Shown here piece after piece: positions 1 to 46,275 of a stretch of 46,275 nucleotides of DNA. The notes beneath the pieces were generated by a model. It saw nothing but the letters and a program-made list of their open reading frames with translations, did no database searches and was not told the origin of the DNA. The translations under genes and the position numbers were made by a program. How positions within the stretch are numbered: the first letter of the stretch is position 1; every line of letters begins with the position of its first letter. The stretch comes from Candidatus Chloroploca sp. Khr17 (GTDB lineage Bacteria > Chloroflexota > Chloroflexia > Chloroflexales > Chloroflexaceae), in the NCBI RefSeq assembly GCF_004138165.1, contig NZ_RYFF01000042.1, positions 1 through 46,275 on the forward strand. Reading direction: 5' to 3'.

Positions 1-92
1 AGACCGACATGACGAAGCGCCCGCGCGACGGGGCGCGTCCTGATGCCACTGCGTAGTCCCTAATGTGTATCGGTCTCCAAGGTCTCATCTGC

Positions 93-122
93 TTGAAAAG
101 GATACCCAGAATACGGTACACT
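93..122 (+). promoter_or_regulatory. Putative sigma-70 promoter, possibly leaderless
   Basis: TTGAAA at 93-98 and TACACT at 117-122 are separated by 18 bases. The expected transcription start, about 7 bases downstream, falls on the ATG at 129, and no Shine-Dalgarno sequence precedes that ATG. This suggests a leaderless mRNA for the lipoprotein. It is a sequence match only. Confidence 0.4.
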
Positions 123-128
123 ATCCCT

Positions 129-1367
129 ATGAGAGCTTTTCTTGCGTTTGTCCTGCTCACACTGTTGCTGACTGGTTGTGCTCAAGCTGAGGTTCAACCC
201 TCGCCTGCACCGTCACCAACAAGTGCCGTTCGTCCAACCGACCCGGTGCCCGGGCCGCCGCCGCCCGAGGAGCCGGTTGGTACCGCGCAGTTGTTGCCGG
301 CCCCGCTCTATGTGTTGGAAAGCGGTCAGATTGCCCGTATCGAGCGCGATATGGTTACACGGGCGGTGGTGACGGCTGAACGTGTTGAGCTTCCTGGGGT
401 CGAAGCTGTTGCTGAATTTACTGTTGCGAGTGATGGCACCCTGGCGTATATTGTGGGTGATGTGACTGCCGACCGCCTAGTTTTGACCGATGGCCGCGGC
501 GAAGATCTGCGCGTCATCTATGAAGAGGTGCAGCACGAACTGAGCGACCTGCTCTTTACGCCTGATAGCAGCGCAATCATCTTCCGCCTGCTCAATAATC
601 GGCAGCCTGCCGATCCCAATATGCCGAGTGGCATCTATCGTTTGCCGCGTGAGGGTGGTTCGCTTGAACTGTTACGCCCTGATGACCCAGTTGATGATCC
701 GGTCAATCCGGCGCGTACGGTCAGTGGCTATCGTCCGGTCGCCTTTGCGCCTGATCGCACGGCGTTGCTCGTCGAGGTCTTTGCCCTCTTTTATGATGAT
801 TGTACGCTGGGCGTGATGGCTAGTGACGGCGGTGAGGTGACGCGCATCACTGTGCCTGAGGGGGTGCAGGTGCTTTGTGATGAAGCCGTCTGGACCACCG
901 CGAGTGATGCGGTGCTCTTGCTTGCTGTGCGGGTGGATGGCGACCAGGGCCAGGATGGCCCGACCCTCTGGCGTGCACAACGCGGTGATGGGGTGGCCGT
1001 GCCTTGGCTGACCCAGGCGGATATCTTTGCGCGTGCGCCGCTGAGTTTGCCTGGACAAGCTGTGCAATTTTTTCTGGCGCAGCTTCAACGTGATCTGGCC
1101 GGTTCGATTACGGGGGCGACCTTTACCCCGGTGCGGCTTGATTCCCCCGAGGCAAGCCCGACGCCGTTTGGACCTTCGTTTGCGCGTCGGCTGGATGGGG
1201 TGCTCTGGGCACCTGATGGGTCAGGTGCGCTTGTGGCGCTTGGCTCCTTTGTCGAGGGCGAGGATAACCGCCCGCTGCTGCGCTGGTTGCCGCGAGAAGG
1301 ATCGCCGGTCGATCTGCCGACGGCACGGATGTTTATCAATGGCCTTGCCTGGGCCCCAGAAGAATAG
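129..1367 (+). CDS. Secreted lipoprotein, probable β-propeller-like (hypothetical)
   Basis: A 412-residue protein begins with a lipoprotein signal peptide: MRAF, a hydrophobic stretch, then the lipobox LLTGC with the acylated Cys at residue 17. A Pro/Ser/Thr-rich linker follows to about residue 60. The rest contains repeated segments of the type 'LAPDGSAL / FTPDSSAIIF / FAPDRTALLV / WAPDGSGALV', which resemble TolB or WD40-like propeller blades. The ATG at 129 is preferred over an in-frame ATG at 63 because the signal peptide starts there and a promoter-like element ends just upstream. The stop abuts the start of hemW with no gap, so the two genes are probably co-transcribed. The function is unknown; a surface sensor or scaffold role is only a guess from the fold. 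Confidence 0.8.
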   Translation: MRAFLAFVLLTLLLTGCAQAEVQPSPAPSPTSAVRPTDPVPGPPPPEEPVGTAQLLPAPLYVLESGQIARIERDMVTRAVVTAERVELPGVEAVAEFTVASDGTLAYIVGDVTADRLVLTDGRGEDLRVIYEEVQHELSDLLFTPDSSAIIFRLLNNRQPADPNMPSGIYRLPREGGSLELLRPDDPVDDPVNPARTVSGYRPVAFAPDRTALLVEVFALFYDDCTLGVMASDGGEVTRITVPEGVQVLCDEAVWTTASDAVLLLAVRVDGDQGQDGPTLWRAQRGDGVAVPWLTQADIFARAPLSLPGQAVQFFLAQLQRDLAGSITGATFTPVRLDSPEASPTPFGPSFARRLDGVLWAPDGSGALVALGSFVEGEDNRPLLRWLPREGSPVDLPTARMFINGLAWAPEE

Positions 1368-2546
1368 ATGCAACACCTCTATCTCCATATTCCCTTTTGC
1401 CATCGTCGTTGCAGCTATTGCGATTTTAATACGTATGCCAATATGGAGCACCGGATCGAGGCCTATGTCGAGGCGCTCTGCACTGAGTTGCGGATGCGTG
1501 CCGCGCAGGATCACGTTCCGGTGCCCTGTTCGACTGAGGCGGCGGCTTTGCCACCGACCATCTTTTTTGGTGGCGGCACCCCGACGATGCTCTCGTTGGC
1601 TCAGTTTGAGCGCATCCTTGAAGCTGCGTCGGCCCTCGTGCCGCTAGAGGGGGCCGAGATTACGAGTGAGGCGAATCCGGGCACGGTGCTCGGGCGTGAC
1701 TATTTGCGCGGGTTGCGCAGCCTCGGGGTCAACCGGCTCAGCATGGGCGTGCAGAGCCTGCACGATCCGACGCTGCGGGTGCTCGGGCGGATTCATACAG
1801 CAGTCGAGGCGCGGCAAAGCTTTGAAGAGGCGCGGGAGGCTGGCTTCACTAATCTGAATCTCGATTTCATCTTTGGTCTGCCAGGGCAAGATCTGGTGCA
1901 ATGGGAAGCGACGCTCGCTGCGCTTACCACCTGGGGTGCCGAGCACTTCTCGCTCTACTCACTGATCCTTGAAGAGCAGACGCCGCTCTTTGCGCAAGTC
2001 ACGGCCGGCAATGTGGTGGTGCCTGACGACGATGCGGCCGCCGCGATGTATGAAGCGGCGATGACGCAATTTGCTGCGGCGGGCTATCAGCAGTACGAGA
2101 TTAGCAACTGGGCACGCATCACACCCGAGGATGGCCGCTTGCCCCGGTATGCCTGTGACCACAACCTGGCTTACTGGCTCAACAGCGACTATCTTGCGGT
2201 GGGTGCCGGTGCGCATGGACATCTCTATCCCCGGCGGTATGCCAACATCCTTGGCATTGATGCCTATATCAAGGCGGTTGTGCAGGGCACCTTGCCTGTG
2301 GCGACGGTGACAGCATTGACGCCTGAAGATCTGCGGGCCGAAACAGTGATGATGAATTTGCGTCTGAACCAGGGGATCAGCCAGGCGCATTTTATGGCTC
2401 GGTGCGGCCTTACGCTTGACGAGGCTTACGGCCCCACCATTGCGCACCTGATCGATCTGGGCGTGCTCGAACGCCACACTGATCGGATCAGACTCACGGC
2501 CCGCGGGCGCATGGTCGGCAACCAGGTCTTTGCCAAGTTTGTATGA
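1368..2546 (+). CDS. hemW: Radical SAM heme chaperone HemW (coproporphyrinogen III oxidase-like)
   Basis: A 392-residue cytoplasmic radical SAM enzyme. The [4Fe-4S] motif CHRRCSYCDF lies near residues 11-20, in the CxxxCxxC spacing. GGGTPT near residue 67 is the SAM-binding motif, and MGVQS and LDFIFGLPGQ follow as in the HemN/HemW family. The segment HNLAYW near residue 265 is typical of HemW. HemW binds heme and delivers it to target proteins, whereas true HemN oxidases oxidise coproporphyrinogen. The two are hard to separate by eye, but the CxxxCxxC-DF form without an extra downstream Cys, and the length near 390, favour HemW. Translation starts directly after the stop of the lipoprotein gene, with only a weak AGAAGA ribosome-binding site. 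Confidence 0.9.
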   Translation: MQHLYLHIPFCHRRCSYCDFNTYANMEHRIEAYVEALCTELRMRAAQDHVPVPCSTEAAALPPTIFFGGGTPTMLSLAQFERILEAASALVPLEGAEITSEANPGTVLGRDYLRGLRSLGVNRLSMGVQSLHDPTLRVLGRIHTAVEARQSFEEAREAGFTNLNLDFIFGLPGQDLVQWEATLAALTTWGAEHFSLYSLILEEQTPLFAQVTAGNVVVPDDDAAAAMYEAAMTQFAAAGYQQYEISNWARITPEDGRLPRYACDHNLAYWLNSDYLAVGAGAHGHLYPRRYANILGIDAYIKAVVQGTLPVATVTALTPEDLRAETVMMNLRLNQGISQAHFMARCGLTLDEAYGPTIAHLIDLGVLERHTDRIRLTARGRMVGNQVFAKFV

Positions 2547-2557
2547 ACTGCCCCACG

Positions 2558-2586
2558 TTGCAAATCTGCGATCCTTGTGCTAGACT
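2558..2586 (+). promoter_or_regulatory. Promoter of tRNA-Arg
   Basis: TTGCAA (2558-2563) and TAGACT (2581-2586) are spaced by exactly 17 bases. The -10 box ends 11 bases before the first tRNA base. The same TTGC-type -35 with 17-base spacing precedes the tRNA-Trp cluster and tRNA-Leu in this window. Confidence 0.6.
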
Positions 2587-2597
2587 ACACGCGGCGG

Positions 2598-2673
2598 GGG
2601 CCGGTAGCTCAGGGGATAGAGCTGCAGTCTTCGGAACTGCGAGTCGGGGGTTCGAATCCCTCCCGGCCCGCCA
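2598..2673 (+). tRNA. tRNA-Arg (anticodon TCG)
   Basis: A complete cloverleaf can be drawn: acceptor GGGCCGG pairs with CCGGCCC, the D stem is GCTC/GAGC, the anticodon stem GCAGT/ACTGC encloses the loop CTTCGGA (anticodon TCG at 2631-2633), and the T arm contains TTCGAAT. The CCA end is encoded. The anticodon reads CGA arginine codons. Confidence 0.95.
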
Positions 2674-2689
2674 TCACCTCTTTTTGTAG

Positions 2690-2747
2690 AGACCTCACAG
2701 GTCTTGATGATGCCGTCCCAATGCGGACGAGCAGACCTGTGAGGTCT
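2690..2747. repeat. Inverted repeat, CACAGGTCT family
   Basis: AGACCTCACAGGTCT (2690-2704) is matched by AGACCTGTGAGGTCT (2733-2747), giving perfect 15-base arms around a 28-base loop. Each arm is itself nearly palindromic. Related copies occur at 3011-3039 and 23191-23211. Confidence 0.7.
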
Positions 2748-2867
2748 TCTTGGCAAGGTAGTGGCCCTAAAACCTCACAGGCGTCAAAGGGGGGCACCAG
2801 AGGGCGTCAAACCGCCCTGATGCCCGGGAGGGCGTCTGAATGACGGGCAGTTTCATCGCGCCATAGG

Positions 2868-2940
2868 AAACCTGCCAGGTGTGCGCCGGGACACCGCTCC
2901 GTTCCCCCAAGGAGTGCGGCGGCGCACACCTGGCAGGTTT
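2868..2940. repeat. Long hairpin repeat, CCTGCCAGGTGTGCG family, copy 1
   Basis: Perfect 21-base arms at 2868-2888 and 2920-2940 enclose a 31-base loop. The core is CCTGCCAGGTGTGCGCCG. A second copy with the same arms and an inverted loop core (GGACACCGCTCCG) is at 25199-25271, so this is a dispersed element. Confidence 0.75.
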
Positions 2941-3010
2941 GATGGGTTGGCCGCCGCCATGTGGCAATTGCAGGGGAACGCCCGTGACCGAGCAGGTGAA
3001 ACCCTTTGCC

Positions 3011-3039
3011 ACCTCACAGGTCGCCAAGACCTGTGAGGT
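3011..3039. repeat. Short hairpin, CACAGGTCT family
   Basis: ACCTCACAGGTC (3011-3022) and GACCTGTGAGGT (3028-3039) form a perfect 12-bp stem with the five-base loop GCCAA. It belongs to the same repeat family as 2690-2747. Confidence 0.65.
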
Positions 3040-3093
3040 CTGACTCAACTGGCCGACCGCCCATGTGATGCTCAGGGTGACAAGGCGGCCTAC

Positions 3094-4293
3094 TCAATGG
3101 CGGCTCTTGCTAATCCGCATACACGACCCGCTCTTCCCTCCCTCTTTGATACACTCAAGCAGAATCTGCTGCGTTGCTTGTGCCGTTGCTTGCCAGGTGA
3201 AGGTGGCAGCGCGGGCAAACCCACGTTCGCGCAGGCTCGCCCGTAGTGCGGAATCCTGCACAAGTTGGACGATACCTGCGGCCATTGCTTCGGTCGCGGT
3301 CGGATCGACCAAGAGCGCGCCATCGCCAGCGACTTCGGGCAGGGCGCTGCTGGTGGAGGTGAGCACCGGCGCCCCGCAGGCCATCGCTTCGAGCACGGGC
3401 ATGCCAAAGCCTTCGTAGAGCGAGGGGAAGAGAAAGGCCGTGGCCCCGGTCAAGAGGGCGTTCAGGTCGCCGTCGGGTACGTAGCCAGGGAAGCGTACCA
3501 ACTCGCCGAGATCGAGTTCAGTGACGCGCCGTTCGATCGCCTCGCTGAGCCAACCGCGCTGCCCGGCAAGCACGAGCAGCGGCGGGCCACTCACGCCTGG
3601 CTGGGCAAGGTGCGGCAAGGCGCGGGCAAAGGCATCGAGCAGGCGTACGAGATTTTTGCGGGGCTGAATGGTGCCGAGATAGAGCAGGTAGGGCCGGATC
3701 TGGTGTGTGCCCGGCACCAGCAAATTGTATCGCGCACATGTCGCCGCCACTTGCGCCGGATCGTCAACCGGCTGAAACGCTTTGCTCAAGCCGTGAGGCA
3801 CCACATGGATGCGCGACGGATCGGCCCCATAGGTGCGCACCAGATCGGCCCTGGTCGCCTGCGAGATCGCGATCACCTGCCGGGCCGCCCGCAGACTCCA
3901 GCGCGTCGTCAGAGCGAGTTCGAGTCGTCGTCGTGCCGTATGTGCCTCGGGGAAGGCGAGGTAGCCAAGGTCGTGGATCGTCACGACGCTCGGGCGGGCG
4001 GCGACGAGCGGCACCACATGGGCGGGCACAAAGAGCACATCGGGTTGCTTGATGAGCGTCGTCGGCCCGAGCCGGGCATGGGTCCAGAGCCGTCGCAAGG
4101 GAATATCCCGTAGGCCAAAATTAGCCCCGAGCGGAGGCAGGTCGACTGGAATGCCATTGGTGTAGAGCAGATAGTGATGCCACTGGTCAAGCTGCGCCAG
4201 GGCCGCGATGACCTCATAGCTATAACGCTCGGTACCTGTGCGATGAGTCGCACTAAGCCGACTGGCATCAACGGCAATGGTTGGCACCTTCAT
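3094..4293 (-). CDS. Glycosyltransferase family 4 (GT-B fold)
   Basis: A 399-residue predicted GT-B glycosyltransferase. The N-terminal domain begins MKVPTIAVDASRL and has the donor/acceptor cleft feature THRTGTERYSYE. The C-terminal domain carries the family 4 signature EGFGMPVLEAMACG (an E-x7-E type motif) and GTIQPRKNLVRLLDAF. It probably transfers a nucleotide-activated sugar to a lipid or polysaccharide at the cytoplasmic face; donor and acceptor cannot be read. The start at 4293 is chosen because its ATG overlaps the TGA of the upstream gene in an ATGA junction, a clear sign of translational coupling. An upstream in-frame ATG at 4311 would lie inside that gene. It is likely the last gene of a murA-unknown-glycosyltransferase set, consistent with a cell-envelope role. 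Confidence 0.88.
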   Translation of the reverse strand: MKVPTIAVDASRLSATHRTGTERYSYEVIAALAQLDQWHHYLLYTNGIPVDLPPLGANFGLRDIPLRRLWTHARLGPTTLIKQPDVLFVPAHVVPLVAARPSVVTIHDLGYLAFPEAHTARRRLELALTTRWSLRAARQVIAISQATRADLVRTYGADPSRIHVVPHGLSKAFQPVDDPAQVAATCARYNLLVPGTHQIRPYLLYLGTIQPRKNLVRLLDAFARALPHLAQPGVSGPPLLVLAGQRGWLSEAIERRVTELDLGELVRFPGYVPDGDLNALLTGATAFLFPSLYEGFGMPVLEAMACGAPVLTSTSSALPEVAGDGALLVDPTATEAMAAGIVQLVQDSALRASLRERGFARAATFTWQATAQATQQILLECIKEGGKSGSCMRISKSRH

Positions 4294-4697
4294 TGAGCAA
4301 AAGCTTCCCATCCGCGTTGCAGAACTTCGGCAGACGGATCAGGCTGCGCCGGGTCGAGCCCGAGGCCGCTGATGAGTTGGGCAACCAGCGTCTCTTGCGC
4401 CCCGTTGGCCTGAGCCGCCTGGCGCAACGCTGCGGCGACGAGGTGTTTTTGATGGAGACTCAGCAGTTGGCGGGCCTCAGCGAGAAACTGCGTGCAACTG
4501 ACCTCGCCGAGATAATGCTCGACGCGATCGCGCAACTCACGATCAGACGCCAGACCCTTGGGCCAGAACGGGGCGACCTGCCCGTTGACATAAACACTGC
4601 GTGCCCCGGCGAGATGACCGAGCGCCGTCACCAACGCTGCTGCCGGAGAGAGACGCCCCGGTGGATAGATGGCGTCAAGTTCGGTCCATGAACCCAT
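4290..4697 (-). CDS. Hypothetical α-helical protein, coupled to the glycosyltransferase
   Basis: A 135-residue protein starting MGSWTELDAIYPPGRLSP. I do not recognise a family. It has no signal peptide or membrane segment and appears mostly helical (for example TQFLAEARQLLSLHQKHLVAAALRQ, shown here only in part: LLSLHQKHLVAAALRQ). The start at 4697 follows AAAGGAGA, a good ribosome-binding site. An upstream ATG at 4784 lies inside a hairpin and is less likely. Its stop overlaps the glycosyltransferase start by four bases, so the two proteins may be made in fixed ratio and work together. Confidence 0.72.
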   Translation of the reverse strand: MGSWTELDAIYPPGRLSPAAALVTALGHLAGARSVYVNGQVAPFWPKGLASDRELRDRVEHYLGEVSCTQFLAEARQLLSLHQKHLVAAALRQAAQANGAQETLVAQLISGLGLDPAQPDPSAEVLQRGWEAFAQ

Positions 4698-4738
4698 AGT
4701 TTCTCCTTTGAGCGCGACACTACATAAAAACCTATGTA

Positions 4739-4785
4739 GATGCTGGCGAAAACGAGCAGCGCAGCGGCTCGTTTTCGCCAGCATC
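4739..4785 (-). terminator. Perfect 19-bp hairpin after murA, no U-tract
   Basis: Arms at 4739-4757 and 4767-4785 (core GCTGGCGAAAACGAGC) are perfectly complementary around a nine-base loop. It starts 6 bases past the murA stop. No run of T follows on either strand, so if it ends or attenuates transcription it is not a classic intrinsic terminator. Confidence 0.55.
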
Positions 4786-4791
4786 CATCAA

Positions 4792-6117
4792 CTACCGTAA
4801 CACCCGTTCGATATGGAGATTCATCTGGGCGAGGCGCGGGACAACATCACCGTAGCCTCGTTCGAGCAAGTGAATACCACGAATATACGAAGTGCCACGT
4901 GCAATCGCCGCAGCAATGATATAGGCCAACCCGGCGCGGAGATCGGGGATGGTAATCATTGTTTCGTCTGAAGCGAGGGGTGTTGGCCCGACGATAATCG
5001 CGCTATGTTCGTGGTTCTGATTGCTAAAACGGCAGGCCAACCCACCCAGACAGTGGGTAGTTAGCTGGGTATTAGCCCCCAGTTCGTTCAACGCCTTGAG
5101 GTAGCCAAAGCGATTCTCGTAGACAGTCTCGTGGATGATCGAAATACCGTGCGCCTGGGTAAGCATGATCGCAAAAGGCTGTTGCCAATCGGTCGAAAAC
5201 CCAGGGTAGACATCAGTTTCAACCACGGTGGGCGTCAAGGCCCGGCGACGAAAGAAGCGCACCTTGCGCGGTTCGAGCAATTCAAAGCCGCCTCCAACCT
5301 GCTGAAAATGGGCCAGGAAATTGCCCAGATGGTTCGGATCAATGCCACTCACTGTAATATCGCCGTCCGACGCGCCGGCGAGGCAAGCCCACGAGGCGGC
5401 CTCGATCCGGTCGCCGAGGATCGCCATGCGGGTACCAAGCAACTGCGGCACCCCCTCGATCACGATCTCGCGCCCAGCGGAGGTGAAGATGACCGCCCCC
5501 ATTGAACGCAGCATCGTAATCAACTCGATAATCTCGGGTTCAATCGCGGCATTAGCAATCAGGCTGCGCCCCTCGGCCATCACACCGAGGAAAAGACAGG
5601 TCTCGGTGGCACCGACACTTGGGTAGGGCAGACGGATCTGGGTGCCGCGGAGACGCCCGTGGCGACGGGCCACATACCCTTCTTTCGTAGTTGTCACGGT
5701 GCCGCCAAAGTGTTCGATTGCCATCAGGTGAAAATCAACCGGGCGTTCCCCGATTCGGCAGCCACCGACAACCGGCACCGCGACCTCGTCAAAACGGTGC
5801 AACAGCGCACCGAGCAACAGGATCGGAATCCGATTGCTACCCGAGTCGGGAATCGGCACCTGTGACGACGTCATGCCAGTCGGATCAATCGTCAACGTCG
5901 TGCCATCGGCGTGAATCTTCGCGCCAATCGCTTCAAGCATACTGTGGGTAATCACCACATCACCAATCGGTGGACAATTCAAGAGTTGGGTTGGGGTATC
6001 AGCCAGCAGCGCGGCCACCATCGCCTTGGTCGCAAAATTCTTGGCCCCAAGCGCCGTCAGATGGCCCACGACCGGCTCGCCACCACGGATGCGATAGACA
6101 AACTCATCACCAGCCAT
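4792..6117 (-). CDS. murA: UDP-N-acetylglucosamine 1-carboxyvinyltransferase (MurA family)
   Basis: A 441-residue EPT-fold enzyme that would transfer enolpyruvate from PEP to UDP-GlcNAc, the first committed step of peptidoglycan synthesis. Family marks: GAKN near the N terminus (K/N that bind substrate), an Arg in SNRIPILLLGALL, the loop GGCRIGERPVD with the catalytic Cys near residue 120 that fosfomycin alkylates in the family, the GFSTDWQ segment with the catalytic Asp, and PDLRAG and ERGYG near the C terminus. The start at 6117 follows GAGGAG at a nine-base spacing. Several positions after GAKN (NFATKAMVAALL) differ from common MurA, so it may be a divergent paralogue. A promoter-like element lies just upstream, and a hairpin follows the stop. 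Confidence 0.87.
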   Translation of the reverse strand: MAGDEFVYRIRGGEPVVGHLTALGAKNFATKAMVAALLADTPTQLLNCPPIGDVVITHSMLEAIGAKIHADGTTLTIDPTGMTSSQVPIPDSGSNRIPILLLGALLHRFDEVAVPVVGGCRIGERPVDFHLMAIEHFGGTVTTTKEGYVARRHGRLRGTQIRLPYPSVGATETCLFLGVMAEGRSLIANAAIEPEIIELITMLRSMGAVIFTSAGREIVIEGVPQLLGTRMAILGDRIEAASWACLAGASDGDITVSGIDPNHLGNFLAHFQQVGGGFELLEPRKVRFFRRRALTPTVVETDVYPGFSTDWQQPFAIMLTQAHGISIIHETVYENRFGYLKALNELGANTQLTTHCLGGLACRFSNQNHEHSAIIVGPTPLASDETMITIPDLRAGLAYIIAAAIARGTSYIRGIHLLERGYGDVVPRLAQMNLHIERVLR

Positions 6118-6168
6118 ATGGTGTATCTCCTCATATGCAGGCTCGCAACATAGCCTGTCATACCTCTG

Positions 6169-6196
6169 ATCATACACCATTTTGCGCTGAGAACAA
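6169..6196 (-). promoter_or_regulatory. Putative murA promoter
   Basis: On the minus strand, TTGTTC (6191-6196) and TATGAT (6169-6174) are spaced by 16 bases, with TGGTG just before the -10 box. The start codon is about 50 bases downstream. Sequence match only. Confidence 0.5.
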
Positions 6197-6229
6197 CTGG
6201 TATGCAGTCGCTTAACAGGGCAATTGCAA

Positions 6230-6445
6230 CGTCCACCTGACCGGAGCACCGTCGGGCTGAAGCCCTCGGCGACGGGTCGCGAAGGCCGCCTGCGCGGCCT
6301 CATCCAGCCCACGCAGGCGGGCTTGGCACGGAGTAGCCGAGCCGTTGACGGCGACGGTGACCCCGGAGAGCTGACGTTGCATCAGCCCTGAGTCGCCTAA
6401 AGCCTACGCCGTTGGCGTTGGGCGACCGCAAGACCGCCCCCATCA
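6230..6445. repeat. Non-coding repeat-rich interval between murA and the dehydrogenase
   Basis: No gene is seen. GTCGGGCTGAAGCCCTCGGC followed by a CGCCTGCGCGGC palindrome is a diverged, reverse-oriented relative of the interior of the MITE-like element at 36865-37032. Near 6392-6432, GTCGCC and GGGCGAC flank CTACGCCGTTGGCGTTG and can form a hairpin downstream of the murA promoter region. Confidence 0.45.
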
Positions 6446-6460
6446 GCAAGTCCTTTTTGC

Positions 6461-7555
6461 TCAATAATAGGGCAACTGTTCATCAAAGCAGGTTCCCTGG
6501 TTGCGATGCCAGGCTACGACATGTTTGATGGCTTCGAACGCCTTGGTTCTGGCAGCACGATCTGAATTGAAGCCCTGGTGAGGTTGCACATAGATGTTGG
6601 CACTGCGATCGAGCGCCTTGCGTACCATATGGCGGGCCGCCGCATGATCATCGCTAGCGATGTGATCGCCACTCACAACGGTCGCAAATTCTGCCTCTGA
6701 CGAAAAGACATCGAGCCCCAGGCCCATGATCTTTCCTGCACGATAGAGATCCCACAGGCCTGCCTCGGGCGCAATTTCGCCTCGGGTCACATTGATCAAG
6801 ATGAGTCCATCACGCGCCTTGGAGAGATAGTCCTTGGAGAAATAGCCAACATTATAAAAAGGACTCGCCTGGTTTCTGGTGAGGTTCATCGCATTCACGA
6901 TGATATCGCTCGACATGATTGCTTCGTCCTTGGAAACAAACGTGAAACCCTTACCGTACACGGTTTTTAGGGTAGTTTGGCGGAGATCAACGCCCTGAAC
7001 CGACAAGCCATTGGCGGCGGCCAGTTCATAGACGCGCTTGCCGATCTTGCCAACACCATAGACCGTCAGTATTTTGTGTGGGCCTAGCTCGACGAACGCA
7101 CGTGAACGCTTGCGGTCGAAGGTCGCCGTCTGATGCATATAATGGTTGAGTTCGCCTGCTGCAGCGTAGAGCAATTTCATGACGGTTTGGGCAACCGCCG
7201 TGACACAGTACTCGCGGAGGGAGGCGAGATTGACCGTCGCAGCCAGATGTTCGAGGTGATCATAGCCTGCACTTCGCGTAATCACGCTCTTCTTGGTGCC
7301 TGCCAGATAGTTTGCGGGCAGAACCGAGTGGGTTTTGAGCGTGATGAGCCTGGGAAGCCGTGTTTCAGGATGCTCTTCCAGGTAGTCTTGCACCGTGCGT
7401 GGCGTCATCAAAGAGGTGTGCGTGGGTGGAAGTTCGCCACGTTCCATTGCCACGAGGGTCGCTTCCCTCAAATGATCGGCCTCGGGGCCAAGCGCCTCGA
7501 AGTGGATCAGGTCATAGTCAGTTGCTCGGGCATCATGTTCCTGGAATACGCTCAT
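6461..7555 (-). CDS. D-isomer-specific 2-hydroxyacid dehydrogenase family, NAD-binding
   Basis: A 364-residue protein of the D-2-hydroxyacid dehydrogenase family, which interconverts 2-keto and D-2-hydroxy acids with NAD(P)H. The Rossmann motif VYGVGKIG lies near residue 170. The catalytic set is visible: Arg in NVTRGEI, Glu in DVFSSEAEF, and His in VQPHQGFNSD near the C terminus, an Arg/Glu/His arrangement as in D-lactate and formate dehydrogenases. The Asp after VQG (GVD) suggests NAD preference. The start at 7555 is chosen because GAGGTG precedes it at suitable spacing; an extension to 7669 has no family sequence. The substrate cannot be told. The gene stands alone with no operon partner. 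Confidence 0.85.
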   Translation of the reverse strand: MSVFQEHDARATDYDLIHFEALGPEADHLREATLVAMERGELPPTHTSLMTPRTVQDYLEEHPETRLPRLITLKTHSVLPANYLAGTKKSVITRSAGYDHLEHLAATVNLASLREYCVTAVAQTVMKLLYAAAGELNHYMHQTATFDRKRSRAFVELGPHKILTVYGVGKIGKRVYELAAANGLSVQGVDLRQTTLKTVYGKGFTFVSKDEAIMSSDIIVNAMNLTRNQASPFYNVGYFSKDYLSKARDGLILINVTRGEIAPEAGLWDLYRAGKIMGLGLDVFSSEAEFATVVSGDHIASDDHAAARHMVRKALDRSANIYVQPHQGFNSDRAARTKAFEAIKHVVAWHRNQGTCFDEQLPYY

Positions 7556-7753
7556 AAGCACCTCATCAAAGCATAGCTTGGCCGTGCGTCTGGGAGTTGG
7601 TTGGCTCCTTACGCCATCAGACACCTTTTTCCACGCTGGTATAGTAGCGGTTTGCTTTGTCCCACGCAAGCGATGCCATCCCCCTGGCTAGGGCGCTTGC
7701 AGCTTCCGTGTATGTACCCGCCAGGGCCCCCGCCAGGGCACCCCGCCAGGGGT

Positions 7754-7813
7754 GGGCCCCCGCGAGGGGTGCCCCTACAGGGCCGAGCGTACGGGCACCC
7801 CTCGCGGGGGCCC
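7754..7813. repeat. G+C-rich inverted repeat upstream of the tRNA cluster
   Basis: Perfect 21-base arms (7754-7774 and 7793-7813, core CCCCCGCGAGGGGTGCCC) surround an 18-base spacer. Shorter CGCCAGG/CCTGGCG arms lie outside. The 320-base gap between the dehydrogenase start and tRNA-Trp otherwise shows only the tRNA promoter. Confidence 0.65.
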
Positions 7814-7834
7814 CTGGCGTGGCTGAACGGACGG

Positions 7835-7863
7835 TTGCAAAGCCAGACAGAGTGTGGTATTAT
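7835..7863 (+). promoter_or_regulatory. Promoter of the tRNA-Trp/Ser/Ser cluster
   Basis: TTGCAA (7835-7840) and TATTAT (7858-7863) have 17-base spacing and an extended TGG before the -10 box. tRNA-Trp begins 13 bases downstream of the -10 box. The three tRNAs run head to tail to a strong terminator and are probably one transcript. Confidence 0.65.
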
Positions 7864-7876
7864 CTCGCTTGTGCGA

Positions 7877-7952
7877 AGGCGGGTAGCTCAATTGGCAGAG
7901 CAGCGGCCTCCAAATCCGCAGGTTGCAGGTTCGATTCCTGTCCCGCCTGCCA
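7877..7952 (+). tRNA. tRNA-Trp (anticodon CCA)
   Basis: Acceptor AGGCGGG pairs with CCCGCCT; the D stem is GCTC/GAGC; the loop CTCCAAA carries anticodon CCA; T stem GCAGG/CCTGT. The CCA end is encoded. The last anticodon-stem pair (position 31-39) is a C·T mismatch. Confidence 0.94.
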
Positions 7953-7976
7953 GATCTTCTGCCGGACAAAACCAGT

Positions 7977-8070
7977 GGGGGTGTGGCGGAGCCCGGTTTA
8001 TCGCGTCGGTCTTGAAAACCGAAGGGCGTAGCAATGCGTCCCGTGGGTTCGAATCCCACCGCCCCCTCCA
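7977..8070 (+). tRNA. tRNA-Ser (anticodon TGA)
   Basis: Acceptor GGGGGTG pairs with CGCCCCC; anticodon stem TCGGT/ACCGA encloses CTTGAAA (anticodon TGA). A long variable arm (GGGCGTAGCAATGCGTCC) marks a class II tRNA. CCA is encoded. Confidence 0.95.
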
Positions 8071-8093
8071 GTTTTAGCTTGTTGCGTACGTAC

Positions 8094-8183
8094 GGGGAGG
8101 TCGCATAGAGGCCTAGTGCGGCGGTTTGCTAAACCGCTATGGGAGCAATCCCATCGAGGGTTCGAATCCCTCCCTCCCCGCCA
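8094..8183 (+). tRNA. tRNA-Ser (anticodon GCT)
   Basis: Acceptor GGGGAGG pairs with CCTCCCC; stem GCGGT/ACCGC encloses TTGCTAA (anticodon GCT, reading AGC/AGU). The long variable arm TGGGAGCAATCCCA is present and CCA is encoded. It is 23 bases downstream of the preceding tRNA-Ser. Confidence 0.95.
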
Positions 8184-8194
8184 AGCTGTGGAAC

Positions 8195-8238
8195 AAAGAA
8201 GGCGTGATGCAGAAACTCCTGCATCACGCCTTCTTTTT
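8195..8238 (+). terminator. Intrinsic terminator of the tRNA cluster
   Basis: A perfect 18-bp stem (8195-8212 with 8219-8236; core GAAGGCGTGATGCAG) and a six-base loop end in a run of five T. It lies between convergent transcripts and, having AAA at the other end, may also serve the L,D-transpeptidase gene. Confidence 0.85.
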
Positions 8239-8258
8239 AGATTTTTGTCACCAGTTGA

Positions 8259-9479
8259 TCAGTACGAGATGATGACGCGCGTGCCCAGGTCGGCCCAACC
8301 GTAGAGCCACTCGGCATCATCGATGCGCAGGTTGATGCAGCCGTGTGAGGCACGGATGCCCGTGCCGTGGTTGTCGTGCCAGTAGGTGCCGTGTAGGGCT
8401 ACGCCGCCGACAACGTATTGTACCCACGGAATGTTGGGGACTTCCCAGCACTCGCCACCCATGCAGTCGGCCATCGTCTGCATCGGGTATTTGAGGTAGA
8501 TCGCATATTCGCCGACCGGCGTGTTGAAGCCGTCACGTCCGGTGGCAACGGGTGCGCGGAAAACGAGCAGATCCCCTTCGTAGGCGCTCAGCCACTGCTC
8601 GCTGAGGCTCACTTCGATGCGGCGTTCCCAGATGGCGGGGTGCCAGGTCAGCGTGCCGGGCATCTGAGTGACCGGGGCGATGTTCACCCCACGGATTTGG
8701 GCCAGTTGCCGACCGAGATCGCTCAGTTGAACCTCGTGCAGCGAGTTGATCCGGTAGCCCGTTGAAGCGCGCATGCTCTGGAAGAAGCTCGGCAGATCCT
8801 CGGGAAAATAGATAAACTTGGCTCGCTCGAAATACTGGACGAGCCGCCCGCCCTCGTCAACGGTTTCGCTCAACGGGAAACCAAAGATGCGCATGCCACC
8901 CCGCTTTTCCCAGGCTTTGTGAAACTCGCCCCAGAGGGTGTGGCCTGTTTCGGGGAAGTAGCGCACGCCTGTTTGTGGATCTTCAAGTGGTGCAGGGAAG
9001 CCCTGGTAGGCCAGCAGATCGCGCCCCAGTAACCCGAGTTGCACCTGTTCGTCGGCAGGCAGTTCGGGATGATACTCGAAGCGCGCGCGCTCGAAGTACT
9101 GAACAATGCGCCCATCTTCGACAAACTCTTCGGTGAGCGGATAGCCAAAGGTGTGGATTTGACCATTGGCTCGCCAGAAGTTGAGAAAGCCACTGCGGTT
9201 GCTAACGTGATGCCCCGTCTGCGCAAAATAGACGGTCTGCATCTGCGGCAACTGTTCCGCATTCACGATGCCCGCCTGCTGGAACTGGCTAGCCCGGAAT
9301 GCCGTCTCGTGTGCCTGGGCCGCAGCCAACGCAGCTCGGGCCTCACGGTAGCTCACCGGGGGCACAAAATCAGCCCGTGGGTGACGCGCTTCAAGATGCT
9401 GCGTCCAGAGCATACTACTTATAATAGCAGCAATAACGAGTAACGGAACGGCCAGTGGAAGCAAACGGCGAGCGCGCAT
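8259..9479 (-). CDS. L,D-transpeptidase (YkuD domain) with paired FGYPL repeats
   Basis: A 406-residue exported or membrane-anchored protein. The N terminus MRARRLLPLAVPLLVIAAII is a signal anchor. Two similar modules follow, each with an aromatic start, an FGYPL or FGFPL core and VQYFERA[RK]F (around residues 93-140 and 185-235); such LGFP-like modules are common in secreted Chloroflexi proteins. The C-terminal YkuD domain has HGTYWH and the active-site SHGCINL, with the nucleophilic Cys near residue 380. L,D-transpeptidases make 3-3 peptidoglycan cross-links or attach proteins to peptidoglycan outside the membrane. AAGGAA precedes the start at seven-base spacing. It stands alone, convergent to the tRNA cluster. 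Confidence 0.88.
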   Translation of the reverse strand: MRARRLLPLAVPLLVIAAIISSMLWTQHLEARHPRADFVPPVSYREARAALAAAQAHETAFRASQFQQAGIVNAEQLPQMQTVYFAQTGHHVSNRSGFLNFWRANGQIHTFGYPLTEEFVEDGRIVQYFERARFEYHPELPADEQVQLGLLGRDLLAYQGFPAPLEDPQTGVRYFPETGHTLWGEFHKAWEKRGGMRIFGFPLSETVDEGGRLVQYFERAKFIYFPEDLPSFFQSMRASTGYRINSLHEVQLSDLGRQLAQIRGVNIAPVTQMPGTLTWHPAIWERRIEVSLSEQWLSAYEGDLLVFRAPVATGRDGFNTPVGEYAIYLKYPMQTMADCMGGECWEVPNIPWVQYVVGGVALHGTYWHDNHGTGIRASHGCINLRIDDAEWLYGWADLGTRVIISY

Positions 9480-9528
9480 ACTATGTTTCCTTGGGATAAA
9501 GCCATGCGAGGATAGTCGTTGTTTTTCT

Positions 9529-9534
9529 ATTATA
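9529..9534 (-). promoter_or_regulatory. Putative -10 box for the L,D-transpeptidase
   Basis: TATAAT on the minus strand, about 50 bases before the start codon. No good -35 hexamer is evident at 17 bases (AGTCAA). Confidence 0.35.
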
Positions 9535-9570
9535 TAGAAAGTAAACGCTTTTGACTAGGGTTTATGGTGC

Positions 9571-9701
9571 AAGATCTTGCACATACGGTGGTTTTTTGAC
9601 GCAAAGGCGCAGAGGCGCGAAGGTTTGGAGGGACTTGCATGCGCAACTTTGCGCCCTTGCATCTTTGCGTCAATGCGCGTCAACCGTATGTGCAAGGTCT
9701 T
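9571..9701. repeat. MITE-like inverted-repeat element carrying the TTGACGCAAAGGCGC repeat
   Basis: Outer arms AAGATCTTGCACATACGG (9571-9588) and its complement at 9684-9701 match at 17 of 18 positions. Inside them the dispersed repeat TTGACGCAAAGGCGC (from 9596) faces a reversed copy ending TTTGCGTCAA near 9673. The left end also sits in a 16-base palindrome GTGCAAGATCTTGCAC (9567-9582). It lies 100 bases upstream of the giant surface-protein gene. Confidence 0.6.
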
Positions 9702-9801
9702 GGCTCTAGGCTCAAGCGCTCGTGGCGACAATTTGTGGACACCTGGATGCTATGATGGGGACATCCCCGATTTGTTCATCATATGGCGACAGGAGTCAAC
9801 G

Positions 9802-12800
9802 ATGCGCTGGCTAGTTGGTGGGATGTTTCCACGGATGCGATACGTGGCGAGCGTGATGCTCTTGCTTAGCGGGTTGTTGCTGGCGGGCCATGCGGATCCG
9901 CTGGTACGCGCCGAACCGTTGCTTCCGACAGCTACGTTGCTGGTGACAACCACTGCCGATAGCGGCCCTGGTTCGTTGCGCCAGGCGATCGTTGATGCCA
10001 ATGCGAACCTCGGGCTAGACACGATCACCTTCGCCATTGGCACAACGGGTTCTCAGCAAACTATGCAACCCTCTTCTTCCCTGCCCATGATCACCGACCC
10101 TGTGACGATTGACGGCTGGAGCCAGGGCGGCGCAAGCTATACCGGCCCACCGCTGATCGAACTCAACGGCGCATTGGCGGGTGCTCAGGCCGTCGGCCTG
10201 ACCATTACTGGCGGCGGTAGCGTCGTGCGTGGGTTGGTGGTCAATGGCTTTGCGACCGGCAACTTCGCCGGAGGCATCCGCCTGCAAACAGGCGGCGGCA
10301 ACTGGATTTACGGCAACTACATCGGTACAAACTTCGCCGGGGATACCCGCGTCGCCAACACGCGCGGCATCTGGATTGACGGCGGCTCTAGCCACAACCG
10401 CATTGGCACCAACGCCGACGGTGTGAATGATGTGGCCGAACGCAACGTCGTCTCGGCCAACGCCGCGCAGAATATCTGGATCTATCAGCCCGCCACCGCG
10501 GGCAACCTGATCATGGGCAATTACATCGGCCTAAATGCAGCGGGAACCGCGGCTGTTGGTACAAACAATCAAACGGTTGCCGCCACCGGCATCCTGGTGC
10601 AGGAAGCCAGCTACACTGTCATTGGCACGGATGGCGATGGGCAGGGCGATGCGCTGGAAGGCAACGTCATCAGCGGCAGTATCCATAACATCAATCTGAC
10701 TGGCACTAGTGTCAACATGAGCCACCACAACCGCATTTCCGGCAACCTGATTGGCACGAATGCCAGCGGCACAGTCAGCGTGGGCATTCAGGTGGAAGGG
10801 GTGCGCGTCTACGTCACCGAGAACAACATCATCGGCACCGATGGCGACGGCGTTTCCGACGAATTGGAAGGCAACCTGATTTCCGGCAACAGCGATTGGG
10901 GCATCTTGCTCCAGCAAACCGGCGCACTGAACAATGTCGTCGCTGGCAACAAGATTGGCACCGACATCACCGGGATGCTCTCCATTCGCAACGGTTATGG
11001 CGGCTCGCCCCGCGCCGGTATCGTGCTGGGCGGCTACGGCAACCTGGTGGGCAGTAACGTCGATGGCGTCAGCGACGACCTCGAGCGCAATCTCATCTCT
11101 GGCAACGCCAACAACGGCACCAGTGGCATCTTCTCGCAGTTCGTCAGCGTGACCGGCGCCATGCCCAACACCATCGCCGGCAACTGGATCGGCGTGGACG
11201 CCACCGGCCTGGCGGCGCTGCCCAACAACGTCGGCATCAGCGGCGCATCGCAGGGTCTCCTGGTGCGCGACAACGTGATTGCCGCCAACACCTTTGAAGG
11301 CATCAGCCTGAACCTGACCACTTCCACCCTGACCGGCAACCTGATCGGCGTGGGCACCGACGGCGTGACAGCGCTGGGCAACGGTCATCATGGCATAAGC
11401 CTGAACGGCAGCGACAATCAGATCGGCGGCATCGGCCCCGGCGAAGCCAACCTCATCGCCAACAATGGCACATCGGCAGCCTTCTACAACGGCATCCTGG
11501 TGAACGCCACGGCCGTACGCAACACCATGCGCGGCAACCGCATTTTTGCCAATGCACGCCTGGGCATTGACCTGCTGCAACCGGCAGGCGTTAATGTCAA
11601 CGACCCCGACGACCCGGACACCGGCGGCAACAATCTACAAAATTACCCGGTCATCACCTTCGCCCAAGCCTACGCCGACGGCACAACCGTGATTGAAGGT
11701 ACGCTGGACAGCAACCCCAACACCACCTTCACCCTGGACTTTTACTACAGTTCCGAGGCCGACCCCACTGGCTACGGCGAAGGGGAGTTCTACCTGGGCG
11801 CGGGCAGTGCCACCACCGACGCCAATGGGGACGCTGAATTTGATGTCACTCTGCCCGTGACTCTTTCGCCCAATCAGTTCGTCAGCGCCACCGCCACCCA
11901 CGCCGACGGCAGCACTTCCGAGTTTTCGCTCGCTTTTGCCGCCGGGGGCGTGCTGGATGTGCCTCTTGAGGGGTTGACGTTGCAAGTCATGCCGCCCATC
12001 TACGAAGATGTACCGGCGCAGTTCAGCGCCAGCGTCAACGCTGGCACAGGGGTGAGTTACGCTTGGGACTTTGGCGATGGGCAGTTGGGCAGCGGCGCGG
12101 TTGTGGCCCACACCTTTACTACGCCGGGAACCTACACGGTGACCGTGACGGCCACAAACAACAGCAGCAGCGCCATCACCAGCACCCTGGTCAGTGTGTT
12201 GGAACCGGCCAACATCAACGGCGTCGTCTGGCTGGATCGCGACGGCGACGGCTACTTCGGCCTGGGCGAGTCTGCCATCTTCAATTCGATAGGACAGGGC
12301 TATCTCATCACGGCCACACTGCAAGCGCCACCCAGCACCGTGCTGAACGCGAATATCGTCAACGGCAGCTACCAAATCTTCACGCCGCAGGCCGGGGTCT
12401 ACCTGGTGGAGGCCACCAACCTCTACATCTGCTCCATCATCACCAACTGCAACGCCAGCCCCAGTCCGGTGGCGGTAGCCATGGGTGAAGATGGCGGCAC
12501 GGAGATCAACTTCGGTCTCATGCCGATCTCTTTTGTGCCTCAGCCGGATGACGATGGCTACATCGTTGGCCGCGCCTGGGTGGACAGCAACGCCAATGGG
12601 TACCCTGACCCCGGCGAGACGCCTCTCAACGGCCGCACCGTGCGCCTGCTGGACGTCAACGGCAATCAACTCGCCACCCACGTCACCGGCTCAAGCTGGG
12701 GCCATGGGGCCTACGCCTTCCGCATCACGGAGCCTGGCCTGTACCGGGTGCAGATGGACGCGCCGGGCGGCTTCTTCCCCGCCAGCCGCGAAGTCGAGGT

Positions 12801-15800
12801 CTACGTGGCAGGCATGAATATGCTCAGCGCCCAGCTGCCCTTTGCCGCCGGTGGGACGATTGGTGGGCAGGTCACCGGCAGCGGCGGCGCCGGGCTGGGC
12901 GGCGTGCCCTTCAATCTGCAACCGGGCAACCGACAAACCCTTTCCTTGGGTGGCGCTTACGGCTTTGCCGGTCTGGACAATGGCAATTACACGCTGCAGA
13001 TCACTCCGCCGCCCAACTACGTCACCGCCGATGGCGTCACGCAGCGCTTTGTACCGGCGACGCTCAACGGCAGCGCCGTGGAGAACTGGACGCTGCTAAA
13101 GAAGGGGGAACTCACCATCAAGGCGGTACAGATTGTCAATGGGCAGGCGCTGCCCATTGACTTCCTGCCCTTCGAACTGCTGCTGAACGGCAGCCAGGCG
13201 CGGGTCGTCTTTACCAACGCTCAGGGGGAGGCGCTGGTGGAGGGGCTGGCGCCCGGCACGTATATCGTGCAGCCCTTTGATGACTTAGGCAGCCTGGTCC
13301 CCGGATTGCAACTGACCCCGCCGACGCGTACCGTGGTGATCAGCAATGACACATTCGCCAGCGCCAGCTTCAGCGGAACGCTCTCGCGCTCGCTCAATAT
13401 GTACTGCCAGTTGCCGGGCACCTTCGGCCAGGGCTTCGCCTGCAACTACGAAGTGCGCACCCTCAGCGGCAGCCTGATCGAAACCGGTTATCTGCCGCCC
13501 AGCCAACCCGCCACCAGCAACTGGAACCTGAACCCGGCCACGCTGGAGGTGCGTCTGATCCCCGACCCGAATGTGCCGGGTCAGGAAAGCTGGCCCACCT
13601 ACAGCCAGATCGTCGTCATCGCCAACAACACCCACGTTGATGTGCGCTACCCCTGGAACCCGAGCAACCCGCAGACCATCGCCGGCTACGCCTTCTGGGA
13701 TCGCTGCGCCCCGCTGGGTGTGCGCGCCAACAGCAACAGTTGCACCGAGTCCAATGTGCCCAGCAACAATGACATCCCGGTGACGCTGTACAACCAGCTT
13801 GGCGTCGCGATCACCAGTACCCTGACCACCCAGGGCACTGGCTGGAACAGCGGCTACTTCAGCTTTCCCAACCTGCCCGTCCCCGGCACCTACCGGGTGC
13901 GACTGAACCTGCCGCCGGGCTACGCGCCGACGACCGCAGTGGAAAGATGGTACACTCTGACGGGCGCCGCCCCCGCACCGGAGCTGCTGGAGGTGGGCTA
14001 CCAACGCAACGAAAACCAGGTGCTAAGTGGCCGCGTCTTCTGGGACACGGATGCCAACGGCGTCTTCGACGAGGCGTGGGACGACCCCATCGCCGACGCG
14101 GCGTTGGTCATCACCACACCGGGCGGCCAGGCGGTCGCCAACCTCACTACCGGCTCCAACGGCGGCTACACCCGGTCGCCCATCACCAGCGGCGAGTATC
14201 GGGTCACGCTGACCCACGCCGGGCAAAGCTGGACGCGCGACGCCTCTGTGCCGCTGAACGGCGGCGTGCCGCTGGTTGATTTTCCGGTGCCGCCGGAGGA
14301 CAACCGGCCGCGGGTGTTGGTCTTCATTGATGGCAACCACAACGGCGTGGCCGACGCGGGCGAGCAGCGGCTGGCGGACGTCTCTGTGCGGCTGCGCGAC
14401 GCGGCCTGCGGCAGCAGCGGCGCGAACTTGCAGACCGTCAACAGCGACAGCGGCGGCGTGGCCGTCTTCAACCCGCCGCCCGGTGGCTTCTTCCCCGTCT
14501 GCGCCCAGATCACCGCCGGACTGCCGGTTGATCTCCTGCCGGCCAATCCGACGGGCGTCAACGTGCCGCGCAGCGGCGGCGCGCCGGTAGCGCTGGCCGT
14601 CCAGCCAGCCAACACCCTGCTCGTGCGCGCCTTTCTGGACGGCAACGGCAACGGCAGCCGCGAGGCGGGCGAACCGTATTTGAGCGGCGGCAGCGCAACC
14701 GTCAACAGCGTGACGCAGAGCCTCAGCAGCAGCGGGGCGACGTTCTACCTGCCCGGCGGCAGCTATCCGGTGCAGTTCACGCCACCGGCGGGTTACGCCT
14801 CCCTGTGGTCGGTGCCCATCGGCCCGATCGTCACCAACAACGCCGCGCAGACGCTGCTCATCCCCCTGCGCGACGCCGGCAGCGTGAGTGGCAAGATATG
14901 GCCGCCCGGCGGCGGCTTTTACGCCGGCGGCGGTTCGCCGTCCGCCGGATTGACGGTGCAGTTACAAAACACCGCCAGCAACGCCATCGTGGAAACCAGC
15001 AGCGACGCCAACGGCAACTTCAGCTTCAGCAACCTGGCCCCGGCCACCTACCGCCTGCGCCTGCCCGCGCCGCCGCCCGGCTACGTGGCCGACAGCGAGC
15101 CGCTGATCACCTACCAGAGCGGGCAAATCCTGAGCAACAACAATCTGAACCTGGTCCCCACCGGCCACGTGGTGGGCGTGGTCTACAGCGACAACAACGG
15201 CAACGGCCAGTGGGACGGCAACGAACAAAGCGTCAGCCAATACAGCGTGCGCCTCGTAGGCGCAGGCGGGCAGCAAATCGCCATCGTCGCCCCCGACGCG
15301 GCCGGTTACTTCCGCTTTGAGGGGCTGACGGCCAACACGCCTTACGCGCTGCAACTGGTCGGCATGCCGTCCGGCGCGTTCCTCGCCAGCTCGCCTGGCG
15401 TCTTCACCGTAGGCGCAAACCCGACGACGGTGCAGCTTGGCATCGGCGTAGTGGGGGCCGCCTTCGGGCCTACCTTCCAGGTGGGCGGCACAGTGAAATA
15501 TCAACAAGGCGACGTCCTGATCCCCATTGCCGGGGCGCGAGTGGTGCGCTATGCCTATCAGGCTGGGGGAAATGGCTGCAATGTGACCAATCCCGTTGTC
15601 CTGGCCGACACCTTCACTGATAGTGAAGGCCTTTTCCGGATGCAAGGAAACGGTCACTGCCTGAAAGTTGTGGATGTGCCGGGACTGGTGGACACGCCAC
15701 ATTATCAACATGTTTGCACCAGCGAAAATCCTTACGCCGGACAATGTGTAATAGTCTACGGCGTGTGGACTTCCATGGCCTACATCACCCTGAGCCCGGC

Positions 15801-16959
15801 TGAGCCGCCACTGCGGGCCGGCGCCAACAACACGGCGCAGCTTGCCTGGAGCACCTTCCGCGACGACAACGGCAACGGCTATCGCGACGCCGACGAGCCA
15901 GGTCTGGCGGGCGTGACGCTGGCGGGCGGTGGCAGCAGCGGCGTCTCTGGGCAGACGGGTTGGGGGCAACCCTTGAGCCTGGGCGATGGGCTGCACACGC
16001 TGACCATCGCGCCGCCTTCGGGCTACGTGGTCAACGGCCCGGCGACGCGCCAGATCGCCGTGCAGGGCACCGACGTTGAGCTGCCCGCCATCCCCCTGCG
16101 CCCGGCGGGGCTGACCCTGGTGCAGGCGTTCGTGGATCTGGATGGTGACGGCGAGCAAGACGAACGTGAGGCAGGTGTGGGTGGTGTAAGCGTAATCCTG
16201 AACGGATCGGCGTCGGCCAATGGCGTAACGTCGCCCGATGGCCGCATCCAGTTTGCGGGCCTACCCGACGGCGGTTACACCGCGACGGCGGCGCCGCCGC
16301 CTGGCTTTGCTGGCGTCCCCACACGTGCCGTCACGCTGGCACAGGGCGGCGTGCTCCAGCTTGCCTTGCAACTGACGGGCCAGGTCAGCGGGGTGGCGTA
16401 TCGAGATTGGGACGGCGACGGCCACCAGCAACCGGACGAGCCGCGGGTGGGCTTGCCCCTGACGATGACCCTGAGCAGCGGCACCGGGACGCAACTAGCT
16501 GCGAGCATGGGCGGCCTAGGCCTCTTCTTGGGTACCCCGTCCGGCACCTACACCCTGGCCGCCACGACGCCGACCGTACAAGGGCAGCCCATCACCCTGG
16601 CCGCCGATGAAGGCCAGGGTGCGGCCCTGGCTGTGGTTGGGCCGGGCGAGGTACGCGGCACGGCCTGGCTCGATGAGAACCGTGACGGCCAGCGCCAGCG
16701 GTGGGAAAGCCCGCTCGCCGGCATCGCGATTACCCTCGGCGCACAGACGACCGTTACCGATCGTGACGGGCGCTATCTGTTGGGAGAAATCCGCCCAGGT
16801 ACCTACACACTCGCCGCGAACCTCCCGCAGGGGCTTGCGGTCAGCCTGGAACCGATCACGATCAGCGACACGCGCGGGCTTGCCCTTGGCCTCGCCGTCA
16901 CACCAGCGCCCCCGGGCGTGCGGTATCGTATCTTCTTGCCAACCCTCGCTGCCCGGTAA
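9802..16959 (+). CDS. Giant secreted surface protein: β-helix, PKD, SdrD-like repeats
   Basis: A 2385-residue exported protein. The start at 9802 follows AGGAG at six bases and opens a signal peptide with a hydrophobic core (VMLLLSGLLLAGH). A CSLREA-like segment (TADSGPGSLRQAI, about residues 50-62) leads a right-handed β-helix to about residue 620, with at least four copies of an IGTDGDGxxDxLExNxISGN-like coil. A PKD domain (WDFGDG) lies near residue 752. From about 805 to the end, about ten SdrD/SpaA-type β-sandwich modules each begin with an acidic DxDxDGxxDxxE loop, such as LDRDGDGYFGLGE, likely to bind Ca2+. A Cys-containing insert spans about residues 1894-1998. The protein ends YRIFLPTLAAR, like the short LPxLxx-R tails I recall on secreted Chloroflexi proteins. 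A role in adhesion, sheath or gliding is inferred from architecture alone. Confidence 0.88.
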   Translation: MRWLVGGMFPRMRYVASVMLLLSGLLLAGHADPLVRAEPLLPTATLLVTTTADSGPGSLRQAIVDANANLGLDTITFAIGTTGSQQTMQPSSSLPMITDPVTIDGWSQGGASYTGPPLIELNGALAGAQAVGLTITGGGSVVRGLVVNGFATGNFAGGIRLQTGGGNWIYGNYIGTNFAGDTRVANTRGIWIDGGSSHNRIGTNADGVNDVAERNVVSANAAQNIWIYQPATAGNLIMGNYIGLNAAGTAAVGTNNQTVAATGILVQEASYTVIGTDGDGQGDALEGNVISGSIHNINLTGTSVNMSHHNRISGNLIGTNASGTVSVGIQVEGVRVYVTENNIIGTDGDGVSDELEGNLISGNSDWGILLQQTGALNNVVAGNKIGTDITGMLSIRNGYGGSPRAGIVLGGYGNLVGSNVDGVSDDLERNLISGNANNGTSGIFSQFVSVTGAMPNTIAGNWIGVDATGLAALPNNVGISGASQGLLVRDNVIAANTFEGISLNLTTSTLTGNLIGVGTDGVTALGNGHHGISLNGSDNQIGGIGPGEANLIANNGTSAAFYNGILVNATAVRNTMRGNRIFANARLGIDLLQPAGVNVNDPDDPDTGGNNLQNYPVITFAQAYADGTTVIEGTLDSNPNTTFTLDFYYSSEADPTGYGEGEFYLGAGSATTDANGDAEFDVTLPVTLSPNQFVSATATHADGSTSEFSLAFAAGGVLDVPLEGLTLQVMPPIYEDVPAQFSASVNAGTGVSYAWDFGDGQLGSGAVVAHTFTTPGTYTVTVTATNNSSSAITSTLVSVLEPANINGVVWLDRDGDGYFGLGESAIFNSIGQGYLITATLQAPPSTVLNANIVNGSYQIFTPQAGVYLVEATNLYICSIITNCNASPSPVAVAMGEDGGTEINFGLMPISFVPQPDDDGYIVGRAWVDSNANGYPDPGETPLNGRTVRLLDVNGNQLATHVTGSSWGHGAYAFRITEPGLYRVQMDAPGGFFPASREVEVYVAGMNMLSAQLPFAAGGTIGGQVTGSGGAGLGGVPFNLQPGNRQTLSLGGAYGFAGLDNGNYTLQITPPPNYVTADGVTQRFVPATLNGSAVENWTLLKKGELTIKAVQIVNGQALPIDFLPFELLLNGSQARVVFTNAQGEALVEGLAPGTYIVQPFDDLGSLVPGLQLTPPTRTVVISNDTFASASFSGTLSRSLNMYCQLPGTFGQGFACNYEVRTLSGSLIETGYLPPSQPATSNWNLNPATLEVRLIPDPNVPGQESWPTYSQIVVIANNTHVDVRYPWNPSNPQTIAGYAFWDRCAPLGVRANSNSCTESNVPSNNDIPVTLYNQLGVAITSTLTTQGTGWNSGYFSFPNLPVPGTYRVRLNLPPGYAPTTAVERWYTLTGAAPAPELLEVGYQRNENQVLSGRVFWDTDANGVFDEAWDDPIADAALVITTPGGQAVANLTTGSNGGYTRSPITSGEYRVTLTHAGQSWTRDASVPLNGGVPLVDFPVPPEDNRPRVLVFIDGNHNGVADAGEQRLADVSVRLRDAACGSSGANLQTVNSDSGGVAVFNPPPGGFFPVCAQITAGLPVDLLPANPTGVNVPRSGGAPVALAVQPANTLLVRAFLDGNGNGSREAGEPYLSGGSATVNSVTQSLSSSGATFYLPGGSYPVQFTPPAGYASLWSVPIGPIVTNNAAQTLLIPLRDAGSVSGKIWPPGGGFYAGGGSPSAGLTVQLQNTASNAIVETSSDANGNFSFSNLAPATYRLRLPAPPPGYVADSEPLITYQSGQILSNNNLNLVPTGHVVGVVYSDNNGNGQWDGNEQSVSQYSVRLVGAGGQQIAIVAPDAAGYFRFEGLTANTPYALQLVGMPSGAFLASSPGVFTVGANPTTVQLGIGVVGAAFGPTFQVGGTVKYQQGDVLIPIAGARVVRYAYQAGGNGCNVTNPVVLADTFTDSEGLFRMQGNGHCLKVVDVPGLVDTPHYQHVCTSENPYAGQCVIVYGVWTSMAYITLSPAEPPLRAGANNTAQLAWSTFRDDNGNGYRDADEPGLAGVTLAGGGSSGVSGQTGWGQPLSLGDGLHTLTIAPPSGYVVNGPATRQIAVQGTDVELPAIPLRPAGLTLVQAFVDLDGDGEQDEREAGVGGVSVILNGSASANGVTSPDGRIQFAGLPDGGYTATAAPPPGFAGVPTRAVTLAQGGVLQLALQLTGQVSGVAYRDWDGDGHQQPDEPRVGLPLTMTLSSGTGTQLAASMGGLGLFLGTPSGTYTLAATTPTVQGQPITLAADEGQGAALAVVGPGEVRGTAWLDENRDGQRQRWESPLAGIAITLGAQTTVTDRDGRYLLGEIRPGTYTLAANLPQGLAVSLEPITISDTRGLALGLAVTPAPPGVRYRIFLPTLAAR

Positions 16960-17073
16960 GTAGTCTGTCAGCTACATTAATACCCCACCGCCATCCACCG
17001 CAGTAGGGGCGCAGCAGCCCATGGCCCCCGTCGACAACCGGCCCCTCGCCTTGCTGCTGCGCCCCCGGGCAAC

Positions 17074-17099
17074 GTTGCGCCGTTGCGCCGTTGCGTCAA
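17074..17099 (-). repeat. TTGACGCAAAGGCGC-family dispersed repeat
   Basis: On the minus strand TTGACGCAACGGCGCAACGG is a variant of the dispersed repeat also found at 9596, 27046, 29862, 41440, 41464 and 45524. Confidence 0.6.
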
Positions 17100-17119
17100 A
17101 AATCGGGCTTCCGGTCGTG

Positions 17120-17148
17120 TTGCGGACAAGAGTACCCCATGGTATACT
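17120..17148 (+). promoter_or_regulatory. Promoter of tRNA-Leu
   Basis: TTGCGG (17120-17125) and TATACT (17143-17148) with 17-base spacing and an extended TGG before the -10 box. tRNA-Leu starts 16 bases after it. Confidence 0.62.
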
Positions 17149-17163
17149 CATCCCGGTATTCAT

Positions 17164-17248
17164 GGGGACGTGGCGGAATTGGCAGACGCGCATGACTTAG
17201 GATCATGTGCCGCAAGGCGTGCGGGTTCAACTCCCGCTGTCCCCACCA
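17164..17248 (+). tRNA. tRNA-Leu (anticodon TAG)
   Basis: Acceptor GGGGACG pairs with TGTCCCC; anticodon stem CATGA/TCATG encloses CTTAGGA (anticodon TAG). The variable arm TGCCGCAAGGCGT is long, as in class II tRNAs. T arm GCGGG/CCCGC; CCA encoded. Confidence 0.95.
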
Positions 17249-17299
17249 TAGCAAACCTGGGCCACTGCGCCTCTGGGGTGGTCTGCAGCTGTTGATCGT

Positions 17300-17348
17300 G
17301 GGGCGAAGGCGGGTTGCAGACAAGTCAGGTGCAACCCGCCTTCGCCCC
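17300..17348 (+). terminator. Perfect 19-bp hairpin between tRNA-Leu and the epimerase genes, no U-tract
   Basis: Arms at 17300-17318 and 17330-17348 (core GGCGAAGGCGGGTTGCA) are perfectly complementary around an 11-base loop. It lies 52 bases past tRNA-Leu and 22 bases before an epimerase start codon, so it could end the tRNA transcript or act in the epimerase leader. No T run follows. Confidence 0.5.
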
Positions 17349-17370
17349 TCACGCTCTCAGGTGCAATCAC

Positions 17371-18324
17371 ATGACGATTCTTGTCACCGGCGGCGCCGGT
17401 TTCATCGGGAGCCACGTGGTCGATGCGTTGTTGCAACGTGGTGAGCAGGTTGTCTGCCTCGATAATTTTGTGCCCTATTACGATCCCGCCCGCAAGCGCC
17501 ACAATCTGCAGTGGGCCAGCCAACAGCCTGGCTTTACCCTGGTCGAAGCCGATCTCCGTGATGCAACGGCGCTCGCGGCGCTCTTTGAGCGCTATGCTCC
17601 CTCGCGGATCGTCCATTTGGCCGCACTCCCCGGGCCACGCCCTTCGATTGAAAATCCGTCCCTCTATGAGCAGGTTAATGTCGGGGGGACGGTCAATCTG
17701 TTGCAAGTTGCATGTCGCTACAAGGTTCGCAATCTTGTGCTCGCATCAACCTCGTCGGTCTATGGCAAGACCGAGCAGATCCCGTTTGTCGAGAGCGATG
17801 CAACCGATCGTCCGCTTTCACCCTATGCGGCAACGAAAAAAGCCGCCGAGGTGCTCGCCTATACGTTCCATAGCCTCTATGGTTTGCCTGTCTCGGTCGT
17901 GCGCTTTTTTACCGTCTATGGTCCGCGAGGGCGTCCCGATATGACGCCCTATCTCTTTGTCGAGAAGATGGTGCGCCAGCAACCTTTTGTGCTCTTCAAT
18001 GGTGGGGTGCAACTCTTTCGCGATTATACGTATATTGATGATATCGTTGGCGGCGTTCTGGCTGCGCTCGACCAACCGCATCCCTACGAGATCTTCAATC
18101 TCGGCAATGCGAGCCCTGTCGAGATGCAGCAGTTTGTGCGCTTGCTCGAAACAATCACGGGCCTGCAGGCGCAGATCGAGGTGCGTCCGTTGCCCGCGAC
18201 CGAGCCACCGCTGACCTTTGCTGACACGAGCAAGGCCGCTCGCCTGCTTGGCTATGCCAGCAGTACCAGCGTGGAAGAGGGTCTCGAACGCTTCTGGCAC
18301 TGGTATCGTGAGGTTGTCCTCTAG
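17371..18324 (+). CDS. NAD-dependent epimerase/dehydratase, UDP-glucuronate 4-epimerase-like
   Basis: A 317-residue extended SDR enzyme. The NAD-binding motif TGGAGFIGSH is at residues 6-15, the catalytic Ser lies in TSSVYG, and YAATK supplies the Tyr-x3-Lys pair. The segment LDNFVPYYDPARKRHNL after the second β-strand is typical of UDP-glucuronate/UDP-galacturonate 4-epimerases rather than plain GalE. It would make a nucleotide-activated uronic or hexose sugar for exopolysaccharide or glycolipid in the cytoplasm. The start at 17371 is where the family sequence begins. A second epimerase gene follows after eight bases, so the two are an operon. Confidence 0.85.
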   Translation: MTILVTGGAGFIGSHVVDALLQRGEQVVCLDNFVPYYDPARKRHNLQWASQQPGFTLVEADLRDATALAALFERYAPSRIVHLAALPGPRPSIENPSLYEQVNVGGTVNLLQVACRYKVRNLVLASTSSVYGKTEQIPFVESDATDRPLSPYAATKKAAEVLAYTFHSLYGLPVSVVRFFTVYGPRGRPDMTPYLFVEKMVRQQPFVLFNGGVQLFRDYTYIDDIVGGVLAALDQPHPYEIFNLGNASPVEMQQFVRLLETITGLQAQIEVRPLPATEPPLTFADTSKAARLLGYASSTSVEEGLERFWHWYREVVL

Positions 18325-18332
18325 GAAATTCT

Positions 18333-19256
18333 ATGCAGATCTTCGTGACTGGCGGGGCCGGTTTCATTGGCTCACATCTCGTCAAGCATCTGGTCCAGCA
18401 AGGCCACACAGTGCATGTCTTTGACGATCTGAGCAGTGGTCGTCCCGAGCGGATCAGCGGGTATGGCGAGGCCGTGCAGTTTACGCGAGGCGATGTCCGC
18501 GATGCCAAGGGGGTCGCAGCGGCGATGCACGGGGCCGACCTGGTCTTCCACCTCGCCGCGATGGTCTCGGTGGTCGCGTCGGTTGACCACCCGCCCGAGG
18601 CCTATGCGACCAATGTGCTGGGAACAGTGCATGTGCTCGAGGCGGCCCGTCGTCACGGGGTGCAACGGGTCGTGCAGGCTTCGACCTGTGCCGTCTATGG
18701 CAATCCCGAGCAGTTGCCGGTGAGCGAGCAAACTCCGGTGCAGCCGCTCTCACCGTATGCCAGCACCAAGCTTGCCGCTGAACAGGTCGGCCAGTTGTAC
18801 CAGCATCTGTATGGGCTAGCGACCGTCGCGCTGCGCTTTTTCAATGTCTATGGGCCGGGGCAAGATCCGGCCTCACCCTATGCGGCCGTGGTGCCCCGTT
18901 TTGTCGCTGCACTCCGGGATGGTGAGCAGCCACGTATCTTTGGTGATGGCTTGCAATCACGCGATTTCATTTTTGTCGGCGATGTCGTGCAGGCGCTCTG
19001 GACGGCGGCACGCAGTGATCATGTGGCCGGGGACGTCTTCAATATTGGCACCGGACGCCAGGCGAGTGTGCGTGAACTGGCTTTGTTGATCGGGGCTGCG
19101 TTGCAGGTCAAGGTCGAGCCGATCTTTTTGCCCCCACGTCCTGGCGAAGTGCGCCACTCGCGGGCCGATGTGACGCTCTTCGCGGAACGCACGGGCTACC
19201 ATGCGACCACTACGCTAGCCGAGGGCCTCAACGCAACAGTCGTTGCAAGGCTTTGA
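18333..19256 (+). CDS. NAD-dependent epimerase/dehydratase, UDP-glucose 4-epimerase-like
   Basis: A 307-residue extended SDR enzyme with TGGAGFIGSH near the N terminus, DDLSSGRPERI after the second strand, the catalytic Thr in QASTCAVYG and the pair YASTK. NVYGPGQDP and the C-terminal FGDGLQSRDFIFVGDV are typical of GalE-like UDP-hexose epimerases. It is eight bases downstream of the first epimerase and probably co-translated. Its 3' end overlaps the convergent oxidoreductase gene by 29 bases. The exact sugar cannot be settled by reading. Confidence 0.85.
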   Translation: MQIFVTGGAGFIGSHLVKHLVQQGHTVHVFDDLSSGRPERISGYGEAVQFTRGDVRDAKGVAAAMHGADLVFHLAAMVSVVASVDHPPEAYATNVLGTVHVLEAARRHGVQRVVQASTCAVYGNPEQLPVSEQTPVQPLSPYASTKLAAEQVGQLYQHLYGLATVALRFFNVYGPGQDPASPYAAVVPRFVAALRDGEQPRIFGDGLQSRDFIFVGDVVQALWTAARSDHVAGDVFNIGTGRQASVRELALLIGAALQVKVEPIFLPPRPGEVRHSRADVTLFAERTGYHATTTLAEGLNATVVARL

Positions 19257-20031
19257 TCGGCAAGGGCAGCGGCATCATCACGAGGGCGCGGTTGAAGCCG
19301 AGGTTCGCCCAGGTTGCGAGCGTTGCGTCCGGTGCTTCAGCCAGATCATGCCAGTGCGCATGGATCGACAGATCAAAGTCGGCCCGGCTGCGCCCCACGT
19401 CGGCCAGCGTTGCCTCGAGGATCGCCAGCAACTGCGGAAATCGGTCGCGGAAGCGCCATTCCACATTGAACCCGCCCGCGTACCGTGCGGCCAGGCGGGT
19501 CAACGCTGGGCTGCGCCCGCCCACAATGATGCGCGGCGGCGCATCAAGCCGAGGCGACGCAATCGCCCCCTTCAATTGATAGTGTTGCCCGGCAAAATCC
19601 ACCGGCTCGCCCGTCCAGAGCGCCGGAATGATCTGGAGAGCCTCTTCGAGGCGGCCTGTCCGGGTGGCACGATCACCCTGGTCAATGCCAAAAGAGATCT
19701 GTTCAGCAGCAAGCCCGCCCGCGCCGAGACCGAGTTCCAGGCGACCATCGGCGAGTTCGTGTAACGTGGCGGCAACCTTCGCCAGTCGTGCGGGGTGACG
19801 GTTGGTATTATTCGCCACCAGCGGTCCAAGGCGGATCGAGCGTGTCGCTTCGGCCAGACCGGCGAGGGTTGTCCAGCCCTCGAGCACCGACTCACGCGGA
19901 TCGTTCCACGACACATAATGATCCCAGACCCAGAGCGAATCGCAGCCAAGCGACTCGGCGGCCAGGGCTGCCGAACGGACTTCTACGTACCGCACACCAA
20001 ACGTGGGAAGACAAAGGCCCAGGGGTAACAT
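19228..20031 (-). CDS. LLM-class flavin (F420-dependent) oxidoreductase
   Basis: A 267-residue luciferase-like monooxygenase family protein, starting MLPLGLCLPTFG. The family pattern is clear: AAESLGCDSLWVWDHY, an IRLGPLVANNTNRHPARLAK segment (in part), ELADGRLELGLGAGG, and PPRIIVGGRSPALTRLAARYA with the cofactor-phosphate-binding part. Similar proteins bind F420 or FMN and reduce or oxidise small organic substrates, which cannot be named here. It is shorter than the usual 290-340 residues. The start at 20031 follows GGAGAG. Convergent with the epimerase genes and overlapping them at the 3' end; divergent from the cyclophilin gene. Confidence 0.85.
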   Translation of the reverse strand: MLPLGLCLPTFGVRYVEVRSAALAAESLGCDSLWVWDHYVSWNDPRESVLEGWTTLAGLAEATRSIRLGPLVANNTNRHPARLAKVAATLHELADGRLELGLGAGGLAAEQISFGIDQGDRATRTGRLEEALQIIPALWTGEPVDFAGQHYQLKGAIASPRLDAPPRIIVGGRSPALTRLAARYAGGFNVEWRFRDRFPQLLAILEATLADVGRSRADFDLSIHAHWHDLAEAPDATLATWANLGFNRALVMMPLPLPIKALQRLLR

Positions 20032-20057
20032 ATGCTCTCCTTGCCTGGTTTTGCATG

Positions 20058-20066
20058 TGGTATACT
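20058..20066 (+). promoter_or_regulatory. Extended -10 promoter upstream of the cyclophilin gene
   Basis: TGGTATACT is an extended -10 box, identical over TGGTATACTCATC to the tRNA-Leu promoter. No consensus -35 at 17 bases. The cyclophilin start is 79 bases downstream. Confidence 0.42.
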
Positions 20067-20145
20067 CATCAATGCTGTGCTGCGTCGAGCAGCAACGGTG
20101 CTCTCGCATCCAGTGAAAGGTAATCGAAGGTAATCAAGGTAACTT

Positions 20146-20871
20146 ATGAGTCAGTCACGTTCCAAAAATCCTGCCCCTCAACAACCGGCGAATCGCCTGC
20201 CCGGTGTCTTCTCGGCCGTCATTGTGGTGCTTGTCCTCATTCTTGTTGGTGCGATCCTGCTCAACCGTTCTGGTGGAGAAAGCGCCTCGGTCGCACCCAC
20301 GGCTGAACCCTCTGTTCCTGGCGAGGTTCAGGCGACCCTGCCAACGGCTACCACCTACACCTTCAGTGCGCCGCCACCTCTCACAATCGATCCCGCAAAG
20401 AATTACCTGGCGACGATCATTACCCCGCGTGGGGCGGTTATCGTTGAACTCTTGCCCGACATTGCGCCACAGACGGTCAATAACTTTGTCTTTTTGGCCC
20501 GCAACAACTTCTATAATGGACTGACCTGGCACCGCGTACTGCCTGGCTTTATGGCCCAGGGTGGCGACCCTTCGGGTGATGGGACAGGCGGCCCCGGGTA
20601 TAGCATTCCTGCTGAATTCACCGATCAGATTCTCTTTGATCAACCCGGCCTGCTCGCGATGGCTCGTTCGGCTGATCCCGATAGTGCTGGCTCGCAGTTC
20701 TTTATCACGACCGGGGCTGCGCCACACCTTAATAGTCAGTATACAATCTTTGGGCGCGTCATTGAAGGCCAGGAGATCGTCAATGGCATTCCGCTCCGTG
20801 ACCCGCAGAACCCTGCCGACCTCAGCCGTCCCGGTGAGATGATCCTCGGGATAACGATTAGCGAAGAGTGA
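20146..20871 (+). CDS. Membrane-anchored cyclophilin-type peptidyl-prolyl isomerase
   Basis: A 241-residue protein: a short polar N terminus, one transmembrane anchor (about residues 23-41, FSAVIVVLVLILVGAILL), a Pro/Ala/Thr linker to about residue 80, then a cyclophilin domain. Conserved catalytic and binding positions are visible in WHRVLPGFMAQGGD, SAGSQFFIT and YTIFGRV. It should catalyse cis-trans isomerisation of prolyl bonds outside the membrane and help fold exported proteins. AAGGTAA precedes the start. The gene ends four bases before a small unknown protein gene, so they are probably coupled. Confidence 0.9.
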   Translation: MSQSRSKNPAPQQPANRLPGVFSAVIVVLVLILVGAILLNRSGGESASVAPTAEPSVPGEVQATLPTATTYTFSAPPPLTIDPAKNYLATIITPRGAVIVELLPDIAPQTVNNFVFLARNNFYNGLTWHRVLPGFMAQGGDPSGDGTGGPGYSIPAEFTDQILFDQPGLLAMARSADPDSAGSQFFITTGAAPHLNSQYTIFGRVIEGQEIVNGIPLRDPQNPADLSRPGEMILGITISEE

Positions 20872-20875
20872 GCCG

Positions 20876-21166
20876 ATGCTCCCGATCCCTCCGTTAACAA
20901 CGATCAGCGTCTTTCGCCGCAACTACGGGCTGCGGTATACGGATTTGCCCGTGGATCACCGTGACGAGCACGACGTGCTGATTGATTGTACCGGCAGCTA
21001 TACCCGCCCCACGCATTATGATCTCCGCCCTGGTGATCTCGTGCGCTGGAAACATGAAGACCGTTTTCTTGAAGCCGTCATTCAAGCTGTCTCGCGTGAG
21101 CCTGAAGCAGTGCGGGTGCGCCTGACAGGGGCACACCTGTTGCCCGAAGATTTCTTTCCGTATTAG
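20876..21166 (+). CDS. Hypothetical small protein, coupled to the cyclophilin gene
   Basis: A 96-residue soluble protein with no signal peptide, starting MLPIPPLTTISVFRRNYG. I do not recognise a family. The middle, RPGDLVRWKHEDRFLEAVIQA, reads in part like a small β-barrel that holds a ligand or nucleic acid (segment PGDLVRWKHEDRF). The start lies four bases after the cyclophilin stop, implying one transcript and coupled translation. The acidic/basic composition and codon use match its neighbours. Confidence 0.65.
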   Translation: MLPIPPLTTISVFRRNYGLRYTDLPVDHRDEHDVLIDCTGSYTRPTHYDLRPGDLVRWKHEDRFLEAVIQAVSREPEAVRVRLTGAHLLPEDFFPY

Positions 21167-21208
21167 GCTTTGTTCGCCTCTTTTGAGTAGCTTGCGGGAG
21201 GTAGGAGC

Positions 21209-21925
21209 TTGCAGCGCACGTATCATCGTTGGTACAGTCCGTCACTTGGGCGTGATATGGAACTGGTCGTGTTTGGGCATGGCGGGGCACCGGTGATTGT
21301 CTTTCCGACCTCACACGGGCGTTTCTATGAGTTTGAAGATCGTCATATGGTCACTGCGCTTGAGTATCAGATCAACGCAGGTTGGTTTCAACTCTTCTGT
21401 GTTGATAGTGTTTTTGGGGAGAGTTGGTACAATTATGCCGTTGATACTGATGCGCGGATGTGGCGTGAAGAGCAGTACGAACACTATTTATTGACCGAGT
21501 TGCTGCCGTTGATTCGTGGTCTGAATCCGAATCATTTCTTGATCGCCACCGGATGTTCGTTTGGGGCGACCGAGGCCGTCATTTTTGCCCTGCGTCACCC
21601 TGGCGTTGTCAATCGCGTCATTGGCATGAGTGGTCTCTATGACCTGCGTCGCTTCTTTAGCCACTATACCCAGGGTCTCTATTTTCATAATCCAGTTGAC
21701 TTTGTGCCGAATATCGCTGATGCCTGGACGTTGGATCGCTTGCGCTCGACCGAGATCATCCTGGTGACCGGGCGCGACGACCCCAATGCCTGGTCGAACG
21801 AATTGCTCTCGGGGCAACTCTGGGAGCGGGGCGTCGGCAATGCGCTCCGCCTCTGGGATGGCTGGTGCCACGACTGGCCTTATTGGATGCAGATGATCAA
21901 TCGGTATATTGGTGGTCATCCCTAA
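21209..21925 (+). CDS. Putative esterase, α/β-hydrolase fold (TTG start)
   Basis: A 238-residue α/β-hydrolase. The nucleophile elbow is GCSFGA near residue 112 (G-x-S-x-G); the acid is probably the Asp in GRDDPN, and the His that in GWCHDWPYW. The N-terminal segment YHRWYSPSLGRDMELVVFGH is the one I recall at the start of bacterial esterases of this type, so the TTG at 21209, which follows GGGAGG, is a better start than the ATG further in. The family hydrolyses small esters; the natural substrate is unknown. The stop is 10 bases before the YgeY-type hydrolase, so it may be the first gene of the catabolic operon. Confidence 0.75.
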   Translation: MQRTYHRWYSPSLGRDMELVVFGHGGAPVIVFPTSHGRFYEFEDRHMVTALEYQINAGWFQLFCVDSVFGESWYNYAVDTDARMWREEQYEHYLLTELLPLIRGLNPNHFLIATGCSFGATEAVIFALRHPGVVNRVIGMSGLYDLRRFFSHYTQGLYFHNPVDFVPNIADAWTLDRLRSTEIILVTGRDDPNAWSNELLSGQLWERGVGNALRLWDGWCHDWPYWMQMINRYIGGHP

Positions 21926-21935
21926 AGGAGTGCCT

Positions 21936-23144
21936 ATGCCTTCCCCTTCCCAACTTGCAGAACTGCAAGCCGCAGTTACGGCACGACGCGAGACGTTGAT
22001 CGATTTTTTACGTGAACTCTGTGCGATCCCGAGTATGGAGAGCCAGCTCGGGGCAGTCGGTGAGCGGGTGGCCGCCGAAATGCGCACCCTCGGTTTCGAA
22101 GACGTGCGCTTTGATGTGATGGGCAACATCCTCGGGCGCATGGGTCACGGGCCAACGGTGATTGTCTACGATAGCCACCTTGATACGGTTGGCATCGGCG
22201 ACCCGAACGCATGGCAATGGGACCCTTTTGAGGGCAAAATCGAGGATGGTGTGCTCTATGCACGCGGGGCCTGCGATGAGAAGGGTTCGACCCCTGGCAT
22301 GATCTACGGCATTGCCTTGGGCGTGGAACTCGGCCTGATTGATCCTGACCGCTTTACCATGTACTACTTTGGCAACATGGAAGAGTGGTGCGACGGCATT
22401 GCCCCCAATAGCTTTGTTGAAGTTGATCCCAAAATTCGCCCTGATTTTGTCGTCATCGGCGAACCAACATGCATGCAGGTCTACCGCGGCCACAAAGGGC
22501 GGCTCGAACTAAAGATCACCGCCCGCGGCAAGAGTGCCCACGCTGCCTCGAACCACCTTGGCGACAACGCGATTTACAAGTTGCTCCCGATCATCCAGGC
22601 GATCAGCACGCTGGAACCTGAACTCGGCGATCACCCCTTCCTCGGGCACGGCAAAATCACCGTCAGTGACATGCACGTCAAAACACCTTCGCTCAACGCC
22701 GTCCCCGACGAAGCAACGATCTTTATTGACCGGCGCATGACCTTTGGTGAAACCAAAACGATGGTCGTTGCGCAACTCGAAGCGCTAATCCCTGCCGAGC
22801 AGCGCGACAGCATCGTCATTGAAGAACTCTTCTATGATGAGCCGAGCTACACCGGTTTTGTTTTCCCCGTCGACAAATACTTCCCGGCGTGGGCCATCGA
22901 AGAAGACCATGCCCTGGTGCAGGCCGGCCTGCACGCCCGCGAAGCCATCAGTCTACCCCCCGCAGCGGCAGGCAAATGGAACTTTAGCACCAACGGCATC
23001 TACTGGGCGGGCAAGGCCGGTATTCCCTCGATCGGCTTTGGCCCTGGCGACGAAGTTACTGCCCACACCACCAACGACAGCGTTAGCCTCGACGAGGTAG
23101 TGCAAGCAACCGCCTTTTATGCCTTATTGCCGGCCTTGCTCTAA
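21936..23144 (+). CDS. ygeY: YgeY-type M20 metallohydrolase
   Basis: A 402-residue M20 family peptidase/deacylase. Metal ligands and catalytic residues are in DSHLDTVG, ARGACDEKGS, NMEEWCDG (adjacent Glu pair) and the late TAHTTND. The segments RGHKGRLELKI, GDNAIYKL, SIDRR-like FIDRRMTFGE, PSYTGFVFPVDKYFP and NFSTNGIYW closely follow the YgeY family, linked to selenium or urate metabolism, rather than ArgE or DapE. YgeY proteins act in the anaerobic urate pathway of gut bacteria by releasing or hydrolysing an amide intermediate. The start at 21936 has AAGGAG at five bases. Next gene: YgeW-type carbamoyltransferase, 122 bases on. Confidence 0.87.
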   Translation: MPSPSQLAELQAAVTARRETLIDFLRELCAIPSMESQLGAVGERVAAEMRTLGFEDVRFDVMGNILGRMGHGPTVIVYDSHLDTVGIGDPNAWQWDPFEGKIEDGVLYARGACDEKGSTPGMIYGIALGVELGLIDPDRFTMYYFGNMEEWCDGIAPNSFVEVDPKIRPDFVVIGEPTCMQVYRGHKGRLELKITARGKSAHAASNHLGDNAIYKLLPIIQAISTLEPELGDHPFLGHGKITVSDMHVKTPSLNAVPDEATIFIDRRMTFGETKTMVVAQLEALIPAEQRDSIVIEELFYDEPSYTGFVFPVDKYFPAWAIEEDHALVQAGLHAREAISLPPAAAGKWNFSTNGIYWAGKAGIPSIGFGPGDEVTAHTTNDSVSLDEVVQATAFYALLPALL

Positions 23145-23190
23145 GACAGGGATTTAGAAGATAGAAAAGAGGAAGTAGGGTGTGAGACCG

Positions 23191-23211
23191 CACAGGTCTT
23201 GAAGACCTGTG
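23191..23211. repeat. Short hairpin, CACAGGTCT family
   Basis: CACAGGTCT (23191-23199) and AGACCTGTG (23203-23211) form a perfect 9-bp stem with a three-base loop, in the leader between ygeY and ygeW. Same family as 2690-2747 and 3011-3039. Confidence 0.6.
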
Positions 23212-23266
23212 TGATCTTAGGCAGGTTTTGTTTCTTATCTCAGGCCTCTCGGGAGAATGACACCTC

Positions 23267-24244
23267 ATGCAAACCAACCTACGCGGACGCGACCTCATCA
23301 CGACCCAGGAATGGACGAAGGACGAAATTGATACAATCCTCGATCTGGCGATGGATCTCAAACGCGCTCGGGCTGTCGGGCGCGAGCATAGCTACCTGCG
23401 CGACAAGGTGCTCGGCATGCTCTTCTTCTTTAGCAGCACGCGCACCCGGGCGAGTTTCGAGGCAGGCATTGCCCAACTCGGCGGCCACGGGGCCTTCATT
23501 GATAGCGTCACAACGCAGATCAGCCACGGCGATACGGCCCGCGAAATTGGCGAGATCTATGGGCGCTACTTCGATGGCATTGCGATTCGCCAGTGTGACT
23601 GGGGGGTTGGCAATGCCTATATCCGTGAGGTCGCCGCGGCAAGCCGGGTCCCGGTCTTGAATATGCAGTGCGATATCTATCACCCCTTTCAGATCCTCGC
23701 CGATCTGCTGACGATCATCGAGAAGAAAGGTGATCCGCGCGGCAAGACGATTGCCGTGAGTTGGGCGTATGCCAGTAGCTACCAGAAGCCGCTCAGCGTG
23801 CCCCAGGATCTCATCCTGCTGATGGGCCGGTATGGGATGAATGTGCGCCTCGTGCATCCCCCCGAGTATGCGCTCATGCCAGAGATTGTCGACCAGGCCC
23901 GCGAAAATGCGCGACGGGCTGGCGGAAGCTTCCAAGTCATGGACAATATGGATGATGGCTTTGCCGGAGCCGATATTGTCTACCCCAAGAGCTGGGGGTG
24001 TTGGCTGACAACCGAAGATACTGCGACCAGTGCGGCGATTGGACACAAGTATACCAACTGGATCGCCGACGAACGACGGATGGCCCTCGCCCAATCCGAT
24101 GCGATCTATATGCACTGCCTCCCCGCCGACCGCAATATCGAGGTTACCGATGCGGTGCTTGATGGGCCACAATCGGTTGTGTATGATGAGGCTGAAAATC
24201 GTCTGCATGTGCAGAAAGCCGTGATGGCCTTGACAATGCGCTAG
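23267..24244 (+). CDS. ygeW: Knotted carbamoyltransferase, YgeW type
   Basis: A 325-residue aspartate/ornithine carbamoyltransferase family enzyme. The carbamoyl-phosphate loop SSTRTR is at residues 56-61, and HCLPAD near 283 is the second conserved motif. Between them, YPKSWGCW near residue 240, ahead of a long loop, fits the YgeW subgroup of knotted transcarbamylases, which work on ureido compounds such as 2,3-ureidopropionate, rather than true OTCases. In the urate pathway YgeW converts a ureido intermediate by phosphorolysis, giving carbamoyl phosphate from which ATP can be made. It sits in a co-directional cluster with YgeY, PreA-like, XdhD-like and SsnA-like genes, which supports a catabolic role. 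Confidence 0.85.
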   Translation: MQTNLRGRDLITTQEWTKDEIDTILDLAMDLKRARAVGREHSYLRDKVLGMLFFFSSTRTRASFEAGIAQLGGHGAFIDSVTTQISHGDTAREIGEIYGRYFDGIAIRQCDWGVGNAYIREVAAASRVPVLNMQCDIYHPFQILADLLTIIEKKGDPRGKTIAVSWAYASSYQKPLSVPQDLILLMGRYGMNVRLVHPPEYALMPEIVDQARENARRAGGSFQVMDNMDDGFAGADIVYPKSWGCWLTTEDTATSAAIGHKYTNWIADERRMALAQSDAIYMHCLPADRNIEVTDAVLDGPQSVVYDEAENRLHVQKAVMALTMR

Positions 24245-24262
24245 GACGGAGGGAATTCTCTT

Positions 24263-25171
24263 ATGGCCGATCTTACCGTCGAAGTCTGCGGCCTCCGCTT
24301 TCGCAATCCGGTCTTGCCAGCGGCAGGGCCAAATGTGCGCGATGGGCGCATGCTGACCGAAGCTGCGCACGGTGGCGCAGGTGGGCTCGTTGCCAAGACG
24401 ATCTCGGTTGATGCGGCCCCTGTGCCGATGCCGCATATGGCCGAAGTACGCGGCAGCATGCTCAATACCGAGCTCTGGTCGGAAATGCCGCCCGAACGCT
24501 GGCTCACCTATGAATACGCGGTGGCCCGACGCGCCGCCGACGAGGCCGGGATTCCCTTGATCCTCAGCCTCGGCTATAGCGGCGAGGAGATCGCCCAGCT
24601 TGCACCGCTGGTGCGCCCGTGGGCCGACGCGGTCGAGCTTTCGACCCACTATCTCGGCGAGGATGCGACGCCGATGATCCAGGCCATTGCCGCCGCCAAA
24701 GCCGCCCTTGATGTGCCTGTTTTTGTGAAGATGAGCCCACTTGGGCGCGAGATGCGAGCCGCAGCACGGGCAGCGCAGGACGCCGGGGCCGACGGGATTG
24801 TGGCAACCAATTCGCTTGGTCCGGCCTTCGGGCTCGATATCGAGACGGGCTACCCCTTGTTGGGGGGCAGCGATGGCTATGGCTGGCTCTCGGGGCCGGC
24901 GATCAAGCCGCTGTCGGTGCGGTGTGTCTATGACATTGCACAAGCAGTTGACCTGCCAATCATTGGGGTCGGTGGAATCAACCGGGGTGAGGATGCGGTC
25001 GAATTCCTGATGGCCGGCGCGAGTCTCGTCCAGGTCTGTACCGCCGCCATCATCCGCGGCTCGACCGTCTATGGTAAAATTGCTAGCCAGCTTGGCGACT
25101 GGCTTGACCAGCACGGCTATCAATCAACCTACGCTATTCGTGGTCTGGCTGTCAAGAAAGCCCTTCAGTAG
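24263..25171 (+). CDS. PreA/dihydroorotate dehydrogenase-like flavoprotein, no ferredoxin tail
   Basis: A 302-residue TIM-barrel flavoprotein of the dihydroorotate/dihydropyrimidine dehydrogenase superfamily. FMN-binding elements are visible: GLRFRNPVLPAAGPN, VFVKMSPLG, VGGINRGEDAVEFLMAGASLVQVCTA (in part). Where DHODH and PreA have N-x-S-C-P or similar, this protein has VELSTHY, so the usual catalytic Cys/Ser position differs. It lacks the C-terminal [4Fe-4S] region that its paralogue at 25423 has, so the two may form a heteromer or act in sequence. GGAGGG precedes the start; the gene follows ygeW by 18 bases. Presumed to reduce or oxidise a pyrimidine- or purine-like ring; the direction is unknown. 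Confidence 0.82.
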   Translation: MADLTVEVCGLRFRNPVLPAAGPNVRDGRMLTEAAHGGAGGLVAKTISVDAAPVPMPHMAEVRGSMLNTELWSEMPPERWLTYEYAVARRAADEAGIPLILSLGYSGEEIAQLAPLVRPWADAVELSTHYLGEDATPMIQAIAAAKAALDVPVFVKMSPLGREMRAAARAAQDAGADGIVATNSLGPAFGLDIETGYPLLGGSDGYGWLSGPAIKPLSVRCVYDIAQAVDLPIIGVGGINRGEDAVEFLMAGASLVQVCTAAIIRGSTVYGKIASQLGDWLDQHGYQSTYAIRGLAVKKALQ

Positions 25172-25198
25172 GGTGAACGAAGTGGTCTGATGATGCGG

Positions 25199-25271
25199 AA
25201 ACCTGCCAGGTGTGCGCCGCCGCGCTCCGTAGGCGGACGGAGCGGTGTCCCGGCACACACCTGGCAGGTTT
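25199..25271. repeat. Long hairpin repeat, CCTGCCAGGTGTGCG family, copy 2
   Basis: Arms at 25199-25219 and 25251-25271 are 21 bases with one mismatch. They equal those at 2868-2940, while the loop core (CGGAGCGGTGTCC) is the reverse complement of the one there. Confidence 0.75.
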
Positions 25272-25322
25272 GAGGTGAAACCCTTTGACGGGAGGTGTCC
25301 GTCGCGTCCCGATACGCTGAAT

Positions 25323-25371
25323 TATTTCCTATTTCCTATTTCCTATTTTCTATTTCCTATTTCCTATTTCC
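25323..25371. repeat. Heptanucleotide tandem repeat (TATTTCC)7
   Basis: Seven units of TATTTCC, one with a C-to-T change (TATTTTC), ending 51 bases before the second PreA-like gene. The same heptamer, on the other strand, is repeated at 45474-45508. Confidence 0.9.
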
Positions 25372-25422
25372 TATCATACACCTGAGGGCGACCGCCTCCA
25401 GGCACACAGGAGGAGCCAGACG

Positions 25423-26694
25423 ATGGCCGATCTTTCGGTTGAACTCTGTGGGTTAACCTTGCGCACGCCAATTATGCCCGGTTCGGGACCGAATGTGGCC
25501 GATGGAACACTATTGCGTGCTGCTGCCGAGGGTGGGGCAGGTGCGCTCGTAACCCATACCGTTTCGACGTTGCCGGCCCCCGCGTTGACGCCCTACCGCG
25601 AGGTGCGCGGCGGGATGCTCAATAATCAACTCTGGTCAGCCCACCCCGTTGAACGCTGGATCGACCGTGATTACGGCGAGGCCCGTGAGGCGGCGCACGC
25701 AGCTGGCATTCCACTTATCATCAATATCGGGTATACCACCGCCGAAATCGCCGCACTTACCCCAAAAGTCGCTCGTTTTGCCGATGCGCTTGAGATCTCA
25801 CTCCACTATGCACGCACCTCGGGCGATCTCATGACTGATCCGGCGACGGCAGCCTATGCCGCCGCCCATCAACCCGCCGATTATCTGAGTCGCAGCCCCG
25901 CGATGCTCGTTGAGACGATCCGTATGGCGAAGCGCCTCGCGCCCCTCCCCCTCTTCGTCAAACTCCCTATCCTCGGCAACGAACTGGTGGCGATTGCACG
26001 GGCATGCGAAGAAGCAGGGGCTGATGCCATTGTCGCGGTCAATGCCTTTGGCCCGTGTATGAGCATTGATATTGAGGCCGCCGAGCCAGTGCTGACTGGC
26101 GATGGGATGGGTTGGTTGTCGGGACAGGCGCTCAAGCCGCTCGCTTTGCGTTGCATCTTTGATCTCGCTCGCGCCGTCTCGCTGCCCATCATCGGCTGTG
26201 GTGGGGTCAGTCGCCCCGAAGATGCCGTTGAAATGCTGATGGCGGGAGCTAGTGCCGTGCAAGTCTGCACCACTGCCCTTCAGCGCGGACCAAGAATCTA
26301 CGGCAGCCTGGCGTCAGGCGTAGAGGCCTGGCTTGATCAGCGAGGCTATGCCTCGGTGCAAGATATTGTCGGCCTCGGTGTGCAGCGCTGGCGCACCCTC
26401 GTCGCGCATCGCCAGAGCGTGCCTGTGCTCTATCAGGAGGAGGAGTGCATTGGCTGCAAGCTCTGTGAACGTAGTTGCCATTATGATGCTATTTATATGG
26501 TTGATAAACTTGCCGAATTTAATCCTGAGCGCTGTTTTGGCTGTGGCCTCTGTGTGACGCGCTGCCCAACCGATGCGCTGTTGATGCCGCAGGTGACCCA
26601 TAGCGGGGTGCTGCATCCGCTGTTTGGCACATCGGTGGAAGCCGGACGTGGTGGTGCCGGCCATGTTGTTGAAACCACAGGGAGGCAGGTATGA
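25423..26694 (+). CDS. PreA-like flavoprotein with C-terminal 2×[4Fe-4S] ferredoxin domain
   Basis: A 423-residue protein. Residues 1-310 are a TIM barrel homologous to the preceding gene (shared GLTLRTPIMPGSGPN, LFVKLPILGNE and SGQALKPLALRC). Residues 340-390 hold two ferredoxin motifs, CIGCKLCERSC and CFGCGLCVTRC, in the arrangement of PreA and dihydropyrimidine dehydrogenase, where electrons pass from a partner to FMN. The active-site segment reads LEISLHY, again differing from the family's N-x-S-C-P. Compared with its paralogue the barrel has an extra loop (about residues 125-160). GGAGGAG precedes the start. The stop overlaps a 116-residue gene by four bases. Confidence 0.85.
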   Translation: MADLSVELCGLTLRTPIMPGSGPNVADGTLLRAAAEGGAGALVTHTVSTLPAPALTPYREVRGGMLNNQLWSAHPVERWIDRDYGEAREAAHAAGIPLIINIGYTTAEIAALTPKVARFADALEISLHYARTSGDLMTDPATAAYAAAHQPADYLSRSPAMLVETIRMAKRLAPLPLFVKLPILGNELVAIARACEEAGADAIVAVNAFGPCMSIDIEAAEPVLTGDGMGWLSGQALKPLALRCIFDLARAVSLPIIGCGGVSRPEDAVEMLMAGASAVQVCTTALQRGPRIYGSLASGVEAWLDQRGYASVQDIVGLGVQRWRTLVAHRQSVPVLYQEEECIGCKLCERSCHYDAIYMVDKLAEFNPERCFGCGLCVTRCPTDALLMPQVTHSGVLHPLFGTSVEAGRGGAGHVVETTGRQV

Positions 26695-27041
26695 CTCTCT
26701 CGCTGCGTACCCCCGCCCATCTGCTGGCCGAAGATGATGACACCCTCCTGGCGACAGGCATTGCCGTGATTTGGGCCGATCCCGCTGGTTGGGGTGGCTG
26801 CTTTGAACCAGAGCCACCCGTTGAGGCGCTGCGTGAGGCGCTTGCCGCCGCCCCACGCCGGGTGCGCCTCGCCACTGAGGACGGACGCTTGCTCACCGTC
26901 ACCCTCAGCTTTTCCACCTTCCTCGCCGACGGCGTTCATCCCATCAACATCGAAGGCCACGGTACCTTTGATACCGCTGCCTTCCACGCCTTTTCCGCGG
27001 CAGCGTTGGAAAATGAGTCGTCTGGGAAAGAAGTTTCCTGA
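26691..27041 (+). CDS. Hypothetical protein coupled to the PreA-like gene
   Basis: A 116-residue soluble protein, starting MTLSLRTPAHLLAEDD. No family is recognised. It is acidic, with a GGCFEPEPPVEALREAL segment and a long β-like C-terminal half (TVTLSFSTFLADGVHPINIE). Its ATG overlaps the TGA of the ferredoxin-tailed PreA-like gene (ATGA), so it is co-translated and could be a subunit or assembly factor. It occupies the gap between the flavoprotein and xdhD-like genes. Confidence 0.62.
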   Translation: MTLSLRTPAHLLAEDDDTLLATGIAVIWADPAGWGGCFEPEPPVEALREALAAAPRRVRLATEDGRLLTVTLSFSTFLADGVHPINIEGHGTFDTAAFHAFSAAALENESSGKEVS

Positions 27042-27045
27042 TGAT

Positions 27046-27073
27046 TTGACGCAAAGGCGCAAAGGCGCAAAGG
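27046..27073 (+). repeat. TTGACGCAAAGGCGC-family dispersed repeat
   Basis: TTGACGCAAAGGCGCAAAGG continued by GCGCAAAGG, in the 72-base gap before the xdhD-like gene. Confidence 0.6.
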
Positions 27074-27113
27074 GTTTTGTGACATTCCAGGGTGCGCAAG
27101 CGAGGAGAAATCT

Positions 27114-29855
27114 ATGGATCCAGAAATAACCTATACCCTGATCGTCAATGGTCGCCCCTGCGAGGTTGCGGTCACACCTAAAACCACGTTGATGCAGGTA
27201 CTCCGTGAGCATCTCCATCTGACGGGAACCAAGGATGGCTGTTCGACGGGCCATTGTGGCAGTTGCATGGTGCTCAAAGATGGCGAGCCGGTACGCTCGT
27301 GTCTGGTGCCGATGCAACGTGCTGACAACGCAACGATTACGACGATCGAGGGGGTGCGCCAGCCTGATGGCAGCCTCCATCCCGTGCAGCAAGCCTATCT
27401 TGACCAGGGGGCGACCCAGTGTGGTTTCTGTACGCCTGGTTTTATTATATCAAGTATAGCCTTGTTAGAAAAGAACCCTGCTCCAACCCTTGCGCAGATC
27501 AATGCGGCGCATCGCTGGAACATCTGCCGTTGCACGGGCTACAACGCGATTATTCGCGCCGTGCAGCAAGTGGCGGGGCAGCCCTTGCCGCCGCCGCCGC
27601 CGGTCAAAGCACCGCTGCAGGTGGTCAGCCAGTATGTGCCGCGGCCCGATGGTGAAACGAAGGTAGATGGCACAGGCCGCTATGCCGCCGATCTCTTTGT
27701 CGAGGGCATGTTGCATGCGAAAACGCTGCGGAGTAGCGAACCCCATGCGCGGATCGTGCAGATCGATGCAACTGCCGCCCGCAATCTGCCCGGGGTCGTG
27801 GCCGTTTTGACCGCCGACGACATCCCAGGGCGCAAAGACTGCGGCGTCCACGAGATTGACTGGCCGGTGCTCTGTTACGATAAAGTGCGCTATGTTGGCG
27901 ATGCACTTGCGCTGGTGATCGCTGCGAGCGAGGCGGTCGCCGAGGCTGCCCTTGGTTTGATCAATGTGACCTATGAACCACTGCCGCTTGTCACTGGCCC
28001 CAAAGAGGCTGCGCTTCCCGGTGCCCCACTGATCCACGAGGGCCGCGCGCAAGGCAATGTCCTGGCGCACTACAACCTTGAACTCGGTGATGTCGAGGCC
28101 GGCTTTGTGGCCGCCGATCTCATCGTCGAGCGTGAATACCGCACCCAGACCGTTGAACACGCTTTTATCGAACCCGAGGCGGGCCTGGCGGTGCCCGACG
28201 CCAATGGCCGCATCACCGTCTACTGTGGTGGGCAGATCCCCTTCAACGACCGCAAACAGATCGCGGCGACGCTCAAGCTTCCCGAAGAACGGATTCGCGT
28301 CGTCAATTGTCTGATCGGCGGGGCCTTCGGCGGCAAAGAGGACGTCTCGGTACAGATCCTGGCGGCGCTGGGCGCACAGGCCACCGGTCGCCCAGTAAAA
28401 ATGGTCTTTAGCCGGGAAGAGTCATTGCGAGTGCATCCCAAACGCCACGCCACGATCATCAGGATGAAGACCGGGGCGAAACGTGACGGCACCCTGGTCG
28501 CGCACGAGGTCGAGATCTATGGCGACGGCGGTGCCTACGCAAGCCTCAGCGGGCACGTGATGCTGCGCGCCACGACGCACGCCGCTGGCCCCTACGAGGT
28601 CGCGAACGCACGGGTCAATACCTATGCGATGTACACCAACAATGTGCCTTCCGGGGCCTTTCGTGGCTTTGGGGTCACGCAGAGCGGCTTTGCCATGGAG
28701 TGCCAACTCGATGTGCTGGCGGAAGAACTCGGCCTCGCGCCACTTGACATCAGGCGCAAAAACATCCTGGCCTATGGCAAACAGACCCTGGCCGGTCAGG
28801 TGCTCACCGAAAGCTGCGGTCTCGGCGAGTGCCTCGAGCGCGTTGCCGCCGAGGTAGCGCAGCGACCCGTGGTTGCCGTGGAAGGTGACAAACGGTGGGC
28901 CTGGGGCCTTGCCTGCGCGTACAAGAACACCGGCTATGGCAGCGGGGCCTACGATGCCGCCGGGGCCGAAGTTGAACTCTTTGCCGACGGACGCGCCATT
29001 GTGCGGGCAGGTGCCGCGGAAATTGGGCAAGGTTTGCCAACCGTGCTGGCCCAGATTGCCGCCGAAGAACTCGGCGTACCGTATGCTCAGGTCGAGGTGT
29101 TGCTCGCCGATACTGATCTGACCCCCGACGGCCAGGCGACGACCGCCTCGCGTCAGACCTACGTGACGGGCAATGCGGTGCGGCACGCCTGCCAAGAACT
29201 ACGCATCCTGTTGCGCGGGACTGCCGCCGAGATGCTTGATGCCGCCCCTGACAGCCTAATCTTTGCCGAAGGATGCGTACGCAGCAGCACCAACAGTGCC
29301 CCGCTGAGCGAAGTCGTGCGCGTCGCCCGCCACGAAGGGCGTACCCCCAAAATCGCCTACCAATACGTTGCCCCCAAAGTCGCCCAGTACCAGCATGTCG
29401 CCTTTGGCTTTGCGGCCCAGGCCGTGCTTGTTGAAGTTGACGTCAAAACGGGCGAAACCCGGGTTCTGGACGTCATTGCGGCCAGCGACGTCGGGCGAGC
29501 GATCAACCCATTGGGCTTGCAAGGCCAGATCGAAGGCAGCATCTCGATGGGCCTGGGCATGGCCTTGCAAGAGAACTTCATCATGGAAGAAGGCCAGGTC
29601 AAAACCGACACCCTGCACAAGTGCAAACTCCCGCAGATCAACCAGACCCCGAATGTCACCCTCTTCTTTGTTGAAGACGAAACCCAGGAAGGCCCGTACG
29701 GCGCCAAAGGCGTCGGCGAACTCAACTCGATCCCAACAGCGCCGGCGATCATCAACGCCATCTACAACGCCACCGGCATCCGCTGCTACAGCCTACCTGC
29801 CCACAAAACCTGGCTGAAAGCGGCCCTAGCGACAACACCTTGGAAAGAAGGTTGA
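27114..29855 (+). CDS. XdhD-like molybdenum hydroxylase: [2Fe-2S] plus molybdopterin domains fused
   Basis: A 913-residue protein fusing an N-terminal iron-sulfur half to a molybdopterin half, with no FAD domain, like XdhD of E. coli. Cys 43, 48, 51 and 63 make the plant-type [2Fe-2S] cluster; Cys 103, 106, 138 and 140 make the second one (CGFC...CRC). The Moco half starts near residue 180: GGAFGGKED, GAFRGFGVTQ, AAEIGQGLPTV and KGVGELNS, with the family's catalytic Glu in KGVGE near residue 869. Such enzymes hydroxylate purines and other N-heterocycles with water, passing electrons to a partner. AGGAG precedes the start. The neighbours point to purine breakdown or to a related heterocycle. 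Confidence 0.85.
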   Translation: MDPEITYTLIVNGRPCEVAVTPKTTLMQVLREHLHLTGTKDGCSTGHCGSCMVLKDGEPVRSCLVPMQRADNATITTIEGVRQPDGSLHPVQQAYLDQGATQCGFCTPGFIISSIALLEKNPAPTLAQINAAHRWNICRCTGYNAIIRAVQQVAGQPLPPPPPVKAPLQVVSQYVPRPDGETKVDGTGRYAADLFVEGMLHAKTLRSSEPHARIVQIDATAARNLPGVVAVLTADDIPGRKDCGVHEIDWPVLCYDKVRYVGDALALVIAASEAVAEAALGLINVTYEPLPLVTGPKEAALPGAPLIHEGRAQGNVLAHYNLELGDVEAGFVAADLIVEREYRTQTVEHAFIEPEAGLAVPDANGRITVYCGGQIPFNDRKQIAATLKLPEERIRVVNCLIGGAFGGKEDVSVQILAALGAQATGRPVKMVFSREESLRVHPKRHATIIRMKTGAKRDGTLVAHEVEIYGDGGAYASLSGHVMLRATTHAAGPYEVANARVNTYAMYTNNVPSGAFRGFGVTQSGFAMECQLDVLAEELGLAPLDIRRKNILAYGKQTLAGQVLTESCGLGECLERVAAEVAQRPVVAVEGDKRWAWGLACAYKNTGYGSGAYDAAGAEVELFADGRAIVRAGAAEIGQGLPTVLAQIAAEELGVPYAQVEVLLADTDLTPDGQATTASRQTYVTGNAVRHACQELRILLRGTAAEMLDAAPDSLIFAEGCVRSSTNSAPLSEVVRVARHEGRTPKIAYQYVAPKVAQYQHVAFGFAAQAVLVEVDVKTGETRVLDVIAASDVGRAINPLGLQGQIEGSISMGLGMALQENFIMEEGQVKTDTLHKCKLPQINQTPNVTLFFVEDETQEGPYGAKGVGELNSIPTAPAIINAIYNATGIRCYSLPAHKTWLKAALATTPWKEG

Positions 29856-29861
29856 CCCGTG

Positions 29862-29888
29862 TTGACGCAAAGGCGCAACGGCGCAACG
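29862..29888 (+). repeat. TTGACGCAAAGGCGC-family dispersed repeat
   Basis: TTGACGCAAAGGCGCAACGG then CGCAACG, just after the xdhD-like stop. Confidence 0.6.
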
Positions 29889-29901
29889 CATTACGCTCAT
29901 C

Positions 29902-30058
29902 GGAGTGCCGACTTATGGTCTTCCAGAAATGAATCCGGTCTCGCCCGCGCAGGCGGGCTTCGCTTCCCATAGCCGAGGGCTTCAGCCCCACGGCATCGGG
30001 CGGATAGCGGATCATTTACTGCAAAACCATCAGTCGGCGTCCGGCTCAGCCGACTGAT
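29902..30058. repeat. MITE-like element, copy A
   Basis: Begins GGAGTGCCGACTT and has a roughly 116-base interior, 29914-30029, identical to 36904-37019 except at three positions. Its right end is rearranged into an AGTCGGCGTCCGGCTCAGCC hairpin. The interior has imperfect 23-base inverted arms (ATGGTCTTCCAGAAATGAAT against its partner). It lies at the left edge of the restriction-modification island. Confidence 0.75.
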
Positions 30059-30079
30059 GAGTTTTAAGAATTCCATCAG

Positions 30080-30131
30080 GGAGTGCCGACTTCAGTCGGC
30101 GTCCGGCTCAGCCGACTGAAGTCGGCACTCC
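30080..30131. repeat. Perfect 21-bp hairpin of the GGAGTGCCGACTT type
   Basis: Arms 30080-30100 and 30111-30131 are fully complementary around a 10-base loop. The arm core GAGTGCCGACTTCAGTCGGC equals the end of MITE copy B at 36865. No gene lies in the rest of the 29856-30213 gap. Confidence 0.75.
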
Positions 30132-30213
30132 GGTTTGCCTGATTTCATGTTTAAAAACCATACGTCGGCACTCCGAATCGAGAGTAATGCTGATCCGATC
30201 CTTTTGAACCATG

Positions 30214-31116
30214 TCAAGCAGCGGGGTGATCATCAAGCTTAAGCGCACCTTGTTCAAGCGTCTGCTCAGCAGAAGCTTGCATCGCTTCAGGTCGGAAATT
30301 AAGCACCAGGACTTCGCGGTTTTCGACACGGGAGGTGCCGTTTTTTTCGGCTTTCATACCTGAAAACGAGCGAACTGGCAAAATATAGTATGCTTGCGCT
30401 TGAAAGATGTCTCTGATTTCGGGGATATCATAGGAAGAAATAATCCATTTGCCCTTGATCTGTTTTAAGCTATCATACAATGCATAGTGTGAGGCCCAAT
30501 CACGCATATTATGAGCATAATTACAACCATTGCCAGGATAAGGAGGGTCAACATAAAAAACGGTGGTGGGACTATCGTATTGTTTCAGACAATCACGCCA
30601 ATCGAGATTCTCGATAATGACGGTACGAAGGCGTTGATGCACTGGTTCAATGCGACTACGAAGGGTCTTCAGCGCACCAAACAGACGGTTGCCATGACCA
30701 CCATCACTGACACTCGTTTGAAACCGTGGATAGGCTAACTCCCCACCCCATCCTGCCATAATCAAGTAATAAAAACGATGCGCCCGCTGCACATCAGTTA
30801 GCTGGGAAGGCTCAACTGAGGCTAAACGGACATACTCGGCACGTGAGACTAATTCTAAGTCAAATGCTTCAATGAGTGCTTCCGGTTGGTACTTTACAAC
30901 CCGAAAAAAGGTGATAAGATCCTCATCTTTGTCATTGAGCACTTCAACGGGGCTTGGTGGCTTCCCAAAAAGAACCCAGGAGGCACCAGCAAAGACATCG
31001 ACAAAACAGGTATGGGCAGGAATCAAAGGGACGATATATTTGCGTAGTCTGGATTTACCTCCGACCCATTTGAAGGGACTATTGATTGCTTTGTAGTGAT
31101 CATCACGTTCCGTCAT
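30214..31116 (-). CDS. DNA adenine methyltransferase (Dam/D12 class)
   Basis: A 300-residue N6-adenine DNA methyltransferase of the D12 class. Motifs in order: FKWVGGKSRL (residues 15-24, SAM and start of motif X), FVDVFAGASWVLF (motif I), and FYVDPPYPG (motif IV, DPPY catalytic) near residue 190. The C terminus EVLVLNF is family-like. It probably methylates a GATC-like site and protects against the divergent nuclease gene. The region is visibly more A+T-rich than the flanks. It is divergent from the HTH-nuclease gene with a 59-base intergenic region that contains an operator-like palindrome. The gene could also be a solitary Dam, but the context favours restriction-modification. Confidence 0.87.
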   Translation of the reverse strand: MTERDDHYKAINSPFKWVGGKSRLRKYIVPLIPAHTCFVDVFAGASWVLFGKPPSPVEVLNDKDEDLITFFRVVKYQPEALIEAFDLELVSRAEYVRLASVEPSQLTDVQRAHRFYYLIMAGWGGELAYPRFQTSVSDGGHGNRLFGALKTLRSRIEPVHQRLRTVIIENLDWRDCLKQYDSPTTVFYVDPPYPGNGCNYAHNMRDWASHYALYDSLKQIKGKWIISSYDIPEIRDIFQAQAYYILPVRSFSGMKAEKNGTSRVENREVLVLNFRPEAMQASAEQTLEQGALKLDDHPAA

Positions 31117-31136
31117 GAAGGTATCCCTTTTTCATT

Positions 31137-31155
31137 TTGTCTCTAATAGAGACAA
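31137..31155. promoter_or_regulatory. Palindromic operator between methylase and HTH-nuclease genes
   Basis: TTGTCTCTAATAGAGACAA is a palindrome with perfect 8-base arms and a 3-base centre. It lies between the two divergent start codons (31116 and 31176), where an XRE-type controller would bind to regulate both genes. Confidence 0.65.
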
Positions 31156-31175
31156 TTTACCATGGATCTGCTTGC

Positions 31176-32252
31176 ATGTCAAACCCAATGCCAACCCAAC
31201 TGTTTGGAACAAAACTTCGCAGCTTGCGAATGCAACAAGGCCTTACGTTACAACAACTCGCCCACAAACTTGGTCTGACGGCACATGGCTACATCAGTGA
31301 GCTTGAAGCCGGTAAAAAGGCTCCAACGCTTGATTTTGTCCTTGGTGTAGCTCGTCTATTTAAGCTAAGCACTGATCAACTCCTGAAAGATGAGCTTGAG
31401 TTGCCTGAGCATAGCATAGCACAAACGCAACCTGACTCTTTGGCTTTTATTGAGCGCCCTCCAACTGCTGATGAAATTGAGCGGCTTCGGCTCATGTTGA
31501 GTACGTTTCAGGATGGTAGTGGTATGGTGAAAGCTGGGCCTTCAACGCTCCCCGGATGGCGTGATTTTGAACGAGTTGTCTCCACAGTCTTGCTTGGTGA
31601 AGCACCTGAGAATAAGGCTGTTTTTGATGTGCTGCTGCAAGATCGAGCGAAACCACAGCTTCGTTATGGGTTGTCTTGCAAAATGCGCAGCGAATTACAT
31701 CGTGTCACACGCCCCCAACGTGATGGGCGTGTCACGATTGAAGAGTCTAATTCGGCTGGTGAATTCAAGGCTGCTATCAGAGCACAAGGGATTACGGATG
31801 CCGAATATCACTTGCGTGCTCAGGAAATAGGCCTGACTCTGTTGGAAGTTATTAAGCAACGTAAGGAACGTGCCAGCATCTACAACAATGGTACCGTCGA
31901 TATTGAGCATAGCTATTACCTTGTGCTCTTGTGGAGTCGTCGTGGGAGTTATCAGTTATTTCAGTTCAGCCTCCATATGCCACAGGCTGATACGTTGCAC
32001 TGGTACTATCCCCATCCAGAGTCTCGGCATCTAAATGGCGACGATGCTGATGCAAATCGCATCTTTGAATGGTATCCTGACTCTGGTGGTCAATTGAAAT
32101 ATTACCCTCATGCCACGGAAGCTGTCTGGCAATCGGATATCTTTCATCTTGAACCGTTGAACCATGTGAAAGGATACGGGTTAGCCGAGAAAGCTGCGAC
32201 CTATTTTCCTGAGGCTTGGTATAAGGGCAAGGAGTTAGGAGATAGGAGTTAG
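31176..32252 (+). CDS. XRE-type HTH protein fused to a putative restriction endonuclease domain
   Basis: A 358-residue protein. The N terminus is a Cro/XRE helix-turn-helix (MQQGLTLQQLAHKLGL followed by YISELEAGKKAPTLDF, residues about 14-50), as in controller (C) proteins. After a linker, the C-terminal part (residues 120-358) reads like a nuclease: an Asp in VFDVLLQDR near residue 151 and GLSCKMR near 166-172 fit a D-x(n)-[E/S]xK pattern of the PD-(D/E)xK fold. I do not recognise the exact family, and the nuclease call is inferred from context. It diverges from a D12 methylase, so a two-gene restriction-modification system with a self-regulating nuclease is likely. The start at 31176 is chosen over ATG 31188 and a TTG at 31137 that lies in the operator. 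Confidence 0.62.
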   Translation: MSNPMPTQLFGTKLRSLRMQQGLTLQQLAHKLGLTAHGYISELEAGKKAPTLDFVLGVARLFKLSTDQLLKDELELPEHSIAQTQPDSLAFIERPPTADEIERLRLMLSTFQDGSGMVKAGPSTLPGWRDFERVVSTVLLGEAPENKAVFDVLLQDRAKPQLRYGLSCKMRSELHRVTRPQRDGRVTIEESNSAGEFKAAIRAQGITDAEYHLRAQEIGLTLLEVIKQRKERASIYNNGTVDIEHSYYLVLLWSRRGSYQLFQFSLHMPQADTLHWYYPHPESRHLNGDDADANRIFEWYPDSGGQLKYYPHATEAVWQSDIFHLEPLNHVKGYGLAEKAATYFPEAWYKGKELGDRS

Positions 32253-32343
32253 GAAACAGGCCGAGCACATCAGGACGCGATGGACAACTCCGAAGGCTAA
32301 AGCAGCCTGAAACCTCGTCTAACGTAACGCAAGGAACAAGCAT

Positions 32344-33681
32344 ATGCTCATTACAAATGCGACCGTCGTGACATGCGATGCCGAGCAGCGGGTGATCCCT
32401 GCTGGTGCGGTCTATTATGAAGATGACTTGATCGTGGCCGTTGGTTCGATGGCTGAGCTTGAGGCGGCCTATCCTGCGGCTGAGCGGCTTGATGCGCAGG
32501 GCAAACTGGTGATGCCAGGGATGATCTGTGCGCATACCCATTTTTATGGAGCCTTCGCACGCGGTATGGCGATTCCAGGCCCCGCCCCGGCTAATTTTAT
32601 GCAGGTGCTTGCGCAACTCTGGTGGAAGCTGGATCGGGCGTTGACGCTCGAAGATTGCCGGTATAGTGCGCTCGTTGGCCTGGTGGACGCGATCCGCCAC
32701 GGGACAACGACGTTGATCGATCATCACGCCAGCCCGTCGGCGATTGATGGGTCGCTCGATGCGCTGGCAGAAGCGGTGACGGCGTCGGGGCTGCGCGTGG
32801 CGCTCTGTTATGAGGTGACGGATCGCAATGGGCCCGAGGGCAGCGCCGCCGGGTTGGCCGAGAATGTGCGGTTTCTGCGCCGGTTGCGTGAGCGACCCGA
32901 GGCAAAGCTTGGGGCCGCCCTGGGTTTGCACGCTTCGTTTACCCTGGATGAGGCAACGCTCACCCGTTGCGCCGAGGCAGCGCACGACCTTGAGGCGTGT
33001 GTGCATATTCATCTCGGAGAAGACCCGGCGGATCAGGCCGATAGCCTGGCGCGTTGTGGCAAACGGGTCGCCGCCCGCCTCAATGACTATGGCTTGCTTG
33101 GGCCAAAGACTTTGGCTGCCCACGCCATCCACGTTGATCAGAGCGAACTTGAGTTGCTACAGGCCACTGGCACCATGCTGAGCCATCAGCCGCGCAGCAA
33201 TATGAATAACGCCGTTGGCACCGCCGCCATCGAGCAGATGCTGGCGCTGGGCTTGACCGTCGGGCTTGGCAACGATGGCTTCACGAACAACATGTTCACC
33301 GAAATCCACGCTGCCTACCTGCTGCACCGCGCCAGTAGCGGCGATCCACGCACCTTGCCAGGGGATCGCCTGCTTGACATGGCCGTCGCAACCAACGCCC
33401 GGATTGCCTCACGTTTCTTCCCGCAGGCAGTTGGCGTCCTGGCACCAGGGGCCGCCGCCGATCTGATTCTCTTGGACTACTATCCCTATACCCCACTCAC
33501 CAGTGGCAACTACCCCTGGCAAATCATCTTTGGACTTGACGGCAGCCAGGTGACGCACACGATCTGTGGCGGCCAGATGCTGATGCGTGACCGCGAAATC
33601 CTCACCCTGGACGAAATTGCCCTTGCCGCCCATGCCCAGCGCCTTGCCCCGACGATCTGGGCGCGGGTCGCATCCCTATGA
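32344..33681 (+). CDS. ssnA: Amidohydrolase, SsnA type
   Basis: A 445-residue metal-dependent hydrolase of the cytosine/guanine deaminase-chlorohydrolase superfamily. Metal ligands: AHTHFYG (H-x-H), HIHLGED, AAHAIHV and GLGNDGF (Asp). The segment PAPANFMQVLAQLWWKLDRAL is typical of SsnA, shown in part as NFMQVLAQLWWKLD. SsnA is part of the anaerobic urate-degradation set and is thought to deaminate or open the ring of a purine-derived intermediate. It follows the R-M island, 91 bases after the HTH-nuclease gene, and is preceded by AAGGAA. Separated by that island from the xdhD-like gene it would normally accompany. Confidence 0.87.
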   Translation: MLITNATVVTCDAEQRVIPAGAVYYEDDLIVAVGSMAELEAAYPAAERLDAQGKLVMPGMICAHTHFYGAFARGMAIPGPAPANFMQVLAQLWWKLDRALTLEDCRYSALVGLVDAIRHGTTTLIDHHASPSAIDGSLDALAEAVTASGLRVALCYEVTDRNGPEGSAAGLAENVRFLRRLRERPEAKLGAALGLHASFTLDEATLTRCAEAAHDLEACVHIHLGEDPADQADSLARCGKRVAARLNDYGLLGPKTLAAHAIHVDQSELELLQATGTMLSHQPRSNMNNAVGTAAIEQMLALGLTVGLGNDGFTNNMFTEIHAAYLLHRASSGDPRTLPGDRLLDMAVATNARIASRFFPQAVGVLAPGAAADLILLDYYPYTPLTSGNYPWQIIFGLDGSQVTHTICGGQMLMRDREILTLDEIALAAHAQRLAPTIWARVASL

Positions 33682-33691
33682 CGGGGAGAAG

Positions 33692-33732
33692 TGTATGCGC
33701 CGAGGCCAGCTATGCTGGCCTCGGCGCATACA
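33692..33732. terminator. Perfect 19-bp hairpin between convergent ssnA and SIMPL genes
   Basis: Arms 33692-33710 and 33714-33732 (core GCGCCGAGGCCAGC) around a TAT loop. It lies between two converging genes but lacks a T run on either strand. Confidence 0.6.
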
Positions 33733-33748
33733 GTAACTGGTTTATCAG

Positions 33749-34504
33749 CTAACGCAATTCATACGTCAACTGCACCTGCGCAGTGATGACCTGCTCGCCG
33801 GGTTGGACTGGGACTGGAGCACCCATAGCTTCGCCGCGGGCACTCATCGCCATGTCGAGCATCGGGAAGGGCGAGGCCGAGCCGACGTTTTCGGTGATGA
33901 CCAGCACTGTTCCGAGGGTTGCACCACTGGTACGCGCCATCTGATCAGCCCGGTCGCGCCCATCAAGAATGGCCGCATCGCGAGCCTGGGCCTGGGCCGT
34001 CTTGAGATCGCTCAGGCCAAAGTTGATCCCGTAGATGCGATTGGCCCCTGACTGCACAACCTGATCGAGCAGCGTGCCGGCATTATCGAGATCGCGGATC
34101 GTCACCATCACCATGTTGCTGACTTGATACCCTGTCACCGCACGGCCATTGGTATCATAGGTTGGTGAAATCGAGAAGCCGCTCGTCTGCAGATCTTTGT
34201 CGTCAATGCCAAGCTGTTTCATCTGATCGATGATCGCCTGGGCCTGCGCCGTATTCTGCGCCAGAGCCTCCTGGGTCGTTGGTGCGCTTGTCTCGACCCC
34301 AATCTGGACGGTTGCCATATCGGGGGCCACCCGAACTTCGCCATTGCCAATCACCGTAATCTGGCGCATCCCGGCAACTCCTGCTTGCGCCTGCGCCGGG
34401 GTTGGTTGTTGCAGACTCATCGCGGCAAAGGCTCCGCCGACAAGGGCCAACACCAGCACGGCCCCGAGTAAAACCCCAATTAGGGTTGTTGAACGTGTTT
34501 GCAT
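33749..34504 (-). CDS. SIMPL-domain (DUF541) secreted protein
   Basis: A 251-residue exported protein: signal anchor MQTRSTTLIGVLLGAVLVLA, then the SIMPL domain (ITVIGNGEVRVAPDMATVQIGVET, shown in part: GNGEVRVAPDMATVQIGV). The domain has ISPTYD, GYQVSNMVMVTIRDLD and NFGLSDLKTAQAQARDAA typical of DUF541. These oligomeric periplasmic or cell-surface proteins are of uncertain function, often linked to stress. The start at 34504 follows GAGGAG. An ATG at 34543 is too far out. Probably co-transcribed with the lipoprotein gene just upstream. Confidence 0.87.
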   Translation of the reverse strand: MQTRSTTLIGVLLGAVLVLALVGGAFAAMSLQQPTPAQAQAGVAGMRQITVIGNGEVRVAPDMATVQIGVETSAPTTQEALAQNTAQAQAIIDQMKQLGIDDKDLQTSGFSISPTYDTNGRAVTGYQVSNMVMVTIRDLDNAGTLLDQVVQSGANRIYGINFGLSDLKTAQAQARDAAILDGRDRADQMARTSGATLGTVLVITENVGSASPFPMLDMAMSARGEAMGAPVPVQPGEQVITAQVQLTYELR

Positions 34505-34578
34505 GATTATTTCTCCTCTTCCATTTGAAATTCCTGGGGGCATGGGCGGCGCCGTGGGGGCACGCCGCCGCCGTGCCC

Positions 34579-35085
34579 CTACCGCGTAGGTGCAACGGTT
34601 GGTAGTTCGCCGGTCGGGTTTTCACAAAGCCGGAAGGCATCTCGGCTATCGACGCGGTAATCGTAGAAGACACCGGCCACATCAAAAACAACATGGTAAC
34701 CCTCAACGAGCGCCTGGGTATACATCATGCCCGGCTCGGGGCACCCCAGTGAGCCATCCGACCAGACGACAGCCTCGTCGCGGATCACGACAATCGCCTC
34801 GCGCTCGGCACCTGTCCGTGCGATCACATCGGCCAGCAAGCGTTCAAGCAACTCGGCTGGCGCTTCGCCCGTGACAGGCAGGGCCGTTGGCGGCACCGGC
34901 ACCGGGGTTGCTTGTGGCTGCGGTGGAAGCGTTGCCTCGGGGACGGGTGCGGCCTCGGGGATGGGCGTGGCGGTGGCTGGCTGACGCTCAACTATGGTTG
35001 GCACGCCCGGGACTGCACCGGTATCGACGCTGCCACATGCGGTGAGTACAAACAGGGCGCTCATTATCAGACCAAATAAACGCAT
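34579..35085 (-). CDS. Small lipoprotein with a conserved 'DGSLGCPEPGM' domain
   Basis: A 168-residue lipoprotein: lipobox LTAC at residues 14-17, a long Pro/Ala/Thr linker, then a compact domain from about residue 75 with VVWSDGSLGCPEPGMMYTQA and VFYDYRVD (in part). I recall such a 'W.DxSLGCPxPG' domain on other exported Chloroflexi proteins, but no function. GAGAGGA precedes the start. It lies 74 bases upstream of the SIMPL gene on the same strand. Confidence 0.75.
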   Translation of the reverse strand: MRLFGLIMSALFVLTACGSVDTGAVPGVPTIVERQPATATPIPEAAPVPEATLPPQPQATPVPVPPTALPVTGEAPAELLERLLADVIARTGAEREAIVVIRDEAVVWSDGSLGCPEPGMMYTQALVEGYHVVFDVAGVFYDYRVDSRDAFRLCENPTGELPTVAPTR

Positions 35086-35296
35086 AGCAGTCCTCTCTTT
35101 CCTATGCTTTCCTTCATAGAGTAAGACGTGATCCTACGCTGTTTCGTTCCGCTGGATGCTTGCCGAGGCGGGCATCCAGCGGATAAATCCGGTTGACAGG
35201 CCGTCCCGGCGCGGTCTGGGTGCCCGTGGGCGCAGGTATGACGTATCTTTTTGCCCCTACGAGCGGTAGATCACTCGGGAGGTAGAAAGAGGTGTT

Positions 35297-36778
35297 ATGC
35301 TGATCCGCCTTGTGATAGCCTGGTTGTTAGGCATTGTTGTTGCTGATATGCTAACCCCATCGCTGGTGTTGATGTGGAGCATTGCGGGGGGGGCGTTGGT
35401 CGGTGTGGGTCTGTTTCATCGGCAGCCGAACTTACGCCTGATAGCCCTGCTGGCCCTGGTGGGGAGCCTGGGCGGGCTTCGCTATCAGACGGCGATCCCT
35501 CCCCCTGGGGCGGATCATGTTGCGATGCTGATTGGCCGTGGCGAGCAGACCATGATTGGCTGGGTTGCCGCTGATCCACGGCGCAGCGATGATGGGCAAC
35601 GGCTTGTCTTGCAGATAGAGGCAGTCCGCGTAGGAAACGAGGCTCGTCGGGCGGAGGGCCTAGTGCAACTTACGGTGGCACCGTATCCTGCTTACCACTA
35701 TGGGCAGCGTCTGTTCGTCACTGGAGCCTTGCAACAACCGCGGCTTGCCGAACGCCCAGGAAGCTTCGATTACCGCGCTTATCTGGCGCACCGAGGCATC
35801 TTTGCGATCCTCAACCAGCCAGCGAAGCTTACCGTGCTCGAGGGTGACGTAGGGGTACCCCCACTCCGCATGCTCCTGCAATTTCGCGAGCACTGCCGCC
35901 AGTTGATGATCCGCATGCTCCCTGAACCACAGGCGGCCATCGGGGTCGGCATTCTGCTAGGCATTCAATCAAGCATCCCAGACGAGACCTACACCACCTT
36001 TTCGGTGACGGGCACCAGCCACATTCTCGTCGTCTCGGGCTGGAACTTCACGATTGTTGCCACGTTGCTTGCGGGAGTCGCCACACGGCTACGCATGGGA
36101 CGTGGATCTGCGCTTGGTCTCGCCCTGAGCGTCATGTGGATCTACGCCTTTTTTACCGGGGCCTCTGCGGCGGTCTTACGAGCCGCAGTCATGGCAAGCC
36201 TGGCAGCAATTGGGCGAGCGGCGGATCGTGAGCGCGAACCGTGGCACCTGCTCGCTGGCGGGTGTGGTCTGCTTACCATCGCCGACCCGCATGCCCTCTG
36301 GGATGTTGGCTTTCAACTCTCGGCGCTGGCGACGGCGAGTCTGTTTGCGTTTGCCCGACCCATTGAGCAACGTCTCGCCCGTCACCGTCCGTTTACGTGG
36401 GCAGTCTTTGCCCCGCTCAGTGAAGCCTTCACGGCCACGATGGCGGCACAGGTACTGACCTTACCCTTGATCCTCTACCAATTTGGCAACCTGAGCCTCG
36501 TTGCCCCGCTCGCCAACATTCTGCTGGTGCCGATCGTCCCGTATGCGATGGCCGCGTGCACCCTGGCCCTGCTCGCCGGATTGCTCTGGCTCCCGCTGGG
36601 GCAACTCCTTGGCCCGCTCGCGTGGCTCCCGGTCGCGTGGTTGACCGAAGGCGCGCGGGTACTTGCCATGCCCGCGTGGGCGGCGACCCAGATTCCACCC
36701 TTTCCGCTCTGGATCATGCTCGGCTACTATGGGCTTATTCTTGCAGGCTGGATGCGGCGCCTACGCAGCGTGCCTTAA
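35297..36778 (+). CDS. ComEC/Rec2-like competence membrane protein (channel domain only)
   Basis: A 493-residue polytopic membrane protein. A DUF4131-type soluble stretch (residues about 60-190) is followed by the competence core with GTSHILVVSGWNFTIVATLL, a run of membrane helices, and an LVVPLAN-like VAPLANILLVPIVPY segment. ComEC moves single-stranded DNA across the membrane during transformation. Full-length ComEC (about 750 residues) also has a C-terminal metallo-β-lactamase nuclease domain, which is missing here, so the nuclease may be encoded elsewhere. AGAGG precedes the ATG. The gene is isolated. A hairpin without T run follows the stop. Confidence 0.87.
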   Translation: MLIRLVIAWLLGIVVADMLTPSLVLMWSIAGGALVGVGLFHRQPNLRLIALLALVGSLGGLRYQTAIPPPGADHVAMLIGRGEQTMIGWVAADPRRSDDGQRLVLQIEAVRVGNEARRAEGLVQLTVAPYPAYHYGQRLFVTGALQQPRLAERPGSFDYRAYLAHRGIFAILNQPAKLTVLEGDVGVPPLRMLLQFREHCRQLMIRMLPEPQAAIGVGILLGIQSSIPDETYTTFSVTGTSHILVVSGWNFTIVATLLAGVATRLRMGRGSALGLALSVMWIYAFFTGASAAVLRAAVMASLAAIGRAADREREPWHLLAGGCGLLTIADPHALWDVGFQLSALATASLFAFARPIEQRLARHRPFTWAVFAPLSEAFTATMAAQVLTLPLILYQFGNLSLVAPLANILLVPIVPYAMAACTLALLAGLLWLPLGQLLGPLAWLPVAWLTEGARVLAMPAWAATQIPPFPLWIMLGYYGLILAGWMRRLRSVP

Positions 36779-36790
36779 GCGGATTTAGCA

Positions 36791-36824
36791 ACCCAAAAGG
36801 CCAGCATGTGCTGGCCTTTTGGGT
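36791..36824. terminator. Perfect hairpin after the comEC-like gene, no U-tract
   Basis: Arms ACCCAAAAGGCCAGCA (36791-36806) and its complement (36809-36824). It starts 13 bases past the stop codon; the loop is two to four bases. Confidence 0.55.
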
Positions 36825-36864
36825 ACAGACAAGGTTTCAGAAAGAGCCTTTGCGTGGGGCAGTT

Positions 36865-37032
36865 GGAGTGCCGACTTCAGTCGGCTTCCCACTCAGCTGA
36901 CTGATGGTCTTCCAGAAATGAATCCGGTCTCGCCCGCGCAGGCGGGCTTCGCTTCCCCGAGCCGAGGGCTTCAGCCCCACGGCATCGGGCGGATAGCGGA
37001 TCATTTCCTGCAAAACCATAAGTCGGCACTCC
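36865..37032. repeat. MITE-like element, copy B (168 bp)
   Basis: Terminal inverted repeats GGAGTGCCGACTT (start) and AAGTCGGCACTCC (end at 37032). The interior is nearly identical to copy A at 29902. It contains no gene and lies between comEC-like and lycopene-cyclase genes that converge. The remaining bases of 36779-37093 show only the hairpin. Confidence 0.8.
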
Positions 37033-37093
37033 AAACGGTCAAGCAAGCATACCCCATGCCGAAACATGTCTAACACGCGAAGTAGATGAGCGT

Positions 37094-38296
37094 CTAATCC
37101 GGAACAGGATAGGGGCCGTCCCCGCGACGCAACGGCTCAATGAAATGATCGCGAAGGCGGATCCCAAGGAGCTCAATCGCTGTAGCTAGAAACGCGGGCA
37201 CATTGACGGTACCCATCAAGATCACATCTTCGAGCAGTAGCGTCTCTTCATCGAGGAAACGGAGCACATGGCGAGGATTATTCCGCGAAAAGAGCTGGCT
37301 AAAGAAATCGGCCCCGCGCTCACGCCCGGTATCAAGCACCTTGAGCAAGACACTATCCATCGCCGCATGGCGATTCCATGCCCGTTCGCGGTAGAAAGGC
37401 TGCCCCGTCAAGGCCATACTCGCGGCAATTCGCGCGGACTGGCGTTGGATGCGTTGGAAGGTATACCCAGTCGAAGCCTTGGTTTGCCCTCCGGCAGTGC
37501 CAATATTGAGCACATGGGGGCTAGGTCGGCGTACCAAGGGCGCATCACTCATCGGAATAACCCCGAATTCGCAATGCTCAATCGCATAACTGGTCAAGCC
37601 AAGGCGTTCGCTGATATAGTGTTTAAGTTGGCGGTCATACTCCTCTTGCGGCACCAGCGTCGGCGAAAAATAGGTAAACTCAACCAGGGCCGTATAGGGA
37701 TCAAAGGGCAGCACATAGACAAAGCGGACATCGTGCTCTTGCGGGACACGGAAATCCATAAAAGTTGGCGCTGCTGGCTCAAAAGCCGGCGCAGGCGTCC
37801 GAATGACCCAGCCCTTGAAATGCTGAAGCCAGTAGGTATAACCGGGTAGTTGGGGTTGCGGGCGCATAATGCTATTGAATGCCCAGTTCCCCTGATAGGG
37901 TTGCCCATCAACCCAGACCGTCACCCCATCGGGCTGATCTTCAATGCGATCCACCGACCCGTGCAGACGAGTAATCTGAGGCTGGGTTTGCAGCCACTGC
38001 TCGAGGAACTGATAAAAATCGAGCCCCTGGATCATCTTATAGCGATAGGGCGCAATCGCGAGACGCTGCGAATGCGTCTCACTATGAAACCAGAGATGTT
38101 CCCAACTGCGGAACACCACCGGCTCAAAGGCACCGTCGCCCACCTCCCAAAAGCACCAGGTACGGTCGTTGCGAACCTTGACTTCGCGATCAACCAGAAG
38201 GATACGGTGATTATGCAGACCTGCTTTACCAAGATGATACGCCAGGCTCAGGCCTGACGCACCACCGCCAGCGATAATAGAGTCAAAACGTTGCAC
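37094..38296 (-). CDS. Lycopene cyclase family protein (copy 1)
   Basis: A 400-residue FAD/NAD-dependent flavoprotein. The N terminus FDSIIAGGGASGLSLAYHL is the dinucleotide-binding motif; KVRNDRTWCFWE is the family mark of CrtY-type lycopene cyclases; NIGTAGGQTKASTGYTFQRIQ also matches. Such enzymes close the ends of lycopene to β-rings; filamentous anoxygenic phototrophs need this for γ- or β-carotene. It is one of two paralogues (about 40% identical by eye) that flank rho on the same strand. The gene starts 28 bases past rho's stop, so it may be read through from rho. A split of mono- and bi-cyclising activities is an inference. Confidence 0.83.
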   Translation of the reverse strand: MQRFDSIIAGGGASGLSLAYHLGKAGLHNHRILLVDREVKVRNDRTWCFWEVGDGAFEPVVFRSWEHLWFHSETHSQRLAIAPYRYKMIQGLDFYQFLEQWLQTQPQITRLHGSVDRIEDQPDGVTVWVDGQPYQGNWAFNSIMRPQPQLPGYTYWLQHFKGWVIRTPAPAFEPAAPTFMDFRVPQEHDVRFVYVLPFDPYTALVEFTYFSPTLVPQEEYDRQLKHYISERLGLTSYAIEHCEFGVIPMSDAPLVRRPSPHVLNIGTAGGQTKASTGYTFQRIQRQSARIAASMALTGQPFYRERAWNRHAAMDSVLLKVLDTGRERGADFFSQLFSRNNPRHVLRFLDEETLLLEDVILMGTVNVPAFLATAIELLGIRLRDHFIEPLRRGDGPYPVPD

Positions 38297-38324
38297 AGAA
38301 GAAGCCTCATTTCAGCATCATGTC

Positions 38325-39572
38325 TTATCCGCCTTTACTTAGTGTAGCAAGAAACTCGATATTCGTCTTGGTCTTGGACATCCGGGTCAGCATCAACTCA
38401 GTGCCTTCGTTATCACCGAGCATACTTACCATCCGGCGCAGCGTCCAGACCTGGCGGAGAGCATCGGGCGGCAGCAACAACTCTTCGCGGCGGGTACTCG
38501 AGCGCTGAATATCGAGCGCGGGGAAGATCCGCTTCTCGGCGAGCTTGCGGTCGAGGTGCAGTTCCATATTGCCGGTGCCTTTAAACTCTTCGTAGATGAC
38601 ATCGTCCATGCGACTACCGGTATCAACCAGGCAGGTAGCAATAATCGTCAGCGAGCCACCGTCCTCGATATTACGTGCGGCCCCAAAGAAGCGTTTGGGC
38701 GGATAGAGCGCGACGGGATCGATGCCGCCAGAGAGGGTGCGGCCACTGGGGGGCATATCGAGGTTATAGGCGCGGGCGAGGCGGGTAATCGAGTCCATCA
38801 AAATCACCACATCCTGGCCGCCTTCCACGAGGCGTTTTGCTCGCTCGAGGGTCATCTCGGCGACCTTGGTATGATCCTCAACCGGCTCATCAAACGTCGA
38901 AGAGATCACATCGCCCTTAACCGAGCGACGCATATCAGTCACCTCTTCGGGGCGTTCGCCAATGAGGAGCACCATCAAATGGCAATCGGCATAATTGGTC
39001 GAAATGCCATTGGCGATAGCCTTGAGCAGCATCGTCTTGCCGGCTTTGGGGGGTGACACAATCAAACCACGTTGACCGCGCCCAATCGGGGCAATCAGGT
39101 CAACTAGGCGTGTATGCAACAAATTCGGCTCGGTTTCAAGCTTAATCTGCTGATTGGGGAAGATCGGAGTCAACTGATCAAACAGGGGGCGTTTGCGCGC
39201 TGTCTCGGGATCAACGCCATTGATCAATTCAACCCGGAGGAGCGAATAGAAGCGCTCGCTCTCTTTAGGAGGGCGAATCTGGCCCCAGATGCGATCACCG
39301 GTACGCAGCCCAAAACGTCGAATCTGTGATTGCGAGACATAGACATCATCCGCGCCAGGCAGCATCCGTTCGCCACGCAGAAAACCAAAGCCATCGGACA
39401 CAACATCAAGAATACCATCACTAAACGTATTGCCCTGCTCTTCTGACTGAGCCTGGAGCAATTTGAAGATAAGATCCTGCTTTTTGAGACCGCTATAGCC
39501 TGTAATATCAAGCTTGCGAGCCATTTCGCGCAGATCATGCAGCGTTTTCAGCTCTAATTCACCAACGTTCAC
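38325..39572 (-). CDS. rho: Transcription termination factor Rho
   Basis: A 415-residue hexameric RNA-DNA helicase. An N-terminal Rho-N helical part ([20 protein letters not shown]) leads the cold-shock RNA-binding domain ([12 protein letters not shown]). Walker A is [16 protein letters not shown], and the Q-loop and R-loop segments are present ([16 protein letters not shown]). It terminates transcripts at rut sites. The start is taken as GTG 39572 because AAGGAG precedes it at nine bases; the ATG at 39608 has no good site. The many hairpins without U-tracts in this window fit an active Rho. Confidence 0.92.
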
Positions 39573-40035
39573 GATCGTGCTCTCCTTGGGGTTGGTCACA
39601 TGCATCACATAGATTTGGTGGGAAGAAGATCGGGCGAGGATGTCGCACCATACACGAAGAGACGCAGAGGCACCGTGGCGTGAGAGCGCGCCGCGTCACC
39701 TGCGGGTGCGCCAGAGGCGCAGGGGCGATAGACCCCAACGAACAGAGTGGAGACACAAGGGCTCAAGAGCCGTAGTATGGCTCTACACATACACGTAACC
39801 AGCTACAGAGGTTATCTGATTGCACAAAAGAGCCAAGGGAAAAAGGGAACCAATGGGGGACAATCGAGGCTGCCAGTTTACCAGGATTTCGCTGGTGCAT
39901 AGACAGAACAAGCATCGGGCAGTCTGATTTCTCGGGATAGTATAGCATAGGTATGCACATTGCGCAATAGGATTGTTGGGTCGTTGTATCTTTTGCGCAG
40001 CGTGGTGCAGATGTTTTAAGCAATGGATTCGCTAC
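39573..40035. other. Non-coding interval between two converging-order genes on the minus strand
   Basis: No gene with support is seen in these 463 bases, between the lycopene cyclase copy 2 stop and rho. A small hairpin (AGAGCC/GGCTCT, 39766-39784) is present. The region likely carries the rho promoter, but no clear -10/-35 pair stands out. Confidence 0.4.
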
Positions 40036-41295
40036 TTAAAACATCCGCACCGCATTGTGTAACCACCCATCGCCTTCGGCATCATAGTGTTCGGGATGGG
40101 AATCAGGCGGGGGTTGAATCAGCCGGGCAAAGGGATGCATGTGCTTGTTATGAGTCAATTGCCATTGAAGCGCGACCTGAATAAATTGCCAGGGCGGCAT
40201 GGTTGCGATCAGTTGAAGATTTTCGAGCGGGGTAGCTTCTTCATCCAGGAAACGCAAGATCCGCTGAATCGGGTTATGCTCGAACATGTTAGTAAAGACC
40301 GATTTGAGTTCTTCACCATAGTGATCCATCATTTCGAGCATAATGGTATCGAGGAGGCGATAGCGGCGGGCATCTTCAGGCACATCAAAGGGATGCCCAT
40401 AGTAGATGAGGGACTGGATAAGCGCGGCAGTATCTTGCTGGATGCGCACAAAGGCATACCCGGTCGTTGGCTTGACGCGCCCACCTTTGGTCCCAATGGT
40501 CATCACGCGTTCACCAATGCGCCGCGGGAAGGGCTGATCGGTTGCGGGAATGACGCCCTGTTCTTCAGCGACAATCTGATAGGCCGTGACGTCCAAGACA
40601 TGCGCCAGGTATTCATGCAAGGCTTCGGCATACGCCTGATTGCTAAAGCGCTGATCAGAGAAGACGGTGAATTCGACCAGCGCACGGCGCGGTGAGAAAG
40701 GCAGAACATAGAAGAAGCGCGTTTCACCCGCCTGTGGGGTGCGAAAGTCCATCAAGGTCGCGGCGTTGGGGCGAAAGACATCGGTAGCCGTTTCGATCTC
40801 CCAGCCCTTGAAATGGAGTTGGAGGTACTGGTAACGCTCGTCATCTAGGCGTTCGCTCGGGCGGAAAATGCTATCAAAGACCCATGTGCCGGTGTAGATC
40901 TGATCACCAACAATGACCTGCGCAACCTGTGGGCCATCAATGATCTGCTCGACATGGCCTTGCAGCAAGGTCACATGTGGGCAAGCCTGCAACGCGGCGT
41001 GAACAAACTGATAGAAATCGATACCGCGGATCATCTGATAGCGATAGTTGTGCAGATCAAGTACCTGACCACGTTCATCATCAGCCAGATGCAACTGTTC
41101 CCACGACCGATAGACAATCGGTTCAAACGGGGTGGGTTGGTCAGTCCAGAAAGCCCAGGTACGGTCATTGCGCTGCTTGTTGCCTTTGTCAATGACCAGG
41201 ATCGAGGAGTCACGCAGGGGGCTGTTGATCAACTGGTAGGCAAGGCTCAGCCCGGCTGCCCCACCGCCCGCAATAATGAAGTCATAGTGTGTCAT
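40036..41295 (-). CDS. Lycopene cyclase family protein (copy 2)
   Basis: A 419-residue paralogue of copy 1: IIAGGGAAGLSLAYQL, KQRNDRTWAFW and IGTKGGRVKPTTGYAFVRIQ align directly. Most of the length, including the LDFYQF-like GIDFYQF segment, matches. It lacks nothing obvious for activity. GAGGAG precedes the start. It is the first of three co-directional genes (copy 2, rho, copy 1) though 463 bases of non-coding DNA separate it from rho. The pair could hold different ring-forming or end-group activities, or one may work on a modified carotenoid. Confidence 0.82.
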   Translation of the reverse strand: MTHYDFIIAGGGAAGLSLAYQLINSPLRDSSILVIDKGNKQRNDRTWAFWTDQPTPFEPIVYRSWEQLHLADDERGQVLDLHNYRYQMIRGIDFYQFVHAALQACPHVTLLQGHVEQIIDGPQVAQVIVGDQIYTGTWVFDSIFRPSERLDDERYQYLQLHFKGWEIETATDVFRPNAATLMDFRTPQAGETRFFYVLPFSPRRALVEFTVFSDQRFSNQAYAEALHEYLAHVLDVTAYQIVAEEQGVIPATDQPFPRRIGERVMTIGTKGGRVKPTTGYAFVRIQQDTAALIQSLIYYGHPFDVPEDARRYRLLDTIMLEMMDHYGEELKSVFTNMFEHNPIQRILRFLDEEATPLENLQLIATMPPWQFIQVALQWQLTHNKHMHPFARLIQPPPDSHPEHYDAEGDGWLHNAVRMF

Positions 41296-41439
41296 ATGCC
41301 AATGCTCCTCACACGTTTTGCGCTGATCGCCACAAGGTCATGATACTACATAGGCACCCCTCTATGCCTTGAGTCTCAGGGCTGATTAGCGACCAGGTGA
41401 TCGTCTTAGACGCAATACCTTGCAAAGAAGACGGTTTTT

Positions 41440-41494
41440 TTGACGCAAAGGCGCAAAGGTGCAATTGACGCAAAGGCGCAAAGGCGCGAAGGCG
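41440..41494 (+). repeat. Two TTGACGCAAAGGCGC-family repeats in tandem
   Basis: TTGACGCAAAGGCGCAAAGG at 41440-41459 and TTGACGCAAAGGCGCAAAGG plus CGCGAAGGCG from 41465. A GGGGCACC/GGGTGCCC hairpin (about 41515-41536) follows. The interval 41296-41662 holds no gene otherwise. Confidence 0.7.
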
Positions 41495-41583
41495 TAACGT
41501 TATTGGAGACAACGGGGCACCCGCAAGGGGTGCCCTTGCGGATGCCTTGGCGGGGTGCATACCCGGAAGATGCAATCGCCCTG

Positions 41584-41622
41584 ACAGAACAGGTCAAACC
41601 CCTCCACAGAACAGGTGAAACC
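41584..41622 (+). promoter_or_regulatory. Direct repeat upstream of the redoxin-like gene, possible operator
   Basis: ACAGAACAGGTCAAACC (41584-41600) and ACAGAACAGGTGAAACC (41606-41622) differ at one base and are spaced 22 bases start to start, two helical turns. A TACAAT -10-like box starts at 41627. The arrangement suggests a regulator site, but it may be a repeat fragment. Confidence 0.4.
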
Positions 41623-41662
41623 AGGGTACAATAAAGATATGGGACAGAAGGGAGAGAGAAAA

Positions 41663-42124
41663 ATGACCTTGAATAATGCAAGCTTTCCCATTGTCGAGGC
41701 TCGTAATCTGAATGGACGAACGCTCACACTTCCCGCAGGTTTTGGCGGCGAGCGCAACCTGGCGCTGGTTGCCTTTCAGCGTTGGCATCAGGTACAGGTT
41801 GATTCCTGGTTTCCTTATCTTGATCAGCAAATGGCTACTTACCCTGGTTTGCGTGTCTATGAGTTGCCGATTATTAGCAACTTTTATAACCTTGCCCGCC
41901 CCTTTATTGATGGGGGCATGGCTTCCACGATTGCCAATGCAGTGGTTCGTGATCGTACCCTGACGGTCTATACCGACGTCAACCGGGTTCGTTCGGCGCT
42001 GCAGATCAAGTCAACAGCGTCAATTACGCTGTTGCTGGTTAACCGCGAGGGCGCAATCTTCTGGCGCGAGAGTGGGGCGTATAGCCCAGCCCGTGCTGCG
42101 GCCCTCGAGCGTGCCTTAGCGTAG
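41663..42124 (+). CDS. Redoxin-like protein without CxxC (hypothetical)
   Basis: A 153-residue soluble protein that looks like a thioredoxin-fold member: VEARNLNGRTLTLPAGF then a strand-helix run (LALVAFQRWHQVQVDSWFPYLDQQ) and a late LLLVNREGAIFWRESG. The usual CxxC or peroxidatic Cys is absent, so redox activity is doubtful. It resembles peroxiredoxin/ATP10-like folds. The start at 41663 follows AGGGAGAGAG; an ATG at 41615 is not supported. Weak assignment. Confidence 0.68.
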   Translation: MTLNNASFPIVEARNLNGRTLTLPAGFGGERNLALVAFQRWHQVQVDSWFPYLDQQMATYPGLRVYELPIISNFYNLARPFIDGGMASTIANAVVRDRTLTVYTDVNRVRSALQIKSTASITLLLVNREGAIFWRESGAYSPARAAALERALA

Positions 42125-42130
42125 GCTTTC

Positions 42131-42171
42131 TTTTGCTGAAAAAGCCAGCTTTGCTGGCTTTTTCAGCAAAA
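42131..42171. terminator. Perfect 19-bp hairpin between convergent genes, no U-tract
   Basis: TTTTGCTGAAAAAGCCAGC (42131-42149) and its complement (42153-42171) around a TTT loop, six bases after the redoxin stop and 28 before the stop of the converging CIA30 gene. Confidence 0.65.
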
Positions 42172-42199
42172 ATGATGAAGGGTATGAGGGCAAGCACAC

Positions 42200-42706
42200 C
42201 TACCACAAGGCGACGCGTGCGATGGCGATGTCGGCATGAAACTGACGCCCGTAGGCGACGATGCCGAGGCGGGTGAGGGCACCGGGGTTGAGGGGCGTTT
42301 CGAGCCATTTGGGGGTAAAGGCCGTGAAGGGCAGTTCGACCAGGTGCCACTGTGCGAGGGCGCGAAACTCGGCCCAGTAGAATTGTTGTGGCCGACGGCA
42401 GGCAGTGGTGCGCAGGTGAACCCGGTAGGTTTCGCCGTTGCCCCACACGCTCAGACGTATGCCCGTATATGCCTGTGCATCAAGCGGGTGCCCGGTTGCG
42501 TCAAGGGGCAAGGCCATCTGTACAAAGCCGCCCTGGTTTTCGAGGCGAACTTCGCCGCGTAAACGGAGACAGCGCTGTCCTTCGATGGTGTCAATGGTGA
42601 CCTCTTCCCGCGAGAGGCCGCCCATGACGCGATCACTAAACCCGCGCCATTGACCGGGTGCCGCCGGATCTTGCAGGTCGCTGAGAAGGTGTGGAGTTGA
42701 TTTCAA
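42200..42706 (-). CDS. CIA30 family protein
   Basis: A 168-residue protein of the CIA30 family (complex I intermediate-associated protein 30; a galactose-binding-like β-sandwich). The signature is WRGFSDRVMGGLSREEV near residue 20, followed by RGEVRLENQGGFVQM and LPFTAFTPKW. In eukaryotes CIA30 helps assemble complex I; bacterial members have no defined role. Nothing here links it to nuo genes. Its 3' end faces the redoxin-like gene across a hairpin. Confidence 0.85.
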   Translation of the reverse strand: MKSTPHLLSDLQDPAAPGQWRGFSDRVMGGLSREEVTIDTIEGQRCLRLRGEVRLENQGGFVQMALPLDATGHPLDAQAYTGIRLSVWGNGETYRVHLRTTACRRPQQFYWAEFRALAQWHLVELPFTAFTPKWLETPLNPGALTRLGIVAYGRQFHADIAIARVALW

Positions 42707-42739
42707 TTGGGCCTTCCTTTGTCGTGCTAATCTTCCTCG

Positions 42740-43240
42740 AAACCAGCCTGTTCAAACTTCAGCAACTTCAGCGTCCGACTGTTTTCGGTGACGGTGCGCA
42801 CGACGTGATGTGGTGCCAACGTCGGGTTCGCGGGTGAAGAGTTGACGTACGTAGCGTACCACACAACCTGCGCCGGTGACATCGCGGTCGCGTTCATCGG
42901 CGATGCCGGTCGCGAAAGCGTCGCCCTTCGGCGCATTCTGCCGGTGGCACTTCGACCAAAGCTAGGATAAAGGCGTCGGGCTTGTTGAGCGCGGTCAGGC
43001 TCTCGTTCTTGGCGACGATCACGCTCGTGGCACTGTGGATGCGGCCTTTGACCTCGATGAAGCGCAGCCGGCCCTCGGCAGGGAACGCGGGACTCGATGC
43101 CATCGCCACACTGCCTCTTCCTGAAATTGGAGCTCAACGACAGGCTGATTCCAGTAGATGATCTCCTTGGTCAGGCGCTCCTGGGCGTCCATCAGCGTCT
43201 TGGTGACGAGCTCCTCTTTCCGACGGCGCACTTCACAAAG
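42740..43240 (-). pseudogene. Decayed 3' end of a helicase with DUF3883 domain
   Basis: Three minus-strand frames together give a helicase C terminus: (1) RRRKEELVTKTLMDAQERLTKEI near 43231, (2) EGRLRFIEVKGRIHSATSVIVAK and EVPPAE from about 43090 to 42940, (3) VVRYVRQLFTREPDVGTTS near 42860-42805. The order and content match the end of Snf2/DEAD helicases with DUF3883, as in defence loci. The pieces are in different frames, so at least two frameshifts are present and no functional product is likely. No upstream helicase portion is present. Confidence 0.7.
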
Positions 43241-43358
43241 TGAAGCGGCACCAACGCACTGATGGCGTGCACGGGTGTAACGATACACATCCCTCACCGG
43301 CGAAAAGGCTATGGTATAGTGAAATAAGATACAATTTATTCCTTTGCCATAAACATTA

Positions 43359-44252
43359 ATGGACAATCGTCAATCAGCACGCGCCTCTGCGCCCAGCAAT
43401 GTGCCGACAGGGTTCCCCCCTGCCTCACTTGCCGAGTTAACCCATCTCAATACGTCCGATATATTGGCCGCGTTTGGAGTACAACGGGAGTGGCCGTTGC
43501 GTGGCCTGTTCGAAATCCTCTGTCGCCCTACGGCACAGCGCTTTGCCTGCGAAGTCGCGGCGCTCGACCAACTGGTGGGTTCCGCCGGTCTGGTGGCTGG
43601 TGGGGCCTGGATGGTTGGTCGGTGGGCCGAACGGTTCACGGTGCTGGGCGATCCGTTGCCTGATGGGCCGTTGTTGCTGGTGGCGAACCATCCCGGGATG
43701 CTTGATGCGATGGCGCTCTTTGCCGGGATTCAGCGTGAAGACCTGCGCGTGCCGGCGATTACCCGGCCCTTCCTGCGCTGCTTGCCAAACATCAGGTCGG
43801 TCTTGATCCCGGTGGGTGGGCAACCGGGCGAGCGGGTGGCAGTGTTGCGCACAGCGGCGCGGCATATGCGGGAGGGTGGGGCGATCCTGACCTTTCCCGC
43901 CGGTCGGATTGAGCCTGATCCGCTGATTGATGCACGTGCAATCACGGATCTAGCCCACTGGTCGGCAAGCGTTGGCCTCTTTGCGCGTCTGGGTGGTCAG
44001 ATTCCGGTTGTGCCGGTGATTGTGGGTGGTGTGATTGCCCCTGAAGCGCTGCGGCATCCGATCGTTCGTTTGCGCCGTCGTCCCGAGGATCAGCGCTGGC
44101 TTGCCGCGATCTGGCAGTTGTTGCGCCCACAACTGAGGCGGGTACATGTGCGTGTTAGCTTTGGGCGTCCATTGTCAGCGACGCTTCCCGACCTTGGTGC
44201 TGCCGTACAGTCCGAGGCGCGCCGTCTCATCGAAGGGTTGCGTCAAGCATGA
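43359..44252 (+). CDS. Lysophospholipid acyltransferase family protein (PlsC-like)
   Basis: A 297-residue acyltransferase. The HxxxxD motif is in ANHPGMLDAMA near residue 110, and FPAGRIEPDP near 190 is the third conserved block. These enzymes transfer acyl groups to lysophosphatidate or related lipids at the membrane. No signal peptide is seen. The start at 43359 lacks a ribosome-binding site; an extended -10 box TGGTATAGT lies at 43312-43320. The stop overlaps the next gene's start by four bases (ATGA), so translation is coupled to an MFS transporter. Confidence 0.83.
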   Translation: MDNRQSARASAPSNVPTGFPPASLAELTHLNTSDILAAFGVQREWPLRGLFEILCRPTAQRFACEVAALDQLVGSAGLVAGGAWMVGRWAERFTVLGDPLPDGPLLLVANHPGMLDAMALFAGIQREDLRVPAITRPFLRCLPNIRSVLIPVGGQPGERVAVLRTAARHMREGGAILTFPAGRIEPDPLIDARAITDLAHWSASVGLFARLGGQIPVVPVIVGGVIAPEALRHPIVRLRRRPEDQRWLAAIWQLLRPQLRRVHVRVSFGRPLSATLPDLGAAVQSEARRLIEGLRQA

Positions 44253-45469
44253 AGCATGTTCTTGCCCGTCTTCGGCGTGGCTCGCCCCTGGCAATTGTGT
44301 TCGCTTCTGTTTTTATCGATATGTTGGGCTACGGCATGATTGTGCCGCTGCTGCCGTTTCTGGTGCGTGAATATTCGGCAAGTGCGCTGCTGGTTGGTCT
44401 GCTTAGTGCGCTCTATGCGCTGATGCAGCTTTTTATGGCCCCTCTGCTTGGGGCCGTTTCCGATCGCATCGGGCGTCGTCCGGTGCTGATTGGCTGTATC
44501 GCTGGCTCGGGTGTGGCCTACCTGTTGCTCGGGCTGTCGGATACGCTGGGGTTGCTCTTTCTGGCGATTGGCCTGGGCGGCATGGCCGGCGCGAGTATTC
44601 CAACGGCTCAGGCCTATATTGCCGATACGACCAAGCCGGAGGATCGGGCGCGTGGGTTGGGGTTGATCGGGGCTGCTTTCGGGTTGGGTCTTATGCTGGG
44701 TCCGGCCCTGGGTGGGCTTTTGAGTAGCTACGGTCTCGCAGTGCCGGCCCTGGCTGCGGCGGCGTTTGCGGCCCTCAATACCCTCTATGCTCTGATCGTT
44801 TTGCCCGAGTCGCTCCCACCCGAGCGACGGAGCCATCAGCCGTTGCACTTGCTCAACTTGACTGCGCAACTGGCCGAGGCGCTGACCCTGCGCCGGATCA
44901 GGTTGCTGCTGGTGGCGATCTTTTTGCTGAACCTGGCCTTTGCCGGGTTGCAGAGCAACTTTCCGCTGTTCAGTACGGTACGCTTCGGCTGGGACGTGCT
45001 GCAGAACGGAATCTTCTTTGCGTTTGTCGGTGTGTGTGCCGTCGTGACGCAGGGCTTTCTGATCGGTAAACTTCAGCCGGTGTGGGGGGAGGCGCCGCTG
45101 GTGCTGGCAGGGTTGGGGTTAATGACCATCGGGTTGCTGTTGATCGCGCTGGCACCGCAGGCCTGGTTGCTCTATCCGCTGGTGGGCATCATGGCGGTCG
45201 GGTTGGGTTTGGCCATCCCCTCGTTGTCCGCGCTGGTCTCACAGCGCGCCGGTGAACAGCGCCAGGGGGCGGTGATGGGCGGTACCCAGGCACTCTTGAG
45301 CCTGACCCTGATCATCGGGCCGCTGCTGGCAGGGTTGGCGTTTGATCTGGCCGGGCCAGGTGCCCCGTATCTGCTCGGCAGTGGGTTGGCCGGCCTGGCG
45401 TTCCTTGTCGCAGCAGCCACGTTGCGCCCGCTGCGGTCTTCAAGGGAACAGGCCGCTTCGAAAGGCTAG
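44249..45469 (+). CDS. MFS transporter, tetracycline/multidrug exporter-like
   Basis: A 406-residue 12-helix membrane protein. Motif A GAVSDRIGRRPVL links helices 2 and 3, and motif C-like GAAFGLGLMLGPALGG lies in helix 5, a mark of drug:H+ antiporters of the TetA type. A central loop of 35-40 residues near residue 190-230 separates two six-helix halves. Substrate unknown. Its ATG overlaps the acyltransferase stop. The pairing suggests lipid export or protection, but this is a guess. Confidence 0.85.
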   Translation: MKHVLARLRRGSPLAIVFASVFIDMLGYGMIVPLLPFLVREYSASALLVGLLSALYALMQLFMAPLLGAVSDRIGRRPVLIGCIAGSGVAYLLLGLSDTLGLLFLAIGLGGMAGASIPTAQAYIADTTKPEDRARGLGLIGAAFGLGLMLGPALGGLLSSYGLAVPALAAAAFAALNTLYALIVLPESLPPERRSHQPLHLLNLTAQLAEALTLRRIRLLLVAIFLLNLAFAGLQSNFPLFSTVRFGWDVLQNGIFFAFVGVCAVVTQGFLIGKLQPVWGEAPLVLAGLGLMTIGLLLIALAPQAWLLYPLVGIMAVGLGLAIPSLSALVSQRAGEQRQGAVMGGTQALLSLTLIIGPLLAGLAFDLAGPGAPYLLGSGLAGLAFLVAAATLRPLRSSREQAASKG

Positions 45470-45473
45470 ACTA

Positions 45474-45508
45474 GGAAATAGGAAATAGGAAATAGGAAAT
45501 AGGAAATA
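45474..45508. repeat. Heptanucleotide tandem repeat (GGAAATA)5
   Basis: Five units of GGAAATA, the complement of TATTTCC repeated at 25323-25371. It follows the MFS stop by four bases. Confidence 0.85.
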
Positions 45509-45523
45509 GCTGAGCGCATCAAA

Positions 45524-45551
45524 CCTTTGCGCCTCCGCGCCTTTGCGTCAA
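45524..45551 (-). repeat. TTGACGCAAAGGCGC-family dispersed repeat
   Basis: Minus strand TTGACGCAAAGGCGCGGAGG continued by CGCAAAGG, upstream of ribA. Confidence 0.6.
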
Positions 45552-45601
45552 ACTACGGCTGTTTTTTGTCAGAAAGCCCATAGATGAAATGAGGACCCCC
45601 C

Positions 45602-46204
45602 ATGCTTGAGAGTTTGCGAGCTAGTGTGAAGATTGTTGCCAGCGCCACGCTTCCGACCCGTTATGGCATGTTTCAGATGCATGTGTATGTTGACGATAGT
45701 GGGTTGGAGCATGTCGCGCTGGTCGTCGGTGATCTCGCCGGTTCCGCACCGGTGCTGGTACGGTTGCACTCTGAGTGTCTGACCGGCGACGTATTTGGGT
45801 CGCAACGTTGTGATTGCGGCGAGCAGTTGCAGCAGAGCATGAGCGAACTCCAGGCGGCGCAGCGGGGGGTGTTACTCTATCTGCGTCAGGAGGGGCGTGG
45901 CATCGGGTTGGTGAATAAGATTCGTGCGTATGCGCTGCAAGATGCCGATGGTCTGGATACAGTTGATGCCAATCGGGCCCTGGGGTTGCCTGACGATATG
46001 CGCGAGTATAGTCGGGCCGCCGCCATTCTGGCCGACCTCGGTGTGGAGCGGGTGGCGCTGATGACCAATAATCCGTTGAAGATCCAGGATCTGCAACAGC
46101 ACGGGATCGTTGTTGTCGAGCGTTGTGCGGCACACGTGCCGCCGAATGTCCACAACCAGCCCTATCTTCAGACCAAACGCGAACGCATGGGGCATTTGAT
46201 GTGA
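45602..46204 (+). CDS. ribA: GTP cyclohydrolase II
   Basis: A 200-residue enzyme that converts GTP to 2,5-diamino-6-ribosylamino-4-pyrimidinone phosphate, formate and pyrophosphate, the first step of riboflavin synthesis. Zinc ligands are Cys 59, 70 and 72 ([17 protein letters not shown]). [10 protein letters not shown] is the substrate-binding motif. The terminal [15 protein letters not shown] is typical. It is a stand-alone RibA rather than a RibBA fusion. GAGG precedes the start. No other rib gene is in the window. The last 70 bases after it show nothing recognisable. Confidence 0.92.
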
Positions 46205-46275
46205 CGGCTCCCAGGGCTAAAGCACCTGGGCTTCAGAGTGTGCCGCCCCACACTCATCAAGCTACGATCTAAGGT

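Follow-up and report, generated by a model that had tools for sequence, protein, structure and literature searches.

Candidatus Chloroploca sp. Khr17 is likely to carry an acquired Type II restriction-modification (RM) module that unites in one polypeptide two proteins which are normally separate, the controller (C) protein and the restriction endonuclease (REase), and in which the methylase is made first and then repressed via a single operator. Sequence or structural models directly show that the two parts are fused, that the nuclease has the fold of such enzymes, that the methylase gene is divergent, that one conserved operator lies at its predicted promoter and that the site is empty in sister genomes; on sequence grounds, the fusion protein probably represses the methylase, shifting expression towards itself. 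The analysed DNA, referred to as the window, is the whole stretch from position 1 to 46,275 of contig NZ_RYFF01000042.1 (assembly GCF_004138165.1), in which a D12 adenine methylase gene on the reverse strand lies beside a forward open reading frame (ORF) combining an XRE domain with a nuclease. The features are as follows (window positions):

29914 to 32330, no strand: inserted block of 2.4 kb with the whole module, low in GC; empty site in two same-genus genomes
30214 to 31116, reverse: D12-class N6-adenine DNA methyltransferase, 300 aa, the protective partner (Pfam MethyltransfD12, E 1.2e-23; PADLOC MTase_II PDLC03253, E 1.7e-48)
31137 to 31155, no strand: predicted palindromic operator (C-box) TTGTCTCTAATAGAGACAA, its centre near the predicted +1 of the methylase gene
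31154 to 31159, reverse: predicted -10 (TAAATT, TG before it) of the methylase promoter, sharing 2 nt with the operator edge (promoter scan and conserved bases)
31177 to 31182, reverse: predicted -35 (TTGACA) of the methylase promoter (promoter scan; GTCAA conserved past the operator)
31188 to 32252, forward: fused controller-restriction enzyme gene, 354 aa (358 aa from ATG 31176; open frame, homology-supported start, structure model)
31194 to 31400, forward: XRE/HTH controller domain, residues 3-71 (Pfam HTH_3, E 8e-11)
31284 to 31304, forward: probable recognition-helix region H33-L39 (HGYISEL); His33 co-occurs with the canonical operator
31401 to 31442, forward: interdomain linker, without ATG; the weakest model block is residues 71-80
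31443 to 32249, forward: Type II restriction endonuclease domain, PD-(D/E)xK-like fold (PADLOC REase_II PDLC03417, E 1.3e-40)
31626 to 31628, forward: Asp147, candidate for catalysis, located where the first core strand begins, invariant in a 29-row alignment
31674 to 31682, forward: Ser163-Cys164-Lys165 in the second core strand, candidate motif for catalysis (29 rows: K165 invariant, S and C at least 90%)
31740 to 31742, forward: Glu185, in the third core strand, an acidic residue that does not vary among the 29 aligned rows

An earlier note on this DNA had described an XRE helix-turn-helix (HTH) joined to a nuclease-like domain, and the Pfam and PADLOC matches, which fall into a single frame, agree with it. 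Among PDB sequences, the relatives of the methylase are the DpnII methylase (E 3.4e-10) and, more weakly, Dam. The frame from 31137 to 32252 on the forward strand is open throughout. Its first codon, TTG at 31137, had been taken as the start of the ORF and was rejected, being merely the first start codon past a stop, situated within the palindrome and absent from relatives; homology backs ATG 31188 or ATG 31176 instead. Since relatives begin with M(Q/K)RFGEKL, which aligns with MPTQLFGTKL, the gene probably starts at ATG 31188, or alternatively at ATG 31176. The 59-base divergent gap (31117 to 31175) proposed earlier is correct provided that ATG 31176 is the start, and the D...SCK residues are indeed present, as D151 and S167-C168-K169 counting from 31176 (D147 and S163-C164-K165 from 31188). 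Pfam and NCBIfam searches recognised only the HTH and the methylase and gave the nuclease part no family; eight Pfam families matched relatives of the nuclease, each in one or two of 29 members, and look like chance.

Of 400 genomes from the phylum that were searched for the family, five have the nuclease, the window's own included; the other four carry a methylase, a separate small XRE gene and then the nuclease. Within the class, 2 of 158 genomes were found, again including its own. An alignment query of the one-genome-per-species GTDB set yielded 39 loci and one of viral contigs yielded a single locus; single-protein scans of viral contigs and genome contigs as well as tblastn against phages returned no relative, and a plasmid search gave one nuclease-only relative and two HTH-only matches. 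The 38 loci considered here comprise the window and 37 loci from the GTDB scan (39 minus L047 and L048), with L021, L027, L033 and L036 counted once together with L009, L008, L010 and L011, respectively (same places), and with L052, which looks like the same place as L013, unused. By their record titles, family members come from seven phyla, and nearly all of these records are metagenome bins.

As befits a Type II RM system, the restriction-enzyme gene adjoins a DNA methyltransferase gene in all 38 loci, window included. In 37 of them, as is characteristic of C proteins, an XRE HTH is encoded directly ahead of the nuclease and in the same orientation: separate in 35 and fused in two (the window and L016). 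The remaining locus, L050, has no recognisable XRE and its XRE gene looks truncated, while two of the 35 separate XRE genes (L025, L046) look damaged. In the unfused order, the methylase gene reads away from one side of the operator and the C gene, followed by the R gene, from the other, with C and R overlapping by 4 nt in 12 of these 35 loci (start codons chosen by rule). An actinobacterial-type nuclease branch (L002, L047, L048 and L051, all outside the 38) has a convergent methylase that is 25-29% identical and no HTH match within 2.5 kb; one such relative lies on a Micrococcus plasmid, another on a viral contig. By its gene order, this type would mean that the nuclease family has two ways of arranging its control.

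The perfect palindrome that the earlier note had placed in the divergent promoter region was borne out as TTGTCTCTAATAGAGACAA, with two exact 9-nt arms at 31137-31155 and 1 nt between them; a terminator or hairpin reading was discarded because the arms are 1 nt apart. At up to 3 mismatches, it has one match in the window versus a shuffle mean of 0.02 (2 of 100 shuffles had one), and its 17-nt core has a single exact match in the 6.38 Mb genome, with two other places at 2 mismatches. Scored against the window's own palindrome at a cut-off of 15/18 positions, the operator is present in 35 of the 38 loci, exactly once per locus (below the cut-off: L013, L022 and L039), and no other place among the 339,207 scanned positions of these loci reaches 15/18. 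Far from being absent in homologous loci, the site thus recurs in 34 of the 37 others and is therefore more than chance. Several loci are close kin, so that these counts are not independent events. In base-shuffled intergenic stretches (300 tries per locus), the observed score went unreached for 36 of the 38 loci, and was reached for L013 (48/300) and L039 (180/300).

A conserved palindromic C-box in the control region is what would be expected of a C protein. Two C-boxes at the C-R promoter were not found, as the second-best site within 250 nt scores 8-12/18 versus 9-14 in shuffles (38 loci); a diverged second site may exist. Because there is a single site per locus, the XRE protein is best regarded as a C-like controller with one operator and not as a standard two-box C protein, and a PvuII-like two-box control was likewise rejected for want of a second site. 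Among the 35 operator-bearing loci, 30 have GTCAA (belonging to TTGACA when read on the opposite strand) 21-28 nt past the operator, 22 of them at a distance of exactly 22 nt; five lack it. With a 17-nt spacer from TTGACA, the end of the predicted -10 touches the palindrome, which would consequently be centred near the methylase start point. For the fusion gene, the promoter scan found no (rightward) promoter downstream of the operator.

With the palindrome at the predicted start of methylase transcription and a second site looked for in vain, repression of the methylase is predicted. When the module enters a cell, the strong promoter of the methylase would fire immediately and, by overlap, restrain the weak divergent promoter of the fusion gene. 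The accumulating fusion protein would then occupy the palindrome as a dimer through its XRE part, on top of the methylase start point, and repress the methylase, which would free, and perhaps directly stimulate, the divergent promoter; the nuclease would thus rise only once methylase has been made. Since nuclease and repressor are a single molecule, shut-off of the methylase would be tied to nuclease dosage. The earlier proposal that the protein delays its own synthesis at its own promoter finds no support in that form, given that the palindrome is centred near the predicted methylase start and that no second box for a nuclease promoter was found. The outcome of the methylase-repression circuit, nuclease after methylation, may nonetheless be the same as in the self-delay picture, and the fusion protein may affect its own synthesis by promoter competition, activation or repression.

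Another plausible, albeit somewhat doubtful, scenario is that the same fused protein uses the palindrome mainly as a direct activation site for its own gene (EcoRV- or PvuII-like), the bound dimer bringing RNA polymerase to the promoter that reads rightward, while repression of the methylase would be secondary. The operator does lie upstream of the fusion gene, the EcoRV C protein is described as doing both from one high-affinity site (PMC6237814), and the fused CR.NsoJS138I raised the reporter of its own promoter 23-fold (PMC3850674). However, the distance from the operator to the C start is variable while that to the methylase TTGACA is near-constant, and a second, repressing box was not found.

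Because a first fold search with the whole protein was dominated by HTH proteins, the nuclease domain was predicted and searched alone (AlphaFold pLDDT 90.7, pTM 0.86). This structure prediction, which the earlier note had suggested as a check, revealed a PD-(D/E)xK-like core and no C-terminal fold unrelated to nucleases. In the VIA-align 2 search, the domain matched 3ndh best (Z 9.5, rmsd 3.9, 179 aligned residues), followed by HinP1I (Z 8.0, rmsd 4.2, 168 aligned), SfiI (Z 7.4, rmsd 4.0, 166 aligned) and EcoRV (Z 6.9); the first 33 rows are titled restriction enzymes, nine different ones with many EcoRV entries, and below them come Holliday-junction resolvases and an unrelated Rep15:Rab3B complex at Z 5.6. 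Foldseek with the domain gave no PDB match under E 0.001 (EcoRV at the top, E 0.064), and a profile of 29 relatives against PDB sequences found no restriction enzyme up to E 1, the one match (E 0.2) being unrelated. The structure of PvuII is in the PDB. Orthology to R.PvuII, which was covered through this PDB search, is accordingly not indicated.

The PDLC03417 match covers residues 92-354 of the searched protein (P0001), and the same profile is matched by all 29 members of the nuclease alignment. The core elements follow the PD-(D/E)xK order of helix, three strands, helix and strand (H39-49, E63-66, E73-82, E99-103, H119-144 and E158-164 in the nuclease-domain model). By sequence, the Asp of the first strand and the Lys of the second are D147 and K165, and E141 is likewise invariant in the alignment, which holds 29 of 42 nuclease-bearing sequences (left out as broken, partial or, in some cases, for other reasons: L002, L027, L033, L035, L040-L046, L049 and L050). 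Where an acidic residue two positions before the Lys is characteristic of the fold, a Ser is found, so that the motif reads D...S-C-K, and an invariant Glu185 stands on the third strand. Ser/Thr motif variants with a displaced Glu occur in Cfr10I-type enzymes.

In the window nuclease, 6 of 81 conserved positions are changed, tied for most among 26 rows (median of the other 25: 1), and its branch is long (1.5) in the nuclease tree (33 rows, without L033, L041-L046, L049 and L050). Nuclease activity is therefore not to be assumed, and the enzyme may be weakened. That it is decaying or inactive altogether, the protein being kept as a methylase repressor (or the whole module decaying), seems unlikely to us: the changed positions and the long branch would fit, as would the nuclease frames broken in at least 10 of the 38 loci, but the window's own frame is intact over 354 codons and retains D147, K165, E141 and E185, and model confidence is high across the nuclease core. 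The interrupted frames are those of L033 (= L010), L040-L046, L049 and L050, and 11 with L027 (= L008), whose C-terminal nuclease piece lies in another frame; they may reflect decay or sequencing errors in metagenome-assembled genomes (MAGs). The methylase matches in one piece without a stop in 33 of the 38 loci.

The fold of the controller domain resembles that of many XRE proteins, the first rows including C.BclI (Z 10.8) and C.AhdI (Z 10.6). In the model of the whole 354-aa fusion protein (pLDDT 91.2, pTM 0.75), the least confident residues, 71-80, are in the linker. Given that C and R are adjacent or overlapping and mutually out of frame in most relatives, an indel introduced by sequencing or assembly could in principle have joined two neighbouring genes. 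We regard such an artefact as very improbable, since the junction lacks an ATG or an obvious Shine-Dalgarno stretch for the nuclease, the linker and the nuclease N terminus share one frame with no homologous tail in the other frames (by eye), and a second genome has the same architecture with a similar linker length. An in-frame TTG at 31440, in the linker, has no obvious Shine-Dalgarno stretch (judged by eye).

This second genome, L016, is a Dehalococcoidia record ('chromosome: 1'), and with the window it makes up the two HTH-nuclease fusions among the 38 loci, the kind of fusion beside a D12 methylase that the earlier note had recommended looking for. The two do not group: a single origin was rejected at AU p 0.03 in the nuclease tree and 0.0302 in the methylase tree, a weak rejection owing to long branches, and in the latter tree the window forms a pair with the unfused L045 (SH-aLRT 99). 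The methylase tree was built from an input of 36 rows, without L043 and L046 (matched in two pieces), and L024, L049 and L050 were dropped for stops. Judged by these trees, the fusion would have arisen twice, with evidence that is only moderate because the branches are long.

Loci without His33 lack canonical half-sites in 3 of 3 cases versus 5 of 33 loci with His (Fisher p 0.008, for a test that was chosen post hoc and ignores kinship). It covers 36 of the 38 loci, without L025 (canonical operator; its helix could not be recovered from where the match starts) and L050 (HTH absent); L039 was scored as 'none'. The replacements are Tyr in L013, Asp in L039 and Arg in L044, where the operator change is symmetric. 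At 3680-3720 of L039, the family operator is missing, another palindrome-like stretch lies in the same gap (by eye) and the helix is changed (SDGFISN); this locus may represent an operator switch. Type II recognition sites are shorter than 17 nt. As the conserved element spans 17 nt, is altered symmetrically on both sides in L014 and L044 and changes in step with His33, the idea that it is no protein operator but a methylation-sensitive element, namely the system's own recognition site within the methylase promoter, is very improbable, even though promoter-methylation control exists in other systems (PMC6237814).

The module has a GC content of 45-49% (500-nt windows within genes) versus about 54-65% in its flanks, and is absent from the same place in both of the other same-genus genomes compared. 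There, the neighbouring flanks (91-92% identity) are separated by 28 nt (G260) or 69 nt (G222), whereas they are 2,417 and 2,442 nt apart in the window in the two comparisons. In the simplest reading, the window's lineage probably acquired the module horizontally; alternatively, two losses may have occurred in the same-genus genomes. The insert sits between xanthine-dehydrogenase-like and amidohydrolase-like genes (named by eye from translations). An intergenic direct repeat of 132 nt, 95% identical, is located at 29907-30038 and 36896-37027, and inverted-repeat units, TCAGTCGGC...GCCGACTGA, lie near it at the left edge of the insert. It is possible that the repeat at this edge was involved in insertion.

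The C-REase fusion as such has been known since 2013, when Liang and Blumenthal described five in the PvuII family, CR.NsoJS138I, Mru1279I, Asp90I, Gsp7428I and Oni7112I (PMC3850674). CR.NsoJS138I was active both as nuclease and as C protein, while the authors reported seeing no activity of the Meiothermus fusion; they also considered that C-REase fusion may have occurred more than once (PMC3850674), and a 2025 review cites their work for fused C-REases (PMC12707154). The window protein shares with these fusions the N-terminal C domain, the C-terminal REase, the single ORF and the divergent methylase. However, their REases are R.PvuII orthologs (PMC3850674), whereas the nuclease found here is of the PDLC03417 type with 3ndh, HinP1I, SfiI and EcoRV as nearest folds, and the single palindromic operator at the methylase start is a further distinction. 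The window fusion would work like a PvuII-type C-REase but is placed outside that family. In PADLOC, the profiles for REase_II (PDLC03417) and MTase_II (PDLC03253) are both matched directly by the window's nuclease and methylase; the former describes the nuclease alone, with a fused XRE domain in 2 of the 38 loci examined.

The proposed circuit most resembles other systems in which a C site governs the methylase gene. C.Kpn2I inhibits the methylase promoter, thereby favouring the divergent C promoters (PMC6237814; summarised in PMC12707154), and a C protein acting on a strong methylase promoter, with gain for overlapping divergent C promoters, is what we propose here. Kpn2I differs in that the C.Kpn2I site lies inside its own gene, described as without obvious paired inverted repeats, and in that C and R are separate, with a constitutive promoter of its own for the nuclease (PMC6237814). 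Two C-boxes at the C-R promoter are typical of C proteins but not universal, C.Kpn2I being different (PMC6237814). In EcoRV, a high-affinity C site overlaps the methylase promoter (PMC6237814). Both Esp1396I (PMC4041747) and EcoRV (PMC6237814) resemble the present module in having a C site controlling the methylase gene and an XRE-type dimeric protein; they also carry two C sites at the C-R promoter, whereas no second site was found here.

What appears to be new here is that controller and REase are fused in a nuclease family other than that of PvuII, and under a single operator; in the open-licence literature searched, no title or abstract start reports a C-REase fusion outside PvuII relatives. 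Tentatively, and at somewhat less than even confidence for the statement as a whole, we propose that C-REase fusion arose on at least two occasions in a non-PvuII family controlled through one palindromic operator at the methylase start, without a separate box for itself, such that the nuclease is itself the methylase repressor and its dosage sets protection. If this is true, each chain would carry two dimerising domains, and operator-binding and cutting dimers may compete, which would amount to a built-in threshold. The compact one-operator circuit, with both fused and unfused members, would allow comparison of the fusion's effect on the timing of methylation and restriction. Should fusion have happened repeatedly in a further nuclease family, the coupling of controller and nuclease would look like a recurrent solution.
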